DNA from: a virus
Reading direction: 5' to 3' (one strand)
Length of the DNA: 64,000 nt
IMG/VR virus record: IMGVR_UViG_3300020159_002019
Location: 1-64,000 of that record
In this document: one piece after another, positions 1-64,000 of the stretch
How positions within the stretch are numbered: position 1 is the stretch's first letter
Layout of the letters: each line of letters opens with the position of its first letter
Made by a program: the position numbers and the translations under genes
Notes under the pieces: generated by a model
Seen by the model: only the letters and a program-made list of their open reading frames with translations
Told to the model about the DNA's origin: nothing
Databases searched by the model: none

Positions 1-1637
1 AATTCAGCATTACCTTCTTTTTCATATTTCTTACCCAACGCTTTAAATTCATTCCTTGCCTTATGGAAGTATCTTAACATCGCTTTCATCGCTCCGGTAA
101 TATCTGATTCAGGAAAAATATCGTGTGTGATTTGGATTGAAGGGTAAAGAGAACTAAAATCCAGTTTAACCAATCGTTTAGAATAACCAACACGAATAAG
201 ACGTGATAAACCACCAACGAAATCTCTCTTTTCCTCATTAACAGGAATTGCTAAGTCATTTTCATAAGACCAAGCCATCATCATCATTTTCCATAATGTA
301 GCAGTTCCCATAGTAGAAACCCTTGAAAATGCCGCAGGAATTGTTTTAGAAATAAAGAATGAAGATTGTCCAAAGATATTATCAACATCTAATGTTTCTT
401 GTAAGTCATCCATTAAGTATCTTTTAACGATATACTTACCATCAACTACTTCTTCATCACTTTCTAATATTTGATTTGAATAAACAGAGTATTTACCATT
501 TTTTTGATTATAAACGTATTCATCATCATTCCATAAAGCACCTATTTGACCACCTTCAATATGAGTTCTATTAGGTTTAGCAACTTTATTTTCTTTAGCG
601 ATATATTTCAAACCAGCAGATTTAATATCTGAGTTAATCGCCATCGCTCTTCTAACTGAGTGGATAATATCTGTCACGTTAAACCCCCAAATAAGTGTTT
701 GTTCATATTGTTCAACCTCATTTGCGAGTTTAAGCATTGATTGCTTACGAGATATATCAAAATTAGGGTGCATATCCTTACACATTTTTTTAATATCCAA
801 CCCCAATATTTTAGCCCTTTCAAATATAAAATACCAGTCAAAGTTATCGCTATTATAACCAGCAAGTAAAGATGGTTTTATTTTAGTAATAAGTTCAAAA
901 AAACGGAAAATACCTGTTATTTCTGAAACATCATTATCACCCATTTCAATAAGTTCTTCAAACCCACGATTATCTTTTACCCCAATTAAAAATATTCTTG
1001 ATAAGTTGGGGTCTAATCCGTGAGTCTCGATATCAAATACTACCTTATGTAAGTCATTATAATCATCAAATCCTTTAAATAATCTAATACCTGTCGATAT
1101 AAGATATTGTTCAACTGGAGGTAATACTAACACTAAATCCCTGAATGATTTTGTACCTTCTTTTTGTTTTTCACCAGGTTTAAGCCTTTTAAATGGGTCT
1201 AAACCTCCATCACGAAAGAAGTTATTAAGTTCATTTAATCCCTTAGATGAATGAACTATAAATTTATAACCATCTTCAAGCCTAAGAACATTACCTGTTT
1301 GTAATTTTTTAAATGTAATTCCGTATTTTTTAATATTGGTTTTAAGAAGTTCTTTGTTTGGGTAGAAGTTTTCATCTTTAAGATCTTTAATCCAAGCAAA
1401 TGCTTTAAGTTTATCTTTTCTTATAATTTTACCACCATCTGAGTTTTGAACTATTTTTGATATTTGCTGTAGTCCGTAGTCGTATTCAACGGCAATAACA
1501 CCCTTCTCCGAGTTATGACCTTCTAAAAATTGTATGATTCTATCTTCTGAAATCTGATTTTTAGAAAAAGTCCCATTTTCGGTAATGACCTCAGAACCTT
1601 CTTGTAATTCTTCGGTAGATTTTTCTATTTTTTCCAT
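1..1637 (-). CDS. DNA polymerase, family B (T4 gp43-like), C-terminus beyond window
   Basis: Replicative DNA polymerase with 3'-5' proofreading exonuclease. About 545 residues are visible from an ATG at 1637; the frame is open to the window edge, so the rest of the palm and the thumb are missing. Exonuclease motif I is FDIETHG (D202, E204); Exo II is AGYNSDNFDWY (D267). Polymerase motif A is DFSSLYPS (D493, Y498), the usual family B form. The N-terminal ~190 residues are the family's less conserved N-terminal domain. It is divergent from the + gene at 1690 with a 52-base spacer. Family call is secure; similarity to T4 gp43 is inferred from motifs and from the other T4-type genes here. Confidence 0.93.
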   Translation of the reverse strand, partial: MEKIEKSTEELQEGSEVITENGTFSKNQISEDRIIQFLEGHNSEKGVIAVEYDYGLQQISKIVQNSDGGKIIRKDKLKAFAWIKDLKDENFYPNKELLKTNIKKYGITFKKLQTGNVLRLEDGYKFIVHSSKGLNELNNFFRDGGLDPFKRLKPGEKQKEGTKSFRDLVLVLPPVEQYLISTGIRLFKGFDDYNDLHKVVFDIETHGLDPNLSRIFLIGVKDNRGFEELIEMGDNDVSEITGIFRFFELITKIKPSLLAGYNSDNFDWYFIFERAKILGLDIKKMCKDMHPNFDISRKQSMLKLANEVEQYEQTLIWGFNVTDIIHSVRRAMAINSDIKSAGLKYIAKENKVAKPNRTHIEGGQIGALWNDDEYVYNQKNGKYSVYSNQILESDEEVVDGKYIVKRYLMDDLQETLDVDNIFGQSSFFISKTIPAAFSRVSTMGTATLWKMMMMAWSYENDLAIPVNEEKRDFVGGLSRLIRVGYSKRLVKLDFSSLYPSIQITHDIFPESDITGAMKAMLRYFHKARNEFKALGKKYEKEGNAE

Positions 1638-1673
1638 ATAATTAAATATAGGATTTTCTTTTGTAAAATGAAA

Positions 1674-1681
1674 TATTTATA
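1674..1681 (+). promoter_or_regulatory. TATTTATA box upstream of the 1690 gene
   Basis: Perfect TATTTATA, here 8 bases before the ATG rather than the 3 bases seen at the virion genes. Probably the same late-type element with a short leader. Its reverse complement is the T4 late box TATAAATA, so the functional strand is an inference from gene direction. Confidence 0.45.
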
Positions 1682-1689
1682 CTTAAAAT

Positions 1690-2304
1690 ATGAAATTGAT
1701 GGAAACATTTGAATCTTTAATCACTAACGAAAAATATAGTGAATTAAATAAGATTATTAAAGAAAAATATCCTAAATATTATTCACCTGAGTTGATGGAA
1801 GATTTGTTTAGTTGGATTGAAGGTGCTGATATAAAAGGTATAAAATTTGAGAGGTTAGTCAATGCCTCTGGTATTGCTCATTATGATAGGTTGATAATAA
1901 ACAAAACTGTGTTATATAATAATTTCTGTTATTTCTTATATGTTTTATTACACGAAACAAGTCACTACTATCAGTTTAAGAAACACGGAATGGAGATTGA
2001 GATGGATGCGTTCAATAGTGATGATGTAATTGAAATAGCCGATAAAATATTGAATATTGAGATAATCGCCGATAGGTTAGCAATAAGAAAGTTTGGTATG
2101 TTTGTTAAAAAATACGATTTACAATGTGATTTACCTAAATCACATTATATTACAATAAAAAATAGTGAAAATAGTTATAAAAATTTTTTAAATTACATTC
2201 AACAAGTTATGAGAATGATTAAAGAAAAAAACATTAAATCAAACAAAGATTTAGTTGATGCTATATACAATATGATTAACAGTCAATACACCCATCTATC
2301 ATAA
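1690..2304 (+). CDS. HExxH metallopeptidase-like protein
   Basis: 204 residues. HETSH at residues 88-92 is a zincin HExxH motif (two histidines bind zinc, glutamate is catalytic), preceded by a hydrophobic helix. About 35 residues later comes IEIIADRLAIRKFG, which fits the third-ligand helix ExxAD of ImmA/IrrE-like peptidases. No helix-turn-helix or signal peptide is seen. It could be a cytoplasmic protease against a host or phage regulator; that is inference. The 3' end overlaps the convergent glf gene by 29 bases. Confidence 0.6.
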   Translation: MKLMETFESLITNEKYSELNKIIKEKYPKYYSPELMEDLFSWIEGADIKGIKFERLVNASGIAHYDRLIINKTVLYNNFCYFLYVLLHETSHYYQFKKHGMEIEMDAFNSDDVIEIADKILNIEIIADRLAIRKFGMFVKKYDLQCDLPKSHYITIKNSENSYKNFLNYIQQVMRMIKEKNIKSNKDLVDAIYNMINSQYTHLS

Positions 2305-3391
2305 TTTTAACTTTTGTAAGGGCAGATTCTATCACTTTATCCATATCATAATACTTATACTCAGCTAATCTGCCACCAAATATAATGTTTTTTTCACCAT
2401 CACTTAATTCCTTATATTTTTGATACTTGATGTTATTTTCAACATCATTAACAGGGTAATATGGTTCATTTTCTTTTGCTTTATATTCCACAGGATATTC
2501 TTTTGTTATCCAAGTATGTTTAGATTCTATATTTTCAAAATGTTTATGTTCAATAATTCTGGTAAAGGGGATATCATATTCAGTAAAATTCATCATAGCC
2601 GTTCCTTGAAAATTAGTATTGTTTTCTAAAAAAATATGTTTAAAATTAGTGGTTTTATATTCTAATTCCCCAAATTTGTAATTAAAGTAAGAGTCAATAG
2701 GACCAGTATAAATAATTTTATCAGCCACCCCATCCCAATAATCTTTATCTTTAAGATAATCAACACCTAATTTAACTTCAATACCATCTAATAACTTCTC
2801 AAATATTTGGGTATAACCCCCAATAGGTATTCCTTGATACTTATCATTAAAATAGTTGTTGTCGTAATTAAATCTTACAGGTAATCGTTTAATAATTTCT
2901 TTAGGTAATTCTTTAGGGTCTTTTCTCCATTGTTTAGCGGTATAACCTTTAATTAGTTTTTCATAAACATCCACACCGACTAATTTAATTGCTTGTTCTT
3001 CTAAATTAGTAGGTTCAATAATATGTTTACTTTGATTTTCAATTATTTCTTTTGCTTGGTGTGGGTGAGTTATATTCCATAATTTTGAGAATGTCCACAT
3101 ATTAAATGGTAAAGAATAAATCTCACCTTTATAATTAGCCACAGGTCTTAAACTAAAATCGTTAAAAGAAACAAACTGATTAATCCATTCCCATACCTCT
3201 TTGTTTGACGTGTGGAATATGTGAGGACCATATTTGTGAACATTTATACCATCTTTATTAGATGTATAACAATTACCCGCAATGTGATTACGTTTTTCTA
3301 AAACTAAACACTTATACCCCTTTTTAGTTAATTCGTAAGCACAAATAGAGCCAAAGAATCCTGATCCAACAATTAAAAAATTATACTCCAT
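2276..3391 (-). CDS. glf: UDP-galactopyranose mutase
   Basis: Flavoenzyme interconverting UDP-galactopyranose and UDP-galactofuranose, the donor for Galf in surface glycans. 371 residues, a normal length. The N-terminus has the FAD Rossmann motif GSGFFGS (residues 9-15), then LEKRNHIAGNCYT and the family's HKYGPHIFHT segment; the C-terminus has GRLAEYKYYDMD, the conserved FAD/substrate segment. It is the last gene of the leftward glycan island, so the phage may supply Galf for a glycan built by the neighbouring transferases. A Galf-transferase of known type was not identified. Confidence 0.93.
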   Translation of the reverse strand: MEYNFLIVGSGFFGSICAYELTKKGYKCLVLEKRNHIAGNCYTSNKDGINVHKYGPHIFHTSNKEVWEWINQFVSFNDFSLRPVANYKGEIYSLPFNMWTFSKLWNITHPHQAKEIIENQSKHIIEPTNLEEQAIKLVGVDVYEKLIKGYTAKQWRKDPKELPKEIIKRLPVRFNYDNNYFNDKYQGIPIGGYTQIFEKLLDGIEVKLGVDYLKDKDYWDGVADKIIYTGPIDSYFNYKFGELEYKTTNFKHIFLENNTNFQGTAMMNFTEYDIPFTRIIEHKHFENIESKHTWITKEYPVEYKAKENEPYYPVNDVENNIKYQKYKELSDGEKNIIFGGRLAEYKYYDMDKVIESALTKVKIMIDGCIDC

Positions 3392-3932
3392 TTAAAATTA
3401 ACCCCCAAAATCTTTCATAAACCCACTCTAATATGGAATCTTTTTCAACTAAAGAAAATAGTTTAACATAAAAGTCTTTAGGGTGTTTTAGAATATTTTC
3501 TTTTGGGACTATAAATTGAGCACCAGCTCCGAAGGTGATAATTTTATCATTATCCATAGTATCATTAAAAATTAAATTATATGACTCTATTAGAGGTAAT
3601 CCTGGGTGGTATTGACAACCATTTAATGTGAAATCAACAATCCTATCAGATAATGTATAAAAATTTGATTGTCCGTTATTAAAATAACCTTCTATCTTCT
3701 CTAAAGCGTTTGGTGAATGATCAAAAGGATTACCTTGCAGAAAAACTAAATAATCATCTAAATTATCATAATTATTTACTATATAATATAAGTAAGAATA
3801 ACTTTCCCTAGCAACATTATCTATTTTAATTGATGGGAAACTAATTTCATCACCTTTATTGATTATAATATATGGGTGTTTTAAGTTATTCACCCAATCC
3901 AAATTTTCGTTGTATCTAGCTATAATTATCAT
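3381..3932 (-). CDS. DUF3431-type putative glycosyltransferase
   Basis: About 183 residues from the ATG at 3932; a GTG at 3944 would add four residues. Features of the DUF3431 family are clear: ARYNENLDW near the N-terminus, NVARESYSYLYYIVNNYDNL (the family's N-x-GRE-x-x-TYL-x-HI-x-x-NYD segment) and VFLQGNPFDH. The family is mostly eukaryotic or in host-associated bacteria and is thought to be glycosyltransferase-like; the exact reaction is unknown. It overlaps the upstream gene (stop at 3916) and the downstream glf start, consistent with translational coupling. Confidence 0.7.
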   Translation of the reverse strand: MIIIARYNENLDWVNNLKHPYIIINKGDEISFPSIKIDNVARESYSYLYYIVNNYDNLDDYLVFLQGNPFDHSPNALEKIEGYFNNGQSNFYTLSDRIVDFTLNGCQYHPGLPLIESYNLIFNDTMDNDKIITFGAGAQFIVPKENILKHPKDFYVKLFSLVEKDSILEWVYERFWGLILNGV

Positions 3933-4713
3933 ACCATATTTCACCTGTATTATTATGATTTAAGTATTGAAATACATTGTTTGTATTTCCCCTATATAAA
4001 ACAGCCCATAACCCACAATTACCTGAATGAGTTATTAATATTTTACACATTGACATTATTTTTGTAACAGCCAAGAAGTTTATTGAAAATCCTGTCTTAT
4101 TTTTAATGTAGTTATGGACAACGTGTCTTGGGTCGTTTGGTAATCTAATCATTTCATTAAAACAAATAAAGGGTATTTTACCATAACAAAAATTAATAAA
4201 ATCCTGATCGTCTGTTTGTATTAAAATAATGTGTCCCGGATTTATTGTTAATATTTGAAGCATTTTATGTAAATAAATTGAGTATGAACCAATATTAGTT
4301 TCCCTGACTTTATCATTACCCCTATAAAAAACACCAATAGTTTTTTCTAAATCCAAACCATATTTTTCAATATAAAATTGTATGTGTTGATTAACAATTG
4401 GACTGGTTGAAAAGTATTTCTCAACAAAAGGATAAACATCGTTAATGTTAATTTGATTGTAGTTAGAAAACTGAGTTTCATCGTCACTAAAACTAAATAT
4501 TATGTCATGTGAAAATTCAATTTTTTTATCATTATCACTATAAATAATTTTAGTTAAATCATCAGATAAATCATCCTTAAAAAATGAGTATTGTTTAGAC
4601 GAATCAACCTCATCAGGTAAACCTTTGTGATTATTAAAATAATTAATTATTTCACAAAGTCTTACAGTACTACAAGAAAAAAAACCTGAGTTATGTGTGA
4701 TAGTTAGTGTCAT
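3916..4713 (-). CDS. Putative fucosyltransferase-like glycosyltransferase
   Basis: 265 residues. YRGNDKVRET around residue 148 resembles the H-x-RRGDK donor-binding loop of GT11/GT23/GT65-type fucosyltransferases, followed by IILIQTDDQDFINF (the GDP-binding beta strand with TDD) and ITHSGNCGLWAV near the C-terminus. The GDP-sugar genes close by support a GDP-fucose or GDP-deoxysugar donor, but the acceptor is unknown. It starts in a 4-base ATGA overlap with the upstream GT10 gene. Confidence 0.5.
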   Translation of the reverse strand: MTLTITHNSGFFSCSTVRLCEIINYFNNHKGLPDEVDSSKQYSFFKDDLSDDLTKIIYSDNDKKIEFSHDIIFSFSDDETQFSNYNQININDVYPFVEKYFSTSPIVNQHIQFYIEKYGLDLEKTIGVFYRGNDKVRETNIGSYSIYLHKMLQILTINPGHIILIQTDDQDFINFCYGKIPFICFNEMIRLPNDPRHVVHNYIKNKTGFSINFLAVTKIMSMCKILITHSGNCGLWAVLYRGNTNNVFQYLNHNNTGEIWYDNYS

Positions 4714-5516
4714 ATTGTTAGTAATAAATTATTAATCCTCTCAAAGAAAAAAGCATAATTTTTAGATATTTTGTAATTTTTTTCTAAGATATCTATTCGT
4801 TTATTATAATCGTCCTCTGTCAATTTACTCAATAATGAATGTAATTCATTAAGATTATCAAATATTATCATCCCATCTGTATCGAAATAATCACCGATAT
4901 TAGGGCAACCCCAATAAATAGGCACTGTTTTACTCATAAAACAATCTATAATTTTCTCTGAAAAGTAATTAGTTTCTCTACAATTTTCAATTGCAATGTG
5001 AAACATTGAGTCCTCAAATAATGGGAATTTTATAGGTATGTTTGATAGATTAAGAGGTTCAAAATTTCTATTTTGTATTAACTCAGGAACATATTGTCTC
5101 ATTCTATGTCCTTCTAAATAATTTTTATGGGATTTAATGAAACTAACTTTAAATTTTTTATTAAACTCTTTTTCAATAAACTCTTTTTCATTCATAATTG
5201 TTTCTCCAACCTTATCTGAAAGAACCCAACAAGAACCAAAACAAAATAGTTCACTATTATTAGTATTTTTTAATACCTCAACATCGTATGTGAATATTTT
5301 ATCAAAAAAATGATGGTTCTGAATGACTTCATTGGTAATATTATTAACCACTTTAGGTTCACAACCATGTACTAAAATCATTTTTAAGTGTGATTCCCTA
5401 TCTTTTTTAATTTGTTCATTGAAATAAGCATTATCAGGATCAACAACTAGTTTACACGAAAATGGTAAATCAATTAAATTTTCTTCAGGGATAAACCCAT
5501 ACACATTAGGCTTCAT
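4710..5516 (-). CDS. GT10-family alpha-1,3-fucosyltransferase
   Basis: Transfers L-fucose (or a similar deoxysugar) from a GDP donor, usually to GlcNAc. The C-terminal donor-binding signature is plain: FHIAIENCRETNYFSEKI, then FMSKTVPIYWGCPNIGDYF, matching the GT10 F-x-x-x-x-EN...YxTEK...PVYWG pattern. From the ATG at 5516 the protein has 268 residues. A longer TTG-started frame exists to 5537 but lies deeper inside gmd, so the ATG is preferred. Gmd just upstream makes the precursor of its probable donor. Confidence 0.82.
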   Translation of the reverse strand: MKPNVYGFIPEENLIDLPFSCKLVVDPDNAYFNEQIKKDRESHLKMILVHGCEPKVVNNITNEVIQNHHFFDKIFTYDVEVLKNTNNSELFCFGSCWVLSDKVGETIMNEKEFIEKEFNKKFKVSFIKSHKNYLEGHRMRQYVPELIQNRNFEPLNLSNIPIKFPLFEDSMFHIAIENCRETNYFSEKIIDCFMSKTVPIYWGCPNIGDYFDTDGMIIFDNLNELHSLLSKLTEDDYNKRIDILEKNYKISKNYAFFFERINNLLLTI

Positions 5517-6477
5517 ACTTTTTAATCCAATATTCAATCATTTCATCTAACATTTCTTCAAATGTGTAATTAAGATTCCAACCTGTATTATTTTTAAGTT
5601 TTGTCGGATCTCCTTTCAAGTTATTTAATTCTTCAGGTCTTAAAAATTTTTCATCTTGTGTTACATAATTTCTATAATCTAAACCCAATTTAGAAAATAC
5701 ATATTCACATAAATCTCTTACTGAATGTGATATACCTGTGGCACAAACATAATCATCGGGATTTTCTTGTTGTAAGATTAACCACATTGCTTCTACATAA
5801 TCTTTAGCATGACCCCAATCTCTTGTAGCTTCTAAATTACCTAATTTTAATTCATTAGTCAAACCAAATTTTATTTTAACAGCTTCTTTACAAACTTTAT
5901 TTGTTACGAAATTAGTTCCTCTTCTTGGTGATTCGTGATTGAATAATATTCCGTTTGAAATAAACATACCGTATGAGTTACGGTAATTTCTACAAATATT
6001 ATAAGAAAATACTTTAGCACATCCATAAGGGGATACTGGATTCATTGGTGTTGTTTCTCTTTGATACCCATCTAAATCGATACTATTACCAAACATTTCA
6101 GATGATGAAGCTTGGTATATTTTAGTGTTAGGTTTAATTAATTTTACCGCTTCTAACATATTAAGAGTTCCTAAACCTGTTACATTTGCAGTGTATATTG
6201 GTTGATCGAAACTAATCCTCACATGTGATTGAGCCGCTAAATTATAGATCTCATCTGGGTTAGATTTTTGTATTACAGATATTAATGAAGATAAATCAGT
6301 TAAATCTGCGTAGTGTAAATGAATTTTATTAAAAATACTATCCAACCTAGCCGTTTGATTCTCAGCTACAGAATTTCTTTTAAGTGTTCCGTGAATTTCA
6401 TAACCCTTGTTTAGTAAAAATTCCGCTAAATACGAACCATCTTGTCCGTTAATTCCTGTTATTAATGCTTTTTTCAT
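5506..6477 (-). CDS. gmd: GDP-mannose 4,6-dehydratase
   Basis: SDR enzyme converting GDP-D-mannose to GDP-4-keto-6-deoxy-D-mannose, the branch point to GDP-fucose, GDP-colitose and others. 323 residues. The NADP motif is GINGQDGSY (residues 8-16), followed by RRNS-like KRNSVAENQTARLD, AAQSHVRISF, SSSEMFG, the catalytic SPYGCAK (Y-x-x-x-K) and NHESPRRG. All are diagnostic for Gmd. It overlaps the ColD-type gene by 4 bases (ATGA), placing both in one transcript. Confidence 0.93.
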   Translation of the reverse strand: MKKALITGINGQDGSYLAEFLLNKGYEIHGTLKRNSVAENQTARLDSIFNKIHLHYADLTDLSSLISVIQKSNPDEIYNLAAQSHVRISFDQPIYTANVTGLGTLNMLEAVKLIKPNTKIYQASSSEMFGNSIDLDGYQRETTPMNPVSPYGCAKVFSYNICRNYRNSYGMFISNGILFNHESPRRGTNFVTNKVCKEAVKIKFGLTNELKLGNLEATRDWGHAKDYVEAMWLILQQENPDDYVCATGISHSVRDLCEYVFSKLGLDYRNYVTQDEKFLRPEELNNLKGDPTKLKNNTGWNLNYTFEEMLDEMIEYWIKKYEA

Positions 6478-7634
6478 ATATATTTTAAAAGTATGTTACA
6501 AATTTTATCAATTTCTTCTTTTGTTAGTTTATCGTGATTAGGTACATATAAACCCCTTTCGTCTATTATTGAGCAATTAGGTAGTTTATTTTCACCATAT
6601 ATCTTAGTATAAAATGGTTGTATTCCCATTGATCCAGATATTAAAGGTCTACACGCAATTTCATTTTTATTTAATTCATCAATCAATTTTAACTTATCGT
6701 CAATTGATTTTGTTATTACAGGTATTGCAAAATTAGATGTATATGAATTTTCTATATCAGATGGAAACCAAATTTTACCTTTAAGTTTACTCTTAAAATA
6801 AAGAAAGTTCTCATATCTATTATTAATCATATTATCTACTTTATCTAATTGATTTATACCAATAAACGCTTGTAAGTCAGTAGCTCTAAGATTGAATCCT
6901 GGTACATAAAAAGTATATAATGTTGAGAACTCACCTACATTCCATTGATTTCTTAGATTATTTTGTTTCCACTCAGGTAAATCCCTATCCCATCCGTGAC
7001 TTCTTAATTGTAATAATAAATGGTATATCTCCTCATCATTAGTAGAAATCATACCACCTTCAATTGTTGACATTGTATGTCCAAAGTACGTTGAAAATGA
7101 TGACATTAAACCAAAATTACCTAACTTAACCCCATTATACTTACTACCTTGAGATTCACAATTATCTTCTAATAGAATTACATCATATTTTTCACATAAT
7201 TCTATTATTTTATCCATATCAGGTGTTAAACCTAAAACAGATACTAATAATAAAACTGATGGCGATTCTTCAATAAAACATTTTTCTAAATGTTCTAAAT
7301 CAACTGAAAGGTTTTCTAAGTTACAATCAACCAAAATTGGTGATAGATTTAGTTGTATTACTGGTGATAAATCTGTAGCCCAACACAATGATGGAACACA
7401 TATTTTGTTATTTTTCAATTTACCCATCATTATTAATGTGTAAATCATTAATAAATTGGCGGATGAACCTGAATTAACAAACACCGAATATTTACAACCC
7501 AACCATTTAGACCATTTTTCCTCAAACTCAATAGTTTTAGGTCCTTTGGTTAGTTTTGGGTAATTTTGTAACCAACTAATTAATTTATCGATATCATCGT
7601 TGTTTATAGTGTCTTTAACTAAATCTATTTTCAT
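6474..7634 (-). CDS. ColD-type GDP-4-keto-6-deoxymannose 3-dehydratase (copy 1)
   Basis: PLP enzyme of the DegT/aminotransferase fold that removes the 3-hydroxyl instead of transaminating. 386 residues, close to ColD. In ordinary DegT enzymes the PLP lysine lies in K-x-L-x-x-G-E-G-G; here the segment is GHTMSTIEGG, with H186 in place of the lysine, the hallmark of 3-dehydratases. LLEDNCES holds the PLP-binding aspartate (D157), and VNSGSSAN binds phosphate. RfbH-type (CDP) dehydrases share the histidine but are longer and act on CDP sugars; the flanking Gmd and Fcl/ColC-type genes favour the GDP route. Confidence 0.82.
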   Translation of the reverse strand: MKIDLVKDTINNDDIDKLISWLQNYPKLTKGPKTIEFEEKWSKWLGCKYSVFVNSGSSANLLMIYTLIMMGKLKNNKICVPSLCWATDLSPVIQLNLSPILVDCNLENLSVDLEHLEKCFIEESPSVLLLVSVLGLTPDMDKIIELCEKYDVILLEDNCESQGSKYNGVKLGNFGLMSSFSTYFGHTMSTIEGGMISTNDEEIYHLLLQLRSHGWDRDLPEWKQNNLRNQWNVGEFSTLYTFYVPGFNLRATDLQAFIGINQLDKVDNMINNRYENFLYFKSKLKGKIWFPSDIENSYTSNFAIPVITKSIDDKLKLIDELNKNEIACRPLISGSMGIQPFYTKIYGENKLPNCSIIDERGLYVPNHDKLTKEEIDKICNILLKYI

Positions 7635-8557
7635 TTTCTAATTTCATTATAATTGTTTATAAACCAATCAATTGTTTCATTAATACCTATTTTAATATCT
7701 TTAAAATTATAATCCTTAACATCACTTATCGCTGGTTTTCTATGTTGTCCGCTAGGTCTTGTAGTATCAAATATAATATTATTATCGTCAATATCAAATC
7801 TTTCGATTATTATATTTGCAATATCCCTTATAGGTATTTCAGTTTCATTAATTAACATACAATGTTCTTCTTTACCCCAATTATTTAATGACCAAATAAT
7901 AAGATTAGCCAAATCTTCAGCGTGAACAAATTGTCTTAATTGTGAACCATCACCCCAAATAACAAACTTATCGTTATTTTTTTTAGCTAAATAAGCTTTA
8001 TGTATTAATCCAGGTATTAAATGGCTCGATTCCAAATTAAAATTATCGTGAGCCCCATAAAGGTTAGTTGGTACAACTGAAAACCAATTAGATTTTGTTA
8101 TGTTTCTAAATATTTTTGTTTCATAACCAGATAATCTTTTAGCGTATGAATAACCATAATTAGATGGGTGTGGAGCACCTCCATCAATTTGTTGTGGTGT
8201 TAAAGGATATACTATGTTTGTATCAGGGAAGATGCAAGTTGATAGTATATTAACGAAGTTAGGTATTTTGTTCTTGAATGCAGATTTAATTACATTATTA
8301 TTAATCTTATAATTATCTATAAAAAATCCCCAATTATCGTTAGTATTTGCTTGTACTCCACCAACTCTAGCGGCGCAATGTATTATTGTATCAATACCAT
8401 TTTCTTTAACTTGTTTAGTTATGTATTTTAAAGTATCAATCTCATTTGTTAAATCACAATCTTTTCTTGTATGATAAATGTGATTATCACCTAATATTTT
8501 TTTAAGTGCGTTACCTAAAAGTCCGTTAGAACCTGTTACTAATATTTTTTTATTCAT
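7631..8557 (-). CDS. GDP-L-fucose synthase / GDP-colitose synthase (Fcl/ColC-type)
   Basis: SDR epimerase/reductase. 308 residues from the ATG at 8557, which makes a canonical ATGA overlap with the upstream stop; an ATG at 8569 is also possible. Seen: GSNGLLGNALKK near the N-terminus, AARVGGVQANTND, LSTCIFP (the conserved S-x-C epimerase segment), and YGYSYAKRLSG with the Y-x-x-x-K pair. These match GMER/Fcl. ColC, which makes GDP-L-colitose from the ColD product, belongs to the same family. With gmd and colD-type genes adjacent, colitose is at least as likely as fucose. Sequence alone does not decide. Confidence 0.85.
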   Translation of the reverse strand: MNKKILVTGSNGLLGNALKKILGDNHIYHTRKDCDLTNEIDTLKYITKQVKENGIDTIIHCAARVGGVQANTNDNWGFFIDNYKINNNVIKSAFKNKIPNFVNILSTCIFPDTNIVYPLTPQQIDGGAPHPSNYGYSYAKRLSGYETKIFRNITKSNWFSVVPTNLYGAHDNFNLESSHLIPGLIHKAYLAKKNNDKFVIWGDGSQLRQFVHAEDLANLIIWSLNNWGKEEHCMLINETEIPIRDIANIIIERFDIDDNNIIFDTTRPSGQHRKPAISDVKDYNFKDIKIGINETIDWFINNYNEIRK

Positions 8558-9336
8558 ATTTTTATCCATTTATTACAATATAAATCATTGGTATCTAAAT
8601 GTAAATTATTATTACCAAACCATTTAGAGGGTGCAATCACTTTTTTATCTTCATTAATATTCATCCAAGCACCCCACCAACTAAAAGAAGAATTTGCAAT
8701 AATATTATTGTCACACATAGACATTAAATATAAATCCTGAAAATCTTCATTACCTTCAATAAAAGTTTTGTTTGGTATAAAATCAAAGTTTTGCTTACAC
8801 CATTCCATATCGTCTGAAAAGATTAGAAAATGTTTATCATATCCAATTTTATTCAATGATTTATAGTAATAATTTATGTCTTGAGCTGGATGATAATTTT
8901 GTTTATATAGGTAATCACCTCTTCTAACGTGAATAGAACAAGTATTTAACCCTAAAATATCACCATATTTTTTGTCTAAGTATGTTTTAGTATCATCGTC
9001 TATTGAAAATAGATTTAAGATATCTTCTCTATAATTAATAAAATATTTTTCTGATTGAAAGTAACCATTTAATTTTACATCACCATCAATTTTTGGTATT
9101 TCATTATAAGTAAAATCAACCTCATCTAGATTATTTAATGTTTTTAATTCATCGCTAAATTTTATATTCTTAAAAATATTTTCTAAATATTTAGTGTAGG
9201 GTTGATGTATTCTTAGTATGTCATTTGTGTCACATACCAATGTTTTGTTATCTCTTAAAGCTATTGATTGAGCCGTAGCTATTTGAAATAGGTAGTTTCC
9301 TAAACCACCCATTAATTTAATTGATACTATTCCCAT
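8554..9336 (-). CDS. GT11-family alpha-1,2-fucosyltransferase
   Basis: 260 residues. The N-terminus has KLMGGLGNYLFQIA, the GT11 start motif; HVRRGDY at 136-142 is the GDP-fucose-binding motif I; then HFLIFSDDMEWCKQ and NSSFSWWGAWMN, motifs II and III of the family. Cytoplasmic enzyme that adds alpha-1,2-linked fucose (or a related 6-deoxy sugar) to galactose in O-antigen-like glycans. The donor would come from the gmd/fcl genes beside it. Confidence 0.9.
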   Translation of the reverse strand: MGIVSIKLMGGLGNYLFQIATAQSIALRDNKTLVCDTNDILRIHQPYTKYLENIFKNIKFSDELKTLNNLDEVDFTYNEIPKIDGDVKLNGYFQSEKYFINYREDILNLFSIDDDTKTYLDKKYGDILGLNTCSIHVRRGDYLYKQNYHPAQDINYYYKSLNKIGYDKHFLIFSDDMEWCKQNFDFIPNKTFIEGNEDFQDLYLMSMCDNNIIANSSFSWWGAWMNINEDKKVIAPSKWFGNNNLHLDTNDLYCNKWIKI

Positions 9337-10123
9337 TGTTTATAATCTCATCGTAATTTTTAATCCATTGTATCGGTATCGGCGTATTTTGTAATTTACA
9401 TAAAGAATCGTGACATAAAGTTTTATTTTTATTAAAAAATCCAGCAGAAATACTAAATGTACTAGAACCAACAACTAATAAATCCGCATTAACCAAATGA
9501 TTAAAATGTTCTAAAAACCTATCACCGGTATCAGTCACATAATATGTTATATTATCATAATTTAATTTTATACCTGAATCTTTCCAAGAAAATATATGAA
9601 TATGAGTATTAGGTATTTTATTAATTAACACATCTATTAAATTTTCATATACTTCAGGTTTAATCCATCTGGCGTTTAAATTATCAATATACGCTTCACC
9701 TAACTCACTATTAGAATTTTGTGGGATATCATCACCCCTTCTCACATGAATTGCAATATTAAATTTATTATTATTGTATGTTTCAGGTTTTTGGTTTGGG
9801 TAACTATCACTAATTTTTTTTAAAAATTCATCACTAAAATAAAGTTCAACCCCTTCATTATATATTTGATTATAAAAAAAAGGAAATTGATTACAGGGTT
9901 GTTTTGTATCAATCCCTAAATTATCTATTATTTTATCAATAATTTGATTAGCCAATTCAATTTCTGTGTTTTGAAATTGATTATTATCCACCAACTTAAT
10001 ATTTTCTAATCTAGTGTGGGAGTATTGAATACCATTTTTTATACAAAAAGCTATCCCTGATATAATACTAAATAATTGAGATCCGAATCCATCGTTACCT
10101 CTTTTTATTGTTATACAATTCAT
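9317..10123 (-). CDS. GT11-like glycosyltransferase
   Basis: 268 residues. RGNDGFGSQLFSIISGIAF is a diverged G-x-GNQLFQ start motif, and AIHVRRGDD is the GDP-sugar binding loop. IHIFSWKD and VVGSSTFSISAGFF correspond to the GT11 motifs II and III. The protein belongs to the fucosyltransferase superfamily but is too diverged to name a linkage. Its 3' end overlaps the next gene by 20 bases. Confidence 0.6.
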   Translation of the reverse strand: MNCITIKRGNDGFGSQLFSIISGIAFCIKNGIQYSHTRLENIKLVDNNQFQNTEIELANQIIDKIIDNLGIDTKQPCNQFPFFYNQIYNEGVELYFSDEFLKKISDSYPNQKPETYNNNKFNIAIHVRRGDDIPQNSNSELGEAYIDNLNARWIKPEVYENLIDVLINKIPNTHIHIFSWKDSGIKLNYDNITYYVTDTGDRFLEHFNHLVNADLLVVGSSTFSISAGFFNKNKTLCHDSLCKLQNTPIPIQWIKNYDEIINNGNSIN

Positions 10124-10950
10124 TATAAATAATTAACTATTTTTGCAAATGTACTATTTGGATTATACATAATAAAGTTTGTTTTCGATAAAAGGTATAT
10201 ATCAATTAAACCTTCAATAACACTATCTTCAGATGTGTGGGCATTATTAATCCACCCAGTACCTTCATTTATTTTTGTTATATAATCTTTTTTTAATCTT
10301 ACTATTATGTTGTTGGGGTATTTGTTCACTATATTTGTTTCCCATTCTAAACTATCAGAACAAAATAATATTTTTTGGCTTGGGTTATTATTTATTATAC
10401 TATTAATAGCGATTTCATACTTATCCAATGTTTCACCGATAAAATCTGTGGCTCTAGCGTGAATACCTAAAACATCTTTATTTAAGTTAAATTGTTCTGA
10501 TAAATTTTCAACCCTATCATTAATATAATTCGTAGGTATTAATGACTTTAATTTTGATGATATATTATTTAATTCTAAAAAAATAGTATTATCGTAGATA
10601 ATTACATATTTTTTTAATTCATCATATATTTCATTCATCTTATCTAAAGTCTTAACTTCACATTTTTGACTTAGAATGAATAAATCAGGGTTTTTATTTA
10701 ATTCATAATCATGTGTTATGTACCAAGGCTCTGTATATATTACAACATCATTAGGGTCTAAATCACTAATATTTACCATCTCTATTTCAGGATTAATAAA
10801 TAAGTTTTTAAAATCACCCATACATCTTTCTGTTGAATTCCAAACTAAACCAACATTTCTATTAGTTTTTTCAGCCAATTGCATACAACAACATAAAGGT
10901 ATTAATCTATTACCTAAACCACCTGAAGAATAATTAACTATGTATCTCAT
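10123..10950 (-). CDS. Fucosyltransferase-superfamily glycosyltransferase
   Basis: 275 residues. SSGGLGNRLIPLCCCMQLA at the N-terminus and LGIHARATDF in the middle resemble the two donor-binding motifs of NodZ/GT23-like and GT11-like fucosyltransferases (G-x-GNRL and H-x-R-x-x-D). ILFCSDSLEWE follows, as motif II. NPNSTFAKIVNYL ends the protein. Acceptor and linkage are unknown. It shares one base (stop/start TAATG style) with the next gene and a 4-base overlap with the methyltransferase upstream. Confidence 0.55.
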   Translation of the reverse strand: MRYIVNYSSGGLGNRLIPLCCCMQLAEKTNRNVGLVWNSTERCMGDFKNLFINPEIEMVNISDLDPNDVVIYTEPWYITHDYELNKNPDLFILSQKCEVKTLDKMNEIYDELKKYVIIYDNTIFLELNNISSKLKSLIPTNYINDRVENLSEQFNLNKDVLGIHARATDFIGETLDKYEIAINSIINNNPSQKILFCSDSLEWETNIVNKYPNNIIVRLKKDYITKINEGTGWINNAHTSEDSVIEGLIDIYLLSKTNFIMYNPNSTFAKIVNYL

Positions 10951-11678
10951 TTAAAAAATGATAATAAAATTTTTCTTTTATTAAAAATATCAACCCAATT
11001 ACTGATATTGTCTTTATAATTAAAATTACTTTTTTTAGTTATAAAAGTCATACCTAATAAAGCATAATTAGTTTCAACTTTAATGTGTTCATCTTCGTAT
11101 ATTAATATAATCTTATTATCTTCAATATTCCTTGTAGGTGTATTTAACTGAATATTAAAGAATTGTTCTATTGCAATATCTGGAGTTTCCCAGTTAATAC
11201 CACCATATGAATCAAAACCTAACGCCGTATTTCCTGTTAGTTTACCAGCACAAGGATGACCTGGTTTGTGTATGTAACCTTTCCAACTAGTGTCGTGAAA
11301 TACACCATAACCACCTTCTTTAATTAAATCCCACCAATAAAATAATTCACATAACACTTGTTCTTTAGCGTGTACGGAATCAAAAAAAACCAAATCCACT
11401 TGTCCTTTTCCCCATTCTTCACCTATTTTTACTGAATCATCTTTAATCCATTTATAATTTGGATTATCGCTATTGAAACCAGGGACTGGATCAATACCAA
11501 AAATTTTGTTATTATTTTCTATTGCCGTTGAAATCATTAACCTAGAACTAGCACCCTCGTAAACACCTATATCGACTAATATACCATTTTTAATTTTATT
11601 TATCGTGTCGGATAATCTTTTTGATGAGGTGTCACCAAGTTCTGTTTTAATGAAATTTAATTCGTGTTCTAGCATCAT
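10947..11678 (-). CDS. Class I SAM methyltransferase (CmcI / Methyltransf_24-like)
   Basis: 243 residues. VDIGVYEGASSRLM is the SAM-binding motif I, FGIDPVPGF the acidic loop after strand 2, and VDLVFFDSVHAKEQV the metal-binding D-x-x-H region seen in CmcI-like O-methyltransferases; GGYGVFHDTSW follows. Within a glycan island it probably O-methylates a sugar hydroxyl, which is inference. The start may be the first or second of two adjacent ATGs (11678 or 11675). Confidence 0.7.
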   Translation of the reverse strand: MMLEHELNFIKTELGDTSSKRLSDTINKIKNGILVDIGVYEGASSRLMISTAIENNNKIFGIDPVPGFNSDNPNYKWIKDDSVKIGEEWGKGQVDLVFFDSVHAKEQVLCELFYWWDLIKEGGYGVFHDTSWKGYIHKPGHPCAGKLTGNTALGFDSYGGINWETPDIAIEQFFNIQLNTPTRNIEDNKIILIYEDEHIKVETNYALLGMTFITKKSNFNYKDNISNWVDIFNKRKILLSFFK

Positions 11679-11682
11679 ATTT

Positions 11683-12273
11683 TTATTTTTTTCTTAAAAT
11701 TATATATCTTATATCAGATGTCCCAATAAACTCACCTCTAGATATTTCACCATATTTAGATATTTTATTTAACCACCATTCTTCTTTTTCAACTGTCATA
11801 TGTAAAATTAAAGTATTTCTTTCGTGTTTATGTGAGTCATCGACATAAGAAATAGACAATACAAAACCTTTTTTAGCTACTCTATTAAACTCGTCTAAAA
11901 TAATATCAATATCTTCAGGGAGACAATGTTCAAGACAATCAAAGGAAGTAACCCAATCAACAGATTTATCTTCTAAAGGTATTTTTTTAGCCTCACAATC
12001 AATATATTTTATTTTTTTATTATCGATCACATTTCCTGTTGCAACACTAGCTATGTCAGCGCCATAAACCTCATCAACAAATTCACTAATTGCGTTACAA
12101 AATCTACCATACCCACAACCAACATCACAAACTGATTTTGGTTTTTCATCGAGTATAAAAGATACAGCATTTTCACCCCAAAATCCTCTACCATAACCCT
12201 CACCATGTATGTTTTCGTAGTCTTTACCGATATTACCGGAATATATTTCTACATATTTTTCTTTTTCGTTCAT
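11683..12273 (-). CDS. Class I SAM methyltransferase (Methyltransf_11-like)
   Basis: 196 residues. VCDVGCGYGRFCNAI is a typical motif I, YGADIA the post-II loop, and VDWVTSFDCLEHCLPED motif IV, followed by LDEFNRVAKKGFVLSISY. It is like small methyltransferases in O-antigen and capsule clusters. The substrate is unknown; a sugar or glycan-end modification is plausible from context. Confidence 0.7.
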   Translation of the reverse strand: MNEKEKYVEIYSGNIGKDYENIHGEGYGRGFWGENAVSFILDEKPKSVCDVGCGYGRFCNAISEFVDEVYGADIASVATGNVIDNKKIKYIDCEAKKIPLEDKSVDWVTSFDCLEHCLPEDIDIILDEFNRVAKKGFVLSISYVDDSHKHERNTLILHMTVEKEEWWLNKISKYGEISRGEFIGTSDIRYIILRKK

Positions 12274-12285
12274 TTAATTATTTGT

Positions 12286-13614
12286 TTAAAAACCTATTTT
12301 TTCGTTTTCATTGAAAGGGAAGTTATTTTCCGTTAAATAAGTATAAAGGACAGATTTGTAATGTAAATTTTTTAATTCAGGTTTTAACCATAAAAATTCT
12401 TGAATTACCTTTATATCTAAAAACGGATATCTAGCTTCAATACCATAAGCCCCTGCAACGTATTCTTCCTTAGCCAAATATGATTCCATTGAGCTACCAA
12501 AAAAACTGGGCCACGGAAAAATAGTTTCTAAATCATTAGGGAATAAACCACCAAAATTACTATGTCTATATTTTTTTACACCACCAAAACCATAATCTGA
12601 AAATATTTCATCCGCACCTTGACCTGATAGGAATATTTTTTTACCATTTTTTATTGCGTTTGAACAAACATGTGATAAGTGATTAGCTCCATTATCGTCA
12701 ATTAATGATAACCAAAATTCATTATAGTCACTACTATTTGAGTAGGTAACGTATTTGAATGGTTCTGTATTATTTTCTATGAATTTATGAGCAATTTCTA
12801 TTTCTGAAGGTTGTTTAGTTAAAATATTATACTCAGACTTACCTTCCATCAAACTAAATCTATTTCTAAGTGTATTTTCATTTTCAGTTCCAATAACAGT
12901 ATAGGTTGTAAAATTTACGTTTTGATTCAATAGTTCACAACAAATAGCACCACTATCATAACCACCACTTAAACCTAAAAATAATTTCTCTCTTAAATTT
13001 TTAGTTCTTTTTGTTATTGAATTTTTAAATGCATTAATCCAATCATTATAATTCTCTTTAGTTTGACTTAAATCAAATTCAGTAATTGTTGATTGTTCTA
13101 TAATTTCACCATTATTAATATCAATAATTATTGATGTGTTAGGCGGTACTTTATTAATATTAGTATAACCTAATTTTTCTAAAGGTGTTTTATATGTAGA
13201 ACAACTTAAATTATTCTTACCATAACTAAAATATATGGGTTTGGTTCTAAAAGTATCAGATGAAAATACTACTTTATCGATATTAAAATCCAATAAAACT
13301 ATCGCAAATTCACCATCCAATTTTTTAATAAAATCAAAACCATATTTTTTGTATAAAGGTATTATACATTCACCATCCGATTTAAATTCACCAAATAAAT
13401 CATAATTATATATTTCACCATTATATAAACAATAAATATTGTCATCAATAAATGGTTGTATTGTAAAATTACCTGTAATACTTAATAAGTTATGGATAAA
13501 ATTATAACCTAAATACTCAACTATATTTGTATTATCAGGACCTCTGAATTTTGTATAAAAATTTATATCATCTATATTAGATATTTTTTTATCTGTAAAA
13601 ATAAAACTACACAT
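12286..13614 (-). CDS. Asparagine synthetase-like glutamine amidotransferase, short form
   Basis: 442 residues, shorter than the usual ~550-600 of AsnB. The N-terminal Ntn-type glutaminase domain keeps the nucleophile (Cys2 in MCSFIF), the RGPD segment, and YNGEIYNY. The ATP-pyrophosphatase domain has LSGGYDSGAICCELL (PP-loop) and FLSGQGADEIFSDYG. In O-antigen clusters such enzymes amidate sugar carboxylates (WbpS type) or feed ammonia to sugar modification; free asparagine synthesis is the other option. The shortened C-terminal half may reflect a sugar-specific role, which is inference. Confidence 0.75.
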   Translation of the reverse strand: MCSFIFTDKKISNIDDINFYTKFRGPDNTNIVEYLGYNFIHNLLSITGNFTIQPFIDDNIYCLYNGEIYNYDLFGEFKSDGECIIPLYKKYGFDFIKKLDGEFAIVLLDFNIDKVVFSSDTFRTKPIYFSYGKNNLSCSTYKTPLEKLGYTNINKVPPNTSIIIDINNGEIIEQSTITEFDLSQTKENYNDWINAFKNSITKRTKNLREKLFLGLSGGYDSGAICCELLNQNVNFTTYTVIGTENENTLRNRFSLMEGKSEYNILTKQPSEIEIAHKFIENNTEPFKYVTYSNSSDYNEFWLSLIDDNGANHLSHVCSNAIKNGKKIFLSGQGADEIFSDYGFGGVKKYRHSNFGGLFPNDLETIFPWPSFFGSSMESYLAKEEYVAGAYGIEARYPFLDIKVIQEFLWLKPELKNLHYKSVLYTYLTENNFPFNENEKIGF

Positions 13615-13615
13615 A

Positions 13616-14287
13616 TTAATATTCCTTATTTCTAACTTGTGGAATTAGTGTGTTACCAAAAAAACCACAATTCGCACAACCTTCTAAAATATATGGTTGT
13701 ATATTTAATTTATTCAAAACATACGGTAAACTTATCTGATCTCTAGAAGAATATTTACATATTATTTCCCACCACATTAAATTCATCGTATTAATTATTG
13801 GTGTGTTTTTTCTAATACTACAAGGTAGTTCAAACAAACCATTATTTTTGGGGTAATTTTTTTTATTATAGAATAATATTTGTTCTTCAATGTTTTCTAT
13901 ATTATCGTAACCCAATTCAATTAATAATTTAGCCTCATCATAAACACAATTTCTTTCCGTGTGTTTAAATAATGCTATATCCGCACCTTTCATTATATTA
14001 TTCACAATATGGAAAGGATCAATAATAACCTCATGTGTTGAGTCAACCCAAAAATAATAATCGTAATCAGGTAAAAATAAATGAGGTATTATTTTATATA
14101 TTTTAGCATTTCTTCTACCTTTATAGTTATCATCTATTGTAAAATCACTTATTTTAATTTGTTTCCATATTGATTCATTTACTACATCATCAACAAAGGC
14201 AAAATAATCAACACCATCAAATATAAATTTAGGGTTAATTAATTTATTCTTTAACCCGCTAATTGCCGTTAATACTGCTATTTTCAT
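13616..14287 (-). CDS. DUF616 / TOD1-like putative glycosyltransferase
   Basis: 223 residues. The family pattern is visible: VDYFAFVDDV, then NAKIYKIIPHLFLPDYDYYFWVDSTHEV, equal to the DUF616 N-x-R-x-x-K-x-x-PH-x-x-x-P-x-YDYS-x-WID segment, then LFKHTERNCVYDEA. DUF616 proteins are glycosyltransferase-like and best known from plants (TOD1/MUCI70) and bacterial capsule loci. Reaction unknown. Confidence 0.7.
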   Translation of the reverse strand: MKIAVLTAISGLKNKLINPKFIFDGVDYFAFVDDVVNESIWKQIKISDFTIDDNYKGRRNAKIYKIIPHLFLPDYDYYFWVDSTHEVIIDPFHIVNNIMKGADIALFKHTERNCVYDEAKLLIELGYDNIENIEEQILFYNKKNYPKNNGLFELPCSIRKNTPIINTMNLMWWEIICKYSSRDQISLPYVLNKLNIQPYILEGCANCGFFGNTLIPQVRNKEY

Positions 14288-15180
14288 TTTAATGTTTTTT
14301 TATAATTTTCAATCCAAATTTTTATATCCCCAACTGGACTCCAACCTAATAATTCTTTCGCCTTTTTATTGTCTGCCAAAGTTTCATATGGTTCAACCCT
14401 ATTACCGATATTTATAATATCTTCAACACCAAAATAACTAATAATCTCTTTAATTGAAACTGATTTACCATTACCTATATTGAATGATTCACCACCCCAT
14501 TTTTTGTCTGAAAATCCAACTAAAAAGTTGGCATCTACCACATCATTAACATAAGTAAAATCTCTTTTTTGATTACCATCATTAACTAAAGTAAATGGTT
14601 CATTATTTTTATATTGATTACCAAAAATACTTAAAACGGTACGGTAAGCACCTTCTAAAGGCATATTTTCACCGTAAACATTAAAATATCTTAATATAAC
14701 AGTATCTAAATCATATAATATTGTAAATAATTTACAATATTGTTCACCAATATGTTTTTGTAAGGCATATGGGCTTATAGGGTTTATTTTTTCATTCTCA
14801 TTTGTGGGTAAATTTTCAGCATCACCAAATATACTACTTGATGACGAAAATACAAACTTACCCACTTTTTTAGTTGCACAAGAAACTAAAACTTTTAATA
14901 AACCATCAACATTTACTTCATTATATTTTATCGGATCTTTTATTGATGGCTGAACTCTAGCCATAGCCGCAAAATGAAACACTATATCACCTTCATTTAA
15001 AATATAATCGATATTGTCTTTAGTTATATCAATTTTATAAAATTTAACTTCTTTTGGAATGTTTTCAATTCTGCCGGTTGAAAGGTTATCTATTACAATA
15101 GTTTCAATATTATTTACCATTAGTTTTTTAACTAAATGGTGTCCTATAAAGCCAGCACCTCCAATTACAATTGCTCTCAT
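14284..15180 (-). CDS. NAD-dependent sugar epimerase/dehydratase (GalE/WbpP-like)
   Basis: 298 residues. Extended SDR: GGAGFIGHHLVKKL at the N-terminus, DNLSTGR, FHFAAMARVQPSI, SSSSIFGDAENLP, and SPYALQKHIGEQ with the Y-x-x-x-K pair, then RYFNVYGENM and RDFTYVNDVVDA. It is most like UDP-glucose/UDP-GlcNAc 4-epimerases, which would supply UDP-galactose for Glf or UDP-GalNAc. That link to Glf is inference. The start is a 4-base overlap with the upstream GT2 gene. Confidence 0.82.
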   Translation of the reverse strand: MRAIVIGGAGFIGHHLVKKLMVNNIETIVIDNLSTGRIENIPKEVKFYKIDITKDNIDYILNEGDIVFHFAAMARVQPSIKDPIKYNEVNVDGLLKVLVSCATKKVGKFVFSSSSSIFGDAENLPTNENEKINPISPYALQKHIGEQYCKLFTILYDLDTVILRYFNVYGENMPLEGAYRTVLSIFGNQYKNNEPFTLVNDGNQKRDFTYVNDVVDANFLVGFSDKKWGGESFNIGNGKSVSIKEIISYFGVEDIINIGNRVEPYETLADNKKAKELLGWSPVGDIKIWIENYKKTLK

Positions 15181-15851
15181 TTGTATTTATCCTTCATTAT
15201 ACTTAATTCTTTATTTTTTATTTCTTCAGGTATTGTGTCACTAAGTCTATTACCCCACAACCTATTAACTACATTTATTTTTTTAGTAAAAATAGGTATA
15301 TTATACCTAATATAAAGTCTTTTATAAAAATCACAATCCATTAACCAAATTAAATCATCATCGAAACGTTCCTTAATATTTTTACTTATAGTTATAACAC
15401 TAGGTGAACTAATAGTATTAACACCTAAATGAATATTATCATTCCAATAAGGTGTTATTGGGTTGTAAAAATTAACACCATCATTAGTATGTAAACAGGG
15501 TGTTACTAACCAATCACCATTAAAACTATTTACAATATCATTAATAGAATATTCGTCAAAAAGAAAATCGTCTTGAAATAGTATTTTTATTAAATCACCA
15601 TCGGAGTTTTCAATAGCATTATTGATGTTGGAGGATGAAGAACCTCTATTAATTTCATTTTTAATATATTTAATATTTAGTTTTTTCATCCAATAATCAC
15701 ATAACCTTTTAATATCATTATTTAGGCTATGATCAGATATAACCACCTGTATATCTTTATAGGTTTGATTATCAATTTTTTCTAAACTAAAATTAAGAAA
15801 TTCAACACCCCTACCCTTCATTTCATAACAGGGAATCGCAATAGAAATCAA
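15177..15851 (-). CDS. GT2-family glycosyltransferase
   Basis: 224 residues. ISIAIPCYEMKG begins a GT-A fold; IQVVISDHS, NRGSSSSNINNAIENSDGDLI and ILFQDDFLF (the DxD-like metal site) follow. The start is TTG at 15851, chosen because AAGGAG lies about 8 bases upstream and no in-frame ATG precedes the fold; this is one of few strong Shine-Dalgarno sites in the window. Donor and acceptor unknown. Confidence 0.72.
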   Translation of the reverse strand: MISIAIPCYEMKGRGVEFLNFSLEKIDNQTYKDIQVVISDHSLNNDIKRLCDYWMKKLNIKYIKNEINRGSSSSNINNAIENSDGDLIKILFQDDFLFDEYSINDIVNSFNGDWLVTPCLHTNDGVNFYNPITPYWNDNIHLGVNTISSPSVITISKNIKERFDDDLIWLMDCDFYKRLYIRYNIPIFTKKINVVNRLWGNRLSDTIPEEIKNKELSIMKDKYK

Positions 15852-15855
15852 TTTT

Positions 15856-16869
15856 TTATCTCCTTAAAAATTTACGACCAGACTTAACCCTATCCCTCCA
15901 ATAATCGAGTAAGTCATCCATAGTTTTATTAAAAGAAATTTTTGGAGACCACCCTGTATGATTTTTGAACTTGGTAGTGTCGGGTATTTGTAAATCAGCA
16001 TCAATAGGTCTTAATCTTTCTGGGTCCACAACGATTTCAATATTCTTCACCGTTGATTTATTTATTAAATAATTCAACATATCACCAATTTTACAAGTGT
16101 AAGAACCACCAATATTATAATACTCCCCACTAATAGGATTAACTGTAACCAACATATAATAAGCTTTAACAGCATCTCTTACGTCAGCATATGTTCTAAG
16201 TGATTCTAAATTACCAACATATATTTTAGGTTCTTGTAAACCAACTTCAATCATAGCAATTTGTTTAGCGAATGTTGATTCTGAAAATACATCACCTCTT
16301 CTTGGACCTGTATGTGTAAACATTCTAGTTGTCATAATAGTCATACCATAAGCCTCAGCGTAGTATCTACCAATTAAATCAGTACCGACTTTTGATATTG
16401 CGTATGGTGATGCTGGATGAAAAGAACACTCTTCGTTTATTGGTAATTTATCTGTGGATACTCTACCAAATATTTCACTTGAAGCGCATACATGAATTAT
16501 AGAATCTTTATATGGTGATTTTTTTATCGACTCCAATAGGTTTGAAGTCCCAATAATGTTTGTTTGTAGTGTCTCACCCGGAGAATCAAAACTAGTGTGT
16601 GGATAAGATTGAGCGGCTAAATGAAAAACATAATCCGGTTTAGATTTCTCGACCGCAACCAATAATGAGGATAAGTCATTTAAATCACCATATATAATTT
16701 CAACCCTACCTTTTTTATTAATTTCATCAGACAAATGTTCAATATTTTCAAATGAATCATTCCAACGAGCCAACCCAAAAATTTTCCAATCAGTATTTTC
16801 AAGTAAAAAATCGGTTAAGTGTGAACCAACCATTCCGGTTATTCCGGTAATAAAAGCATTTTTTTTCAT
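15856..16869 (-). CDS. GDP-mannose 4,6-dehydratase-like SDR (copy 2, diverged)
   Basis: 337 residues. GITGMVGSHLTDFLL (NADP site), LARWNDSFENIEHL, FHLAAQSYPHTSFDSP, CASSEIFG, SPYAISKVGTDL (catalytic Y-x-x-x-K) and THTGPRRGDVF. The overall pattern is that of Gmd/Rmd-type enzymes but differs clearly from the gmd at 5506, so the two are not recent duplicates. The next gene is a second ColD-type dehydratase, so this pair may make a second GDP-deoxysugar from GDP-mannose or an epimer. Confidence 0.8.
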   Translation of the reverse strand: MKKNAFITGITGMVGSHLTDFLLENTDWKIFGLARWNDSFENIEHLSDEINKKGRVEIIYGDLNDLSSLLVAVEKSKPDYVFHLAAQSYPHTSFDSPGETLQTNIIGTSNLLESIKKSPYKDSIIHVCASSEIFGRVSTDKLPINEECSFHPASPYAISKVGTDLIGRYYAEAYGMTIMTTRMFTHTGPRRGDVFSESTFAKQIAMIEVGLQEPKIYVGNLESLRTYADVRDAVKAYYMLVTVNPISGEYYNIGGSYTCKIGDMLNYLINKSTVKNIEIVVDPERLRPIDADLQIPDTTKFKNHTGWSPKISFNKTMDDLLDYWRDRVKSGRKFLRR

Positions 16870-16882
16870 ATAATAATAAATA

Positions 16883-18037
16883 TTAAATATTATTTAAGAT
16901 ATTACAAAGTTTTATAATATCATCACCCAATAAGTCTTGATGATTACCGATATATAATGAATTATTATGTATAAAATCAGTATTATCTAAATTGAACTTT
17001 CTAAAACTATACTTATCTAAGTATGGTTGTAAAGCTTGATTACCACCACCAGCCATACCTAAACGATACTCAACACCATTTTTTTCCATCACATCACACA
17101 CTTCTTTTAATTTATCTTGTAATGTTATTAATGGTAACGCAAAATTACTACTACCTCCTATATTAAATTTTGTAAAATATTTATCACTATTTAGGTTTGA
17201 TAACCATGTTTCTAAATTTTCGGTTCTTCTTTCAATATTATAATCCAATCTTTTTAATTGTTCTATACCTAAAACAGCATTTAATTCAGTACTCCTCATA
17301 TTAAATCCGGCAACCGCAAACGTAAATAACGGATTTAAATTAGGGTATTTTTTTTGGTATTCTTTTTGTAGTTCAGGTGAAGCTTCTCTTGTCATACCGT
17401 GAGATCTAAATAATTTAGCCAAATCATATAATTTAGAATCATTTACACAAACCATACCACCTTCTATTGTTGTCATGTGATGTCCAAAATAGAATGAAAA
17501 TAACGATATATCGCCATAAGATCCAACTTTTTTGTCTTTAAAACAAGCTCCGTGTGATTCACAACAATCTTCAATCAATATTAAATTATGTTTTTTCGCT
17601 AAATACATAATTTTATCTGTTAAACCATTAAACCCTAAACAATGTACTAAAACAATGGCCTTAGTTTTATCAGTTATAGCCTTTTCAATATTATCAGCCG
17701 TTATCGCTAAACTATCAATATTTATATCAACAAATACCGGATGCATACCCAATTGAGTTACTGACGATATATCTGAAACCCAACCTAAAGGTGGGACTAT
17801 CACCTCACCTTTACCCACTAATTCTTTAACCATAGCTATCGATATAAAATTGGCAGATGCACCCGCATTGACCATAACACTATATTTAACACCTAACCAT
17901 TCGGACCACAATCTTTCAAATTCTTTTACTCTCTCACCATTAGTTAATCTTTGATTACTTAAAATAAAATCTGAAAGTATTTTTCTATCACCAATAGTTA
18001 CATTATCATTTATTAAAGGCCATTTATAATTATTCAT
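16883..18037 (-). CDS. ColD-type sugar 3-dehydratase (copy 2)
   Basis: 384 residues, DegT/aminotransferase fold. The PLP-lysine position is again histidine: FYFGHHMTTIEGG, with H186 aligned to the lysine, so a dehydratase rather than a transaminase. LIEDCCESHGA binds PLP (D157), VNAGASANF binds its phosphate, and VAGFNMRSTELNAVLGIEQL is the conserved C-terminal segment. Residues H186 and D157 fall at identical numbers in copy 1, although the sequences are well diverged. With the Gmd-like gene after it, this forms a second gmd-colD module. Confidence 0.8.
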   Translation of the reverse strand: MNNYKWPLINDNVTIGDRKILSDFILSNQRLTNGERVKEFERLWSEWLGVKYSVMVNAGASANFISIAMVKELVGKGEVIVPPLGWVSDISSVTQLGMHPVFVDINIDSLAITADNIEKAITDKTKAIVLVHCLGFNGLTDKIMYLAKKHNLILIEDCCESHGACFKDKKVGSYGDISLFSFYFGHHMTTIEGGMVCVNDSKLYDLAKLFRSHGMTREASPELQKEYQKKYPNLNPLFTFAVAGFNMRSTELNAVLGIEQLKRLDYNIERRTENLETWLSNLNSDKYFTKFNIGGSSNFALPLITLQDKLKEVCDVMEKNGVEYRLGMAGGGNQALQPYLDKYSFRKFNLDNTDFIHNNSLYIGNHQDLLGDDIIKLCNILNNI

Positions 18038-18788
18038 TTATCCACTCCCAAGTTTTTATATATTTTATTAATTCATCTTTAGACATTTTTATTACTTTAT
18101 TATATTCATTTATATTATCATTATATTTTGGTTGTTCAGGTACGCAATTAATAGTTCTTTTATGTTCTAAATGATAAAGAACTCCTCTAGTTCTTGATAC
18201 CTTATAACCCAATTTTAGAACCCTATCAATTCTTTCATTGTCCTCAAAACCCCAAGATACGAAATTTTCATTCTCCAAACCAGCCTGTAAGTATTTTTCT
18301 TTACTGAAGAATATGGCACCACCTAAAGAGTTTGGATTAGCCATTTCACATTGATCTAAATCAATACCATCTAAATTATTTTCTTTAATGTGATTGAAAT
18401 AGTATTTTCTTACATTCATAAAATTACCACCATAGGGATAACAAATATCAAAATCACCTGATTTAATAGCATTTCTTGCCTCAATATATTGTTCAGGTTT
18501 AAATACGACATCAATATCATAATTAACAACAATATCTGTTTTAACTTTTTTAGTCATTATATTCAATAACTTTGTTCGATGAAATAAACCATCATTTTTG
18601 ACAAACATATAATTAACACCATCTCTTTTTAATAAATCTTCGTGAGATTCTTTATCTGATTCACAAACAATAATATTAGTGTTAAAATTTTTAAGTAAAA
18701 AGTCAATAACAATATTGTAGTTATTCATTCTATCCTCAGAATCAATTAATATGGGGATTATAAATGTAACATCTTTTAAATCTATCAT
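18030..18788 (-). CDS. Glycosyltransferase with galactosyltransferase C-terminal-like domain
   Basis: 252 residues. VTFIIPILIDSEDRMNN starts a GT-A fold; VNYDIDVVFKP holds the DxD motif (D-I-D). NPNSLGGAIFFSKEKYLQ and FVSWGFEDNERIDRVLKLGY match the Glyco_transf_7C region (GG-x-x-x, GWG-x-EDxD-like W-G-F-E-D-N-E). It likely transfers Gal or GalNAc-type sugars; donor not provable. It overlaps both neighbours by 4-8 bases. Confidence 0.7.
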   Translation of the reverse strand: MIDLKDVTFIIPILIDSEDRMNNYNIVIDFLLKNFNTNIIVCESDKESHEDLLKRDGVNYMFVKNDGLFHRTKLLNIMTKKVKTDIVVNYDIDVVFKPEQYIEARNAIKSGDFDICYPYGGNFMNVRKYYFNHIKENNLDGIDLDQCEMANPNSLGGAIFFSKEKYLQAGLENENFVSWGFEDNERIDRVLKLGYKVSRTRGVLYHLEHKRTINCVPEQPKYNDNINEYNKVIKMSKDELIKYIKTWEWINE

Positions 18789-19519
18789 ATAACAATAACT
18801 TTTTTATTTTCATTTTTTACAATATAACCAAAAATCCTTTCAAGTGAATGGTTAATTGATGGTTCGTTGTGATAACCTTTAGGTATCATTTTTAAAATGT
18901 TTCTAACCCCATCTTCGGTTAAATATTTTTTAAATAAATCGTTTCTAACCCAAAACATAGTCCCATCTATAAATGTTGAACCATATACATTAGGATCCAA
19001 ACCAAACATTTTAATTAATTCTTTAACTAAAAAGTCATTAGGTCCGACATAAGTTTCTAAATTATGTCCAATTAAACCACAAGTTTCATCGGTTTTAAAT
19101 CTATCAATTATACTATCTACAAAATCTGAGTTTCTTAAAATACCATTCATATTTCTTTCAAACCATTCTCTACCTTTTTGTATTGCACTTTCCATGCCAT
19201 AAACTTTAACCATATCTGATGGTTTATTAGGTAATCCAATACTTTTCTTACCGTGTATTTTTAATACTAAATCAGTATCATCATCTATCATAGGGTAAAG
19301 ATTTAAAAATCCACCAATATCAACACCTTTATTTTCAACCACAACAATTGTAACCATATTTGGTTTATACGAATGAATTTTATCCATAATACTTTCATCG
19401 TAATAACCATCAACTAAACTAACATATAATTTATATGGGTGATTAATATTATCCAAATAATGTGTTATTTCTTCCCACATATCGGTATAGAAAAGATGTA
19501 AACAAACAGCTATTTTCAT
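18785..19519 (-). CDS. RgpF-type (rhamnan synthesis F) family protein
   Basis: 244 residues. VCLHLFYTDMWEEI at the N-terminus, VVVENKGVDIGGFLNLYPMI and LVLKIHGKKS are the conserved blocks of the RgpF family, followed by GHNLETYVGPNDFL and FIDGTMFWVRNDLF. RgpF proteins act in polysaccharide (rhamnan) assembly and are glycosyltransferase-like. This copy contains only the core domain. Confidence 0.75.
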   Translation of the reverse strand: MKIAVCLHLFYTDMWEEITHYLDNINHPYKLYVSLVDGYYDESIMDKIHSYKPNMVTIVVVENKGVDIGGFLNLYPMIDDDTDLVLKIHGKKSIGLPNKPSDMVKVYGMESAIQKGREWFERNMNGILRNSDFVDSIIDRFKTDETCGLIGHNLETYVGPNDFLVKELIKMFGLDPNVYGSTFIDGTMFWVRNDLFKKYLTEDGVRNILKMIPKGYHNEPSINHSLERIFGYIVKNENKKVIVI

Positions 19520-20292
19520 ATGTTAAAAATATTATCAACCCTCTTTAATTCGTATTTGTTTCTGTCAGGCATAAAGGCTTTATCACCTTCTTTCCAATCA
19601 TTAAAATAGTTAATTAAATCTTCAATGATATCACCAAAACTACTTATAGATGAACTATTAAATAATTTTTTAGCTATGTCATTTCTAATATATGAGGCGT
19701 GATGCATTTCAATTTCATCTCTAGTAAAAACTTTACAATTACCTGGATTCATTCTTCTTGTTGGATCTACTAACACAGGGAATATATGTCCCAATACAAA
19801 ATCAACACCAGATCTGATTTTATAAATCAAACTAACATAGTATTCTTCAGGTGGATCTAAAACCCATTCACCACTCTTCCAATACGTTTGTAATTGACAA
19901 GCCGAAGAATCATAATCACCTTTAACCATTACGTCTAATACTTTCTTTAACTCATCTTCTTTATAGAATTCATCAGAATCCATTGACATAAAATGAGTGC
20001 AACCTTCCCCTTGACAAACATATAAACCCATATTCCTTTTATTCATTTCATTAATGTGTGGAATAGGAGCATTTAATTGTGGTTTATAAAGATAAAAAGA
20101 ATCAATTAAACCCTTACCTTTATATTCGGTTAATAATTCTTTTAAGTTGATTTCGGATTGATTACCCATATTAGAAATGTCTTGGTAGATTACTGTGATA
20201 TAATCGGCGACATTTCTAACAGATAAAATTGATTTTTCTAACAACTCTATTGAGTCATCAAAAATGTTATAAGCTATACCTAATTTAGTCAT
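19516..20292 (-). CDS. GT2-like glycosyltransferase with DSDEF motif
   Basis: 258 residues. LGIAYNIFDDSIELLEKSI opens a GT-A-like fold; FMSMDSDEFYKEDEL is the DxD metal motif in the form common to putative GT2 and Glyco_tranf_2_4 proteins. GNCKVFTRDEIEMHHASYIR near the C-terminus has a conserved M-H-H. Substrates unknown. Confidence 0.6.
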   Translation of the reverse strand: MTKLGIAYNIFDDSIELLEKSILSVRNVADYITVIYQDISNMGNQSEINLKELLTEYKGKGLIDSFYLYKPQLNAPIPHINEMNKRNMGLYVCQGEGCTHFMSMDSDEFYKEDELKKVLDVMVKGDYDSSACQLQTYWKSGEWVLDPPEEYYVSLIYKIRSGVDFVLGHIFPVLVDPTRRMNPGNCKVFTRDEIEMHHASYIRNDIAKKLFNSSSISSFGDIIEDLINYFNDWKEGDKAFMPDRNKYELKRVDNIFNI

Positions 20293-20962
20293 TTTGTTTT
20301 TTCCTTATAAAAACTATTTCAGATTCTTTAGCCATATGTAAATCCATAGTTTCGATTGTTTTATTTAAGTAGGACTTTTCTTCTTCAAACATAAAATCAC
20401 TTTCAATATGATTGTTATTTAAATAGTTTCTTAACATATTAACTGTCGTTATTTGAGTGTTTGTAGGGTTATAAACCCACGGCGCAAAATTAGATGTGTG
20501 TAAATCTTCAATAACAAATAAACCACCTGGTTTAAGATACTTAAACATATACCCTAAAGTAACTTGTTGTTGAGCCATTGTATGACCACCATCATCAATA
20601 ATAATATCAAAATCACCACCAAAGTTATCTATAATTTCTTTTAAACCATTAACCACTTCATTTTTTTCTCTTAATTCTTGATTGGCGATAATTGTTTTAA
20701 TTCTATCATTTTCAACGTCCGTAAAAGATTGTACATCCACACCATATATTTTAGCCTTTGGAAAGTATTCATACCAAGTCATTAATGAAGCACCAGGCAC
20801 TTGATCATTTGTTGGTGGTCTATAAATCCCTATCTCTAATATTTTTAACTCTTTATCTTTTAAAGGTTCAAAATATTCCAAATATTTTGCAACATAATTG
20901 TGACAGTATGAGTTTTTATCTGTCCCGTATTTTAACATTATTTCATCCATAGTTTCTTTCAT
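20285..20962 (-). CDS. Class I SAM methyltransferase (MycE/TylF-like)
   Basis: 225 residues. YGTDKNSYCHNY at the N-terminus, KILEIGIYRPP (SAM motif I), IYGVDVQSF, and FDIIIDDGGHTMAQQ (the metal-binding D-D-G-G-H seen in sugar O-methyltransferases of macrolide and lipooligosaccharide pathways), then LKPGGLFVIEDLHTS. Likely O-methylates a sugar in the island's product. Confidence 0.75.
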   Translation of the reverse strand: MKETMDEIMLKYGTDKNSYCHNYVAKYLEYFEPLKDKELKILEIGIYRPPTNDQVPGASLMTWYEYFPKAKIYGVDVQSFTDVENDRIKTIIANQELREKNEVVNGLKEIIDNFGGDFDIIIDDGGHTMAQQQVTLGYMFKYLKPGGLFVIEDLHTSNFAPWVYNPTNTQITTVNMLRNYLNNNHIESDFMFEEEKSYLNKTIETMDLHMAKESEIVFIRKKQND

Positions 20963-20963
20963 T

Positions 20964-22520
20964 TTATTTATTTATAAATTTTATTAATTTTTGTAATCTT
21001 TCATTCCACATATAACCACTAATTATTTTTACAATCTTTTGATAATCTAACGCCTCTTTCTGTAATTTTTCTTGTGATTTATTTCTTGATGATGATTCAT
21101 CGTGAATTGCGTATTCATCACCAATAAAATAATTGGTTTTTCCATTTAATATACATTTTAAATTAAACTCAACATCTTCAAAACATTCTTCAAATATTTC
21201 ATTTAATCCACCTATTTTTTTCCAAACATTCATAGGTGTCATAGCAAAAGCGAATGTATTGCCAAACACATCTCTTTTTACACTTGGTTCATAACCCCAA
21301 TAACTACCTAATCCTTGATGTGTTATTCTCATTTCTTCTCCATTAGTAAAGGCAATTACTCCTCCGTGTTGAACTTTATTTATCTTATCACCACTTCTCT
21401 CACCAAAATGTAATCTTAACCCAATTGTCCCTATATCGTGTTTATTATTTACATATATTGAAGTCATCCTTGTAATTGGATCACCTTCTTTAATATAAAC
21501 ATCATCATTACAGAATAATACTAATTCACTATCCTGATCGATAAAATTACTCACCATATCATTATTAATTTTACTAAAGTTATAATAACCATATTGATTT
21601 AATACAACTTTATCGTTTAATAGATTTTCTTTGATTTTATCAACCGTAGCCTTTAATGAACCAGTATCGGCAATATAAATTTTATAGTTAGAAAACTTTG
21701 TTTGTTGAAGTGATTTAACACATCTTTCCAATAAATCGTAGTTGTTTTTACTTGGAATAACGACAGCTAATTTAGGTTCTTTCTGTAATGGTTTATTGGT
21801 ATGTAAGTCGTGAAATATTTTATCAGGTTTAATCTCTAATGGGATACCAACATTAATCCATTTATCAACAAATTGTTGTCTTGTGGTTTCCCATTGTTCA
21901 TTTGTCATTCCAATAGATTTATGTAGGATTGGGTTATCAAAAATAACCCCAATTTCAACACCAGCTAAATGATTTGCCAATGTAAAATCTAAATCGTAAA
22001 AGTGAAAACCTTTTATCTTTTCATCAAACTTTTCTTTGATTTTATCTTTATTTACACAGAAAGCTAAACCATCTAAATTGATTGTATTAATTACCTCATA
22101 ACCAAAATTACCTGAGTATTTTGATTCCCACTTCATAGTTTTACCTGATTGTTCATCATTGTGTTGATGCCATACTTGTCCAACCATTAAATTAGCATCA
22201 TCCCACCATCTACCACTTTCAGTTAGTTTTGTGGTTCCAGCGTGTCCAATAATACCGAAATCTTTATTTTCAAGGTGTTCAATATATCTTTTACCCCAAC
22301 CTGATTTAAGATATTTAATATCGTTATGACAAAAAAGAACGTATTTGTTCTTAGATTCTTTTAATCCTTTATTATATAATTCTGTAAGTGAATGTGTTCC
22401 TGGATTTATATAGAATAATAATTCATAATCTTTTAATCCGATTGTTTTTTTAACGTGTTCTTCAAACTCTTTATCGTGTTCCCTCATAGAACAGACGATA
22501 CTTAGACCATTTTTAATCAT
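20964..22520 (-). CDS. Two-domain GT2 glycosyltransferase
   Basis: 518 residues, first gene of the island. Residues ~1-240 are one GT-A-like domain (GLSIVCSMREHDKEF, LFCHNDIKYL, IIGHAGTTKL, VGQVWHQHND). Residues ~250-518 are a typical GT2 domain: LAVVIPSKNNYDLLERCV, IYIADTGS, LVLFCNDDVYI (DxD), ITHQGLGSYWGYEP and FEECFEDVEFNLKC (the E-D-x-E catalytic region). Bifunctional transferases like this can add two sugars in turn; that is inference. Confidence 0.75.
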   Translation of the reverse strand: MIKNGLSIVCSMREHDKEFEEHVKKTIGLKDYELLFYINPGTHSLTELYNKGLKESKNKYVLFCHNDIKYLKSGWGKRYIEHLENKDFGIIGHAGTTKLTESGRWWDDANLMVGQVWHQHNDEQSGKTMKWESKYSGNFGYEVINTINLDGLAFCVNKDKIKEKFDEKIKGFHFYDLDFTLANHLAGVEIGVIFDNPILHKSIGMTNEQWETTRQQFVDKWINVGIPLEIKPDKIFHDLHTNKPLQKEPKLAVVIPSKNNYDLLERCVKSLQQTKFSNYKIYIADTGSLKATVDKIKENLLNDKVVLNQYGYYNFSKINNDMVSNFIDQDSELVLFCNDDVYIKEGDPITRMTSIYVNNKHDIGTIGLRLHFGERSGDKINKVQHGGVIAFTNGEEMRITHQGLGSYWGYEPSVKRDVFGNTFAFAMTPMNVWKKIGGLNEIFEECFEDVEFNLKCILNGKTNYFIGDEYAIHDESSSRNKSQEKLQKEALDYQKIVKIISGYMWNERLQKLIKFINK

Positions 22521-22545
22521 AACCTAAGTATCGTTATTATTCTAC

Positions 22546-22569
22546 CAAAAATAAATATTAAAGTTTATT
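22546..22569 (-). promoter_or_regulatory. Candidate promoter of the glycan island (with AT-only hairpin)
   Basis: On the minus strand upstream of the 22520 gene there is TATTTTTG (22553-22546), a match to the Bacteroidota -7 consensus TAnnTTTG, overlapping TATTTATT, a variant of the phage box. No clear -33 TTTG was found. The segment also forms an AT-only 9-bp hairpin (AAAAATAAA with TTTATTTTT), which could be a weak terminator for the 22573 gene. Weak evidence only. Confidence 0.3.
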
Positions 22570-22572
22570 TTT

Positions 22573-23124
22573 TTAACCTCTAAATCCGCTTAAACCATCA
22601 CCTGGTTCATCCCCTTGAAAACCAGCACCATTTGTAGGAATAATTAATTCACCAATTTTTTCAATTTTACCATCAGTACCGGTTTTAATTTTTTCCGATT
22701 TAACCATAATATTTTTGATTTCCTTAACTTCCTTTTCCACTTGTTGTTTTGTTGGTACAACTTTTTTAGGTTTTCTTTTTAGAATTTTCTCTAAATTTTC
22801 TTCAGATTTCTTAATAAGATCCTTAATCAATCCACTAGAAGAATTATATTTTTTAATATCCACATTGATTTTATCAATATTAGAAACCAAATATTTCGAT
22901 AATTCAGTCGCTTTCTTTAAGTCCATAATAACATGATCGTTTATCAAATCATTATTACCTGTCCAAAAATATTTCCATCTTTGTTTAAATGATGGTTTTG
23001 TTTTTTTACCATATTCCCAAATACTAAACATAAATTCAGAATTATTAGGGTTTTCAGCATTTCTATCAACTTCAACTTCAAGTCCGTGAGAATGACATTC
23101 ACATTTTAAAAATATATTTTCCAT
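22573..23124 (-). CDS. Hypothetical phage protein with CECHSHG motif
   Basis: 183 residues. The N-terminus FLKCECHSHGLEVE followed by FMFSIWEYG and KQRWKYFWTG is a pattern seen in small hypothetical proteins of many phages; the Cys/His group may bind a metal. The middle is lysine-rich and probably coiled coil (residues ~70-140), and the tail is glycine-rich. No function can be assigned. Confidence 0.6.
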   Translation of the reverse strand: MENIFLKCECHSHGLEVEVDRNAENPNNSEFMFSIWEYGKKTKPSFKQRWKYFWTGNNDLINDHVIMDLKKATELSKYLVSNIDKINVDIKKYNSSSGLIKDLIKKSEENLEKILKRKPKKVVPTKQQVEKEVKEIKNIMVKSEKIKTGTDGKIEKIGELIIPTNGAGFQGDEPGDGLSGFRG

Positions 23125-23125
23125 A

Positions 23126-23800
23126 TTATATTATATTATTTTTATTAAAGACAACTAAAAAATAGTCATCATTTTCTTTTATTGTATTCTTATAACTTAC
23201 ATTATAATCGTATGTGTTATAAGTATATTTAATACCCACATTGTCAAATTCTTTTTTATCCCATTCAACTTGTGTTGTATTCATTAATTCCCTTAATACA
23301 TTACCCTCACCTTTTATATTTTCAAATATTCTTCGGTTATTAAACATAGGACACCTAAATCTAATTTCGTTGTCATATACTAACATATTTTCAGCAATCT
23401 TTTCAATCTCAAACTGATCAGCATTTGTTCTTACAGGGTAATAGAACTCATTACTAAGTCCCATATCAATCGGTTCGCAACTAATGCTTTCTAACACACC
23501 AACCATCCCCCTTTTTTCCATTAACGTTCTCATTTTTTCAGGGTCATCAAATCCTTTTGATGATTTCCATTTTTGTTCTGCAAGGTGTAATACTTTATAA
23601 AAGTGTTGTCTTTGTTCTTCAGTTATTTTACCTTGATTTATCCCATTTAAAAACGGGCTTTTAATATTCATTTGGTGATGACCTGGTTGTGACTCATCAA
23701 CCGTATTTAATTGAGATTTCAAGATTTGTTTGTCGGCCTCATTTAAACCCATAAAGAATCCTGTTATCAAACCCATCATCTTTCTTTTTACATCATCCAT
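23126..23800 (-). CDS. Hypothetical protein
   Basis: 224 residues, no recognised family. N-terminal KMMGLITGFFMGLNEADKQ is a short hydrophobic helix; GKITEEQRQHFYKVLHLAEQKW is a helical segment of a type seen in virion proteins. It overlaps the next gene by 8 bases and sits among minus-strand mini-genes that resemble virion parts. Confidence 0.5.
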   Translation of the reverse strand: MDDVKRKMMGLITGFFMGLNEADKQILKSQLNTVDESQPGHHQMNIKSPFLNGINQGKITEEQRQHFYKVLHLAEQKWKSSKGFDDPEKMRTLMEKRGMVGVLESISCEPIDMGLSNEFYYPVRTNADQFEIEKIAENMLVYDNEIRFRCPMFNNRRIFENIKGEGNVLRELMNTTQVEWDKKEFDNVGIKYTYNTYDYNVSYKNTIKENDDYFLVVFNKNNII

Positions 23801-24239
23801 TTTTTAAACTTGTTTTAATTATTTTATTGTAATTTACAAAGTATTCCCTTTGATACCCTAAATACCTACCACTATCCGCTAATATTATCTTACCGTCTGT
23901 TTTTAATACTGGCGCTATTAACACTAATTTTTGAAACCAACTATCATTAAAAAAATTATCACATATAATATAATCAAAACTATAACCCACTAAACGTGAT
24001 TCGTGAATGGTTTGAATTATACAATTAGGATGTGTTATTCTTCTGTTAGTTTCTCTAACCATACCAGAATTCTCCACACCAAATAATATTGATTTATCGT
24101 TCGGTATTTTATTTATATAGTCAATCAATAAACTAGTTAAACCCCATTGTCTCGGTGTGAGAATGAGGTTAAACTTATTATCGTTAAAACTTTTAATAAT
24201 ACCAGTTTTAGGTAATATTATTTCTTTAATGCTTCTCAT
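23793..24239 (-). CDS. Mini-protein resembling a degenerate terminase ATPase
   Basis: 148 residues from the ATG at 24239, which overlaps the end of the HD gene; an upstream TTG at 24272 is judged spurious. NLILTPRQWGLTSLLIDYI resembles the large-terminase Walker A region (RQ-x-GKTT), but the P-loop lysine is replaced by leucine (GLTS). YSFDYIICDNFF stands where Walker B DE is expected, without the glutamate, and DGKIILADSGR resembles the coupling motif. If homologous it is catalytically dead and lacks the nuclease domain. Homology is inferred by eye. Confidence 0.45.
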   Translation of the reverse strand: MRSIKEIILPKTGIIKSFNDNKFNLILTPRQWGLTSLLIDYINKIPNDKSILFGVENSGMVRETNRRITHPNCIIQTIHESRLVGYSFDYIICDNFFNDSWFQKLVLIAPVLKTDGKIILADSGRYLGYQREYFVNYNKIIKTSLKNG

Positions 24240-24798
24240 TTGATTGTTTTTCTTCAAAAATAGCAAGTTCAATCGCTTGTTTTAATATTACCGATAAAAT
24301 ATCACTATACCATCTTGACTGTCTATCTTCATCAGTTTTTTCAAAGTTTATTATTGCTTGGAACTCAACATCCGATAATTTAACACCATATTGATTGCAA
24401 TAGAATAAACTCCTTTCACTTATTTTCATAGATGGTATTTCTTCATTAAACTTATAAAGAATACCTTTCTTCAATTCCCAATCAGTATTGTTTAATAAAT
24501 ATAACTTTATTTTACCGATTTGGTGTAAGAAACAAACTTTAATAAGTGACGCTTTTTCAACCCTAAGTTTTTCAGGTAATGTGTCATTTATTTTAACTGC
24601 GTATGCCGTCACTTTTAATATATGATCAACTAATCCACCAGGAAAACAATTATGTAATTGTAATGTGGTTGATGCGGGTGATGTCCATAAATCTTCACCT
24701 AAGAAATCATATAATTCATCAGTAATGAAATTACCGTAATTTTTAACACTATCAATAAATCGTGTTTTATTTTTTTCAATTTTTGCTCTTAAATCCAT
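24226..24798 (-). CDS. HD-superfamily phosphohydrolase-like protein
   Basis: 190 residues. LHNCFPGGLVDHILKV (H49, H59) and VCFLHQIGKIKLY (H92) match the HD fold pattern H...GGL-x-x-H...HD-x-GK found in YhaM-like nucleases and nucleotide phosphohydrolases. The aspartate of the HD pair is glutamine (HQ), so metal binding may be weakened. A role in nucleotide or RNA turnover would fit the early-gene context but is not shown. Confidence 0.6.
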   Translation of the reverse strand: MDLRAKIEKNKTRFIDSVKNYGNFITDELYDFLGEDLWTSPASTTLQLHNCFPGGLVDHILKVTAYAVKINDTLPEKLRVEKASLIKVCFLHQIGKIKLYLLNNTDWELKKGILYKFNEEIPSMKISERSLFYCNQYGVKLSDVEFQAIINFEKTDEDRQSRWYSDILSVILKQAIELAIFEEKQSNEKH

Positions 24799-24806
24799 AT
24801 TATTTT

Positions 24807-25061
24807 TTATTTATTAAATATAACTTTAATTTTCCAAAAAGGAAATGTTGGTTCTGATACAGTTCCGTATTGTAAATCTATGTAATTAAGATTACCAATA
24901 GGTGCCGCCATTGGTTGAACTGACACTATATCTTCACCTAATGTTCTAGCATTAACTCTTTGTATTGTTGGCATTATAACACCATTCAATAACGCCCCCC
25001 ATTGTTCGACAAAAGTTTTTTTAGTTTTTTTTCTACTAACGTATTGATTAATTGTTCTCAT
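24807..25061 (-). CDS. Mini-protein resembling the gp23 capsid N-terminal arm
   Basis: 84 residues. MPTIQRVNARTLGEDIVSV followed by QPMAAPIGNLNYIDLQYG aligns without gaps to the conserved gp23 segment of the form RR-x-x-P-x-L-I-A-x-E-x-x-GVQPM-x-x-P-x-G...YG. The rest of a capsid protein is absent, so it is either a truncated paralogue or a small protein built on that arm. The start MRT is shared with the next gene upstream. Function unknown. Confidence 0.5.
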   Translation of the reverse strand: MRTINQYVSRKKTKKTFVEQWGALLNGVIMPTIQRVNARTLGEDIVSVQPMAAPIGNLNYIDLQYGTVSEPTFPFWKIKVIFNK

Positions 25062-25419
25062 ATAATATTAAATATTCTTCAGTAAATAATGCACACATTT
25101 CCGCTTCCCAATCCATAGTGTTAAAAAATTTAATATCGTCAATAACCCCTCTTTTATCAAACATAAATCTTGGAAGTCTTTCCATAATATCTTTAATAAT
25201 TATTTTACTCTCGTGTTTAAATCTTGGTTTTATTTTATTTATTACTCTAAATATTATTGGGATAATCATACCATTATGCTCACTTATTTCAGATTCAAGT
25301 AATGTTTTAGCGGAATATTCTAAACAATAAGCCATCATTTTAGGGTTATTGGCGTATTCTAAAAATCCCATATTACCCCATTTTTTAATTAATAGATTAG
25401 AATTTTTTAATGTTCTCAT
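25048..25419 (-). CDS. Mini-protein with weak capsid N-terminal resemblance
   Basis: 123 residues. KKWGNMGFLEYANNPKMMAY, LEYSAKTLLESE and IIPIIFRVINKI follow the order of features in gp23-type N-termini (K-W-x-x-x-G-L-L..., L-E-N-Q-A-x-x-L-L, L-P-x-x-R-R-V), but the later QPM segment is missing. It shares the MRT start and the I-I-P-x-x-x-RV element with the 24807 gene, so the two may be paralogues. It overlaps both neighbours (14 and 4 bases). Confidence 0.45.
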   Translation of the reverse strand: MRTLKNSNLLIKKWGNMGFLEYANNPKMMAYCLEYSAKTLLESEISEHNGMIIPIIFRVINKIKPRFKHESKIIIKDIMERLPRFMFDKRGVIDDIKFFNTMDWEAEMCALFTEEYLILYENN

Positions 25420-26201
25420 AGATTTAATAACACCTCACTCTCATTTTCAATGTCATCTATTGATGTTATTTTATAATTCATAAAAACATAATCATTGTGA
25501 AGGTCGTGAAACTTTATACCTTTATCTTCAATCGTGTATTCTAAAAAGCCGTGATTATTTATTTTTTCCCCATGCGACTGCTGTACCAAACTACCCACCA
25601 TCACAACCGGAATACCTTTTTCAGTTTTCATAACACTTCTTTTATGGATGTCAGAGTTTAAAGCAACATCACAATCATTAAAATCCTCAATATCTAACCC
25701 ATCCTCAAATATAAAGTTTAAGTCAGTTGTAGAACCTCTTAAAGGTCCGTGTTGTAATCCAATATAACGCTTACCTTCTTCTCTAATTATTTCAGGTTTT
25801 GTATTACCTTCAGTTATACCCCAAACACACCAAACAATATTTTCATCTTCATAACACCCTGTTTTATTTAAGAACGTAATTTTATCATTACTTAAAGCAT
25901 TTAATATTGGTGTTAAAATATCTAACCTATCTAAGTTATTTAATAATAAATCGTGATTACCTAATGTAAGAACAACAGGTGCTATCTTGGTAAGTTCATT
26001 TAAGAAAACACAAGATATTTCAAATAATTCAGGGGTGGCTTGATTTTTGGAATGTGCCCAATCCCCACCAAAAACTATTCTATCGGGCTTAATTTCTTTT
26101 AATTTCGGTATGAATTGATTGAAAAAAACTTCTTTATATTCATCGTGGTATTTATATAAACGGATGTGTAAATCCCCAAAATACGCAATTTTATTTATCA
26201 T
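25416..26201 (-). CDS. Mre11/SbcD-like nuclease (T4 gp47-like)
   Basis: 261 residues. Calcineurin-type metallophosphoesterase with all motifs: FGDLHIR (D10, H12), FGGDWAHSKN (D47), TLGNHD (N82, H83), LQHGPL (H151) and NSDIHKR (D184, H186). In T4 gp47 pairs with the SMC-like ATPase gp46 to resect DNA ends for recombination-dependent replication; a gp46 gene is not in this window. Divergent from the + gene at 26248. Confidence 0.85.
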   Translation of the reverse strand: MINKIAYFGDLHIRLYKYHDEYKEVFFNQFIPKLKEIKPDRIVFGGDWAHSKNQATPELFEISCVFLNELTKIAPVVLTLGNHDLLLNNLDRLDILTPILNALSNDKITFLNKTGCYEDENIVWCVWGITEGNTKPEIIREEGKRYIGLQHGPLRGSTTDLNFIFEDGLDIEDFNDCDVALNSDIHKRSVMKTEKGIPVVMVGSLVQQSHGEKINNHGFLEYTIEDKGIKFHDLHNDYVFMNYKITSIDDIENESEVLLNL

Positions 26202-26236
26202 ACATAAAATATACTAAATAAAAGTAATAAGTTAAA

Positions 26237-26244
26237 TATTTATA
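26237..26244 (+). promoter_or_regulatory. TATTTATA box, 3 bases before ATG
   Basis: Perfect TATTTATA followed by GTT and the ATG at 26248. It opens the + strand late block. A -10-type element this close would place the transcript start at or inside the start codon. Confidence 0.6.
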
Positions 26245-26247
26245 GTT

Positions 26248-26547
26248 ATGAAAAAAGTAGTTATTAAGGAAAGTGAATTAATTTCATTAATCAAAAACAT
26301 AATAAATGAAGAAAGAAAAAGTGATTTAAAAACTTACTATGTGATTGAGGCAACTATCGGTAGAAAACAATTTTATTGGGGTGTATATAAAGATGGTTCT
26401 ACATTATTCATTCCAACTAAAAATTTTGGGGGATACGATTCTAAACCAAAATTTTATGAAAGTATAGATGACGCTGAAAAAACATTAAAAAAATTAAAAA
26501 AATATGTCCCAACATATACCTACGAAATAAAACCTTTTGGTAAATAA
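26248..26547 (+). CDS. Small candidate internal-head protein with capsid-targeting-like leader
   Basis: 99 residues. The leader ends LIKNIINE (I19-N20-E21), an (I/L)-x-E site as cut by T4 prohead protease. After it comes a small basic domain (YVIEATIGRKQFYWGVYKD..., about 75 residues). Such leaders mark T4 internal proteins that are packed in the head and injected. The leader type recurs in five other proteins here; function of the mature part unknown. Confidence 0.5.
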   Translation: MKKVVIKESELISLIKNIINEERKSDLKTYYVIEATIGRKQFYWGVYKDGSTLFIPTKNFGGYDSKPKFYESIDDAEKTLKKLKKYVPTYTYEIKPFGK

Positions 26548-26549
26548 TT

Positions 26550-27635
26550 ATGGAAATTACATTAGAAGAAAAATTAGCATTATATAAACAAGTTAAGGCT
26601 CGTTTAGGTGCTCCGATTAGAAAAATACAATTAACCGATGAGCAAATGGATGATTTATTACAAACAGCCATTGAGGATTATGCTCAATACACACAAAATT
26701 GGTTAATTGAGAATCAATGGAGTTCTCTTGAGGGTATAAACTTAGATGTTGCAGATATTACATTCGCTTTAACAACAAGAAGTTTAAATTATGAAACCTC
26801 TTTTACATACGCATACTCTAAAATTGTCGGATTACAAGCCAATGGTCCGTGGGAAATAAAAAAAGATTATGTTGTATTAAAAAGAAAACAACAAATATAT
26901 CAAATACCAGCAGGTAGAGAAATAAATGAAGTAATGTATGTTACGCCACCAACTATGAATCAGTCAGTTATTGATCCATTCTTAGGTGTATGGAACTTCC
27001 ATTTTGGCGCTGAATACATTGGTTTAGGTGCGTTATATGTAATGCCAGCATTTGACATTTTATTAAGGGCTGCCGACAGAAACTTAAAGAATAGAATTAT
27101 TAGAAGTGAATATGTTTATAAAGTAACGGCAGGTCCAAATGGTACAAAGTACTTACATTTATTACCAACTCCAGGTGGTAAATATGATTACTATCAAGGA
27201 AATATTGATGGGCATTATGTTTGGTATTGGTATTATGATGTAAACGCCGAAAGACAAAGGTGTATTGAACAAAATAAAGATATTGTTAAACTACCAAGTG
27301 ATACACCTCTAAGTAAATTACAATGGTCGGATTTAAATGATCCTGCTAAATATTGGGTTAGAAGATATTTTACAGCGTTATGTAAAGAAACATTAGCTTA
27401 TGTAAGAGGAACATTTAGTGGTAATTTAGGGGCTCCTGGTTCTGAAATTAAGATGGATTATGAAATGTTTGCAAGTTCAGCCAAAGAAGAAAAAGATGCT
27501 TTAATAACGGAGTTGAAAGAGTATTTGGAAAGAATAAGTCAGCCTAAGATGTTAGAAAGAAAAGCCGGTGAAGCCGAAAACTTAAATACAATATTAAAAT
27601 ACAGACCATTCCAGACACCTTATTTATTAATATAA
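26550..27635 (+). CDS. Virion structural protein, neck (gp13)-like
   Basis: 361 residues. Starts MEITLEEKLALYKQVKARLG, then IQLTDEQMDDLLQTAIEDYAQYT, the helix pair seen at the start of T4 gp13-like neck proteins (L-T-x-x-Q-x-x-x-A-I-x-D-x-x-x-x-Y). Rich in Tyr/Trp in the middle (NIDGHYVWYWYYD). No transmembrane or signal segments. It follows the 26248 gene by two bases. The gp13 assignment rests on the N-terminal pattern and late-gene context. Confidence 0.5.
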   Translation: MEITLEEKLALYKQVKARLGAPIRKIQLTDEQMDDLLQTAIEDYAQYTQNWLIENQWSSLEGINLDVADITFALTTRSLNYETSFTYAYSKIVGLQANGPWEIKKDYVVLKRKQQIYQIPAGREINEVMYVTPPTMNQSVIDPFLGVWNFHFGAEYIGLGALYVMPAFDILLRAADRNLKNRIIRSEYVYKVTAGPNGTKYLHLLPTPGGKYDYYQGNIDGHYVWYWYYDVNAERQRCIEQNKDIVKLPSDTPLSKLQWSDLNDPAKYWVRRYFTALCKETLAYVRGTFSGNLGAPGSEIKMDYEMFASSAKEEKDALITELKEYLERISQPKMLERKAGEAENLNTILKYRPFQTPYLLI

Positions 27636-27671
27636 TAAATATTTATAACCATAAAAACAATTAAAATAAAC

Positions 27672-27679
27672 TATTTATA
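27672..27679 (+). promoter_or_regulatory. TATTTATA box, 3 bases before ATG
   Basis: Perfect TATTTATA, then ATT and the ATG at 27683. A similar AAATATTTATA stretch occurs about 30 bases further upstream. Confidence 0.6.
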
Positions 27680-27682
27680 ATT

Positions 27683-28000
27683 ATGAAAACAATTAAATTA
27701 ACAGAACAAAATTTAACCAATATCGTTAAGAGGGTTATTAAAGAAAATGGTGGGGCGAGGATAGGGAAAAAATATTCATCTGAAGATGCAAATTACGAGT
27801 ATTATGACAGAAAAATTGATGAGATGAAAGAATCGTTAATAAATACTAAATTAAAAGATATATCTAATTTTAATATGTATGAATATATAACTGATGATGA
27901 TATTGAAATCATTGATTCGGATCCCGATTTAGAGGTTTTATCATCCGAAATAGATGATATTGTACGTGTTATTGAACATATTAGGGAACTGTATTATTAG
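27683..28000 (+). CDS. Small candidate internal-head protein with capsid-targeting-like leader
   Basis: 105 residues. The leader runs to IVKRVIKE (I19-K20-E21), an (I/L)-x-E cleavage-like site at the same position as in the 26248 protein. The remaining ~84 residues are acidic and helical (IRELYY end). Start and stop are tight against the neighbours: its TAG overlaps the GTG/ATG of the next gene. Confidence 0.5.
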   Translation: MKTIKLTEQNLTNIVKRVIKENGGARIGKKYSSEDANYEYYDRKIDEMKESLINTKLKDISNFNMYEYITDDDIEIIDSDPDLEVLSSEIDDIVRVIEHIRELYY

Positions 28001-28002
28001 TG

Positions 28003-29934
28003 ATGAGTTATAACAGACAAAGTAATTTTAACAATTTAGATTTAGTTCTCCCATTTATGAATTATTGGGATTATGAACTAACGCCTAATCAATACACACC
28101 CGAATATATCTATTCAACAGATATTGTAAGAAATGGTTTAATATTTGATTTTGATTTCGATTCAACCGATACAAATATACATATCGTAGATGGTGCTATT
28201 CAATACATAGAAACACCAACTTATTCATCTAAACAATACACATCAGGTTTTACTCTAACAGATATTGGTTTAACATCAATAAATGTGGGAACTCAAACTG
28301 ACGGTTCTAATTATACAATAGGACAAAATCCTGTGGATTATCCGGTATTAGGTGAATATACAGCGACAACACTTTCATTTACAGGTGAAAGTTTAACATT
28401 TGTAAGTGGTAATACAAACCTTAAATTATGGAGAGTATTCCCATATGGGACAACAAATTATGATTTCCCATTACAATTATGGAATGATACAAGTGGTCAG
28501 TATATAGAGTTTGGTGGAGGATATTTTAATGGTTTCTATAAATTATATGGGTATCCTTATCAATTAATACAAAAAAGATTTAATAAGGGATGGACAGTTC
28601 AATTAAACTTAAATACAAAATACAACCCTTCATTATTTACTGATTTTACAAAATTAAAGTTGAATGATACATTTACAGGTAATACAGGTTTCTTTTTATA
28701 TTTTGGTGTAAGACAAGAAAATAAGTTTTATGATTCATTTACAGGTATAACAAGTTTAGCGTTTAATACAATTTTAAGTGGTATATCATCAACATTTACA
28801 GGTATAACAAGTCAAGAATTAAGAACAACAACAGATATTTCAATAGATCCTTATCTTGAAATTCAAGAACAAAATTTAATTCAGAATAATATGTTGATTC
28901 CTGGTTATGGGACTTGTAATTGTAGTACCAATGGTTGTACGGGTTGTGGTGATAACTATTATGATTGGAGTTATACTCCAACAATATGGTCAGGTATAAC
29001 AGATAACGTATTAGGTTTTAGGGTGACACCTGATTTTAGATTGGGTTATAGGAAGATAACAACAAATACATTTTGTATATCAACCGCAATAACATCGACA
29101 GATAGATGTGGTAATACAATAATTACAACAGGTTATACTCAAGTAATGGAACCGAAAATAGTGGAAGAATATGCTCCAATACCAATGTTTACAGGATATA
29201 CTTGTGGTGAGTGTAATCCAAATACATTATCTACTTGGATAAATTTAACAATTAAATGGGAAAGAGATTATCCATATCAAACAGATTGTGAATTAGAATA
29301 TGGTAAATATAAGAACGGGACATTAAAGACATATGTGAATGGCAGACCTTATTGGAGTGTGACAGGATTTACGGAGTTTATACCTTATGAATTACCAACA
29401 GATCCTTCAAAACAAGAAGGAGTTCCATTTACAATAAGTTTAGGTGGTGGTAGTTCAGGATTATTCCAAAGTCAGGTTTCATTATTAAAAGAAACACCTT
29501 TAATATGGAACAACATTCAGATGAATTGGGAAGATGTGATGGAATTATGGAACGCAAGTAATTATAAAGATTTCACACCCTACGATTTATTTTTGGGTAA
29601 ATATACAGGTGGAACAAATGTGGATTTATGGATACAAAATTATTTCGCTGGAACATATTTAGGTGGTGTTAGTTCATTTAAGATGTATGAAAAACCATTA
29701 GATATTGGTGAAATAAGACATAATTATAATTTAGAAAAATGTAGGTATAATTTCAAAGGTAATTTTGGTGGTAGATTAATTGTATTACCTGAATATGGTT
29801 GTGAAGTATTACCTTGTATTCCTCAATTTTTTGATGATGCCCTAATTGTTGATAACTTTAGTGGTTATAATGTAGATACACAAGAAGATAATCCAAATAC
29901 AAATATTAATGACGAAGAGTATTTAATTGTATAA
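28003..29934 (+). CDS. Virion adhesion/fibre-associated protein, LamG/concanavalin-like
   Basis: 643 residues from the ATG at 28003 (a GTG at 28000 overlaps the previous stop). Mostly beta-rich with many T, G, Y and N. Two related stretches, SFTGITSLAF and TFTGITSQEL, lie near residues 245-270. A Cys cluster CNCSTNGCTGCG is near residue 302. The C-terminal part with YLGGVSSFKMYEKPLDIGEI and HNYN matches the closing strand of LamG/concanavalin-like domains (F-x-G-x-I-x-x-x-x-x-Y-x-x-x-L-x-x-x-E-I-x-x-N-Y-N). Probably a surface-binding virion protein acting with the fibre encoded next. Confidence 0.55.
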   Translation: MSYNRQSNFNNLDLVLPFMNYWDYELTPNQYTPEYIYSTDIVRNGLIFDFDFDSTDTNIHIVDGAIQYIETPTYSSKQYTSGFTLTDIGLTSINVGTQTDGSNYTIGQNPVDYPVLGEYTATTLSFTGESLTFVSGNTNLKLWRVFPYGTTNYDFPLQLWNDTSGQYIEFGGGYFNGFYKLYGYPYQLIQKRFNKGWTVQLNLNTKYNPSLFTDFTKLKLNDTFTGNTGFFLYFGVRQENKFYDSFTGITSLAFNTILSGISSTFTGITSQELRTTTDISIDPYLEIQEQNLIQNNMLIPGYGTCNCSTNGCTGCGDNYYDWSYTPTIWSGITDNVLGFRVTPDFRLGYRKITTNTFCISTAITSTDRCGNTIITTGYTQVMEPKIVEEYAPIPMFTGYTCGECNPNTLSTWINLTIKWERDYPYQTDCELEYGKYKNGTLKTYVNGRPYWSVTGFTEFIPYELPTDPSKQEGVPFTISLGGGSSGLFQSQVSLLKETPLIWNNIQMNWEDVMELWNASNYKDFTPYDLFLGKYTGGTNVDLWIQNYFAGTYLGGVSSFKMYEKPLDIGEIRHNYNLEKCRYNFKGNFGGRLIVLPEYGCEVLPCIPQFFDDALIVDNFSGYNVDTQEDNPNTNINDEEYLIV

Positions 29935-29940
29935 AATAAC

Positions 29941-29948
29941 TATTTATA
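29941..29948 (+). promoter_or_regulatory. TATTTATA box, 3 bases before ATG
   Basis: Perfect TATTTATA, then AAT and the ATG of the giant fibre gene at 29952. Confidence 0.6.
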
Positions 29949-29951
29949 AAT

Positions 29952-32900
29952 ATGGCACAAGGAAGAATATTAAAAGATTTAACAGGTATAAACAGCGGAC
30001 AAGTAAAACCGTCTGAAGATTTATTATTACTATATAGTATATCAGGTAATACATCAAATAAAATAACTATTGATGATTTTAAAACGGCGATTAATTTTAA
30101 CGGTTATACTGCAAATACAATCAGTAATAACACATTTTATCAATACACATCTGACACTAAAAACATATTAGATGAAAAAATAGATATTAATTTTTTCTCG
30201 AATTATACAGGTAATACCATAACACAAGGAACTGGTAGTTATTCAACCGTAAGAAATGGTAATAATAATTTCGCAATCGGTAATTGTTCTACTATTATTG
30301 GTGGTGTTAATAACTACACGGATAAAACTAATTCTGTTATTTTAGGTAGTAATTTAACTGCCACAACAACAAATACGACATTTGTAGAATCTTTAAATGT
30401 TAAAGATTTTATTTACGATAATACGGGATGCGCTGGTTTAACAGGACAATTTATAGTTGCAACTGCTGATGGGTTTGCTTGGTGTAATGCTGGTGGTGTC
30501 GGTAATTGTATTTTAGTTGGTGGGGGACCTGGTTTATTAGGCGCTCAAGGTTCGTCATTTATTGGTGGTGGTGATAATAATACAATAGCTGAAGATAATT
30601 ATAATGTTATTGGTGGGGGACAATCAAATACCTTAACAGGTGGTTTCAATTCTATCTCTTCAGGACAACAAAATTTGGTGTCGGAAGCGGGTCGTTATTC
30701 ATCAATAAGTGGTGGTTATTGTAATACATTATCAGGTTATTATTCAGTAATCGGTGGCGGTAGAAATAATAACGTCAATGGTAAAGGTGGTGAAGGATTT
30801 CAAGTAATCAATGGTGGTTGTAATAATTGTTTAGGGGTAAATAGGGGTTCATTTATTGGTGGTGGTTGTCAAAATACTGTTTCAGGTAATTTATCGTTAA
30901 TTGTTGGTGGTGAAAATAATTTAATTGGTGAAAATATTAATGACTCAAATAATAGTGTTTGCTCAATAATCGGTGGTGGTGAGTTTAATACTATTACAAA
31001 TGGTAATTATTCAGGTATTTTTGCCGGTTCAAATAATTGTGTTGGTGGAAACTATTCATTAGTTAGTGGTGGTTTTTATAACACCGCAATTGGTAATGTC
31101 TCAACCGTAATTGGGGGTTGTTCTAATTGTGCGTCTGGGTCATATTCATTAGTTGGTGGGTTTAATAATACGGCATCAGGAGCATATTCAGTTATTTTAG
31201 GTAATAATAATAATGATAGTGGTTGTAGTGGTGTTGTAATGTTAGGTTTTGTTGGTGACGCCGATAGAGATAATGCAGTTTTTATAAATAACACTAGCAT
31301 TCGTGGTTATTTGTATGATAGTAATAATACATCAGGAACAGGAAATCAAATTTTAAGTGTTGATAGAAACTCAGGTTATTTATCTTGGGTAGATATAGAC
31401 ACCCCTTTAGGTTCTACATCAAGATTATTAAACAGTAAATTAAGTATAAGTGGTGGAACTATTTATGGTAATTTAGTTGTTAATGGTAATTTACAATTTG
31501 CGGGGACAGCAACAACAGTTAATAGAGCTTCATTATTAATATCAAACCCAATAATTGTTTTAGCTTCAGGAACAACAACACCAACAAAAGACGCAGGTTT
31601 CTTAATTGATAGGGGTTTGACAGGTGATACTGTATTTATATGGAGTGAAACAAATCAAGAGTTTAGAATAGGTTATACAAATAGCATATATACAGCATCA
31701 ACAATAAACATAACGAATTATAGTAATTTAAGATTAAACCAATTAGCCGCTAACTATATATCAGATATAAATGGAAACACAGGAACAACTAACTATATAT
31801 TAGGTTCAACTTCTAATGGTATTGTTTGGATTCCAAATACCGGTAATACAAATAATACATTAACAGGTTTAAATAGTTTTGTAGGTGCGGGTAGTGGTAA
31901 TACATCTTATGGTTCTTATTCATTTGTAGGTAATGGTATAGGTAATACCGCTTATGGTAGTAATTCATTTGTGGGTGGTGGTAATTTCAATACCGCTGGT
32001 GATACACCAAATGGTTGGGAAGTCGTAGTAAATGGACAATTTAATAAGGCTTTAGGTGATTATTCATTTGTGGGTAATGGTTTTAGGAATATAGTATCAG
32101 GTGCAACATCATTTATTGGTAATGGTTGTAATAACTTAATATCGGCCTCTACATCATCTTTTATTGGTGGTGGTTTAAGTAATACTATAAGAAGTTGTAA
32201 TTCAACAATAGGTGGCGGACAAAATAATACAATAAAATTTAATACAGGAACAACGTCAAATACTATCGCTGGTGGTAGTTGTAATACAATTGATGGTTAT
32301 TGTAGTTTTATAGGTGGTGGTTATTGGAACACTGTTACTTTAGCGAATTACACAACAATAGGTGGTGGTAGACAAAATTACGCTGTTGGTTCATATACAT
32401 CCGTAAGTGGTGGTTATAAAAACTCGGCATCGGCAAATTACTCATTCATTGGTGGTGGTAAAACAAATAGAACATCAGGACAATTTTCTTCTGTTGTTGG
32501 TGGGTTATCAAACACATCTTCAGGTTATTGTTCATTTATTGGTGGTGGTGTTGGTAATATATCGTCAGGAAGTATGTCAGGTATAATATCTGGCTCAGGT
32601 AATACAGCAACATCACAAAATTCATTTATTGGTAGTGGTTTATGTAATGTAGTAAATGGTATATCATCAAATATTGTTGGTGGTCGTTTAAATAGTGTTA
32701 AAATGAATAGTTCATCAGTTGTTGGTGGTTGTGGAAATATTGTAAGTGCAACAACGTCATCAATTTTAGGTGGTGAAGGAAACGTAGTTAATGTACCGAA
32801 TTCATTTATAGGTGGCGGTATGATGAACGTAGCCGGTTCTGTCAATGAATACGATATTTTAGGTATAAATAATTTAGACATTACAACATCAGCATCGTCA

Positions 32901-35900
32901 AGCAATTTTAGTGTTGGTGATGAAATTATTGTATATAATCAAAATGATTTAAAGTCATATAAAACATACATAAGTAATATTAATGTTTTTGGTGGAAATA
33001 CTATAATAACTGTCACATTATCTGTTGGTGGTAATTCTTTCGGTGGTAAGATATATGAATTATTACCATTAAATACCTCAACAAATTACTCAGTATCAAT
33101 AGGAAGTGGTTGGTTTAATAAGGTTAAATCCAAATATTCAACAATATCTAATGGGTATAATAATAATATATCTTCCGAATCTTCATTTATAGGAAGTGGT
33201 AATGGTAATATACTATTTGAGTCAGCACAATTCTCATTTATTGGTGGTGGTAATAATAATAAATCTTGTTGTAGTGCAACTTTTATAGGTGGTGGTTGTG
33301 GGAATATAATAACCGGTAACACATCAGTAATTGTAGGTGGTCGTTCTAACATTATAAAAAACGTGGACTCTTTCATTGGTGGTGGATGTTGTAATTACAC
33401 AACGGCTTGTTTTGGTTTCATTGGTGGTGGATCTAATAATAAATCTGACGCATCTAGTTCTTTTATAGGTGGTGGTAATTTTAATTTAGTTAAAGGATCT
33501 AACGATGTAGTTGTTGGTGGTTGTGGAAATACATCATCAGGTGGGTATTCTATTATTGGTGGTGGTTCATCAAATTGTATTGGTAATCTATTGTCATCAG
33601 TTTTTGGCGGTGCGGCAAATACATCATTAGCGGATTATTCAACCATAGGTGGTGGATGTTGTAATTACACAACGGCTTGTTGTGGTTTTATAGGTGGTGG
33701 TTCATCAAATTGTGCGTCATCAAATAATACAGTTGTCGCCGGTGGTAATGGTAATACATCATCAGGCCCAGCATCGGCAATTTTAGGTGGTAATGTAAAT
33801 AAGTCAACAGGACAATATTCAGCAATTGTAAATGGTTTAACTAATTTATCTTGTTTTAATTTTACATTTGTAGGTAATGGTGTATCAAACTCAGGAACAA
33901 CATTTAACGCAACCGTTGTTAATGGTTGTGAAAATATATCATCAGGTAATTTTTCTTTTATAGGTAATGGTTGTTGTAATATAGCTCGTAGTAATTACGG
34001 TTCGGTTCTTAACGGTTTTCGTAATAATAATGGAGGGTTATATTCATCTATTCTTGGTGGTTGTTCTAATACAATGACTCACAGTAACTCATTTATATTG
34101 GGATCTAACCTAACAAGTGATAAAGATAATACGACTTATGTTGAAAACTTGGACGTTAAAACGAATATTTATGATAGCACAAATAGTGCTGGTAATATAG
34201 GACAAGTATTATCTTCAACATCAACAGGGGTTAAATGGGTTGATATGACAGGTTCAACAAATAGTATTTTTAGTTTCACAGCAACACCTGTAATACAACA
34301 ATATTATACAATCCCATCAAACTTAACGACAAGTGTTGTTGGATCGTCATACAGAATATCTAATGGTAATATAGTTCAAACAACAGCAACTTATTCAACA
34401 ATTAGTGGTGGTAGAGGTAATACCGTTAATAATTCATATTCAACAATTGCTGGTGGGTGGAATAATCAATCCGATTCTTGCGCATCAATTGGTGGTGGGT
34501 TTGGGAACTCTGCTGGAATATGCGCTGTCGTAGGTGGTGGTATAACAAATATATCTAGTGGGGCTGCGAGTGTAATAGGTGGTGGTTTAAGTAATAACGG
34601 AAAATGTTCTTTTTCAACAATCGCTGGTGGTTCTAATAATACATCTTGCGGTGAATCTTCATCAATTGGAGGTGGTTATTTAAATTGTGTTGGTAATAAC
34701 GCAACATTTACTTCAATCGGAGGTGGTTGTAAAAATTCGGCAACAGGTGCAGGGACAACAATTGGTGGTGGGTGTTCAAATCAAACACGTGGTTTTTTAG
34801 ATGTAATTGCCGGTGGTGTTAATAATACAACATCGGGTGGATATACTACAATAAGTGGTGGTAAATCAAATTGTGGTGGGGCTGTATATTCATCAATAGT
34901 AGGTGGATTTAAAAATACAACATTAGGTGATTATGGATTTATCGGTGGTGGTCAATGTAATTATCTTAAAGGAACTACTAATAACACAACATATCCATCA
35001 GTAATCGGTGGTGGTAATCAAAATACAACTTTAACAGACAATACAGTAATCGGTGGTGGATTCTTTAATATAATAAGTGGATCATCGTCAAACAATTCAT
35101 TTATAGGTGGTGGAACACAAAATAAAATATGTGGTTTAGTTGTCGGATCATTTATAGGGGCTGGACAAAATAATACGATATATAGTAGAGCTTATAGTTC
35201 ATCAATTATTGGTGGAAGTAATAATTATACAATTTATCCGGAAACACATATTTTAGGTTCAAATATTACCGCCACAAGATCGGGTACAACATACGTTGAA
35301 TGTTTAGACATCAAAACACATTTATATGATTACACAAATAGTAAAGGAACTGATGGTCAAGTATTGACTTCTACTGAAAATGGTGTTGTTTGGTCAGATA
35401 CTTCAGGTGGTGGTAGCAGTGCTGTAATTATATTAGGGACAGGAACCGGTTCTTCGGTAAGGAAGGATAATAGTAATTTTACGATGGGTAACTACTCGAC
35501 AGTAAGTGGTGGATATTGTAATTGTGTATCGTCAAATGGAGCTTTTTCAACCATAGGTGGTGGCTGTTGTAATACTGTTCTACAATTGGGTTCAACCGTA
35601 AGTGGTGGATATTGTAATGTAATTAATGGTAGCTGTGGTTTTATAGGTGGTGGTTGTAAAAATAATAATTCAAGTCTATTATCAGCAATAGGTGGTGGTA
35701 TTTGTAACACAATTTTAGCTCATTGTTCATTTGTTGGTGGTGGTTGTAAAAATACAATATTTGCCGGATATGAACAATCACAATACTACTCAACCATAGG
35801 TGGTGGTTATAATAATGTTTTAACCTCTAATTATTCAGGTATTTTAGGTGGATGTGGAAATACGTTAAATTATAATAAATCTTTTATTGTTGGTAGTGAT

Positions 35901-36029
35901 ATAACAGCGGATAGAATTTGTGCTACGTTCGTAAATAACTTATCAATTATGAATATCCCAACATCAGCAACAGGATTACCTTCAGGATCTATTTATAAAG
36001 ACGCCAATGGTTTCTTAAAAATTGTTTAA
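29952..36029 (+). CDS. Giant repeat fibre/adhesin protein, 2,025 residues
   Basis: Likely tail fibre. An N-terminal ~80 residues (ILKDLTGINSGQVKPSEDL) probably attaches to the virion. Most of the rest is several dozen copies of a ~14-16-residue repeat of the form S-F-I-G-G-G-x-x-N-x-x-x-G-x-Y, reminiscent of YadA/Hep_Hag heads of trimeric adhesins. Blocks of repeats are closed by a cassette of the form (L/V)GS(N/D)(L/I)TA...V(E)xLD(V/I)K...YDxTNxxGxxGQxLxSxxxGxxWxD, near residues ~131, ~427, ~1382, ~1768 and, shortened, ~1980. A non-repeat ~190-residue domain at ~435-630 has GDTVFIWSETNQEFRIGYT; another insert is at ~960-1045. It ends GLPSGSIYKDANGFLKIV. A trimer is inferred from the adhesin-like repeats. 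Confidence 0.8.
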   Translation: MAQGRILKDLTGINSGQVKPSEDLLLLYSISGNTSNKITIDDFKTAINFNGYTANTISNNTFYQYTSDTKNILDEKIDINFFSNYTGNTITQGTGSYSTVRNGNNNFAIGNCSTIIGGVNNYTDKTNSVILGSNLTATTTNTTFVESLNVKDFIYDNTGCAGLTGQFIVATADGFAWCNAGGVGNCILVGGGPGLLGAQGSSFIGGGDNNTIAEDNYNVIGGGQSNTLTGGFNSISSGQQNLVSEAGRYSSISGGYCNTLSGYYSVIGGGRNNNVNGKGGEGFQVINGGCNNCLGVNRGSFIGGGCQNTVSGNLSLIVGGENNLIGENINDSNNSVCSIIGGGEFNTITNGNYSGIFAGSNNCVGGNYSLVSGGFYNTAIGNVSTVIGGCSNCASGSYSLVGGFNNTASGAYSVILGNNNNDSGCSGVVMLGFVGDADRDNAVFINNTSIRGYLYDSNNTSGTGNQILSVDRNSGYLSWVDIDTPLGSTSRLLNSKLSISGGTIYGNLVVNGNLQFAGTATTVNRASLLISNPIIVLASGTTTPTKDAGFLIDRGLTGDTVFIWSETNQEFRIGYTNSIYTASTINITNYSNLRLNQLAANYISDINGNTGTTNYILGSTSNGIVWIPNTGNTNNTLTGLNSFVGAGSGNTSYGSYSFVGNGIGNTAYGSNSFVGGGNFNTAGDTPNGWEVVVNGQFNKALGDYSFVGNGFRNIVSGATSFIGNGCNNLISASTSSFIGGGLSNTIRSCNSTIGGGQNNTIKFNTGTTSNTIAGGSCNTIDGYCSFIGGGYWNTVTLANYTTIGGGRQNYAVGSYTSVSGGYKNSASANYSFIGGGKTNRTSGQFSSVVGGLSNTSSGYCSFIGGGVGNISSGSMSGIISGSGNTATSQNSFIGSGLCNVVNGISSNIVGGRLNSVKMNSSSVVGGCGNIVSATTSSILGGEGNVVNVPNSFIGGGMMNVAGSVNEYDILGINNLDITTSASSSNFSVGDEIIVYNQNDLKSYKTYISNINVFGGNTIITVTLSVGGNSFGGKIYELLPLNTSTNYSVSIGSGWFNKVKSKYSTISNGYNNNISSESSFIGSGNGNILFESAQFSFIGGGNNNKSCCSATFIGGGCGNIITGNTSVIVGGRSNIIKNVDSFIGGGCCNYTTACFGFIGGGSNNKSDASSSFIGGGNFNLVKGSNDVVVGGCGNTSSGGYSIIGGGSSNCIGNLLSSVFGGAANTSLADYSTIGGGCCNYTTACCGFIGGGSSNCASSNNTVVAGGNGNTSSGPASAILGGNVNKSTGQYSAIVNGLTNLSCFNFTFVGNGVSNSGTTFNATVVNGCENISSGNFSFIGNGCCNIARSNYGSVLNGFRNNNGGLYSSILGGCSNTMTHSNSFILGSNLTSDKDNTTYVENLDVKTNIYDSTNSAGNIGQVLSSTSTGVKWVDMTGSTNSIFSFTATPVIQQYYTIPSNLTTSVVGSSYRISNGNIVQTTATYSTISGGRGNTVNNSYSTIAGGWNNQSDSCASIGGGFGNSAGICAVVGGGITNISSGAASVIGGGLSNNGKCSFSTIAGGSNNTSCGESSSIGGGYLNCVGNNATFTSIGGGCKNSATGAGTTIGGGCSNQTRGFLDVIAGGVNNTTSGGYTTISGGKSNCGGAVYSSIVGGFKNTTLGDYGFIGGGQCNYLKGTTNNTTYPSVIGGGNQNTTLTDNTVIGGGFFNIISGSSSNNSFIGGGTQNKICGLVVGSFIGAGQNNTIYSRAYSSSIIGGSNNYTIYPETHILGSNITATRSGTTYVECLDIKTHLYDYTNSKGTDGQVLTSTENGVVWSDTSGGGSSAVIILGTGTGSSVRKDNSNFTMGNYSTVSGGYCNCVSSNGAFSTIGGGCCNTVLQLGSTVSGGYCNVINGSCGFIGGGCKNNNSSLLSAIGGGICNTILAHCSFVGGGCKNTIFAGYEQSQYYSTIGGGYNNVLTSNYSGILGGCGNTLNYNKSFIVGSDITADRICATFVNNLSIMNIPTSATGLPSGSIYKDANGFLKIV
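33378..33411 (+). repeat. 34-base exact direct repeat, copy 1
   Basis: Identical to 33648-33681, 270 bases downstream, starting GGTGGTGGATGTTG. It encodes GGGCCNYTTAC in both places, inside the fibre repeats, and points to a recent internal duplication or unequal recombination. Confidence 0.9.
33648..33681 (+). repeat. 34-base exact direct repeat, copy 2
   Basis: Identical to 33378-33411. The flanking bases differ on both sides. Confidence 0.9.
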
Positions 36030-36032
36030 TAA

Positions 36033-36040
36033 TATTTATA
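36033..36040 (+). promoter_or_regulatory. TATTTATA box, 3 bases before ATG
   Basis: Perfect TATTTATA, then TAT and the ATG at 36044. It lies only three bases after the fibre gene's stop. Confidence 0.6.
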
Positions 36041-36043
36041 TAT

Positions 36044-36412
36044 ATGGATTTCTTTATAACAAAAAATAGCACATTACCAATTCTTACATTAGCTTTAATT
36101 AAAGATGGTAGATTCGATTATCATAAATTAAATGATAAGTTAGAATATGCGTCAATTACATTTTCAATGCGTGATGTAAATACCAATAAATTAGTTGTTG
36201 CTAATAAAGAAGCTAATATTATTTTAGCCAATATGAACCAAACAACGGAATATTATATAATTTATAAATGGAGTGCTAATGATACCAAAAAAGAAGGTAG
36301 GTATGAAGCACAATTCGATATAACTTTTTCAGATGATGGAAGTAAATTGATTGTTCCAATTAGAGAAAAATTATATGTGAATGTTTTGGATAGTTTTGTA
36401 AAATCAAATTAG
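36044..36412 (+). CDS. BppU-like baseplate/fibre accessory domain protein
   Basis: 122 residues, a single Ig-like beta domain. FFITKNSTLPILTLALIKDG, ITFSMRDVNTNKLVV, YYIIYKWSANDTKKEGRYEA and FSDDGSKLIVP follow the N-terminal domain of lactococcal/siphophage baseplate upper proteins (L-x-x-x-x-I-x-F-x-M-x-x...Y-x-W-x-x-x-D-x-x-x-x-G-x-Y-x-A-x-F). Its place right after the fibre suggests a role in fibre attachment or as a fibre partner. Confidence 0.55.
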   Translation: MDFFITKNSTLPILTLALIKDGRFDYHKLNDKLEYASITFSMRDVNTNKLVVANKEANIILANMNQTTEYYIIYKWSANDTKKEGRYEAQFDITFSDDGSKLIVPIREKLYVNVLDSFVKSN

Positions 36413-36413
36413 T

Positions 36414-37001
36414 ATGAATTATGACATACCCTCTTTTAAAGCTTTAGTTAGACGTTCTTGGCTAACTAAAAATAATAATGATGTTAATAAGTTTGATAAC
36501 TGCTATGTATTTGGACTACAATCGTATTCAGATAAAATAATAACTTTTCATATTATGACTGACTATGGCGCTGCAAGATCCAGAGTTCCATTATCTGAAA
36601 TATTTCATAAAGAACCTATAAATGATATTCCTTATCACCACAAACAACTATGGAATTGTTTTTCAGAAAACGCGAGTGTAAATTCATACAATTACCTAAA
36701 AGATAGAAGATGTAAAGTTTTTCTAAAATCAAAAAAAGAAGTTTGGGGGAGATATCAATTTACCTTAGATTGGTTTAATAATCCCTATTCTGATGAGCCA
36801 ACAGATTATAAATGCGCTCACGTTATATTTGCCGATGATGGTTATTTATTAGCAATGCCAAATAATAGAATTACTGAATGGCATGACACTAATTTTTGTG
36901 TATCAACAGGGGAAACCCACACTTGGAAAGTAGATACTTGGATACCAAATGTGGAACATAATCCTAAGTGGGTTGGTGATGATGATAGCTACTTTTATTA
37001 A
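36414..37001 (+). CDS. Hypothetical late protein
   Basis: 195 residues, rich in Trp, His and Tyr, no recognised family. SWLTKNNNDVNKF, GRYQFTLDWFNNPYSDEP and ETHTWKVDTWIPN are notable. Begins one base after the previous stop and converges with the sigma gene, overlapping it by 4 bases. Possibly a fibre-assembly or structural protein by position. Confidence 0.55.
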   Translation: MNYDIPSFKALVRRSWLTKNNNDVNKFDNCYVFGLQSYSDKIITFHIMTDYGAARSRVPLSEIFHKEPINDIPYHHKQLWNCFSENASVNSYNYLKDRRCKVFLKSKKEVWGRYQFTLDWFNNPYSDEPTDYKCAHVIFADDGYLLAMPNNRITEWHDTNFCVSTGETHTWKVDTWIPNVEHNPKWVGDDDSYFY

Positions 37002-37711
37002 AAAGAAGATTTCTTATATACGAAATATACTTTTTTAAAGTGTTTAAGTGATTTTCTAATATCTTTTGGTTGTAATCCTGTTATTTCTCTAAGGTATAAT
37101 AAAATTAGATTTTTATTATATTTAACACTTCCTTTGTGATTTCCTTTGTCATCAAATATTGTGTCCCATCTATCTAATAACTCAACAATTGTTTTACCAA
37201 TAATAACATCATTTTGTTTCATATTGGTAGTATCCATTTGTTTTTTAATCGCCTCACCTAAATTATTAAAAAATTGTTTATCGTGAATGTTTTTTTCTTC
37301 GTCAATATGATATGAAAATCTTTCATCATCATTTAACTCTTGGGATATATCTTCATATGAAACAGCCCTTAACTTTTCTTCATATTTATCTTTTAATTTA
37401 GATATTAGATATCTTTTTGCTATTGTTCCGAAATATGAATAAGCTTTAACAGGTTTTCCTGATTTACCAATTTTACCAGGAGTAAAGTTTTCAATTTTTG
37501 TCATAATAAATGATAAAGAGTCGTTAAATTGTTCTTCAAAATCTTCATCTTTATCGTATAATTGATATGTCCTAATTATGCTTTCCACAAGTTTAGTGAA
37601 AGCATTTCTTAAATGCGAATTAAATATGAGAGTTCTGTCATATTGCGTTTTAGCACTTAAAAATAATAACATTCCGTATTCTTCATTTTCACCAAAATAT
37701 GTGGTATTCAA
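36998..37711 (-). CDS. T4 gp55-like late sigma factor
   Basis: 237 residues from a TTG at 37711; an internal ATG at 37672 would shorten it by 13. AKTQYDRTLIFNSHLRNAF, then ALKA-like FTKLVESIIRTYQLYD, SLSFIMTKIENFTPGK and KAYSYFGTIAKRYLISKLKDKY match sigma region 2 (the FD-x-x-x-x-Y-S-Y-F-x-T-x-x-R core binding/-10 segment) as in gp55-type factors. It would direct host RNA polymerase to late promoters with the sliding clamp; the TATTTATA boxes in this window are its candidate targets, which is inference. Confidence 0.7.
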   Translation of the reverse strand: MNTTYFGENEEYGMLLFLSAKTQYDRTLIFNSHLRNAFTKLVESIIRTYQLYDKDEDFEEQFNDSLSFIMTKIENFTPGKIGKSGKPVKAYSYFGTIAKRYLISKLKDKYEEKLRAVSYEDISQELNDDERFSYHIDEEKNIHDKQFFNNLGEAIKKQMDTTNMKQNDVIIGKTIVELLDRWDTIFDDKGNHKGSVKYNKNLILLYLREITGLQPKDIRKSLKHFKKVYFVYKKSSF

Positions 37712-37731
37712 AACTTATTTTTATGCATTTT

Positions 37732-38070
37732 TTAGTTTATTATAGAAAAATCTACACTTATTGTAAATTCTTTTATGTTATTTTGTTGTTCAGTATAACT
37801 ACTAACAAAACACCCATAAAATTCTTTATTATCGATATAAATATTATATTTACAGGTAAAATTAATTTCAGATAATAATAAAATTAGATTACTATCATTT
37901 GTTTTAATCGTTAATTGGTTTGTAGAAATAAATAAATGATTTAATGATCTATTGTATGTAATATTATAATCAAAACTCAATATTGGGTAGTGTTTTAATT
38001 CACCCCCAATATCAAGCCTAATAACATTATTATTTTTTTTATTTCTTACGTATTCTTTAATTTCCCTCAT
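37732..38070 (-). CDS. Hypothetical protein
   Basis: 112 residues, beta-rich, no recognised family. Begins REIKEYVRNKKNNNVIRLDI; ends EFTISVDFSIIN. It resembles in layout the 41-kb small gene (40772), which also starts with a short lysine-rich strand and encodes phrases such as FISTNQLTIKTND. Overlaps the GT2 gene upstream by 14 bases. Confidence 0.5.
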   Translation of the reverse strand: MREIKEYVRNKKNNNVIRLDIGGELKHYPILSFDYNITYNRSLNHLFISTNQLTIKTNDSNLILLLSEINFTCKYNIYIDNKEFYGCFVSSYTEQQNNIKEFTISVDFSIIN

Positions 38071-38884
38071 ACTTAATTTCTCTATCGAAATTGAAGAAAT
38101 ATTCTTTCATTGCTGTTTGCATCCAAAACTTACCTTCATCTTGTGATAACTTATATCTGTCATCATTTCTATATCTCCAGAATAAAGAATAAGGTCTCAT
38201 ATTCATATGTTTATACCCTGATTTTGGAATTGTCATTACCTTATATCCATTATATGTCATTCTCAATAAGAACTCATATACGAAAGATAATTTAAGGTTA
38301 TTTTTGATACCACCAATATCTTCAAATGTTGCTTTCTTAATCACAGCACCGCTGATTTGGAAATTAGGGAATGTTTTTAACGCTTCTAAATCTAAGAAAC
38401 CTAAATTAGAAAAACTTTCTTCAGGTGTCATACCTTGAACAAATCCTAATGACCAAGTTACCTCATTTGTTGTCCCAACGAATTCATTTTTTTCATTCAC
38501 ATCAATAACGTGTGATAAAAATACATCAACATCTGGATATGCTTTAATATATTTAACAGCATTTTTAAACCAAATAGAAGAATATTCATCATCAAATTCT
38601 AAGATTGAGAAGTAATCTGTTTTAACTTCTTCAACCGCTGAATTTACCATATGAGCAAACTCTTTTGTTTTTTTGGTTTCAACGATTCTGATTTTCTTTT
38701 TCATATCACCGAAATCATATCCTGATAAAAACTCTGTTACTTCAGGACAAGCACATCTAACAATTAAAATTTCGTCAGGTTGAACTGTGTTTTTCGTAAC
38801 ACTTTCTAATGCTTTTGGTAGGTATTGATCTAAATCAATAACTGTATGAATTGGTATAATTACACTTATATTACTCTTTTCCAT
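38057..38884 (-). CDS. GT2-family glycosyltransferase
   Basis: 275 residues. NISVIIPIHTVIDLDQYLPK, then EILIVRCACPE, RIVETKKTKEFAHMVNSAVE, and FSILEFDDEYS, with D-D as the metal motif, and YGYKVMTIP-like NGYKVMTIPKSGYKHM. Part of a second, small glycosyltransferase locus apart from the 20-kb island. Confidence 0.72.
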   Translation of the reverse strand: MEKSNISVIIPIHTVIDLDQYLPKALESVTKNTVQPDEILIVRCACPEVTEFLSGYDFGDMKKKIRIVETKKTKEFAHMVNSAVEEVKTDYFSILEFDDEYSSIWFKNAVKYIKAYPDVDVFLSHVIDVNEKNEFVGTTNEVTWSLGFVQGMTPEESFSNLGFLDLEALKTFPNFQISGAVIKKATFEDIGGIKNNLKLSFVYEFLLRMTYNGYKVMTIPKSGYKHMNMRPYSLFWRYRNDDRYKLSQDEGKFWMQTAMKEYFFNFDREIKYEGN

Positions 38885-38885
38885 A

Positions 38886-39959
38886 TTATAATACTATTGG
38901 TTGTTCTAAATTATTTGGTTCTGATAATCTACTAATATTTGTTTTTAACTCTTCTTTTCTTTCGTTAAATATTTTTGTATAGACATCTTTAATTTGTTTT
39001 GATTGTTCTTCTTCAGTATATTTGTTTTCTATAGCTTTAATCTCATTTAACAAATCAGTATCTTCAACATCTTCAAAGAAGTTTTTACAGAAAATAGCAA
39101 TTGCTTCAGGGATTTGTAATTCATCAAATAACCAAATACCATTCTTTTCACTAATCCACTCAGGTTGAATCATTGGAACTTTACCGATTACAGGAGTTCC
39201 ACATTTCATACTCTCAACAGGGAATGTTCCAAATGAAGATGTTTCATCTACCCATACAGATAAGAAATAATCATTCAATACTTCTGACAATTCTTCTCTT
39301 GGGATTTGCTTAATATCTCTAAATGTAATGAAAGAATATAAAGGATATTTCAAATAGAATGTTTTAACAATTTTTGATGTGGTTCTATCATCTCTACACA
39401 TAATAGCAATGATAGGTTTTTTAAGGCTATTCTTATTAGAAAAATAAGAAGGTATTTGAGGACTTATAATATGTCCTGTTGTTGCGGGAAATAATTTATT
39501 TATTTCTTGTTTAATTGTTTCAGATGTCGTAATAAATGTATTCACACCCAATGAAGTCCAATTAGTTCCCGGTGGTAACATATCTAAAATATAATCATAA
39601 GATTGAGCAAAAATAACTCTCTTACAAGGTAATTTTTGTGTTTGTTGAATAACATTACCGAATAATTCAGGAATAATTAAAAAATCTTGAGGACCTACTT
39701 TAAATGTACCTCCGATTTCTTGAATTGATGAGTGTGGTAAATTATCATACTCTTCACCTAACCAATTACCTACTTTTGTGTATTCATTATTTTCGTGTAA
39801 GATTGAAGCATTGTAACCCAATTTAATCAATTCTTTAACGTGATAATAAATTTCAGCAACTGATGCTCTTGGTGTTCCTTTTAAATCTGGAGTAAGGAAC
39901 ATAACTTGGAAGTCCTTATTTTCAATTTTGCTTAGACTTTCTTTTAACTTTTCTATCAT
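38886..39959 (-). CDS. GT4-type (group 1) glycosyltransferase
   Basis: 357 residues, GT-B fold. N-terminal FQVMFLTPDLKGTPRASVAE; C-terminal domain with PIIAIMCRDDRTTSKIV, SVWVDETSSFGTFPVESMKC and GTPVIGKVP, which is the nucleotide-sugar binding E-x-x-x-x-GTP region. It probably adds a sugar in the same pathway as the neighbouring GT2. Overlaps the next small gene by 4 bases. Confidence 0.72.
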   Translation of the reverse strand: MIEKLKESLSKIENKDFQVMFLTPDLKGTPRASVAEIYYHVKELIKLGYNASILHENNEYTKVGNWLGEEYDNLPHSSIQEIGGTFKVGPQDFLIIPELFGNVIQQTQKLPCKRVIFAQSYDYILDMLPPGTNWTSLGVNTFITTSETIKQEINKLFPATTGHIISPQIPSYFSNKNSLKKPIIAIMCRDDRTTSKIVKTFYLKYPLYSFITFRDIKQIPREELSEVLNDYFLSVWVDETSSFGTFPVESMKCGTPVIGKVPMIQPEWISEKNGIWLFDELQIPEAIAIFCKNFFEDVEDTDLLNEIKAIENKYTEEEQSKQIKDVYTKIFNERKEELKTNISRLSEPNNLEQPIVL

Positions 39960-40243
39960 TTTGTTTTTGGTTTAAAAAATGTTTTATTTTCTTTTATTTC
40001 TTTTAATACATTATAATATAATAGTGTATTCCATAATATTTTACCACTATCACTTAATGGTTCGCTTTGTTCTGTGGCTTCATTTACATCGAGGTCGTTT
40101 AAGCTAATAAATTGATCAATCCACATTCTTAAAACGTCAAACTTACCAATATTTATTTCACCTTCACCTTGCTCAACGCAACTGATAACCGTATCTAAAT
40201 CTAAGAAATATTCTTTATTTAGAACTTTAAAGTATTCTTTCAT
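39956..40243 (-). CDS. Hypothetical protein
   Basis: 95 residues, helical and acidic, no recognised family. Translationally coupled on both sides (4 and 17-base overlaps) to the GT4 gene and a HAD-like gene. Confidence 0.5.
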   Translation of the reverse strand: MKEYFKVLNKEYFLDLDTVISCVEQGEGEINIGKFDVLRMWIDQFISLNDLDVNEATEQSEPLSDSGKILWNTLLYYNVLKEIKENKTFFKPKTK

Positions 40244-40754
40244 TTTCTATATCTAATAAATTATTTATGGAGTAGTCGCTTTGATGGTTTAAGTTGTAAA
40301 ACTTATTTAGTTTAACCACTTTTTTATCTTCAGGTTTATTATCCAATAAAAAAGGACTATCCGTTACAATCATATCAACTTCTTTCCATAAGTCAATAGA
40401 GTTTTTTCTAAAAACATACCCCTCAATATCACAATTCATTTTACATAAGAAATGTAATGTGCTGGGAACCATAATTTCAAATCCATTACATATAATATAA
40501 AATTGATGATTAGAATAATTTTTTTGTAGTTGATTACAATAACTAATAACACCCCTTTCAGATTCTTTAGCGAAACCAAATATTTCTAATACGTTTTCAC
40601 CTATGAAATCAAATATTTCATCACCAAAACTTTCTTCTAAAAAATATGGGTTTATCTCATCATTTAATGGACTTTTCTCATGTTCTTTAAAATACATATC
40701 AATTAATCTGGGGATATAATTTCTTAAAATATTTACATCTATACCTATTTTCAT
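40227..40754 (-). CDS. HAD-like protein (degenerate 5'-nucleotidase type)
   Basis: 175 residues. MKIGIDVNILRNYI resembles the start of HAD phosphatases but the nucleophile motif D-x-D is D-V-N. FYIICNGFEIMVPSTL, MIVTDSPFLLDNKPEDKKVV and KLNKFYNLNHQSDY resemble the later part of NT5C/5'-nucleotidase-like phage proteins. It may be an inactive or non-classical member. Tentative. Confidence 0.35.
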   Translation of the reverse strand: MKIGIDVNILRNYIPRLIDMYFKEHEKSPLNDEINPYFLEESFGDEIFDFIGENVLEIFGFAKESERGVISYCNQLQKNYSNHQFYIICNGFEIMVPSTLHFLCKMNCDIEGYVFRKNSIDLWKEVDMIVTDSPFLLDNKPEDKKVVKLNKFYNLNHQSDYSINNLLDIENERIL

Positions 40755-40771
40755 AACTAATATATTAGTAA

Positions 40772-41104
40772 TTATTTAGTTAAAGTGAAGTGATAAATAT
40801 TTTTACCTACAACTAAATCAGTCATAAGACCTTTATTTATTTCACTAAATTCAATTGTTTTTTTGTGTTTCTTGAATAGAATGATTCCGTATTCTATTTT
40901 TTTACCATTTAATAGGAAGTTATTTTCGTCATAAAAATTTGACATCCTATTTAGTTGTTCTATTAATTCGTGTTGTTTGGTTTCAACTCTAACACCATTT
41001 TTAACAACCCTTAAAGAGTGTATAGGTATTATCACAATTTCTGTTTTGGATAGTTTAAATTCAACATAACCAATTTCTTTTTTAATATCCTTGATGGATT
41101 TCAT
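40772..41104 (-). CDS. Hypothetical protein
   Basis: 110 residues, beta-rich, no recognised family. Seen: KKEIGYVEFKLSKTEIVIIP, QLNRMSNFYDENNFLLNGKK and LVVGKNIYHFTL. Divergent from the + gene at 41172; the 67-base spacer holds TATTTATT at 41124. Confidence 0.5.
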   Translation of the reverse strand: MKSIKDIKKEIGYVEFKLSKTEIVIIPIHSLRVVKNGVRVETKQHELIEQLNRMSNFYDENNFLLNGKKIEYGIILFKKHKKTIEFSEINKGLMTDLVVGKNIYHFTLTK

Positions 41105-41171
41105 TAATTTTCATATAATCAAATATTTATTAGTATCAGGAATAATAATAAAATAAAAAAACACAGTAAAT

Positions 41172-41468
41172 ATGAAAGATAAATTAACTAAATTATATTC
41201 TTTTTTTAAGGATAATGATTTAACACATATGATGAAAAATACAACAATTGGTTATTCGCTTAAAAAAGTGATTGCTTTAATAATAACAATTGTATTCTGT
41301 TATTTACAAATATCTAATTGGAGTGAGGCTAATGGTGTATCATTTTTAACTATTGATGCGGGTTTAATTACATCAATTTTAATAACACACGCAGTTCAGA
41401 ATGGTAAAAATAATTCAGATGATGAAACACCAAATGAACCACCAACACAACAAATACTAAGAGGATAG
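41172..41468 (+). CDS. Small two-helix membrane protein (holin-like)
   Basis: 98 residues. Two hydrophobic segments: KVIALIITIVFCYLQI (~33-48) and FLTIDAGLITSILITHAV (~58-75), then a hydrophilic, acidic/proline tail. Size and topology fit a small phage holin or other inner-membrane protein; no catalytic motif. It is a lone + gene in a minus-strand stretch and ends at a strong bidirectional terminator. Confidence 0.45.
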   Translation: MKDKLTKLYSFFKDNDLTHMMKNTTIGYSLKKVIALIITIVFCYLQISNWSEANGVSFLTIDAGLITSILITHAVQNGKNNSDDETPNEPPTQQILRG

Positions 41469-41475
41469 TAATAAA

Positions 41476-41500
41476 AAACCCCGACTAATAATCGGGGTTT
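41476..41500. terminator. Bidirectional rho-independent terminator
   Basis: Perfect 9-bp stem AAACCCCGA/TCGGGGTTT with a 7-base loop (41485-41491), followed by A/T-rich tracts on both sides. It separates the convergent 41172 (+) and uvsX (-) genes and can stop both. Confidence 0.85.
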
Positions 41501-41505
41501 ATTTT

Positions 41506-42615
41506 TTATTCAGAATCAATACTATTTACAACTTCTGATGTGATTTCAATTTCACCATCATCACTACCTAATTTACTCAATAGATAATCTTTATTCTTAC
41601 TTTTATAGTCATCTAAATCAGCGTAAGTGATAAATCCGTGAGGTGTTGAAATAATCTTACCTAATAATTGGATACCATTAATTTGATTTTTTACAACTTC
41701 AATTTTAGTTCCAATAGCGAATGAATATTCTCTTTTATTACTTGTAGCTTTTAATCTTTCAGTTCCGTGAGCTTGAATACCCCCAAAGTGTAAAATCAAT
41801 CTTGCTCCGTAGAAGAAAGCTTCACCACCTTTATGTTTTACAACACCAGCACCCATACTATCAATCCAAATCTTTTGAACCGCAATCATAGTATTTGTGA
41901 AAGGTTTTCCTTCTTTTCTTGATGCGGGTATTCTATGATTTACAAGTGACTTAAATGCCGCTTCCAACGCTCCTGCGTTCCACATATTATTTCTATTTTT
42001 AGAAGTAACACATTGTTCGCAATCTAAAGTTCCAATTGAATCCCAAGCGAATAATATTTCATATGGTAATTCACCATCAATTTGTTTATCTAATAAATCG
42101 TGACAGAAATCAGCAACATCTTCAATTACAGCTTCTTGTCTATTTTTATCTCTTTTCTTACCGTAGTTATCAATTAGATATTCGTTATTTATAAAGATAA
42201 AAAATCCATCATAATTTACAACTTCACCAGTTTCTTTATCAACAACTTCGTCAAATTGTAATCCCATATCTTTAGCATGTTCCCAACTAAAATTGTTTTC
42301 AGTATCAATAATAACTGGAAGAATACCTAATTTTTGTGATGAAACAATAGCTTCCATTAAAGATGTAGATTTACCTGTATTAGAAAATCCTCTTGATAAT
42401 GTAATGTATCCTTTTGGAATACCAGCTAAACCTGTTGCTTCTGTAAATGCTTTAGAAATAGGAATCCAATCTAATTCTTTATCCTTAACATCTTCATTGA
42501 AGCCATTTTTATTCTTAAAATCTTTTAACTTAGATAAGTCAATTGATTTCTTATCAACTATTTTAGGTTTTACAGTTGATTTCCCTTCTTCTTTTTTTGT
42601 TGTTTTACCCGCCAT
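41506..42615 (-). CDS. uvsX: UvsX-like RecA-family recombinase
   Basis: 369 residues. Walker A is GFSNTGKST (76-84), Walker B ILFAWDSIG (D192), and the RecA-type VIIDTENNFS and GGEAFFYGARLILHF (L2-like) segments follow. The lysine-rich N-terminus is a linker. It would pair homologous DNA in recombination-dependent replication together with the gp32-like protein encoded upstream on the same strand. Length and motif order match T4 UvsX (391 residues). Confidence 0.88.
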   Translation of the reverse strand: MAGKTTKKEEGKSTVKPKIVDKKSIDLSKLKDFKNKNGFNEDVKDKELDWIPISKAFTEATGLAGIPKGYITLSRGFSNTGKSTSLMEAIVSSQKLGILPVIIDTENNFSWEHAKDMGLQFDEVVDKETGEVVNYDGFFIFINNEYLIDNYGKKRDKNRQEAVIEDVADFCHDLLDKQIDGELPYEILFAWDSIGTLDCEQCVTSKNRNNMWNAGALEAAFKSLVNHRIPASRKEGKPFTNTMIAVQKIWIDSMGAGVVKHKGGEAFFYGARLILHFGGIQAHGTERLKATSNKREYSFAIGTKIEVVKNQINGIQLLGKIISTPHGFITYADLDDYKSKNKDYLLSKLGSDDGEIEITSEVVNSIDSE

Positions 42616-42790
42616 TTTCTAATTCATCTATTTTTTCTTCTAATTTATTTACCTTAGATTCTAATTCTAAAGTATAATCTTCCATTTCCCATAACTCAGA
42701 TTCCATTCTTGATAAGAAATCCATACAATTTTCTTTATTAAAAGTTTCGTTAGATAATTCTTCTCTTAATAATTCAATCAATTCGTTCAT
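42605..42790 (-). CDS. Small coiled-coil protein
   Basis: 61 residues, acidic, almost all helix. LELESKVNKLEEKIDELENG is a coiled-coil heptad run at the C-terminus. It overlaps uvsX by 11 bases and meets the upstream stop/start at 42790, so it is probably co-translated. Possibly a small partner of UvsX or gp32; no family recognised. Confidence 0.5.
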   Translation of the reverse strand: MNELIELLREELSNETFNKENCMDFLSRMESELWEMEDYTLELESKVNKLEEKIDELENGG

Positions 42791-43113
42791 TATTCTTCCT
42801 CCTCATCAACATCGTAATCTTCATCACAATCTTCACACTCTTCTGAGGGGATAAACTCTAACCAACTATCTTGGTTTTTGATTTTATCATTCACCGTTTC
42901 CATATTATCCAACTCCTCACTTAATGTTGTAACCCATTCATTTCCATCTCCTGGTGTTGGTTTCATTTCTTGGTAATTTTCTTGGATGTATTCTTGTAAT
43001 TCATCAGCGCTCATACCTTTAGTTTCTTCATACATTTCCGAATCAATTTCAATCGGTTCTTTCGCTATATATGTTGTATATGATTCACACATATAAACTT
43101 TAATTTTTGTCAT
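42790..43113 (-). CDS. Acidic hypothetical protein
   Basis: 107 residues. KVYMCESYTTYIAKEPIEI at the N-terminus is a small beta domain; the C-terminus, ECEDCDEDYDVDEEEE, is highly acidic with two cysteines. No recognised family. It is followed on the same strand by the coiled-coil protein and uvsX. Confidence 0.5.
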   Translation of the reverse strand: MTKIKVYMCESYTTYIAKEPIEIDSEMYEETKGMSADELQEYIQENYQEMKPTPGDGNEWVTTLSEELDNMETVNDKIKNQDSWLEFIPSEECEDCDEDYDVDEEEE

Positions 43114-43159
43114 ACTTAATAATAATTATTTTTTGTTATTTTCTAAATAGTTAAAAAAA

Positions 43160-43202
43160 AATGAGCATGGACACTTTGTCTATGTGTATGTCCATGCTCA
43201 TT
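43160..43202 (-). terminator. Rho-independent terminator after the gp32-like gene
   Basis: Perfect 14-bp stem (AATGAGCATGGACA / TGTCCATGCTCATT) with a 15-base loop at 43174-43188; in the minus direction it runs into a U tract (T8). It lies three bases past the gp32-like stop, so it limits read-through into the 43113 gene. Confidence 0.9.
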
Positions 43203-43205
43203 AAA

Positions 43206-43994
43206 TTAAAATGGTTCTTCTTCACTCATTACTTCTTCTTCTTCAGATTGGTTTTTTGGTGATGAAACACTTGGAGTTTCTTTCTTCTCATAAGGATTTT
43301 CACCTCTCGCTACTTTTGATAAGTAATCGTAATCTCTTTTACTGAATACATCTTCCCAAGTCATAGTGTCTGATGTCCATTCTGAAATTTGTTCTTCAGT
43401 TCCTAATGGTTCTCTATCATCGTGAATGATTGAACTAACTACTGAATTACCTCTATCATCTTTACCTACGTTGATGATTAAATCTCTACCTTCTGTTGCG
43501 TGTGAAATATCACCTTTTTCAGAAAATACTGCTATCATTTTGTCAAAAACACCAGCACCTTTGTAATTGTGTGGGAATCTCCAAAACTTAACACCTTCAT
43601 CTTCTTTACCTCTTTCAATACCTTTTACGACATAGAACTTTTTAGGTTTGTAAGTTTTAGCTAAATCTTTATCCTCTTTTGAACCCGATTTTTCTAATTC
43701 AGATGCTACTTCACAAAATGGACAAGGATCTCCAGCATTTTTTTCTGGGCAATACAATTTTTTCCATTCCCCATTAACTTGGACATTGTGAAACCACACT
43801 TCTACAAATGGTGATTGTCCTGGTTCTGTTGGAATAATTCTGAATTTCTTTTTGTCTGTAAGTTTACCTTTTGGTAACATTGTTGTGAAGTATTTTGTCA
43901 AATCTACCTCTTTTCTTGGTTTCGCCTTATTGCTTTCGTACTGCTTAAGGATTGCGTCTAATACGCTGTTTTTTGGTTGTGCTTTTGTGCTCAT
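43206..43994 (-). CDS. gp32-like single-stranded DNA-binding protein
   Basis: 262 residues. The zinc site is H69 (VWFHN), C82 (LYCPEK), C91 and C94 (CPFC), nearly the spacing of T4 gp32. The N-terminus is lysine-rich and basic (KAKPRKEVDL) for cooperativity, and the C-terminus ends EEEEVMSEEEPF, the acidic tail for partner binding. Coats and organises ssDNA at the fork and in recombination. Single-gene transcript suggested by the strong terminator. Confidence 0.9.
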   Translation of the reverse strand: MSTKAQPKNSVLDAILKQYESNKAKPRKEVDLTKYFTTMLPKGKLTDKKKFRIIPTEPGQSPFVEVWFHNVQVNGEWKKLYCPEKNAGDPCPFCEVASELEKSGSKEDKDLAKTYKPKKFYVVKGIERGKEDEGVKFWRFPHNYKGAGVFDKMIAVFSEKGDISHATEGRDLIINVGKDDRGNSVVSSIIHDDREPLGTEEQISEWTSDTMTWEDVFSKRDYDYLSKVARGENPYEKKETPSVSSPKNQSEEEEVMSEEEPF

Positions 43995-44021
43995 AATATA
44001 TAATTTAATAAAGTTTATAAC

Positions 44022-44035
44022 AACTCTAACGAGTT
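44022..44035 (-). promoter_or_regulatory. Hairpin in the leader of the gp32-like gene
   Basis: On the minus strand AACTC-GTTA-GAGTT forms a short stem-loop about 28 bases before the ATG, followed by an almost pure A/T leader. This resembles the layout of the T4 gene 32 autoregulatory operator (structured element then unstructured AU run). The resemblance is inference. Confidence 0.35.
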
Positions 44036-44048
44036 CGAATTTGTATTA

Positions 44049-44056
44049 TATAAATA
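44049..44056 (-). promoter_or_regulatory. TATTTATA box upstream of the gp32-like gene
   Basis: TATTTATA on the minus strand ending 54 bases before the ATG at 43994, so here the transcript would have a leader, unlike at most + virion genes. The same bases read TATAAATA on the + strand. Confidence 0.4.
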
Positions 44057-44149
44057 GTTAAAATCTATAAAAAGTAACTACTTAGTTTATGTTTTAATAA
44101 TAAGATTTTTATTTTAAAAAACAAACTTTTTAGATTTAATTTATTAATG

Positions 44150-44157
44150 TATTTATT
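44150..44157 (+). promoter_or_regulatory. TATTTATT box, 3 bases before ATG
   Basis: One mismatch to TATTTATA, then GAT and the ATG at 44161, with the same 3-base spacing as the perfect sites. Confidence 0.5.
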
Positions 44158-44160
44158 GAT

Positions 44161-44820
44161 ATGGATAAAAATATAATAAATGAAGTTAAAAGAATCAAAC
44201 AACTTATGAATATAAATGAAGTTGTAATTGATGAAGGTTTTAAAGATTTTATTAGAGTCGCTTCTTTATGTGCAATATTAGCTACAGGTGAAATTTCTTG
44301 TAAAAAAATTGATACTTCTGATATCTCAACAAACCAAGTAACTAAAATTTCTGATTGGTCTAAAATACCACAAGAAGAAATGGAAAAAATGGGGTTTAAA
44401 AGTGTTAATACAATTTCTAATGATACTTTAAAATCCGTTAGAAAATATAACTCAAGACAGCCTTGGGTTGGTATATGGAAATTTACTGAAAATTTTAGAT
44501 CAGCAAATAAAGAATTTTTAATAATATCACCAAATAATTTATTAGATAGAAATAATATTGTCGGTAGTAAAGTATATTGGTGTGCTTGGTCAGATGAAAG
44601 ACAAGTTTATGATATATTCCCATTAAGATTTGTATCTGGCGAAATTTACTATCCCTCAATTCACGATAATAAACCTTATAAGTTTGGATTAAAAGGATAT
44701 TCAAAAAGTAAAAATTTAAACGAATATTTTGAAATTACTTTTTATGGTAAAGATTCTTTAGATATAACTAATTGGATTGCAGGTAAAGCAATAAGAATGG
44801 ATAAATTACCTTATCCATAA
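44161..44820 (+). CDS. Candidate internal-head protein with capsid-targeting-like leader
   Basis: 219 residues. The N-terminus has two (I)-x-E sites: MNINE (I18-N19-E20) and VIDEG (I23-D24-E25), then GFKDFIRV. The E-G-aromatic pattern is shared with the 57588 and 60197 proteins. A hydrophobic stretch VASLCAILATGEISC follows, then a polar domain with W-rich segments (QPWVGIWKFTENF, VYWCAWSDERQVYD). Mature function unknown. Confidence 0.5.
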   Translation: MDKNIINEVKRIKQLMNINEVVIDEGFKDFIRVASLCAILATGEISCKKIDTSDISTNQVTKISDWSKIPQEEMEKMGFKSVNTISNDTLKSVRKYNSRQPWVGIWKFTENFRSANKEFLIISPNNLLDRNNIVGSKVYWCAWSDERQVYDIFPLRFVSGEIYYPSIHDNKPYKFGLKGYSKSKNLNEYFEITFYGKDSLDITNWIAGKAIRMDKLPYP

Positions 44821-44833
44821 TTTATTTTTAGCC

Positions 44834-44841
44834 TATTTATA
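44834..44841 (+). promoter_or_regulatory. TATTTATA box of the export operon
   Basis: Perfect TATTTATA 35 bases before the ATG at 44877. The implied leader is A-rich and ends AACCAACAAATG; a related AACCAACAAAG appears before the 47166 gene. This operon thus seems to have a conventional leader, unlike the virion genes. Confidence 0.5.
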
Positions 44842-44876
44842 GGTAACAAAGAATAAATTAAAAAACAAACCAACAA

Positions 44877-46760
44877 ATGAAAAAAATCCTATCGTTTTTG
44901 GCATTATTATGCCTATCTGTTATTACGTTCGGGCAAACATGCCCAACACCTAACGGAAACTCAATTATTATTAAACCAAATTACACGGTTTCATCTTCAA
45001 TAGCTAACCAAACAGATGTAAAACTTTGCTATAATAATACAACCACAAGTAAAATTACAGCTCTACAATTTAAGATTAGTTATGACACTATTGCTTTTAC
45101 AGAGCCATCGGTTAGATTAGTTATTCCTGATAGTTCAGATTCTTATTTACAGTTCTATGTAAATAAAGGAACAATTACTATATCAACAGTATATGACGGA
45201 TCAAATCTTAATTATACTTACCCTTCAGGTGAGTTATTTAATATAAACTTCAAACATTCAAATCCAAACACATTTCAATATTTAACAGGGATTACATCGT
45301 TGGGGTTTGATAATCAATACCCAACAATAGCATCAACTAATTTAGGTAAAGATACAACATTAAATAAATTTAACGGTGGTGGTATATTTATTAGACCTTC
45401 TATCAATTTCACAGGAACATTTAAAAACGTAACTGGTTCATTCACTAAAAACCTATTAGTAGGTTTATGGAAACAACCTAAATCAGGTGGTAATTGGACA
45501 TTAGTTAATGTTGATACTACTGACTTAAATGGTAAATTCGCATTTAGTCCTATCGTAGATACTACATATTGGACTTGTAAAATAGAAGTTAAAGGTGATA
45601 CGTTATCTTTAGGTAATGTGGTAACAACAGCAGATGCTCAAAAAGTTAATAGATTTGTATTAGGTATTGAAAATCCAAAAAGTTTTGATTTCCATTCATC
45701 AGATCCAAATAATTCAGGTAATATATCTATTTCAGACGTATATACAATCTTTAATAGAATTGCAGGTAGATTTAGTAGTTTTACAACACCTGACGTTAGA
45801 TTTTTTACAGATATTCAATATAACACAATTACGACAGATAGTTTAACTAATCATTCATTAGATATACCAGGAAGTGCTAATTATTCATATACAATTGTAA
45901 CAGGTGTTGATTCAATTACAGTTTATGTATTAGCAACAGGTGACGTAAATGAAACAGGTTTCCGTATGGCTAGATTAGTTCCAATTAAAATAACTAATCC
46001 ATTAAACGCACCTAATTTCATTATAGATCAAACAACTGATTACTACGCTTCATTAAATGAAATGGAAATTAATTTACCGACATTAAAAATTGAAGAGGGT
46101 AATTTAGTTAATATTCCGGTAACAGTTTTAACTAACGGACAAGAATTAGGGGCTGTGCAATTAGCAATGAAATATGATACAGATTTATTAGAGTTTAGAG
46201 GTGTAAAAACCCTAAACTCAACCGCTAAATGGATGTCATTTACAAATCCTAACGATGGTGTAGTTGAATGGGGTGGTGTAGATATGAGCGAACAAAATAA
46301 AGTTAAAGATGGTAATGATGTAGTTGTAATGCAATTTTACGCTAAAAAACCTAAAGATGATTGGAATGGTTCTCCATTATATGTGACTCGTAAATTTGTA
46401 GGTAATTCAACAGCTAAAGATTTAAGTATTAAACCTACTGATGGTAGAGTGGAAGTTCTTAAAACATCTCCAATTGTATCAAGGTTAAATGGTAGTTTAA
46501 ATATATTAGTTTATCCAAACCCTTCAACAGGTATAGTATCAGTTCAATTTAACGTACCTGATAACAATAATACTATGGTTTATTTTATAGATATGATTGG
46601 ACATAAAGTGGCTGAAATAACTAATGGTAAAATGCCAAAAGGTGAATACAGATACACTGCAAATTTAACAGATTTACCAGTTAGTGCTTATACAGCGGTA
46701 GTTGAGTGTGATGGTAAAATAATTGGTAGCGCGAAACTAATAAACGGCGTATTTATGTAG
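44877..46760 (+). CDS. Exported cohesin/dockerin-like protein with T9SS sorting domain
   Basis: 627 residues. Signal peptide MKKILSFLALLCLSVITFGQ. Residues ~30-140 and ~400-495 look like cohesin/cell-wall-type beta domains (LQFKISYDTIAF; VNIPVTVLTN, AVQLAMKYDTDLLEF). Residues ~245-298 have dockerin-like pairs (VTTADAQKVNRFVLG, NISISDVYTIFNRIAG). The C-terminal ~85 residues are a type IX secretion sorting domain, with VYPNPSTGIVSVQF and PKGEYRYTANLTDLPVSAY. The host T9SS would send it to the cell surface. Such a protein in a phage is unusual and marks a Bacteroidota host. Confidence 0.8.
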   Translation: MKKILSFLALLCLSVITFGQTCPTPNGNSIIIKPNYTVSSSIANQTDVKLCYNNTTTSKITALQFKISYDTIAFTEPSVRLVIPDSSDSYLQFYVNKGTITISTVYDGSNLNYTYPSGELFNINFKHSNPNTFQYLTGITSLGFDNQYPTIASTNLGKDTTLNKFNGGGIFIRPSINFTGTFKNVTGSFTKNLLVGLWKQPKSGGNWTLVNVDTTDLNGKFAFSPIVDTTYWTCKIEVKGDTLSLGNVVTTADAQKVNRFVLGIENPKSFDFHSSDPNNSGNISISDVYTIFNRIAGRFSSFTTPDVRFFTDIQYNTITTDSLTNHSLDIPGSANYSYTIVTGVDSITVYVLATGDVNETGFRMARLVPIKITNPLNAPNFIIDQTTDYYASLNEMEINLPTLKIEEGNLVNIPVTVLTNGQELGAVQLAMKYDTDLLEFRGVKTLNSTAKWMSFTNPNDGVVEWGGVDMSEQNKVKDGNDVVVMQFYAKKPKDDWNGSPLYVTRKFVGNSTAKDLSIKPTDGRVEVLKTSPIVSRLNGSLNILVYPNPSTGIVSVQFNVPDNNNTMVYFIDMIGHKVAEITNGKMPKGEYRYTANLTDLPVSAYTAVVECDGKIIGSAKLINGVFM

Positions 46761-46790
46761 TAGAATAAACATACAAATATAAGAAATATT

Positions 46791-47135
46791 ATGGCAGAAG
46801 AAACAGAAAACACAAACGATGGAACATTGTCAGGTTTAAAGAAAACTATTATTGGTACTCTATCAACAGTAGTACTTGGAGCAGGTACTTGGCTAACAAC
46901 AACATTTTTTAACGGACATTCAGATGATAATGCTGAAACTAAAACAGAACAAGCGGCACCTGCCCCAGCGGCAGCACCTGTTGTAATCAACTTATCAAAC
47001 AATAACGAACAAAAACAACAAAATAATAGTGGTGGTGGAAATACTACAATTATTAAAGAAAGAGTTATAGAAAAACCAGCTCCGGTTAAAGAAGAAAAGA
47101 AAAAAGAAGAACCAAAGGAAGAAGCGCCTTGGTAA
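46791..47135 (+). CDS. Small membrane-anchored linker protein
   Basis: 114 residues. One hydrophobic segment (TIIGTLSTVVLGAGTWLTTTFF, ~19-41), then an Ala/Pro-rich, Gln/Asn-rich, then Lys/Glu-rich tail ending PKEEAPW. Could span the inner membrane with a periplasmic linker. No known family. It lies between the T9SS substrate and the CsgG-like gene. Confidence 0.5.
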   Translation: MAEETENTNDGTLSGLKKTIIGTLSTVVLGAGTWLTTTFFNGHSDDNAETKTEQAAPAPAAAPVVINLSNNNEQKQQNNSGGGNTTIIKERVIEKPAPVKEEKKKEEPKEEAPW

Positions 47136-47165
47136 TAAATCTTAAATAACGAAAACCAACAAAGA

Positions 47166-47879
47166 ATGAAAACCATAAACCAACAAAGCATAATCAACTT
47201 CATAGTGGCTCTTTTAGGGGCGGCTATGATGTTTGGTTGTGGAACAACTAGAACAGAAAAATACACAGCTGATTTTGAAAAGAAACAATCAATACAAGTA
47301 GTAAGTGATTACGATGGGAAACCAATTCCTGTTCAAGTTCTTTCAATCGGTATTAGTGATAATGTCCTTACCTCATACCCAATTCTTAAAGAAAAAAATG
47401 TAGGATTAGGTGTTACAAATATAGCTTTAGATTACTTAGAAGGCACAAATAGATTCGAGTTTACAGAAGATAAAGAAGAAATCAAACTTAAAATGGTTAA
47501 ACAATTCCAAGCAAGTGCTAAAGGCTTTACTGAAAATAAATTAGATGGTAAAGGTAAAATTAAACTTGCAAAGTATTTTGTTTATATTGAAGTATATGAT
47601 TTTTCAGTAGATGAACAAGAAACCTATACTGCGGGTAAAAAGCAATTAGAAGTAACTACAAGATTAGGTCTACAAATTAGATTTGTTGATGCTGAATCTG
47701 GACAAGTTAGAGTAGGTTCTGGTATGGGTGAAGCAACCCAATACGGTCAATCATTTTTGAAATCTCTTGATATGAAATTTGCGCAGTCAACTGTTGGTAT
47801 TTCGACAAGAAAATCCTTAGAAACAGCTTGTTCAAGGGTGGTATCCAAAATGATTAAAGATGGAATCTTTGAAAAATAA
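47166..47879 (+). CDS. CsgG-like outer-membrane secretion lipoprotein
   Basis: 237 residues. Lipoprotein signal with AAMMFGC (C25). The body follows CsgG/HfaB-type proteins: IPVQVLSIGISDN, LGVTNIALDYLEGTNRFEF, LAKYFVYIEVYDFSV, EVTTRLGLQIRFVDAESGQVRVGSGMGEA and a C-terminal helix SLETACSRVVSKMIKDGIFE. CsgG forms the outer-membrane export pore for curli. In this operon it might export one of the neighbouring proteins. Similarity is by pattern, not search. Confidence 0.6.
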   Translation: MKTINQQSIINFIVALLGAAMMFGCGTTRTEKYTADFEKKQSIQVVSDYDGKPIPVQVLSIGISDNVLTSYPILKEKNVGLGVTNIALDYLEGTNRFEFTEDKEEIKLKMVKQFQASAKGFTENKLDGKGKIKLAKYFVYIEVYDFSVDEQETYTAGKKQLEVTTRLGLQIRFVDAESGQVRVGSGMGEATQYGQSFLKSLDMKFAQSTVGISTRKSLETACSRVVSKMIKDGIFEK

Positions 47880-49107
47880 AATAATTTCTATTATTTTAAT
47901 TTTATTTATGATGAGTGGGTTGAGCGTAAAAGCTCAATCTATTTCATATTCATATGTTGATCCCTGTACTAAAGAAACTAAAAATATTACAGTATCTGGA
48001 TTAAATGGTACTTTACCTATTGTAATGAATTATTATGGGCAAGTAAAAGCATTTACACCAACAGAACTTCAAAACGGAACTTTTGACTCTTGGGCTAATT
48101 CAGTTTATAATGAATATGGTAAAGGAAATCCTTGCGCTCAAATAGGGATTCAAACAATTACAACGAATGTATTAAATGTAACTAATAACGTAGTTAATAA
48201 TGTTGTTTCATTAGGTTCTATGCTAACTTCAATAACATCTTCAGGGGTTAATTCTATACCTACCGATGTAGTATCAACAACCGGAACTGGATCTAATACT
48301 ACCACTTCTAATAATAATTCAGGTGGAGGAAGAACTATAACAGGTGGTAAATCAGAAAAAGGAGTTCAAAGTAAAGAAGAAAAACAAGAAGAGCAAAAAC
48401 AAGAAGAAGTTAAGCAAGAAGAAACTAAACAATCTTCTAATTCTGCCAAATCAACTAGTAAAGCAACCTCAAAATCAGACAAACCGGCTATTATGTTAAC
48501 AGGCGATTTGGTTGGTATGCAATCTGCTTCTGATAATACACAAGACGCTAAAGCTACAACATCATATATTAGAATATCTGGAAATAAAAAGACATCGTTA
48601 GGTGTATCAGCAGATTTTACAATAAATGCTAATATAGGTAATATAACAGTATTTAGATCTTGGATGACACAAAAAACAGCTCGTAAACATATTGATTTAG
48701 TTTCTAATAGTATATCAATATTACCAAACAGCTTTAGCAATACATTAGTATTTATAAGAATAGATAACGTAAAGAAATTCACTGGACTATATGGTGTTGG
48801 GGGTATGTATGGGGCTTTAAACAAAGAACCGCTAACTTCTTTATTAACTCTTGGTGGTGGGATGTATAAAGGACAACTAACTAAAAATGTTGATGCGGTA
48901 TTTATATTAGTGGCTGTATATGTTCCATATATGAAATATTATACTGAAAGTATAATGAAATCAAAACCATTAATACTTCCATTTATGAATATAAACTATA
49001 AAGTAACTAAATCCTTTAGATTTGGATTAACGGCTGGAACCACATATTCGGTAAATGAACAACTAATAAACTATCAAGTATTATTTGGAGCTAAATTAAC
49101 TTTATGA
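47860..49107 (+). CDS. Exported outer-membrane-like protein
   Basis: 415 residues. Signal peptide ending GLSVKAQ. A N-terminal domain (YSYVDPCTKETKNITVSG; ...WANSVYNEYGKGNPCA) is followed by an N/T/V repeat (TTNVLNVTNNVVNNVVSLGS), a KEEKQEEQKQEEVKQEE charged linker, and a C-terminal ~200-residue domain of alternating strands (TSLGVSADFTINANIGNITV ... FRFGLTAGTTYS) ending FGAKLTL, which looks like an outer-membrane beta-barrel. The start overlaps csgG-like by 20 bases. Confidence 0.6.
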   Translation: MESLKNKIISIILILFMMSGLSVKAQSISYSYVDPCTKETKNITVSGLNGTLPIVMNYYGQVKAFTPTELQNGTFDSWANSVYNEYGKGNPCAQIGIQTITTNVLNVTNNVVNNVVSLGSMLTSITSSGVNSIPTDVVSTTGTGSNTTTSNNNSGGGRTITGGKSEKGVQSKEEKQEEQKQEEVKQEETKQSSNSAKSTSKATSKSDKPAIMLTGDLVGMQSASDNTQDAKATTSYIRISGNKKTSLGVSADFTINANIGNITVFRSWMTQKTARKHIDLVSNSISILPNSFSNTLVFIRIDNVKKFTGLYGVGGMYGALNKEPLTSLLTLGGGMYKGQLTKNVDAVFILVAVYVPYMKYYTESIMKSKPLILPFMNINYKVTKSFRFGLTAGTTYSVNEQLINYQVLFGAKLTL

Positions 49108-50759
49108 GAAAAATATTATTATTTTTACTATTATTATCATCAGTTGTTAAAAGTCAAAACTTTTCTCAGACAGGTAGGGTGTTTGGTATAAATAATGTAG
49201 GAGTATCTAATATAAGAATACAATTTTGGAAACGAACAACATCAGCCCTTACAGGATTCACATCCCAAACAAACTATAATGGACATTCTTATTATCGTTC
49301 AACAACAACTAATACTTGGACAGGCTCTAAATCTACTTGTGAAAGTATGGGAGGACATTTAGTTACGATGTCTAACGCAGCTGAAAATACATTTGTGTTT
49401 GGAACATGGCCTTCAGGATGGTTTGGATATTATCAAGATAAAAGTACTGGGTATTTCTTTTCAGAGCCTTTAGGAGGATTTAGATGGACTGAATTACCTG
49501 TAACAACGAGTTTAGTTGCTAATTATGATATAGCAGATACTAATTCATATAAAACAACATCACCTACGTTAGTTAGGAATACTATTAAAGGAACTAACGC
49601 TACTTTATTTAGTACTCCAACATATACAGCAACATCAGGTAAGTATATGTCATTTAATGGTTCAACACAATATATGATGACTGAAAATCTTGGAAGTTAT
49701 TTTAATTCAGGCGTTGTTAGTTTAATGTTATGGTGTTACCCAACAGATGCCGGTGTATTAGTATCTGAACAAGGACAACCTTCCGTTGATGGTGGTTGGT
49801 TTGATTCTCAAATTGAAATAACTAATGTAAGTGGTTCAACCGGAACATTAAGGTGTGGAACTTGGAGTGGTAGTGGATTACAAAGTGTAAGTACAACAAT
49901 AACATTAAATCAATGGAACTTTATATGTTTAACACATTCAGGAACTCAATTAAAAGGATACTTAAATGGGACAAACTTTAATTCTTTATCTTACGTAAGA
50001 CAATACCCTTCTCAATTATATTATACCTTCGCTTCTAAATGTAATACAAATATGGGTGATGGAACATTTGCTAATGCCAGATTAGGTTCATTTCAAGTAT
50101 CTAATGTTGTATGGACAGATGATGAGGTAAATAGAAGTTATATGTTTAATGCTTATAGATTTGGAGTATATCCATATTCTAATTGGAATAATGGCGAGCC
50201 TAATAATGCAGGAACAGAAGATTATGCTCAGTTCGTAAGTGGTGGTAAATGGAATGACTTACCAAACTCAGCGATGCTTAATTATGTATTGGAATTTGAT
50301 TATATAACATCAAACGGAACTTGGGTTTTAGATACAACAGTATTAACAAATACTAGTGGAGATTATTCGGTTTTAAGAACATCTAACCCTTCTATTGAGT
50401 GGAGAATAATATTAGATACATTATCTATATCATCACCGCAAAGAACTAATGCTTTAGATAATAACAACCTTATATTTAATAAAAGAACTATTAACGGAGC
50501 TGATTATTTTAGATATGATTTAAATACTGATAATAATTTTTCAGTTTCAGATATTTATTTACAAATAAAAAAACGTAGAGGATTGATTTGGACGGTACCA
50601 AATTATAGAATATATACACAAACGGAACATTCTACAATTAGGTTATCAGTCACGGATTTAAGATTAACATATCCGGGAGTTCAAACAACTACAGCGTCAC
50701 CACTAACAAATGGTGGTGTGACTAATTTTTATATATTAAGAACAGGCTATGACAATTAA
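49104..50759 (+). CDS. Exported C-type lectin interrupted by a LamG-like domain
   Basis: 551 residues. Signal peptide MRKILLFLLLLSSVVKSQ. Residues ~57-130 are the first half of a C-type lectin domain (HSYYRSTTTNTWTGSKSTC, then GGHLVTMSNAAEN, WFGYYQD). Residues ~138-345 are a LamG/concanavalin-type jelly roll (YDIADTNSY, YMSFNGSTQYMM, GVVSLMLWCYP, WNFICLTHSG). The second lectin half follows (SNWNNGEPNNAGTEDYAQF, GKWNDLP, NYVLEFDY) with the calcium/mannose-type EPN and WND motifs. The rest has DNNLIFNKRTINGADYFRYD. Likely a sugar-binding surface protein. Confidence 0.7.
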   Translation: MRKILLFLLLLSSVVKSQNFSQTGRVFGINNVGVSNIRIQFWKRTTSALTGFTSQTNYNGHSYYRSTTTNTWTGSKSTCESMGGHLVTMSNAAENTFVFGTWPSGWFGYYQDKSTGYFFSEPLGGFRWTELPVTTSLVANYDIADTNSYKTTSPTLVRNTIKGTNATLFSTPTYTATSGKYMSFNGSTQYMMTENLGSYFNSGVVSLMLWCYPTDAGVLVSEQGQPSVDGGWFDSQIEITNVSGSTGTLRCGTWSGSGLQSVSTTITLNQWNFICLTHSGTQLKGYLNGTNFNSLSYVRQYPSQLYYTFASKCNTNMGDGTFANARLGSFQVSNVVWTDDEVNRSYMFNAYRFGVYPYSNWNNGEPNNAGTEDYAQFVSGGKWNDLPNSAMLNYVLEFDYITSNGTWVLDTTVLTNTSGDYSVLRTSNPSIEWRIILDTLSISSPQRTNALDNNNLIFNKRTINGADYFRYDLNTDNNFSVSDIYLQIKKRRGLIWTVPNYRIYTQTEHSTIRLSVTDLRLTYPGVQTTTASPLTNGGVTNFYILRTGYDN

Positions 50760-51192
50760 AAGTTTATTATTTGGGTTATTATTCCTTCCATTGTTTTCAT
50801 TTGGACAATGTGTAAAAGTTGATTCAGTTTATAATAAAACTGAAATGAAATCTATTGAAAATAGATCCGTATTATTTGGTATTAAACAAATCACGGAAGA
50901 TCTTTTACAAGATAAAGGTTTTGATATTTGTCAAGACGGATCACCAATATATGTTGAAATAACCTATATTGGATTACCTGAAAATACATTTAGAATTGCT
51001 GGATTTGCCTTACAAAACAAGATTACGGAAATTAAAGTTAAAATAATAAACGGAATTAGAATAATGGAAGGAACTGGAACTTATAAAACATCTACAAATG
51101 CTATGATGCTTGAAATAAATGAAGAAGTTCCATTTAAACAAACAGTCCTATCTAATGCTATTAAATTAGCTTTGATAAACGCTTTGAGGTAA
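50749..51192 (+). CDS. Small exported protein
   Basis: 147 residues. Signal peptide MTIKSLLFGLLFLPLFSFGQ, then a single small domain with YVEITYIGLPENTFRIAG and IKVKIINGIRIMEGTGTYKT. The pattern of alternating strands and a C-terminal helix TVLSNAIKLALINAL resembles small periplasmic domains of the CsgG neighbourhood, but no family is recognised. It starts inside the lectin gene's last codons and ends against uvsW-like. Confidence 0.5.
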   Translation: MTIKSLLFGLLFLPLFSFGQCVKVDSVYNKTEMKSIENRSVLFGIKQITEDLLQDKGFDICQDGSPIYVEITYIGLPENTFRIAGFALQNKITEIKVKIINGIRIMEGTGTYKTSTNAMMLEINEEVPFKQTVLSNAIKLALINALR

Positions 51193-53016
51193 TTATTTAT
51201 TATATTTAGCGTCAATCCTTTCAATGATTTCTTCAATCACACCCTTGTTATCAATTACACCATCAATAGCCATATTAATAATGGATCTTTTTTTATCTAA
51301 AACTTCATATACTATCGTATCCACAGTATCGTCAAAAAGTGGAAAATAACAAATAACGTCCTTAGTTTGCCCTATCCTATACGCCCTATCTAATGATTGG
51401 TCAATATTTGCTGGGGTATAATTTAAATCATTTACAATAACAACTTCAGCTGCGGTTAAAGTTAATCCAACACCAGCAGCAACGGTATTACCAATAAACA
51501 ATCTAACATTTGGATTATTTTGAAAATCCTCAACAGCCTTTTGTCTATCCTTTTGACTTGTTTCACCATTAATAACAACACAAATATCTTTATATTCTTC
51601 TCTTAATGTATTAACAACTGAAGTATAATCGGTAAATACAATTACTTTTTTATCCGATTCTAATGAATTATTGATAAGTTCTTTGGTATGCTTTAATTTA
51701 TTTTCGGCAACCCATCTTCTTAAAACAGATAATTCAACTAGTTTTTTAGCATATGAAACATTCTTACCTTGTTCTTCCCTCATTTGAATATATCTTTCAA
51801 CAGATGAATCATAATCAATTTTATCATCATCATCTAATTGTAAGTATATAGGTGAAATAATTTTATCAGGTAAATCTAATACATCTTCTTTTCTTCTTCT
51901 AATTGAAACAGGTTTAATCCTTCTATTTAATTCTTCTAAATTTGAAGCACCATCAGCCTTAATAATTCTTCTACCTTTAATCATCATAGTTTTAGCATTA
52001 CAATAACTATATAGGAATGAATTATAATTGGTTGATAGTGGATGTTCTACCATAGATAATAATGAAAACAAATCCACAGGTTTATTTGTAATTGGTGTTC
52101 CTGTTAAAAACCACCTTTTTTTAATTGTTTTAGCTATTTTTTTAACGTGTTTTGTTCTATTCGAACTTGATGATTTTAAATAATGTGCCTCATCACAAAT
52201 AATCAAATCAAACTGTTCATTTAATATTTGATTATTAACAGCAACCTCATCGTATTCTTGGAACTTGAACTTAGGTTTTTTTTCTTTTTTAGGTTTTTCA
52301 ATTGTATTAAACTTATCTAAGATATCATAATTTATAATTGTCCATTTATTAGGTTTCCATTCTCTTTGAATAATTGATACATTATCAGAATCATCATATA
52401 TAGATATTTCTTTTTTCCAATTTAATTTAAGTGATGCTGGGCATATAACCAATATTTTTTTAGCGTCAGATTCCAAAGCAGCGATAATTGATGAGGCTGT
52501 TTTACCTAAACCTGGTGTATCTAATAATAAGAAATTATCATTTTGTAATAATTTAATAATAGCTTCTTCTTGATGCTTCATAGGAAGCCTTGAAGAGTAT
52601 TTATTCCAATCCACATTTACTTCAGGTATAACCCTAAATAAATCTTCATTTAGTTGAGCTTTTGGTAGCCAAATAAGTTCAGAGTCTCTATTTTTAAATA
52701 ATTTAACTTGGGCGTGATATACCTTTTCTTGTTCCCCAACAATCTTTTCAATTAGGATTTTTTCTATTTGATTAGTAATATTAAATTGTCTCATTAAAGA
52801 GTTCCTAAAGAAATTAGTTAAATCTAAAAACTTATTTACTTCTTTTACTTGAAAATTATGATTATTTATAATATAATTTGCTTGATTTTCAGTTATCGGT
52901 AAGAATGATTTCTTTTCTCTTGTTTTTTTCAATTCCAAGATATAAGGATTATCCCCCACATAACTTTTTAATAAATCTAGAGCTTTAACTTTAGCAATGT
53001 CATTTAATTCTATCAT
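51193..53016 (-). CDS. SNF2-type helicase (UvsW-like role)
   Basis: 607 residues, superfamily 2. Walker A TPGLGKT (167-173), DEAH box LIICDEAHYL (275-278), motif III-like WFLTGTPITNKP, and the C-terminal helicase domain with VVINGETSQKDRQKAVEDF and QSLDRAYRIGQ (motif VI). The order is that of SNF2/HARP-type remodellers, which reverse or anneal branched DNA. T4 UvsW has the same job in recombination and origin control. N-terminal ~140 residues hold a separate domain. The divergent spacer to the 53191 gene is AT-rich. Confidence 0.8.
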   Translation of the reverse strand: MIELNDIAKVKALDLLKSYVGDNPYILELKKTREKKSFLPITENQANYIINNHNFQVKEVNKFLDLTNFFRNSLMRQFNITNQIEKILIEKIVGEQEKVYHAQVKLFKNRDSELIWLPKAQLNEDLFRVIPEVNVDWNKYSSRLPMKHQEEAIIKLLQNDNFLLLDTPGLGKTASSIIAALESDAKKILVICPASLKLNWKKEISIYDDSDNVSIIQREWKPNKWTIINYDILDKFNTIEKPKKEKKPKFKFQEYDEVAVNNQILNEQFDLIICDEAHYLKSSSSNRTKHVKKIAKTIKKRWFLTGTPITNKPVDLFSLLSMVEHPLSTNYNSFLYSYCNAKTMMIKGRRIIKADGASNLEELNRRIKPVSIRRRKEDVLDLPDKIISPIYLQLDDDDKIDYDSSVERYIQMREEQGKNVSYAKKLVELSVLRRWVAENKLKHTKELINNSLESDKKVIVFTDYTSVVNTLREEYKDICVVINGETSQKDRQKAVEDFQNNPNVRLFIGNTVAAGVGLTLTAAEVVIVNDLNYTPANIDQSLDRAYRIGQTKDVICYFPLFDDTVDTIVYEVLDKKRSIINMAIDGVIDNKGVIEEIIERIDAKYNK

Positions 53017-53075
53017 CTATAACAATATAATATTTTTCAATAAAAAATAAATAAATGTTTATTTTATGCTTTATA

Positions 53076-53083
53076 TATTTATA
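53076..53083. promoter_or_regulatory. TATTTATA/TATAAATA box in the divergent spacer
   Basis: Reads TATTTATA on + (108 bases upstream of 53191) and TATAAATA on - (60 bases upstream of the helicase ATG at 53016). With the minus reading it resembles the T4 late consensus. Two GACCAGRAC copies lie just downstream (53086 and 53144). Confidence 0.35.
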
Positions 53084-53179
53084 TTGACCAGGACCTTAAT
53101 AATTAATAGTATATTAAATAATATATATAATAACTAGAAACTAGACCAGAACAGCTTTATATAAAATATATTATAGAAC

Positions 53180-53187
53180 TATTTATA
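53180..53187 (+). promoter_or_regulatory. TATTTATA box, 3 bases before ATG
   Basis: Perfect TATTTATA, then TAT and the ATG at 53191. It opens the second late block. Confidence 0.6.
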
Positions 53188-53190
53188 TAT

Positions 53191-53556
53191 ATGGCAAAGC
53201 AAAAATTAGAATTTAATGATGATAGTTTAACATCATTACTTCAAGAAACATATTGTGAAATAGTTGATCAAAGAAATAAGGCTTTAGGATTACTCAACAA
53301 GTATTTAAAGAATGTTGAAGAGAATAGTGATATAGCTATGGTTGGTAAAATCAATAACGAATTATTAAAAGTAATAGACTCTTCAATTGGTAAAAAGATT
53401 GAAGTGGTTAAACTTATGGCTGATATTATGAATAAGAAAGGTAGTATTAAAAATGATGATTCTTCAACAAATCAAATATCAAAAGAACAAAAAGCCGAAA
53501 TGCGTAAATTGGTTAAAGAAATAAAAGAAGGTAAGATAAATATTAGTGGTGAATAA
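53191..53556 (+). CDS. Small helical protein, possible small terminase (gp16-like)
   Basis: 121 residues, almost all helix and charged. YCEIVDQRNKALGLLNKYLK and KINNELLKVIDSSIGKKIEV resemble the paired helices of T4 gp16-type small terminase subunits, and its length fits, but the similarity is weak. It opens the late block and stops in an overlap (TAATG) with the next gene. Confidence 0.35.
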   Translation: MAKQKLEFNDDSLTSLLQETYCEIVDQRNKALGLLNKYLKNVEENSDIAMVGKINNELLKVIDSSIGKKIEVVKLMADIMNKKGSIKNDDSSTNQISKEQKAEMRKLVKEIKEGKINISGE

Positions 53557-55097
53557 TGGCTAATACCGGACAAGCAGATAAAAAACTTATACTTGATAGA
53601 GTTCAAAACTTTTTAATTACAATTGAGCAATTAAAAAAAGAAAAGCTCGTATTACAATTAACAAATTATTCATTACCTTCATTAAGAATACCTAAAGACG
53701 ATCCATTTGATTTTCTTATGGATTTACTTGGAACAATGAAAGGTAAGAAACAAGCTGTTCAAGAAGTTCTAAATTCAGTATTGGGTAGTATAGATTCAAT
53801 CAATATTAAACTTAAAGAAGGTTTAAAAAAAGTAATTCTTAAATCTTTCTTTTGTAATAATGACTTTGTTGTAAAACCAGAATATACAAATGGTTCAAAT
53901 GATATTGAATTCTCAATATCAAGCATAGATTATTTTTTCTTATTAAAAACTAGTCCATTAGATGATGTAAGTGGGGCTTATGAAATAAATAGTGGATTGA
54001 ATAGATTTATTTATGATACATTAAATGGTTCGGCAGGGACATCATCGTGGCAAGATTTACTAACTAATGTGAGTTTTAATCAATCAACACAAGTTTTAAG
54101 TTTTAGAATAAATCCTAAATATGCGAATCAACCTGTAAGTGTATTTGTAAATGATTATGTAGATTCACTTACTATTATTGATAATGAGTTCTTCAAATCT
54201 TTATTTAGTATCTCTCAAAAACCAAATAAAGAATTACAGAAAAGATTACAATTTTTAAATAAATTGATTAATGATGTAAGAAATGCTTGTGCTCCGACAT
54301 TGAATGATGTGGGTAAAAATAAGACAGAAAAAGAAGCTATATTAGTAGATTTATTAAATAATAAAGGGAAACCTTTAAGTCAAATATTAGCTGAAAGAAT
54401 TGCTAAATACAATGAATATGATACTTTAGCTGATGATTTTACAAATAAAATAAATCAAATTCTTTGTCAGCCCATACAAACACCAATAACAAACCAAACT
54501 GTATTGGATGCTTATAGTCAGATAAATGATGAAATAAACCAATTAAATAGTTTATTAAATGGCATTGATAGTGTATTAAATAATTCATATCAAAATAATG
54601 CTAATGGAACAGGTAATGGTATTGCAACTGGTGGGGATCCAATAACTGATAGCCCTTTTTCTTTACCTACATTAAATATAGATTTCAAGTTAGGTATAAT
54701 AGCTCAAATACCTAATAATATTGCTAGATTATTATTATCCCCAAAGGTAATAATGTTATTTGGTATTTTAACACAATTACAAAATTTACCATGGAATGAA
54801 GGATTTGAAAGTTTTTTACAAAAATTTACAAAATCTTTATTTGATATGATTAAAAGTATTATAACTGAAATATATGATAAGATATATAATTTAGTTGCTG
54901 ATAATATATGGTTGATAATACAAGGTTTAATATTACAAATTGTGGGTGAAAAAACAAAGGCTAGGTTAGCCATAATATTATCCCTAGTGGCCTTATTTGA
55001 TAAATTAAATGGTATTTTAAGTGATATTGATTTCGGTAATTGTAGGTCAATATTGGATGCCTTATTAAAACTAACATCACTATCCAGTCTATTATAA
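53556..55097 (+). CDS. Virion-like protein, unknown
   Basis: 513 residues, no recognised family. The first ~130 residues are helical (KKLILDRVQNFLITIEQLKK); the middle is polar with N/T-rich linkers (SYQNNANGTGNGIATGGDP ~350); residues ~400-505 are hydrophobic and helical (NLVADNIWLIIQGLILQIV, LAIILSLVALFDKL). The layout resembles phage structural or membrane-penetrating proteins. Position at the head of the late block suggests a virion role. Confidence 0.5.
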   Translation: MANTGQADKKLILDRVQNFLITIEQLKKEKLVLQLTNYSLPSLRIPKDDPFDFLMDLLGTMKGKKQAVQEVLNSVLGSIDSINIKLKEGLKKVILKSFFCNNDFVVKPEYTNGSNDIEFSISSIDYFFLLKTSPLDDVSGAYEINSGLNRFIYDTLNGSAGTSSWQDLLTNVSFNQSTQVLSFRINPKYANQPVSVFVNDYVDSLTIIDNEFFKSLFSISQKPNKELQKRLQFLNKLINDVRNACAPTLNDVGKNKTEKEAILVDLLNNKGKPLSQILAERIAKYNEYDTLADDFTNKINQILCQPIQTPITNQTVLDAYSQINDEINQLNSLLNGIDSVLNNSYQNNANGTGNGIATGGDPITDSPFSLPTLNIDFKLGIIAQIPNNIARLLLSPKVIMLFGILTQLQNLPWNEGFESFLQKFTKSLFDMIKSIITEIYDKIYNLVADNIWLIIQGLILQIVGEKTKARLAIILSLVALFDKLNGILSDIDFGNCRSILDALLKLTSLSSLL

Positions 55098-55139
55098 TAT
55101 AGATTTTCTTTTTACATTTTTTTTATTATCCTTGTATAT

Positions 55140-55424
55140 ATGGAAAACAAGGAATACGAACACGTAAATCACCCAAACCATTACAATACTTTTAGTAAAG
55201 AAGTTATTGATATGATGGTAGATATTTGGGGTGTTGAAAAAACAATTGCTTTTTGTGAGATGAATGCTTTTAAGTATAAAATGCGTATGGGTGATAAACC
55301 AAATCAACCGTTGGAACAAGATGCTAAGAAAGCTTCTTGGTATATTAATAAAGCAAAAGAACTAAAAAGTAAGTTAGATACTTATGGTGTAATAGAAACA
55401 ATCACGGAGGTAATATATAAATGA
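55140..55424 (+). CDS. DUF3310 protein (phage nucleotide kinase-like)
   Basis: 94 residues. NHPNHYNTFSKEVIDMMVD, CEMNAFKYKMRMGDKP and KKASWYINKAKE match the DUF3310 pattern (HPxHY...E-x-I-D...N-x-x-KY-x-x-R-x-x-x-K...K-A-x-W-Y). The family is common in phages and includes T7 gp1.7-type nucleotide kinases. It probably modifies or channels nucleotides. It leads a cassette with two methylases. Confidence 0.75.
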   Translation: MENKEYEHVNHPNHYNTFSKEVIDMMVDIWGVEKTIAFCEMNAFKYKMRMGDKPNQPLEQDAKKASWYINKAKELKSKLDTYGVIETITEVIYK

Positions 55425-56101
55425 TAGAATTCGCAAGAACAAATAAGGATGTTATTAAAACCGTATCGGATGAACAATCGGTTATTATTGATAGCATATT
55501 AAAACTTTATATTCCATCTAGACAAATAGATGTAGATCCGACATATTCTAAAGGTAATTTCTATAAGAAAACAATTATACCTGAACCAAAACATAAGTTT
55601 GATTTATACCCACAAACAGAAGATACAATTCAAGCATCTGCCGATAAACTACCATTACCTGATAATTCAGTAAATAGTATAATGTTCGATCCACCATTTG
55701 TTGTTGGGACTCCTAATACTTCTAAAGGTAAAGTGGGCTCAAATATAATATCAAGCAGGTTTGGTTCATTTAAAAATATTGAAGAGCTTTGGAAATTCTA
55801 TGAAGCATCAATTGGTGAATTTTCAAGAATAATAAACGATAATGGTGTTTTAATTGTAAAATGTCAGGATACTATTAGTTCATCAAAACAATACTTATCA
55901 CATATTGAAGTAATTAATTATGGTATAAGACACGGATTCTATTGTAAGGATTTGTTTATTCAAACAACTAAAAATAGGATATTATCAGGTAAGCATAAAG
56001 TTCAGATGCACGCAAGAAAATACCATTGTTATTGGGTTGTTTTCACTAAGGAAAAGAGTAAGGTAAAATATAATAATTTTTGGGATGAAGAACAAAAATG
56101 A
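55421..56101 (+). CDS. DNA methyltransferase-like protein (DPPF motif)
   Basis: 226 residues. VDPTYSKGNFYKKTI (~38-52) and SIMFDPPFVVGTPN (D90-P-P-F) are motifs of a phage family of putative N6-adenine/N4-cytosine methylases, followed by RIINDNGVLIVKCQDTIS. The C-terminal region HARKYHCYWVVF is the family's HxxYHCYWV-like end. GGAGG about 10 bases before the ATG is one of few clear Shine-Dalgarno sites. Could modify phage DNA against host enzymes. Confidence 0.65.
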   Translation: MIEFARTNKDVIKTVSDEQSVIIDSILKLYIPSRQIDVDPTYSKGNFYKKTIIPEPKHKFDLYPQTEDTIQASADKLPLPDNSVNSIMFDPPFVVGTPNTSKGKVGSNIISSRFGSFKNIEELWKFYEASIGEFSRIINDNGVLIVKCQDTISSSKQYLSHIEVINYGIRHGFYCKDLFIQTTKNRILSGKHKVQMHARKYHCYWVVFTKEKSKVKYNNFWDEEQK

Positions 56102-56336
56102 GATGAATATAAATCATCTAATTAATTCGGTTAATTTTTACTTCACTTTAGATATTTCTAAATCAAAAGAATATTGGGTTGAATTAAAAAGTAGATTAGA
56201 AAAAATATCTTGGAATGAAGAATTAATTAAAATGTATAATAAACCATTTTATGATAAGTATATAAGTAGTGGTTTATTAAGTAAAAAATTTGAGTTTAAA
56301 AATGGTGTTCCTATTAGTTGGGAGGGAGAAATATGA
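56085..56336 (+). CDS. Hypothetical protein
   Basis: 83 residues, charged and helical (NSVNFYFTLDISKSKEYWVE, WNEELIKMYNKPFYDKYIS). No recognised family. It overlaps the methylase before it by 17 bases and the one after it by 4, so it is probably co-translated; perhaps a small partner of one of the methylases. Confidence 0.45.
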   Translation: MKNKNEMNINHLINSVNFYFTLDISKSKEYWVELKSRLEKISWNEELIKMYNKPFYDKYISSGLLSKKFEFKNGVPISWEGEI

Positions 56337-57184
56337 GTTTGGAAATAAATAAAATACATAAAGGATTAACGGAAGAGTTAATCAAACAAATGGATGATAA
56401 GTCAATTAATCTTATTGTCACGTCACCTGATTACGCTAACACAGTAAATTATGGTAAAAAAGTTAAATTATATAATGAGAATACTTTCGCTGATTGGTTT
56501 ATACCGGTTATCAAAGATTTTTACAATAAACTAACTGATGATGGTTCATTTATTATGAATATAAATGATAAGGTATCTAATGGTGAGAGAAGTATCTATG
56601 TTATGGATTTGGTTTGTCGTATTGTTAGAGAAACAGATTTCAAGTTATACGATAGATATATTTGGGGTAAGAAAGCCGCTTTACCGACAGGTGGTAATAA
56701 AAGATTAAATGATAGAATTGAATATATCTTTCATTTTGTAAAATCACCAAAAGATTTTTATTGTGATACAAACGCTATTAGAGAACCATATGCGGAAGCT
56801 TCCGTTAAACGATTTGACTATAAAGTAATGGCGAATGATGTTATTGATGAAAATGGTTTAACTGATAACACAAAAAAGAAAAAGGTGAATGTAAATCCTT
56901 TGGGTAAAGTTCCTGGTACATTATTTCAATTCAATACAGCTGCGACTGTAAGAGATGAAAGTTCAGGAAGGCATCCCGCACCATTTAACCCTGAATTACC
57001 TGAGTTTTTTGTTAAATGGCTAACAAAGGAAGGTGATTTAGTTTTAGATCCTTTTAATGGAGTTGCTTCAAGTGGAGTTGCGTCTTACAATAATAATAGA
57101 AACTATATTGGTTTTGATATGAATGAATTATATATTGATATCAGTAAAGAAAGATTGAATAAATTTAATAAATTAGAAGTATGA
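56333..57184 (+). CDS. N4/N6-type DNA methyltransferase (TSPDY)
   Basis: 283 residues from the ATG at 56333, chosen because GGGAGGGAG sits 4-12 bases upstream; a TTG at 56318 is rejected. The catalytic motif is TSPDYANT (residues 30-37), a variant of TSPPY. ERSIYVMDLVCRIVRE, KLYDRYIWGK and RLNDRIEYIFHFVK follow the N4-cytosine methylase order. Near the end is VLDPFNGVASSGVA, the SAM-binding motif with F-x-G. Aspartate in place of the second proline is unusual and worth noting. Confidence 0.75.
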   Translation: MSLEINKIHKGLTEELIKQMDDKSINLIVTSPDYANTVNYGKKVKLYNENTFADWFIPVIKDFYNKLTDDGSFIMNINDKVSNGERSIYVMDLVCRIVRETDFKLYDRYIWGKKAALPTGGNKRLNDRIEYIFHFVKSPKDFYCDTNAIREPYAEASVKRFDYKVMANDVIDENGLTDNTKKKKVNVNPLGKVPGTLFQFNTAATVRDESSGRHPAPFNPELPEFFVKWLTKEGDLVLDPFNGVASSGVASYNNNRNYIGFDMNELYIDISKERLNKFNKLEV

Positions 57185-57441
57185 AAAAATTGTTTATTTG
57201 GACAAAATTTGGATGTCCAGACTGTATTGAAATGAAAGGTATGTTAGATAACGCTAATATTCCTTATGAGGCTTTGGAAAGTGAATTGTATCAAGGGTGG
57301 GATATTGCGGTTAGCGAAACTAAAAGTAATGGAGTACCGCAAGCTGAATTCGAATACCCTGATGGTAGTATTGTAAGGGTTTGGAACGCCGAAACATTGG
57401 ATGAGTTATTACAAAAAATAAAAGATGAATGGGAAAAATAA
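57181..57441 (+). CDS. Glutaredoxin-like protein
   Basis: 86 residues, thioredoxin fold. FIWTKFGCPDCIEMKGML has the redox motif C12-P-D-C15; GVPQAEFEYPDG carries the cis-proline. It probably reduces a ribonucleotide reductase or other enzyme; no reductase gene is in the window. It overlaps the methylase stop by 4 bases and is followed by a terminator. Confidence 0.8.
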   Translation: MKKLFIWTKFGCPDCIEMKGMLDNANIPYEALESELYQGWDIAVSETKSNGVPQAEFEYPDGSIVRVWNAETLDELLQKIKDEWEK

Positions 57442-57486
57442 TCACTAATTTTAGTAGTAAATATTTTACTTTATTAAATTTTTAGT

Positions 57487-57494
57487 TATTTATA
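57487..57494 (+). promoter_or_regulatory. Orphan TATTTATA box before a terminator
   Basis: Perfect TATTTATA 45 bases after the glutaredoxin stop with no start codon 3 bases on. A terminator lies 29 bases downstream, so if active it would make a very short transcript. Confidence 0.3.
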
Positions 57495-57522
57495 TATTAT
57501 AATTCTTTGTTGGTTTTATAAT

Positions 57523-57557
57523 TAACCCACTTATCCGTAAAAAGATATAGTGGGTTA
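57523..57557 (+). terminator. Rho-independent terminator
   Basis: 9-bp stem TAACCCACT/AGTGGGTTA with a 17-base loop, followed by a T-rich tract (8 T from 57558). It ends the DUF3310-methylase-glutaredoxin transcript. Confidence 0.8.
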
Positions 57558-57576
57558 TTTTTTTTATATTTTCATC

Positions 57577-57584
57577 TATTTATA
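57577..57584 (+). promoter_or_regulatory. TATTTATA box, 3 bases before ATG
   Basis: Perfect TATTTATA, then TGT and the ATG at 57588, directly after the terminator. Confidence 0.6.
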
Positions 57585-57587
57585 TGT

Positions 57588-60182
57588 ATGAGTAAAATTT
57601 TAATCGAAGAAATCAATAGAAATAGAAAAGTGATGGGTATTCAACCCTTAACAGAATCACAAGAATTAGATTTAATATTAGAAGATATTAACAAAGAAGT
57701 ACTAAATGAAGGTTGGTGGGAAACAACTAAATATGCATTATCTAAATTAGGTAGATATAAAGCTAATGGTAAAATCTTGGGTAAAACACAAGAAACAGCT
57801 AAATCTGAAAGTAAGGTTAGGGATTTACTAATGAAAAAAGGTAATGAAATAATCCAACAATTAGATAAAGACATTCGTGGTATAGATCCTGAATTTCCAA
57901 ATAACAAATCAAGAGTATCATTTTTAAGGTGTGTGATATTGGTTTCACAAGCTTATGATTCTATTGTGGCGGCAACTAAATTACCTCCAACAGATCCTAA
58001 GTTTTTACCTATTGATGCCGCCAATCTTATTATTAATGATTTAAGGGAATACGTTAAAAAGTTTTTAGATACTGATTTAAGTGCGGCTTTTAGTATAATG
58101 GATAGTGAAATTATTGATGGTAATTTAATAACTGAAGATGAATTATTAGATGAGGCTGAACCAAGAAGCGCTAAATTATCACAAGCGGGTAAAACAGGTA
58201 AATTCGGCTCAACTAGAATGGATACACTTAAATCAAATAAATTACCTTTATTATTGGCTGGTTTAGGTGTTAGTTTAGGTGGTTTAAGTTGGTTAATGGA
58301 TTCAGTTTGGGGGCAAAGATTCATTGAAGTTCCAACAGAAGAAGAAAAAGTTAAATATTTAAAAAATACTATTGGGACAATACAACCAGGTCAAGGTTTA
58401 ACTCAATGGTTAAATATGTTTGAAGGTACTGGATTAAATCCAAATTCAACCCCACAACAATTTTTAGATGCCGTTACAAAAGTTGGTAATGGTGATTTAG
58501 ATAAAGGTATTGAGGCTTTAACAGAACAAGGTGGTATATTTAGAAACCCTGATGCGGCTAAACAAGTATTAGAACAAATTAAAAATAATCCTGATGGTTA
58601 TAAAAACTTAGGTGAAATGTTTAAAGGGACTTGGGCTGGAACAGGAAAATCTATTGGTGATACATTAGTAACGGTTCCAGGTGCTTCGGTTGTGGAAACA
58701 ATAGCAAAAAAAGTTGCTGTACCTGTATTAAAGAAAGTGTTAGTTAAAACTGCCGCTGGTTCAGCATCTCCAATTATAGGTGCTTTAGGTATTGGTTTGA
58801 TGGCGGCTGGTGCTCTTGTAAAGGGTATGAGAATTAAAGGACAGAAACAATCAAGAGCTAAAACATTAAATGACTTATATCAATCATTGGTAAATTTAGA
58901 ACCAACAGAAGAAAACCCATCATCAGGTATTATTGAAACAGCTGGTGAAGGTGACGCAACAGGTGGTGATCAATCTAAATTGGGCGGTGCGACAGGTGTA
59001 AATATTGAATGTGTAAAAAATTTAATTAAGGCAACGATTCAGTTAAATGAAATGATTAATAAAGGTGTGGTTAAAAATCCGACTAATAAAAATGCTGCTG
59101 GTAGTAAAGGTAATATTAAAGTAGGTCAAGAATATTTATATAATAATAAACCTGTTTTAGTTCTTAATTTAAAAAATCCTGTAAGTAAAGGTTCTGATAA
59201 GAAATGGTTAACAAAAGATGACATTATTGGTAAAGATACTTTAGGTAATAATATGGTTTCTGTTGTATTTAAAAACAAATTAAATGATTATAGTGATATG
59301 AACGCCAGTACGGCTGTCGATATTTCTAAATTAAAACCTATGACTGGTGGTAATAAACCACAACCAACACAACAAAAACAAGGTAGATTCCCTAATTCTA
59401 AGCCTTTAACTCAATCACAATTAAAATCTAGTATTGATTCAGTTGTTCATAATATACTTAGAGAGTTTATTGAATTACAAGAAGCGGGCGCTGCTTGGAA
59501 TACGGCAAATGCTGCTAACGTAACTCAAACAAACGCACCTAAAGGTGGAGCTTTACAAGCCGGAGAAACAGATGCTGTGAATGGTTGGAATAAAGTCGTA
59601 AATGCATTTAAACAAGCCAATGTATCTGCATTAGTTAAACCTATGGAATTATTGGTTAATACTTCAATTTCACAAGGTAAAGATACATTAAAGGCGGCTC
59701 AAGAGGATATGATGCAAATAGGTAATTTAATTATTCAGAATAGAGCAACTATTGGTAAAGTAATTCCATTTGAACAATTAGTAAAAGAAGCTGAAGACCC
59801 TAAAATAACTAGAAGTAGGAATGTTCAAGCAATAGCTAAATCGATATCATTAGTAAGTAGAATTATTATGGCGTATAAAGAAGATATTGGTTTAACAGGT
59901 GCTTATGGTAGTGCTAAAGCCCCTATGAATTTATTTATTCAAGCTTATGATTGTGTAGTTAAAGGTGGTGGTAAATCAGGGGGACAAACAACTCAAGGAG
60001 GGAATCAACCATCACAAGGGGGAAATAACCAAGCAAATCAAGTTGGGGGTAATCAACCTGAAGGAAATGAAGAGGGTGGGACTGAACAATCTGGAGGGGA
60101 AGAAACCTCAAATCAAAAACAAACCGGTGTTGGATTCGATACAAAAGTTAGTGGTTCTATTAGAGGTGATTACTTTAGATAA
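57588..60182 (+). CDS. Large candidate injected/internal virion protein with capsid-targeting-like leader
   Basis: 864 residues. The leader ends VLNEGWWE (L39-N40-E41 then G), an (L/I)-x-E site with the E-G-aromatic pattern of two other proteins. Two hydrophobic stretches: LPLLLAGLGVSLGGLSWLM (~219-237) and SPIIGALGIGLMAAGALVK (~390-408). The C-terminal ~100 residues are Gly/Gln/Glu-rich and low complexity. Cleavage and membrane segments would fit an internal protein that leaves the head with the DNA; this is inference. No known domain. Confidence 0.5.
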   Translation: MSKILIEEINRNRKVMGIQPLTESQELDLILEDINKEVLNEGWWETTKYALSKLGRYKANGKILGKTQETAKSESKVRDLLMKKGNEIIQQLDKDIRGIDPEFPNNKSRVSFLRCVILVSQAYDSIVAATKLPPTDPKFLPIDAANLIINDLREYVKKFLDTDLSAAFSIMDSEIIDGNLITEDELLDEAEPRSAKLSQAGKTGKFGSTRMDTLKSNKLPLLLAGLGVSLGGLSWLMDSVWGQRFIEVPTEEEKVKYLKNTIGTIQPGQGLTQWLNMFEGTGLNPNSTPQQFLDAVTKVGNGDLDKGIEALTEQGGIFRNPDAAKQVLEQIKNNPDGYKNLGEMFKGTWAGTGKSIGDTLVTVPGASVVETIAKKVAVPVLKKVLVKTAAGSASPIIGALGIGLMAAGALVKGMRIKGQKQSRAKTLNDLYQSLVNLEPTEENPSSGIIETAGEGDATGGDQSKLGGATGVNIECVKNLIKATIQLNEMINKGVVKNPTNKNAAGSKGNIKVGQEYLYNNKPVLVLNLKNPVSKGSDKKWLTKDDIIGKDTLGNNMVSVVFKNKLNDYSDMNASTAVDISKLKPMTGGNKPQPTQQKQGRFPNSKPLTQSQLKSSIDSVVHNILREFIELQEAGAAWNTANAANVTQTNAPKGGALQAGETDAVNGWNKVVNAFKQANVSALVKPMELLVNTSISQGKDTLKAAQEDMMQIGNLIIQNRATIGKVIPFEQLVKEAEDPKITRSRNVQAIAKSISLVSRIIMAYKEDIGLTGAYGSAKAPMNLFIQAYDCVVKGGGKSGGQTTQGGNQPSQGGNNQANQVGGNQPEGNEEGGTEQSGGEETSNQKQTGVGFDTKVSGSIRGDYFR

Positions 60183-60196
60183 AAAATATTAAATTT

Positions 60197-61012
60197 ATGA
60201 AAATTAAAATAACAGAAGAACAATATAATACCTTATTAAATGAAGGTTTTTTTGATAGATTAGGTGCTAAAATATCTGCCGGAACTAAACAAATTAAAGC
60301 TGTTGGGTCAAACATTAAAAATATCGTGACAGGTGATGGTAAAAGAACAAGTTATCAAGGGATAAAAAATTTAGGTGATGAAACTAAATTAAAAAGTATT
60401 GGATTATCAGTATATAATTTTATTGACAACTCAATAAAAAAAATTGTAGAAAATTACCCAAGTAGAAACGTGGATGTTTCTGAATATTTATATCTTTTAG
60501 CTGATTTTACAGATCAAAATACTAAGGTTTTAAACCTAAATACTAAATATATTAAAATACCTAAAGCTCAATACTATACAGGTAAAAATGGGGATAACCG
60601 AGAAAATCTTAAACTAAAAAATGAAGGGATATCAATAAATAAAAATATTGAAAATACGATAAAAGATTTGGAAAAATTATTTTCTTCTAGTGGTAGGAAT
60701 AATAATGATTTAATTGATTTAGCTTATAAATATATGTATTTCTTAAAAGAATTTTTAGGTGCAAATGAAAAAATGTTGAAATTAAATGAGAGTAGTTTAT
60801 CTAAAGATAGTAATTTATTTTTTAATAAAAAAACAAATCAAACACAACCAACTCAAGCGACGCCTAATCAACCACAACCAACTCAAGGGGTTCAAAATAA
60901 ACAAACACCTAATCAAACACAACCAACTCAAACTAATTATCCTGGTAGAACTGAAGAGTTGAGACAAAAAATGCAATCTAGATTAAACCCTAACCCTTAT
61001 TACGGTAAATAA
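60197..61012 (+). CDS. Candidate internal-head protein with capsid-targeting-like leader
   Basis: 271 residues. The start MKIKITEEQYNTLLNEGFFD has an L14-N15-E16 site followed by G-F-F-D, close to LNEGWWE of the previous protein. Residues ~20-205 are helical and charged; the C-terminal ~55 residues are a QPTQ-type low-complexity tract (NQTQPTQ). It begins 14 bases after the previous stop. Confidence 0.5.
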   Translation: MKIKITEEQYNTLLNEGFFDRLGAKISAGTKQIKAVGSNIKNIVTGDGKRTSYQGIKNLGDETKLKSIGLSVYNFIDNSIKKIVENYPSRNVDVSEYLYLLADFTDQNTKVLNLNTKYIKIPKAQYYTGKNGDNRENLKLKNEGISINKNIENTIKDLEKLFSSSGRNNNDLIDLAYKYMYFLKEFLGANEKMLKLNESSLSKDSNLFFNKKTNQTQPTQATPNQPQPTQGVQNKQTPNQTQPTQTNYPGRTEELRQKMQSRLNPNPYYGK

Positions 61013-61053
61013 GTAAATATTTACAAAAAGTAAAAGTTTCATATATATAGTGT

Positions 61054-61839
61054 ATGGAATTAGATATAAAGAATTTAGATCAGTTAAAAGCTATTGGTGC
61101 CGCTCAAGAGAGTAATGAACCATACGATGTTATACCCTTACCAAGCGAAGGGTTATTTTACACAAATAAAAAATCATCTGTTAAAGTATCATATTTAACC
61201 GCGGCTGATGAAAACATATTATTATCACCAAATCTACTTAAATCAGGTAAAGCTTTAGACGTTTTATTGGAAAGAAAGATAATGGATAAAGATATTAAGC
61301 ACAATGAATTATTACCTGGTGATAGGGATGCTATATATATTTTTTTAAGAACAAGTGGTTATGGTAATATATACCCTGTTAAATTGACTGATCCTAAAAC
61401 AGGTGACGAATTTGAATATGGGGTTGATTTAAGTGATATAAAATATAAAGAATTAGTTGAGCCTGATAGTAATAATGAATACACTATGAAATTACCCTTG
61501 TCAAAATCCACCATTAAATTTAGATTATTAACAACTAAAGATATTGAATCAATTGATGAGGAAATTGAAAAGAAAAAGAAAATGATGAAATTTTATGTTG
61601 ATGAAACATCAACAAAAAAATTAGAAAGAATGATAATGGAAATTGATGGTGATAGAGATAAAGGTAGAATTGCTCAATTTATATTAAATATGAGGATTGG
61701 TGATAGTTCCGCTATTAGAAAAGAATACAATAGGGTAGAACCTGGTTTAGATTTAGGCTTGGAGGTTGAGGCTCCAAGCGGAGAATTTTTTCGTACTTCA
61801 GTACCAATCAGCCTTTCTTTCTTCTGGCCTGATTTTTAA
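61054..61839 (+). CDS. Baseplate hub / assembly protein, T4 gp26-like (T4_baseplate family)
   Basis: 261 residues. PLPSEGLFYTNKKSSVKVSY followed by LTAADENILLSPNLLKSGKA is the conserved N-terminal block of the family (LPS-x-G-x-x-Y, L-T...D-E...L-x-S). DRDAIYIFLRTSGYGNIYPV and FEYGVDLSDIKY follow. It ends ISLSFFWPDF. The proteins chaperone hub and tape-measure assembly. Translation may shift by +1 at TTT-TTC (61789-61792) to make a longer form (next entry). TATATATA lies 4 bases before the ATG. Confidence 0.75.
   Translation: MELDIKNLDQLKAIGAAQESNEPYDVIPLPSEGLFYTNKKSSVKVSYLTAADENILLSPNLLKSGKALDVLLERKIMDKDIKHNELLPGDRDAIYIFLRTSGYGNIYPVKLTDPKTGDEFEYGVDLSDIKYKELVEPDSNNEYTMKLPLSKSTIKFRLLTTKDIESIDEEIEKKKKMMKFYVDETSTKKLERMIMEIDGDRDKGRIAQFILNMRIGDSSAIRKEYNRVEPGLDLGLEVEAPSGEFFRTSVPISLSFFWPDF
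61786..61792 (+). promoter_or_regulatory. Candidate +1 ribosomal frameshift site TTTTTTC
   Basis: Six T then C. Zero frame reads TTT-TTT-CGT; a +1 slip lets tRNA-Phe move from TTT to TTC with good pairing, entering the frame of the 61793-61993 extension. No ATG precedes that extension in its own frame except far downstream. Inferred. Confidence 0.45.
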
Positions 61840-61993
61840 TACTGAAGAAAACCTATACGATGAATTTGATTTTTTATCACATCATAGGAATATAACTTGG
61901 AATGATTTTTTATCTATGCCTGTTAAAACAAAAAGATATTTAATTGGTAGGGTTATAAAACAATTTGAAGAAATGGAAAACCGCAATAAATAA
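61793..61993 (+). CDS. +1-frame extension of the baseplate hub protein (probable frameshift product)
   Basis: About 66 residues in the frame +1 to the hub gene, after the candidate slip site: LIFNTEENLYDEFDFLSHHR, then NITWNDFLSMPVKTKRYLI and GRVIKQFEEME. The W-x-D-x-x-x-MPV-x-x-x-R pattern looks like real protein, like the small chaperone genes that overlap hub or tail-chaperone genes just before tape measures. The only in-frame start candidate is TTG at 61766, deep in the hub gene. Either a frameshift fusion of about 312 residues or a separately started protein. Confidence 0.55.
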   Translation, partial: VLQYQSAFLSSGLIFNTEENLYDEFDFLSHHRNITWNDFLSMPVKTKRYLIGRVIKQFEEMENRNK

Positions 61994-62006
61994 TTGTGGT
62001 TTTTTT
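61978..62006 (+). terminator. Rho-independent terminator
   Basis: 10-bp stem AAACCGCAAT/ATTGTGGTTT (one G-U pair), 5-base loop, then a T7 tract. It overlaps the end of the extension reading frame and precedes a TATTTATA box. Confidence 0.8.
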
Positions 62007-62015
62007 ATTTAGACA

Positions 62016-62023
62016 TATTTATA
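62016..62023 (+). promoter_or_regulatory. TATTTATA box, 3 bases before ATG
   Basis: Perfect TATTTATA, then TAT and the ATG at 62027, just after a terminator. Confidence 0.6.
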
Positions 62024-62026
62024 TAT

Positions 62027-62650
62027 ATGAAACTTATAGATTTATTTAATGAAATATTAAAAGAAGCTGATGATTTTAAAATTACTAGAGATGGTGGTGG
62101 TAGAGTTGCTTCTAAAATTGCTAATGTTGGTAAACAACTAACACCAGGATTTATCAGATCACCTAAAGAATATAAAGGTATTGGTGGCGCTAGATTAGCT
62201 AATAAAAATGTTGAAAAAGCTGCGGATAAAATAGGTTTTAATATCCCTAGATCAAGACAAACTCGTGATGATGTTGAGGGTGAAGATAAAACTAATAAAA
62301 TAACAATATCTTTTACTACGAGAGATAATTACACAGGATTCCAATATCTTAAAGTTAGTGTGGATGATTACCAAAGAATAAAAGAAATTTTTACTAAAGG
62401 TAATGTTAAAATGAAAACAACGACAGGTTATCCGGATTTATTTTCTGTTGATTTTAATCCAACAGGTAATAAATATTTAGTTAAATTTAATGATATTATA
62501 TATAATAAAAAATCACCAAGTTCAGGTGTTATATACACACCTAATACTTATGATATGACATACTTAACAGCTTTGGATATAAATGATCTTGTAGATAAAA
62601 ACAAATACAAGAAGTATCAATTTAGATTAAATGTAATTAACAAACCTTAA
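62027..62650 (+). CDS. Candidate internal-head protein with capsid-targeting-like leader
   Basis: 207 residues from the ATG at 62027, which follows the TATTTATA box at the usual spacing; a longer frame from 61994 is rejected. The leader MKLIDLFNEILKEADD has an L11-K12-E13 site before A-D-D, as in T4 internal proteins (I-x-E/A). The body is basic and glycine-containing (RDGGGRVASKIANVGKQ) with IGGARLANKNVEKAADKIGF; the C-terminal half is beta-rich (ITISFTTRDNYTGFQYLKV). Function unknown. Confidence 0.5.
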   Translation: MKLIDLFNEILKEADDFKITRDGGGRVASKIANVGKQLTPGFIRSPKEYKGIGGARLANKNVEKAADKIGFNIPRSRQTRDDVEGEDKTNKITISFTTRDNYTGFQYLKVSVDDYQRIKEIFTKGNVKMKTTTGYPDLFSVDFNPTGNKYLVKFNDIIYNKKSPSSGVIYTPNTYDMTYLTALDINDLVDKNKYKKYQFRLNVINKP

Positions 62651-62663
62651 TACTTAAATAGTT

Positions 62664-64000
62664 ATGGCTACAGGTGGAGATCCTAAAGAAAGTTTAAATA
62701 TATATAGGGAAATTAATGATTTAGTTACCCAAATCAACGCTAATATTGAAAGAACTAACTCATTTCAAAGTGCATTACCTGAAGAAATTAAAAAACAAAA
62801 AGAGTTATTAGAAAGGTTAAATGATTTAAAAAGAATTGAAAATGAATTATTAAATGAGGAATATGATTTAAGACAAAAAACAAGAAAATTAACATTTGAT
62901 GGGTTAAAAGAGAATATTAAAGCAGGTGAAGCTTATCGTAAAATACAAAAAGAAAACAGTAACTTATACCGTTCAATAAATGACTTACAAAAAATAGCAG
63001 ACAAAGCTGAAGGTGAAAGAAAGAAAAATTTAGAAGAAATAATCAAATTAAAAAAACAAGAGTATGCTGAAAATCAAGCGGCTGCTGATAGTGTTGGTAG
63101 GTCCGTAATTGGTGGTAAGGCAATGGCTTCACTTATAGGTAGAATGGTTCCGGTTGCTGGGGTACTTGGTGGTATATTTTCAGAAATTAAAGATTTCTTC
63201 ATTAATTATTACGATAAATTAGATAAAGCGGCTAGAACATTGTCCGTTGATGTTGGTATGACATCAGAACAGATGATGAATTTAAGACGCCAAGCCGCAT
63301 TAACTGCTGTTCATACACAAGCAATGGGTGTTCATATTGCTGATATGTTGGCGGGTCAGAAAGCTTATAACGATGCTTTAGGTAGGAGTGTTGTATTATC
63401 AAGCAAGATGATGGCTGATATGACCGACATTGCTCTCGGGACTGATTTAGGTGCTGATGGTGCGGGTAGAATGGCAGCTTCTTTTGAAGCCTTTGGTTAT
63501 AATATGACTGATGTTAAAGATTTAGTTGAAACAACTTTCATCACCAATCAAAAACTTGGGTTAAACTCATCTAAAGTATTAAAAAATATTGAAGGTAGTT
63601 TAAAAACGGCTCAAAAATATAGTTTCAAGGATGGGGCTAAAAACTTAGCTCAAATGGCTCAAACCGCAACGTCAGTTAAAATGAGTATGGAATCCGTATT
63701 TGGTTTATCTGAAAAGTTATTTGAGTTGGAAGGTGCTGTTGAATTATCTGCTCAATTACAAGTATTAGGTGGTAGTTTTGCATCTTTAGGAGATCCAATG
63801 CAGTTGATATATCAAGCAAGAAATGATATGGAAGGATTACAAAAATCCTTAATTGAAGCAACTAAAGGTGTGGCTATGTTTGATAAAGCAACAGGTGAAT
63901 TTAAAATACCTTCAGCCGAATTACATAGATTGAGAAAAGTTGCTGAAGCAACAGGTATATCTATTGATGAAATGACTGAAAGTGCTTTAGCATTGGCAAG
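62664..64000 (+). CDS. Tail tape-measure-like protein, C-terminus beyond window
   Basis: At least 445 residues, open to the window edge. The N-terminus MATGGDPKESLNIYREINDL starts a long charged coiled coil (IEENLE-type runs to ~130), then a hydrophobic stretch ASLIGRMVPVAGVLGGIFSEI and glycine/alanine-rich helices (TSEQMMNLRRQAALTAVHTQ, AAGADGAGRMAASF-like). Position after the baseplate hub gene and the helical character fit a tape measure that sets tail length. A box-like CTTAAATA sits 3 bases before the ATG. Confidence 0.6.
   Translation, partial: MATGGDPKESLNIYREINDLVTQINANIERTNSFQSALPEEIKKQKELLERLNDLKRIENELLNEEYDLRQKTRKLTFDGLKENIKAGEAYRKIQKENSNLYRSINDLQKIADKAEGERKKNLEEIIKLKKQEYAENQAAADSVGRSVIGGKAMASLIGRMVPVAGVLGGIFSEIKDFFINYYDKLDKAARTLSVDVGMTSEQMMNLRRQAALTAVHTQAMGVHIADMLAGQKAYNDALGRSVVLSSKMMADMTDIALGTDLGADGAGRMAASFEAFGYNMTDVKDLVETTFITNQKLGLNSSKVLKNIEGSLKTAQKYSFKDGAKNLAQMAQTATSVKMSMESVFGLSEKLFELEGAVELSAQLQVLGGSFASLGDPMQLIYQARNDMEGLQKSLIEATKGVAMFDKATGEFKIPSAELHRLRKVAEATGISIDEMTESALALA

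Follow-up and report, generated by a model that had tools for sequence, protein, structure and literature searches.

Two small overlapping genes in a virus genome fragment look like pieces of gp23, the T4-type major capsid protein, which raises the questions of whether they really originate from the capsid gene and what a phage might do with them. The window analysed comprises the opening 64 kb of a virus record of 109,290 bases, itself a genome fragment. Both minus-strand open reading frames reported by the sequence-only reading, here termed mini-genes A123 and A84, are present at their positions (Table 1) and overlap by 14 bases. Their operon begins with an SbcD-like gene; a gene for an HD-domain-like protein and other small genes come later. 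The pair had been described as far from the late block, which holds for the capsid genes, which precede the start of the window in a near relative, but not for late-type neck and tail genes, which start at 26550 on the opposite strand.

Table 1. Mini-genes, their leaders and associated features (window coordinates unless another source is named; aa, amino acids)
Feature	Coordinates	Strand	Description
A123	25048..25419	-	123 aa; leader MRTLKNS and two gp23 segments, N-terminal (about gp23 27-86) and spine-helix (about 403-427)
A123 leader	25399..25419	-	MRTLKNS; its start codon shares bases with the stop codon of the preceding gene
A84	24807..25061	-	84 aa; leader MRTINQY, Gol-region gp23 segment (corresponding to about 94-136 of T4 gp23; basis Pfam, PHROG, profile and T4 mapping) and conserved tail TFPFWKIKVIF
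A84 leader codons	25041..25061	-	ATGAGAACAATTAATCAATAC (MRTINQY)
A148	23793..24239	-	Leader MRSIKEI and degenerate region likely from the terminase large-subunit ATPase
SbcD-like metallophosphoesterase	25416..26201	-	First gene of the operon
HD-domain-like protein	24226..24798	-	Flanking control for dN/dS, outside the mini-gene family
D110	40772..41104	-	Leader-only member (MKSIKDI...); payload without recognisable source
B81	95773-96018 (record, outside window)		gp23 spine-helix segment; Pfam Gp23 E=3.4e-14
B84	96018-96272 (record, outside window)		gp23 C-terminal segment; profile E=5e-11
B74	96269-96493 (record, outside window)		Likely portal piece, and tail-protein C-terminus
Motif ACTATTTAT, examples	Before 27683, 29952, 53191 and 57588; G007, before TerL; G018, before gp22 and tube		Probable late promoter
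Second leader class	26248-26547, 27683-28000, 57588-60182, 60197-61012; G018 24683-25027		Leader ending I/L-x-E

That the two proteins are pieces of gp23 was borne out by profile searches and by comparison with the intact gp23 of the near relative. Residues 26-70 of A84 aligned with positions 61-105 of the profile for the PHROG 138 major head protein (E=5e-5), and A84 also matched Pfam PF07068 Gp23 (E=1.1e-5, 25.4 bits with a cut-off of 24.4) and, at E=6e-9, a gp23 profile built from relatives, which combined sequences of distant relatives with the phage group's own gp23. The alignment ran for about 40 residues without gaps and scored 107 points, the maximum for shuffled A84 being 51. The gap-free arm noted earlier was recovered, although its spacings had been slightly off, with 13 residues rather than 18 between R35 and QPM and eight rather than nine between G56 and YG. 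Searches of the PHROG and Pfam libraries with A123 returned no match. Against the relatives' gp23 profile A123 gave E=8e-4 in two collinear segments (23-90 and 379-400), the second scoring 33.6 versus a maximum of 21.1 in 60 column shuffles. The protein contains two gp23 segments, which goes beyond the original claim.

Two further genes at a second locus of the record, B81 and B84, also carry gp23 segments, and B81 matched the gp23 profile at E=1e-21 to 1e-24. The mini-genes ranked directly below true gp23 in the gp23 profile search, and profile-profile comparison with gp23 gave 99.6% for B81 and 97.4% for both B84 and A84, while A123 appeared as two separate segments. Chance similarity was ruled out by the profile E-values and the shuffle controls. 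Homology to gp23 was found for A84, B81 and B84, and more weakly for A123. Judged by these comparisons, A84, B81 and B84 certainly derive from gp23 and A123 very likely does, as a weaker but real composite. Family-invariant residues are retained in the better-matching mini-genes. Unlike T4-type gp23 proteins of about 400-680 aa, the mini-proteins are 52-128 aa long, lack the A domain and the insertion, have an added leader and accompany an intact gp23. None has the complete HK97 fold with A and P domains and E-loop; the payloads span just gp23 about 27-104, 379-440 and 552-614, and hence they are not capsid proteins.

When all 109,290 bases of the record were searched with the gp23 family, no full-length gp23 turned up; the sole matches were A84 and a short one at 95.8 kb. 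Pieces in N- to C-terminal order over two loci of a 109-kb record without a whole copy could be expected if gp23 were encoded piecewise and assembled from its parts. They make up less than half of gp23, however, and lack the A domain, and in the near relative G018 an intact gp23 of 623 aa lies in a gp21-gp22-gp23 block of the usual kind, sheath and tube genes being present too. For the phage group a split or trans-assembled capsid gene is refuted by this intact gp23, and we give it next to no probability. Near relatives were used to extend the genome, most segments having 80-96% DNA identity; G018 overlaps the window start through its DNA polymerase gene (94% identical) and G007 has intact TerL and portal gp20, so intact gp23, portal and terminase are known from relatives in the group and not from the fragmentary record itself. 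Because the late block of the near relative holds an intact gp23 beyond the window start, the mini-genes are additional to it. This group has a divided head block, with terminase-portal apart from gp21-gp22-gp23 (G007 12.7-17.1 kb, G018 23.3-29.1 kb); the two are adjacent in more distant relatives.

At locus B the genes B81, B84 and B74 overlap in succession and start with MRTIxQY or MRSLKNL. B74 aligned with the portal protein over 28 residues only (score 33.0, maximum 21.9 in 60 column shuffles), and its C-terminus resembles that of the tail protein at 29952-36029 (GLTEGSVWRDGEGILRIV versus GLPSGSIYKDANGFLKIV). This tail protein has 2025 aa and many degenerate repeats rich in glycine and asparagine. 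A148 resembles TerL (gp17) in having Walker A, LRGY-like and Walker B regions in the same order, as RQWGLTS, LVGY and DNFF, the last replacing DEAA. It is about a quarter as long, lacks the nuclease domain and the Walker B catalytic acid, and, with a similar Walker A region but Walker B changed from DE to DN, does not carry the ATPase motifs. Its hhalign comparison with TerL covered 121 columns (score 29.5, maximum 25.1 in 60 column shuffles), and among the matches listed in a search of 50,697 phage records all were terminases, at E=0.2. An AlphaFold model of A148 (pLDDT 35) was too poor for a fold search. These alignments indicate a likely origin of A148 in terminase and of B74 in portal, and the family as assembled here takes gp23 in four members (A123, A84, B81 and B84), portal plus a tail C-terminus in B74 and the terminase ATPase in A148. 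For three other genes with the leader described below (C116, C110 and D110), comparison with the head proteins revealed no related payload. The two ends of a 130-aa protein in G007 (65099-65491; L203:5099-5491) match the tail tube family (profile positions 15-43 and 107-162, E=3e-9), and the middle is absent; this protein has no leader and is a possible virion-protein miniature.

The members are joined by a leader with the consensus M-[RK]-[ST]-[ILV]-x-x-[YIL]. Eleven of about 255 genes, counted over the mostly non-overlapping part of the group genome, begin M-[RK]-[ST]-[ILV]-x-x-[YILF], compared with a mean of 1.4 and a maximum of 6 in 5,000 residue permutations, and ten of these genes encode small proteins of at most 160 aa. 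The MRTINQY of A84 recurs in B81 with different codons; across A84, B81 and B84 the peptide MRTI[NK]QY is kept while the codons differ synonymously. Leaders are mostly more conserved than payloads.

The reading frames of the mini-genes are intact in three to four related phages at dS of up to 0.76 for the gp23 pieces. Homologues of A123 were found in G001 (127 aa) and G009 (128 aa), and of A84 as well, in the search of related phages that had been proposed from the sequence. The probability of intact frames under neutrality was 0.014 for A84, 0.0013 for A123 and 0.0007 for A148; for B84 taken alone, neutrality was not rejected. Values of dN/dS were mostly 0.3-0.6 (range 0.2-0.95) for the mini-genes versus 0.03-0.09 for the operon neighbours. 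The mini-genes are thus a real, conserved, fast-evolving and dispersed family that evolves several-fold faster than its neighbours, the pattern expected of host-interaction genes; relaxed constraint could be behind part of it.

A motif, ACTATTTAT, was located upstream of genes 17 times in sense and twice in antisense orientation, mainly before structural genes (terminase, scaffold, tube, gp25 and fibre), and is probably the late promoter of the phage group. It was present upstream of none of the mini-genes, nor was it found upstream of the SbcD-like gene at the start of the operon, and its absence from the mini-genes points to early or middle expression.

Gene fragments of this kind occur sporadically outside the group. 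The more distant phage G032 has two overlapping frames with gp23 segments near kinase and thymidylate synthase genes, one of 88 aa with the spine-helix segment (E=9e-4) and one of 52 aa with the Gol segment (E=8e-7), which begins MKSLNI; a search for relatives of the 52-aa gene found no others. Sinorhizobium phage Phosso, which is isolated and complete, has an intact gp23 at 246.8 kb together with separate genes for the Gol segment (182.3 kb, E=1e-8) and the C-terminal segment (113.9 kb, E=2.5e-6, hypothetical protein XYS97328.1). The Phosso genes differ from those in the record in that no MRTI-type leader was seen and the C-terminal segment of gp23 is fused to a C-terminal module that neighbouring small genes seem to share. 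Adjacent small proteins at 113159-114916 (L268:660-2417) seemingly share a C-terminal stretch ending L-F-K-L-x-W/F, and the gp23 piece lies on one of them as if fragments were grafted onto a common module. Other records searched with the gp23 family, including 14 from T4-type or jumbo phages (T4 and immuto among them), gave no convincing fragment gene. A 78-aa frame in G025 was marginal (E=0.006), extra matches in G003 and G041 were noise, and those in Vibrio phage vB_VmeM-32 were a broken gp23 and a vertex-type paralogue. From these matches gp23 fragment genes appear to be sporadic but recurrent, with the same two or three segments reused. Stand-alone capsid-fragment genes in phages were not described in the literature searched, in which coverage of subscription journals was thin.

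By alignment A84 maps onto T4 gp23 about 94-136, a segment that corresponds approximately to the T4 Gol region. The Gol segment is the most conserved part of gp23 and the main recognisable part of A84, the 52-aa gene of G032 and the Phosso gene. In T4 it sits inside gp23 as the target of Lit/EF-Tu exclusion, whereas here it is carried by separate genes, whose products may bind EF-Tu. When 168 gp23 proteins were ranked by resemblance, the group's own gp23 came third for B81, seventh for B84 and 162nd for A84. At the site where A84 and most other gp23 proteins have QPMxxPxG, the gp23 of the group has QALNMPIG, so either A84 was taken from another lineage or the group's gp23 was altered later. 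The T4 Gol peptide is an activator, not a blocker, of Lit (PMC3014915), and a plain copy would therefore be harmful unless altered.

Our leading, though tentative, interpretation is that the mini-genes are domesticated mimics of head proteins that probably compete for the partners of their parents, host sensors being the likeliest of these. Bacterial immunity is known to be triggered by head proteins, CapRel and Lit by the capsid protein and Avs systems by terminase and portal (PMC9712102, PMC12931631), which makes host sensors the leading candidate targets. The mini-proteins would be made from early or middle operons, ahead of the late proteins, and as soluble mimics of head-protein surfaces would occupy the normal binders of gp23, portal and terminase. 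The likeliest targets would be host factors or immune sensors for capsid, portal and terminase (Lit with EF-Tu, CapRel-type, Avs-type), which would be blunted before the genuine head proteins appear. We infer the timing, the partner binding and the decoy role from the sequences. A broader programme of large T4-type phages, in which fragments of head proteins, repeatedly derived from the same gp23 segments, are given a common leader and expressed early to disarm sensing, is a more doubtful extension. Searches against PADLOC defence families gave no meaningful match (one hit, E=0.024, was meaningless).

Bacterial innate immunity often senses capsid, portal or terminase, and how phages escape it while their essential proteins stay the same is a standing problem. 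Intact parents accompanied by leader-tagged pieces would be a concrete and testable answer, or else a new form of head-assembly control, and the family is a clear case of gene birth in which structural-protein fragments were grafted onto a common start tag. As Phosso is isolated and complete and has the same kind of gene, the idea is open to bench testing.

The main rival to sensor decoys, rather unlikely in our estimate, is that the mini-proteins are assembly regulators or dominant-negative inhibitors that bind gp23, portal or terminase of their own or a co-infecting phage and delay or poison assembly and packaging. The gp23 pieces (strand, spine helix and C-terminal strands) are predicted to pack against the remaining gp23 in the HK97 fold, an argument that rests on the secondary structure of a low-confidence AlphaFold model of gp23 (20 sequences, pLDDT 50, suited to secondary structure at most). 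A84, being nearer to the gp23 of other lineages than to its own, would suit an inhibitor of rivals; B81 and B84 are near the gp23 of their own lineage, so not all of the mini-genes would be aimed at rivals, and it is harder to see such a regulator in a terminase piece without most of the protein. Less probable again, and third in our ranking, is packaging in the head as internal proteins. The T4 internal proteins IPI-IPIII likewise pair a short conserved leader with highly diverse, fast-changing payloads (PMC3012670), and positions 4 and 7 of their capsid targeting sequence, which matter for targeting (PMC9026906), are hydrophobic in the mini-gene leader as well, except for S at position 7 in A123 of G000. 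The gp21 protease motif [IL]-x-E at positions 8-10, however, occurs solely in B81 of three genomes (G000, G007 and G008), the late motif is missing, and the payloads, unlike those of T4, derive from head proteins. A second and distinct leader class (MKxIxLTExxLxxIVxxVIxE and similar), with several members behind the late motif and one within the head-gene block, would suit targeting better and looks like the capsid targeting sequence of many internal head proteins.

Recombination remnants had also been suggested by the sequence-only reading, that is, pieces of structural genes stranded behind early promoters and decaying. Homing-endonuclease-like and IS605-like genes near or inside locus B would fit such debris, as would the fast evolution. 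Conservation of the frames nevertheless makes this improbable, more so than either of the functional rivals, as order and leaders are also unchanged in the related phages, intact frames are improbable under neutrality, and the same gp23 segments recur in other lineages. One relative has an IS200/605 TnpB-like gene (L182:8193-9380) between B81 and B84, and both mini-genes are intact there.

Elsewhere in the window, about 20 kb (2276-22520) are occupied by sugar-nucleotide, aminotransferase and glycosyltransferase genes on a single strand. The phage protein encoded at 44877-46760, behind the late motif, opens with a signal-like sequence and has two domain matches, one cohesin-like (Pfam E=2e-6) and one to the C-terminal sorting domain of type IX secretion (E=3.7e-5, marginally under the cut-off). 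These features point to a host among the Bacteroidota and to secretion of the protein.

Follow-up and report, generated by a model that had tools for sequence, protein, structure and literature searches.

A conserved cassette of exported envelope proteins in Bacteroidota phages encodes a T9SS-tailed cohesin protein, an exchanged lectin-type head and two proteins of predicted CsgG-type fold

The window analyzed here, a 64,000-nucleotide stretch of viral DNA (IMG/VR record IMGVR_UViG_3300020159_002019), carries a cassette of six plus-strand open reading frames, B to G (44877-51192), which encodes exported envelope proteins. Its gene order is conserved in further phages of Bacteroidota, among them a cultured isolate, Flavobacterium phage immuto. 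We give an even chance to the reading that this cassette is a phage-encoded envelope or surface-display system, in which a dockerin-tagged, swappable glycan-binding head sits on a cohesin scaffold delivered by the type IX secretion system (T9SS). A sequence-only reading of the window had described six consecutive, overlapping or abutting genes for exported or membrane proteins, and the coordinates and spacing of the open reading frames agree with it: B-C and C-D are each separated by 30 nt, and D/E, E/F, and F/G overlap by 20, 4, and 11 nt, respectively. That reading overlooked the cohesin-dockerin logic of B and F, the swapped heads, G as a paralogue of D, and the lysis-gene neighbors of the cassette in relatives. 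The features are the following:

44833..44841, + strand: promoter-like box CTATTTATA, 35 nt upstream of the B start codon and followed by an A-rich leader
44877..46760, + strand: B, 627 aa, exported and scaffold-like, with a first cohesin-like domain, a dockerin-type module, a second cohesin, and a T9SS C-terminal sorting domain
45018..45260, + strand: weak first cohesin-like domain of B (residues 48-128; Pfam Cohesin 5e-4, below the cut-off)
45702..45737, + strand: dockerin-type calcium loop of B, D276-N278...D287, with these residues invariant among 34 homologues
46068..46457, + strand: cohesin domain of B (residues 398-527; Pfam Cohesin 28.4 bits, cut-off 24.1)
46509..46715, + strand: T9SS sorting domain of B (residues 545-613), found in 33 of 34 homologues
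46791..47135, + strand: C, 114 aa, with a glycine-rich hydrophobic segment and a Pro/Lys/Glu-rich tail with a terminal W
47166..47879, + strand: D, 237 aa, CsgG-fold protein (AlphaFold2 model, pLDDT 68.8)
47860..49107, + strand: E, with an exported N-domain, invariant C36 and C92, a disordered linker, and a barrel
48487-49101, + strand: predicted 12-strand outer-membrane-type barrel of E (structure model)
49104..50759, + strand: F, 551 aa, exported and adhesin-like, with a LamG-interrupted C-type lectin and a C-terminal dockerin-type module
49308..49493, + strand: first part of the C-type lectin of F (residues 69-130; Pfam Lectin_C 30.5 bits, cut-off 22.6)
49656..50132, + strand: LamG domain inserted in the lectin of F (residues 185-343; Pfam Laminin_G_3 40.8 bits, over the cut-off)
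50517..50552, + strand: dockerin-type calcium loop of F, D472-N474...D483 (25 homologues compared)
50749..51192, + strand: G, 147 aa, exported, a shorter homologue of D

All six are genuine genes, with homologues in conserved order on other viral contigs. About 100 IMG/VR loci share the synteny, as does phage immuto (gp013-gp019), where gp013 corresponds to F, gp017 to D, and gp018 to E, the cohesin lies in gp015, and dockerin-type modules lie in gp013 and gp014. The order B-C-D-E, with F and G fixed or slightly permuted, was found in immuto and in most of 80 loci. The cassette was present in 406 viral stretches vs. 3 genome loci, the genome scan being pattern-limited, and profile searches found it in none of 395 other Bacteroidota genomes. 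It is nearly absent from bacterial genomes, and its order is nearly kept across hundreds of related viral sequences. An origin as unrelated host debris with no conserved order, which had been named as one outcome that would overturn the sequence-only reading, is rejected on these counts. D was present in 2 of 16 records bearing an immuto-like capsid gene, and because most of these records are fragments we claim no cassette frequency; the tail sheath family PF17481, used as a record marker, gave 0 matches in any record and was uninformative. Signal sequences on B, D, E, F, and G directly support the prediction that these five proteins leave the cytoplasm.

B had been described as a cohesin/dockerin-like protein with a type IX sorting domain, and the cohesin and the sorting domain were borne out. 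Its second cohesin is over the Pfam cut-off, the corresponding profile matches the PDB cohesins 6kg8 and 4ums, and Pfam finds Cohesin in 31 of the 34 homologues; the first cohesin-like domain, weak in the window, is over the cut-off in a relative (L016, 2.7e-5). Pfam Dockerin_1 was found in 15 of the 34 homologues with weak E-values (best 0.0004). The sorting domain of the window protein scores 24.4 bits, slightly below the cut-off of 27, and that of immuto gp015 scores 34.6 bits; the tail profile matches the T9SS C-terminal domains 8glk and 8glj in the PDB. B has both marks of a T9SS substrate, a signal sequence and a C-terminal sorting domain, and in immuto it is divided into two separate genes. 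Since B bears a dockerin-type module of its own, its cohesin has more than one candidate partner. The full-length profile alignment of B with F was set aside because its global score was inflated, and only the dockerin-type modules were kept for comparison.

F had been called an interrupted C-type lectin, which is what we find: Lectin_C is split by LamG, and both are over their cut-offs. Among 25 homologues the heads contain Lectin_C (17), LamG (8), or PA14 (4), and LamG is missing from the cassette L022 when it is set against the near-identical L023. In the dockerin-type loop N474 and D483 are invariant and D472 is conserved in at least 90% of the same homologues, five of which match Pfam Dockerin_1 with weak E-values (best 0.0013). 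Phages with 97-100% identity in the remaining cassette proteins differ in this head, lectin plus LamG being swapped for PA14. Between the cassettes L006 and L007, B is 99%, D 100%, E 97%, and G 100% identical, and the middle of F is 28% identical; L007 and L020 share a head at 88% identity, although their B proteins are only 71% identical. These comparisons directly support the view that F joins a predicted glycan-binding head to a constant dockerin-type module, and that this head is exchanged with the remainder fixed. A cohesin gene with a separate dockerin-type gene occurs at 84 of 102 loci, a count consistent with putative B-F binding. Some loci consist of B-C-D-E-G without F, so the apparatus does not serve F alone.

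The sequence-only reading had proposed that D is a CsgG-like lipoprotein, and the CsgG assignment survived structural comparison, where its failure had been the other outcome named as overturning that reading. Foldseek placed the D model with CsgG (4uv2, E 1.5e-8), and the top 19 PDB matches were all CsgG (TM 0.35-0.47). The CsgG sequence family PF03783 had no match in D of the window and matched 1 of 24 homologues (0.00097), and sequence searches with D or G gave no useful direct match in the PDB. In the window clade D is likely lipidated: here and in near relatives the signal sequence is followed by a Cys, which most homologues in the alignment lack. G, taken earlier for a small secreted protein, is exported, but it is more than that, being a shorter paralogue of D: profile-profile comparison with signal sequences removed gave 97.5%, vs. 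at most 1.1% for ten shuffled controls, which directly supports a CsgG-type fold common to both. A relation to TraT surface exclusion proteins, considered after weak Pfam matches, did not hold up; two divergent G homologues reached 0.0018 and 0.014 (18.5 and 15.6 bits vs. a cut-off of 31), and G of the window had no TraT family match.

E has a predicted outer-membrane barrel, as its earlier description as an outer-membrane-like protein implied; the modeled 12-strand barrel resembles, among others, NalP (1.9e-7) and the amyloid exporter FapF (2.4e-6), and such matches are common to all 12-strand barrels. C is conserved at 92 of 102 loci and had no Pfam family match. The single membrane pass proposed for it is plausible but was not called at a Kyte-Doolittle value of at least 1.5, and we regard C as a conserved small protein that is possibly membrane-anchored. 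Compared by eye with two-component spanins, C has the Pro/Lys/Glu-rich tail and no obvious coiled coil.

Under the surface-display model, the host T9SS would place B on the cell surface, and the B cohesin would hold F by its dockerin-type module; a second B may be held in the same way, giving a chain. D, E, and G would form an outer-membrane complex that anchors the assembly or lets it through. Infected cells would then show a lectin whose specificity follows local glycans, probably late in infection as judged by gene neighborhood, and the benefit could be that receptors are masked from other phages or that neighboring cells are bound. Masking or superinfection block, aggregation, attachment, and help in lysis are all candidate roles. 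If this model is true, large Bacteroidota phages use the host T9SS to remodel the infected-cell surface, and the sugar-binding head placed there is a module exchanged whole, which would give a handle on how abundant aquatic phages deal with rival phages or neighboring cells and on why unrelated phages repeatedly carry CsgG-fold proteins. Because immuto, which carries the cassette, is in culture with Flavobacterium sp. LMO8 as its host, the question of display is directly testable.

An unlikely rival is a lysis or egress module that opens or weakens the outer membrane as infection ends. D, E, and G would act there alongside C, the small membrane proteins of relatives, the endolysin, and the holin, whereas B and F would be passengers or separate debris from progeny. 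Of 21 records, 13 have an endolysin (PG_binding_1 + GH19) at most 7.5 kb from D; after dereplication this holds for 9 of 15 vs. 1.45 expected, a count reached in 0 of 1,000,000 simulations, with the thinned records still mutually related. B starts directly after the endolysin at some loci, and 23 of 27 D clusters include, inside the cassette, small membrane proteins of holin-like size, the label resting on size and hydrophobicity, with no Pfam match. The same role was proposed for the CsgG of phage Melnitz (PMC9004378). These frequent neighbors in relatives fit a lysis role too, but the endolysin is distant from the cassette in the window record, immuto, and the records G001, G505-G507, G512, G520, and G502; immuto already has an endolysin and a holin annotated as separate genes; and lysis alone leaves the lectin heads, the cohesin, and the T9SS tail without sense. 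Slightly less probable still is a self-contained secretion unit, with D as a CsgG-type pore or E as a FapF- or autotransporter-like barrel exporting F and perhaps a fiber. The D fold and the likeness of E to NalP and FapF would fit, and F, having a signal sequence and no T9SS tail, requires some exit route. Against this, the D segment corresponding to the first pore hairpin of CsgG is shorter (23-24 vs. 30 residues) and more charged (0.32 vs. 0.17) and lacks the CsgG motif SGGVGARYFGIG, although its alternating hydropathy is similar; the E matches are unspecific; and D, E, and G remain where F is missing. The cassette had no family match to CsgF, CsgE, or curlin and no profile match to the CsgF or curlin-like proteins of pelagiphage HTVC008M. 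Curli proper is thus rejected. The earlier suggestion that the cassette is a curli-like export unit using a CsgG-type pore of its own is not supported, D having no recognizable CsgG pore hairpin.

Two further explanations are improbable. Decoration of virions with B and F for attachment, which we consider the least credible, would suit the composition of F, since C-type lectin and LamG domains are frequent in receptor-binding proteins; however, the signal sequences and T9SS tail direct B and F out of the cytoplasm, where virions assemble, and immuto has separate annotated tail fiber and spike genes. A role in nutrient uptake through a channel, or in envelope maintenance and stability of the infected cell, rather than in adhesion, is very doubtful here, as it leaves the swapped lectin heads and the T9SS-delivered cohesin unexplained. 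In its favor, uptake has been suggested for pelagiphage CsgG (PMC7029224), and a candidate division KSB1 bacterium (METF01000126) carries a D/E/G-like cluster without B, C, or F, so the core had another cellular use. In this cluster the D homologue (99.9%) is over the Pfam CsgG cut-off (25.6 vs. 20.8 bits), another CsgG-fold gene matches G (97.0%), and an intervening barrel gene is E-like in layout only, its homology to E having been rejected as not significant (1.4%). Remote CsgG-like genes occur in 13 of 82 genomes of this phylum, and the four neighborhoods examined contained no D-E-G cluster.

The closest known systems are the curli (type VIII secretion) operons of pelagiphages (HTVC008M; PMC7029224, PMC9599517) and methylophage Melnitz (PMC9004378). 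These too are envelope-gene operons of T4-like aquatic phages that include a CsgG-fold protein; aggregation, superinfection block, and lysis have been put forward as their roles and are also among those considered here. Unlike them, the cassette lacks CsgF, curlin, and FecR and has instead a T9SS tail, cohesin, dockerin-type modules, a lectin head, a 12-strand barrel, and a second CsgG-fold protein; HTVC008M gp014-gp018 had no profile match to the six cassette families. CsgG/curli operons have thus been published from several phages (PMC7029224, PMC9599517, PMC9004378, PMC7198788), one of them a T4-like marine virus of Bacteroidetes. This virus, TARA_ERS488589_N000003, also has a putative cell-adhesion system, for which aggregation of infected cells was suggested (PMC7198788); compared by description only, its genes are reported as curli, with no mention of cohesin, dockerin, T9SS, or lectin in the accessible part of that report. 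T9SS sorting domains on phage genes have been published as well: Cryophage, likewise from Bacteroidetes, has strain-variable T9SS tails on endoglucanase, GH39, and PA14 genes, and the accessible part of the source describes no cohesin, CsgG-fold, or barrel cassette (PMC7468147). Cellulosome scaffolds share with B and F the cohesin domain and the dockerin-type calcium loops on partner proteins, whereas the cassette is phage-borne, bears a T9SS tail, has a lectin replacing enzymes and diverged dockerin modules, and its B-F interaction is putative. The novelty claimed in the sequence-only reading therefore does not extend to phage CsgG/curli operons or phage T9SS domains, but we found no description of this composition in the literature. 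We tentatively suggest, with more doubt than conviction, a new kind of viral system: a phage-encoded, T9SS-dependent cohesin-dockerin scaffold with exchangeable lectin heads on an outer-membrane complex of two CsgG-fold proteins and a 12-strand barrel. Before lysis, it would govern how the infected cell meets other phages or cells.

The box CTATTTATA found upstream of B recurs at four other genes (27683, 29952, 53191, and 57588), in each case exactly 3 nt ahead of the ATG. Allowing at most one mismatch, it occurs within 60 nt upstream of 14 of 114 genes, compared with 3% of random windows and 8 genes for the reverse-complement control. A promoter-like box with a long A-rich leader had been proposed to set the cassette apart; the box itself is common to other genes, but the leader is indeed longer at the cassette than at those genes.

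The six ORFs that the sequence-only reading took for a phage operon of exported surface proteins are present in the window as a tight + strand cassette, genes B to G (44877-51192), which ends 1 base short of a convergent helicase-like gene. The window covers the initial 64,000 bases of a virus record of 109,290 bases. Among viral contigs, 196 relatives of D were returned by one scan (80 kept) and 406 by a profile scan. Gene order was counted in 86 loci, including the window and the remaining pieces of its own record, and was BCDEFG in 37, BCDEGF in 16, FBCDEG in 9, and ABCDEFG in 6. The majority of these loci hold B, C, D, and E plus F and G, with partial patterns mainly at contig ends. The isolate Flavobacterium phage immuto carries the cassette as gp013-gp019, with B divided between two genes. 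Because the gene order recurs in viral loci and in immuto, B to G form a unit. Matches to D or B in an annotated phage collection (50,697 records) were confined to immuto records. A pattern-limited scan found D in 3 of 84,980 bacterial genomes, and a profile search across 395 further Bacteroidota genomes did not find it.

The 26 long carrier records range from 79 to 435 kb, and 16 have a T4-type capsid match. Capsid identity falls from 80% to a weak ~22-28% across these carriers, while D retains 55-62% or more. The immuto major capsid protein has short matches (44-50%, 44-49 aa) at 11857-12251 of locus L004 and at 24861-25007 of the window. Neither lies in a listed long ORF, and the record with these short matches gave no intact capsid gene. 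Genes for queuosine/7-deazaguanine DNA modification are also present in immuto, as is a run of glycosyltransferase and sugar-metabolism genes that might form a second set able to alter the surface. The gene directly 5' of the window's cassette (44161-44820; 219 aa; N-terminus MDKNIINEVKRIKQLMNIN) is confined to near relatives (33-95% identity) and lies outside the conserved cassette.

B combines a cohesin with a dockerin-type module and a T9SS tail, and has a weaker cohesin-like domain ahead of the cohesin; D276, N278, and D287 of the dockerin-type loop are invariant in 34 sequences. F is a C-type lectin interrupted by LamG and followed by a dockerin-type module as in B; in 25 sequences its residues N474 and D483 never vary, and D472 is at least 90% conserved. 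Head types among 25 F proteins were Lectin_C (17), LamG (8), and PA14 (4). Two compared loci, L006 and L007, are nearly identical in B (99%), D (100%), E (97%), and G (100%), but the middle of F is only 28% identical: one has 339 aa of lectin plus LamG, the other a PA14-type domain of 167 aa. Their F dockerin-type modules retain 83% identity. The L007 head matches the head of a third locus, L020, at 88% identity, whereas B of this pair shares just 71%. Another pair (L022, L023) differs by presence or absence of the LamG insertion. The head swap between near-identical cassettes is our strongest evidence that F recognizes something variable.

An AlphaFold2 model compared with Foldseek gives D a CsgG fold, the best named match among viral models being an uncultured phage CsgG (E 5.2e-7); a search for a CsgG sequence match to the window copy gave none. 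G is homologous to D (97.5% after removal of the signal sequences, against no more than 1.1% for shuffled controls). In E, an N-domain that holds two invariant cysteines is followed by a disordered stretch and then by 12 strands. Its modeled barrel resembles NalP, FapF, KdgM, and others, which supports an outer-membrane barrel and indicates no specific function. C is conserved among relatives, its membrane pass is uncertain, and it gave no family match. A bacterial KSB1 contig, METF01000126 (metagenome-assembled, 6.7 kb, possibly misbinned), contains:

L109 787-3591, two CsgG-fold genes flanking a barrel gene, bacterial cluster

One CsgG-fold gene is a D homologue over the Pfam CsgG cut-off, and the second matches G (97.0%) and D (96.6%). 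The barrel gene is E-like in layout; its similarity to E is not significant. This D/E/G-like cluster suggests that D, E, and G are an older core to which B, C, and F were added.

Sequences and models provide export signals, a T9SS tail, a cohesin, dockerin-type loops, a swapped head, CsgG folds, and a barrel. Host T9SS would place B on the surface, its cohesin would hold F, and D, E, and G would make up an outer-membrane complex. We give about an even chance to display of F, as a swappable glycan-binding head, on the B scaffold. A lysis role is unlikely by our estimate. An endolysin (PG_binding_1 and GH19) often adjoins the cassette in relatives, lying within 7.5 kb of D in 13 of 21 full-endolysin records (2.04 expected). 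After thinning this was 9 of 15 (1.45 expected), reached in 0 of 1,000,000 simulations; the groups for thinning were chosen by hand and remove relatedness among the 15 only in part. Of 27 D clusters, 23 have small, holin-sized membrane proteins within the cassette, and these proteins gave no family match. One conserved 120 aa family, found in 62 of 102 loci, lies between C and D in relatives, for example:

L071 10660-11022, 120 aa membrane protein
L077 9636-9998, 120 aa membrane protein

The window cassette lacks this family, and the sole endolysin-like match of its record is distant, at ~74 kb. The readings are not mutually exclusive, as a system for display might serve at lysis as well. A self-contained secretion unit seems to us somewhat more doubtful than a lysis role, and other readings together take the small remainder.

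CsgG modules have been published in pelagiphages (PMC7029224), with curlin genes completing them (PMC9599517), and in methylophage Melnitz (PMC9004378). Two further papers report curli genes in a T4-like marine Bacteroidetes virus (PMC7198788) and T9SS tails on Cryophage genes (PMC7468147). The cassette differs from the HTVC008M curli system, whose proteins were matched by none of the six B to G families in profile comparison. By eye, HTVC008M gp016 and gp018 (L087 8871-9557 and 10638-11963) have curlin-like repeats, in agreement with PMC9599517 and contradicting the statement of missing curlin genes in PMC7029224. Open-licence literature on cohesin or dockerin in phages yielded no such cassette. 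The cassette is a modular surface system, carried by phages and conserved among them, with a putative function; its novelty lies in its composition, one part being related to known phage CsgG modules. The original observation stands, and its interpretation as a T9SS substrate, CsgG-like pore, and lectin device holds only in part.

The box CTATTTATA lies 35 nt 5' of B and ends exactly 3 nt 5' of the ATG in four other + strand genes (27683, 29952, 53191, 57588), with approximate starts in the window at:

27674, +, box
29943, +, box
53182, +, box
57579, +, box

It occurs within 60 nt upstream of 14 of 114 genes (random windows, 3%; reverse-complement control, 8) and may be a phage promoter. The 3-nt spacing to the ATG is odd for a promoter unless transcripts are almost leaderless.
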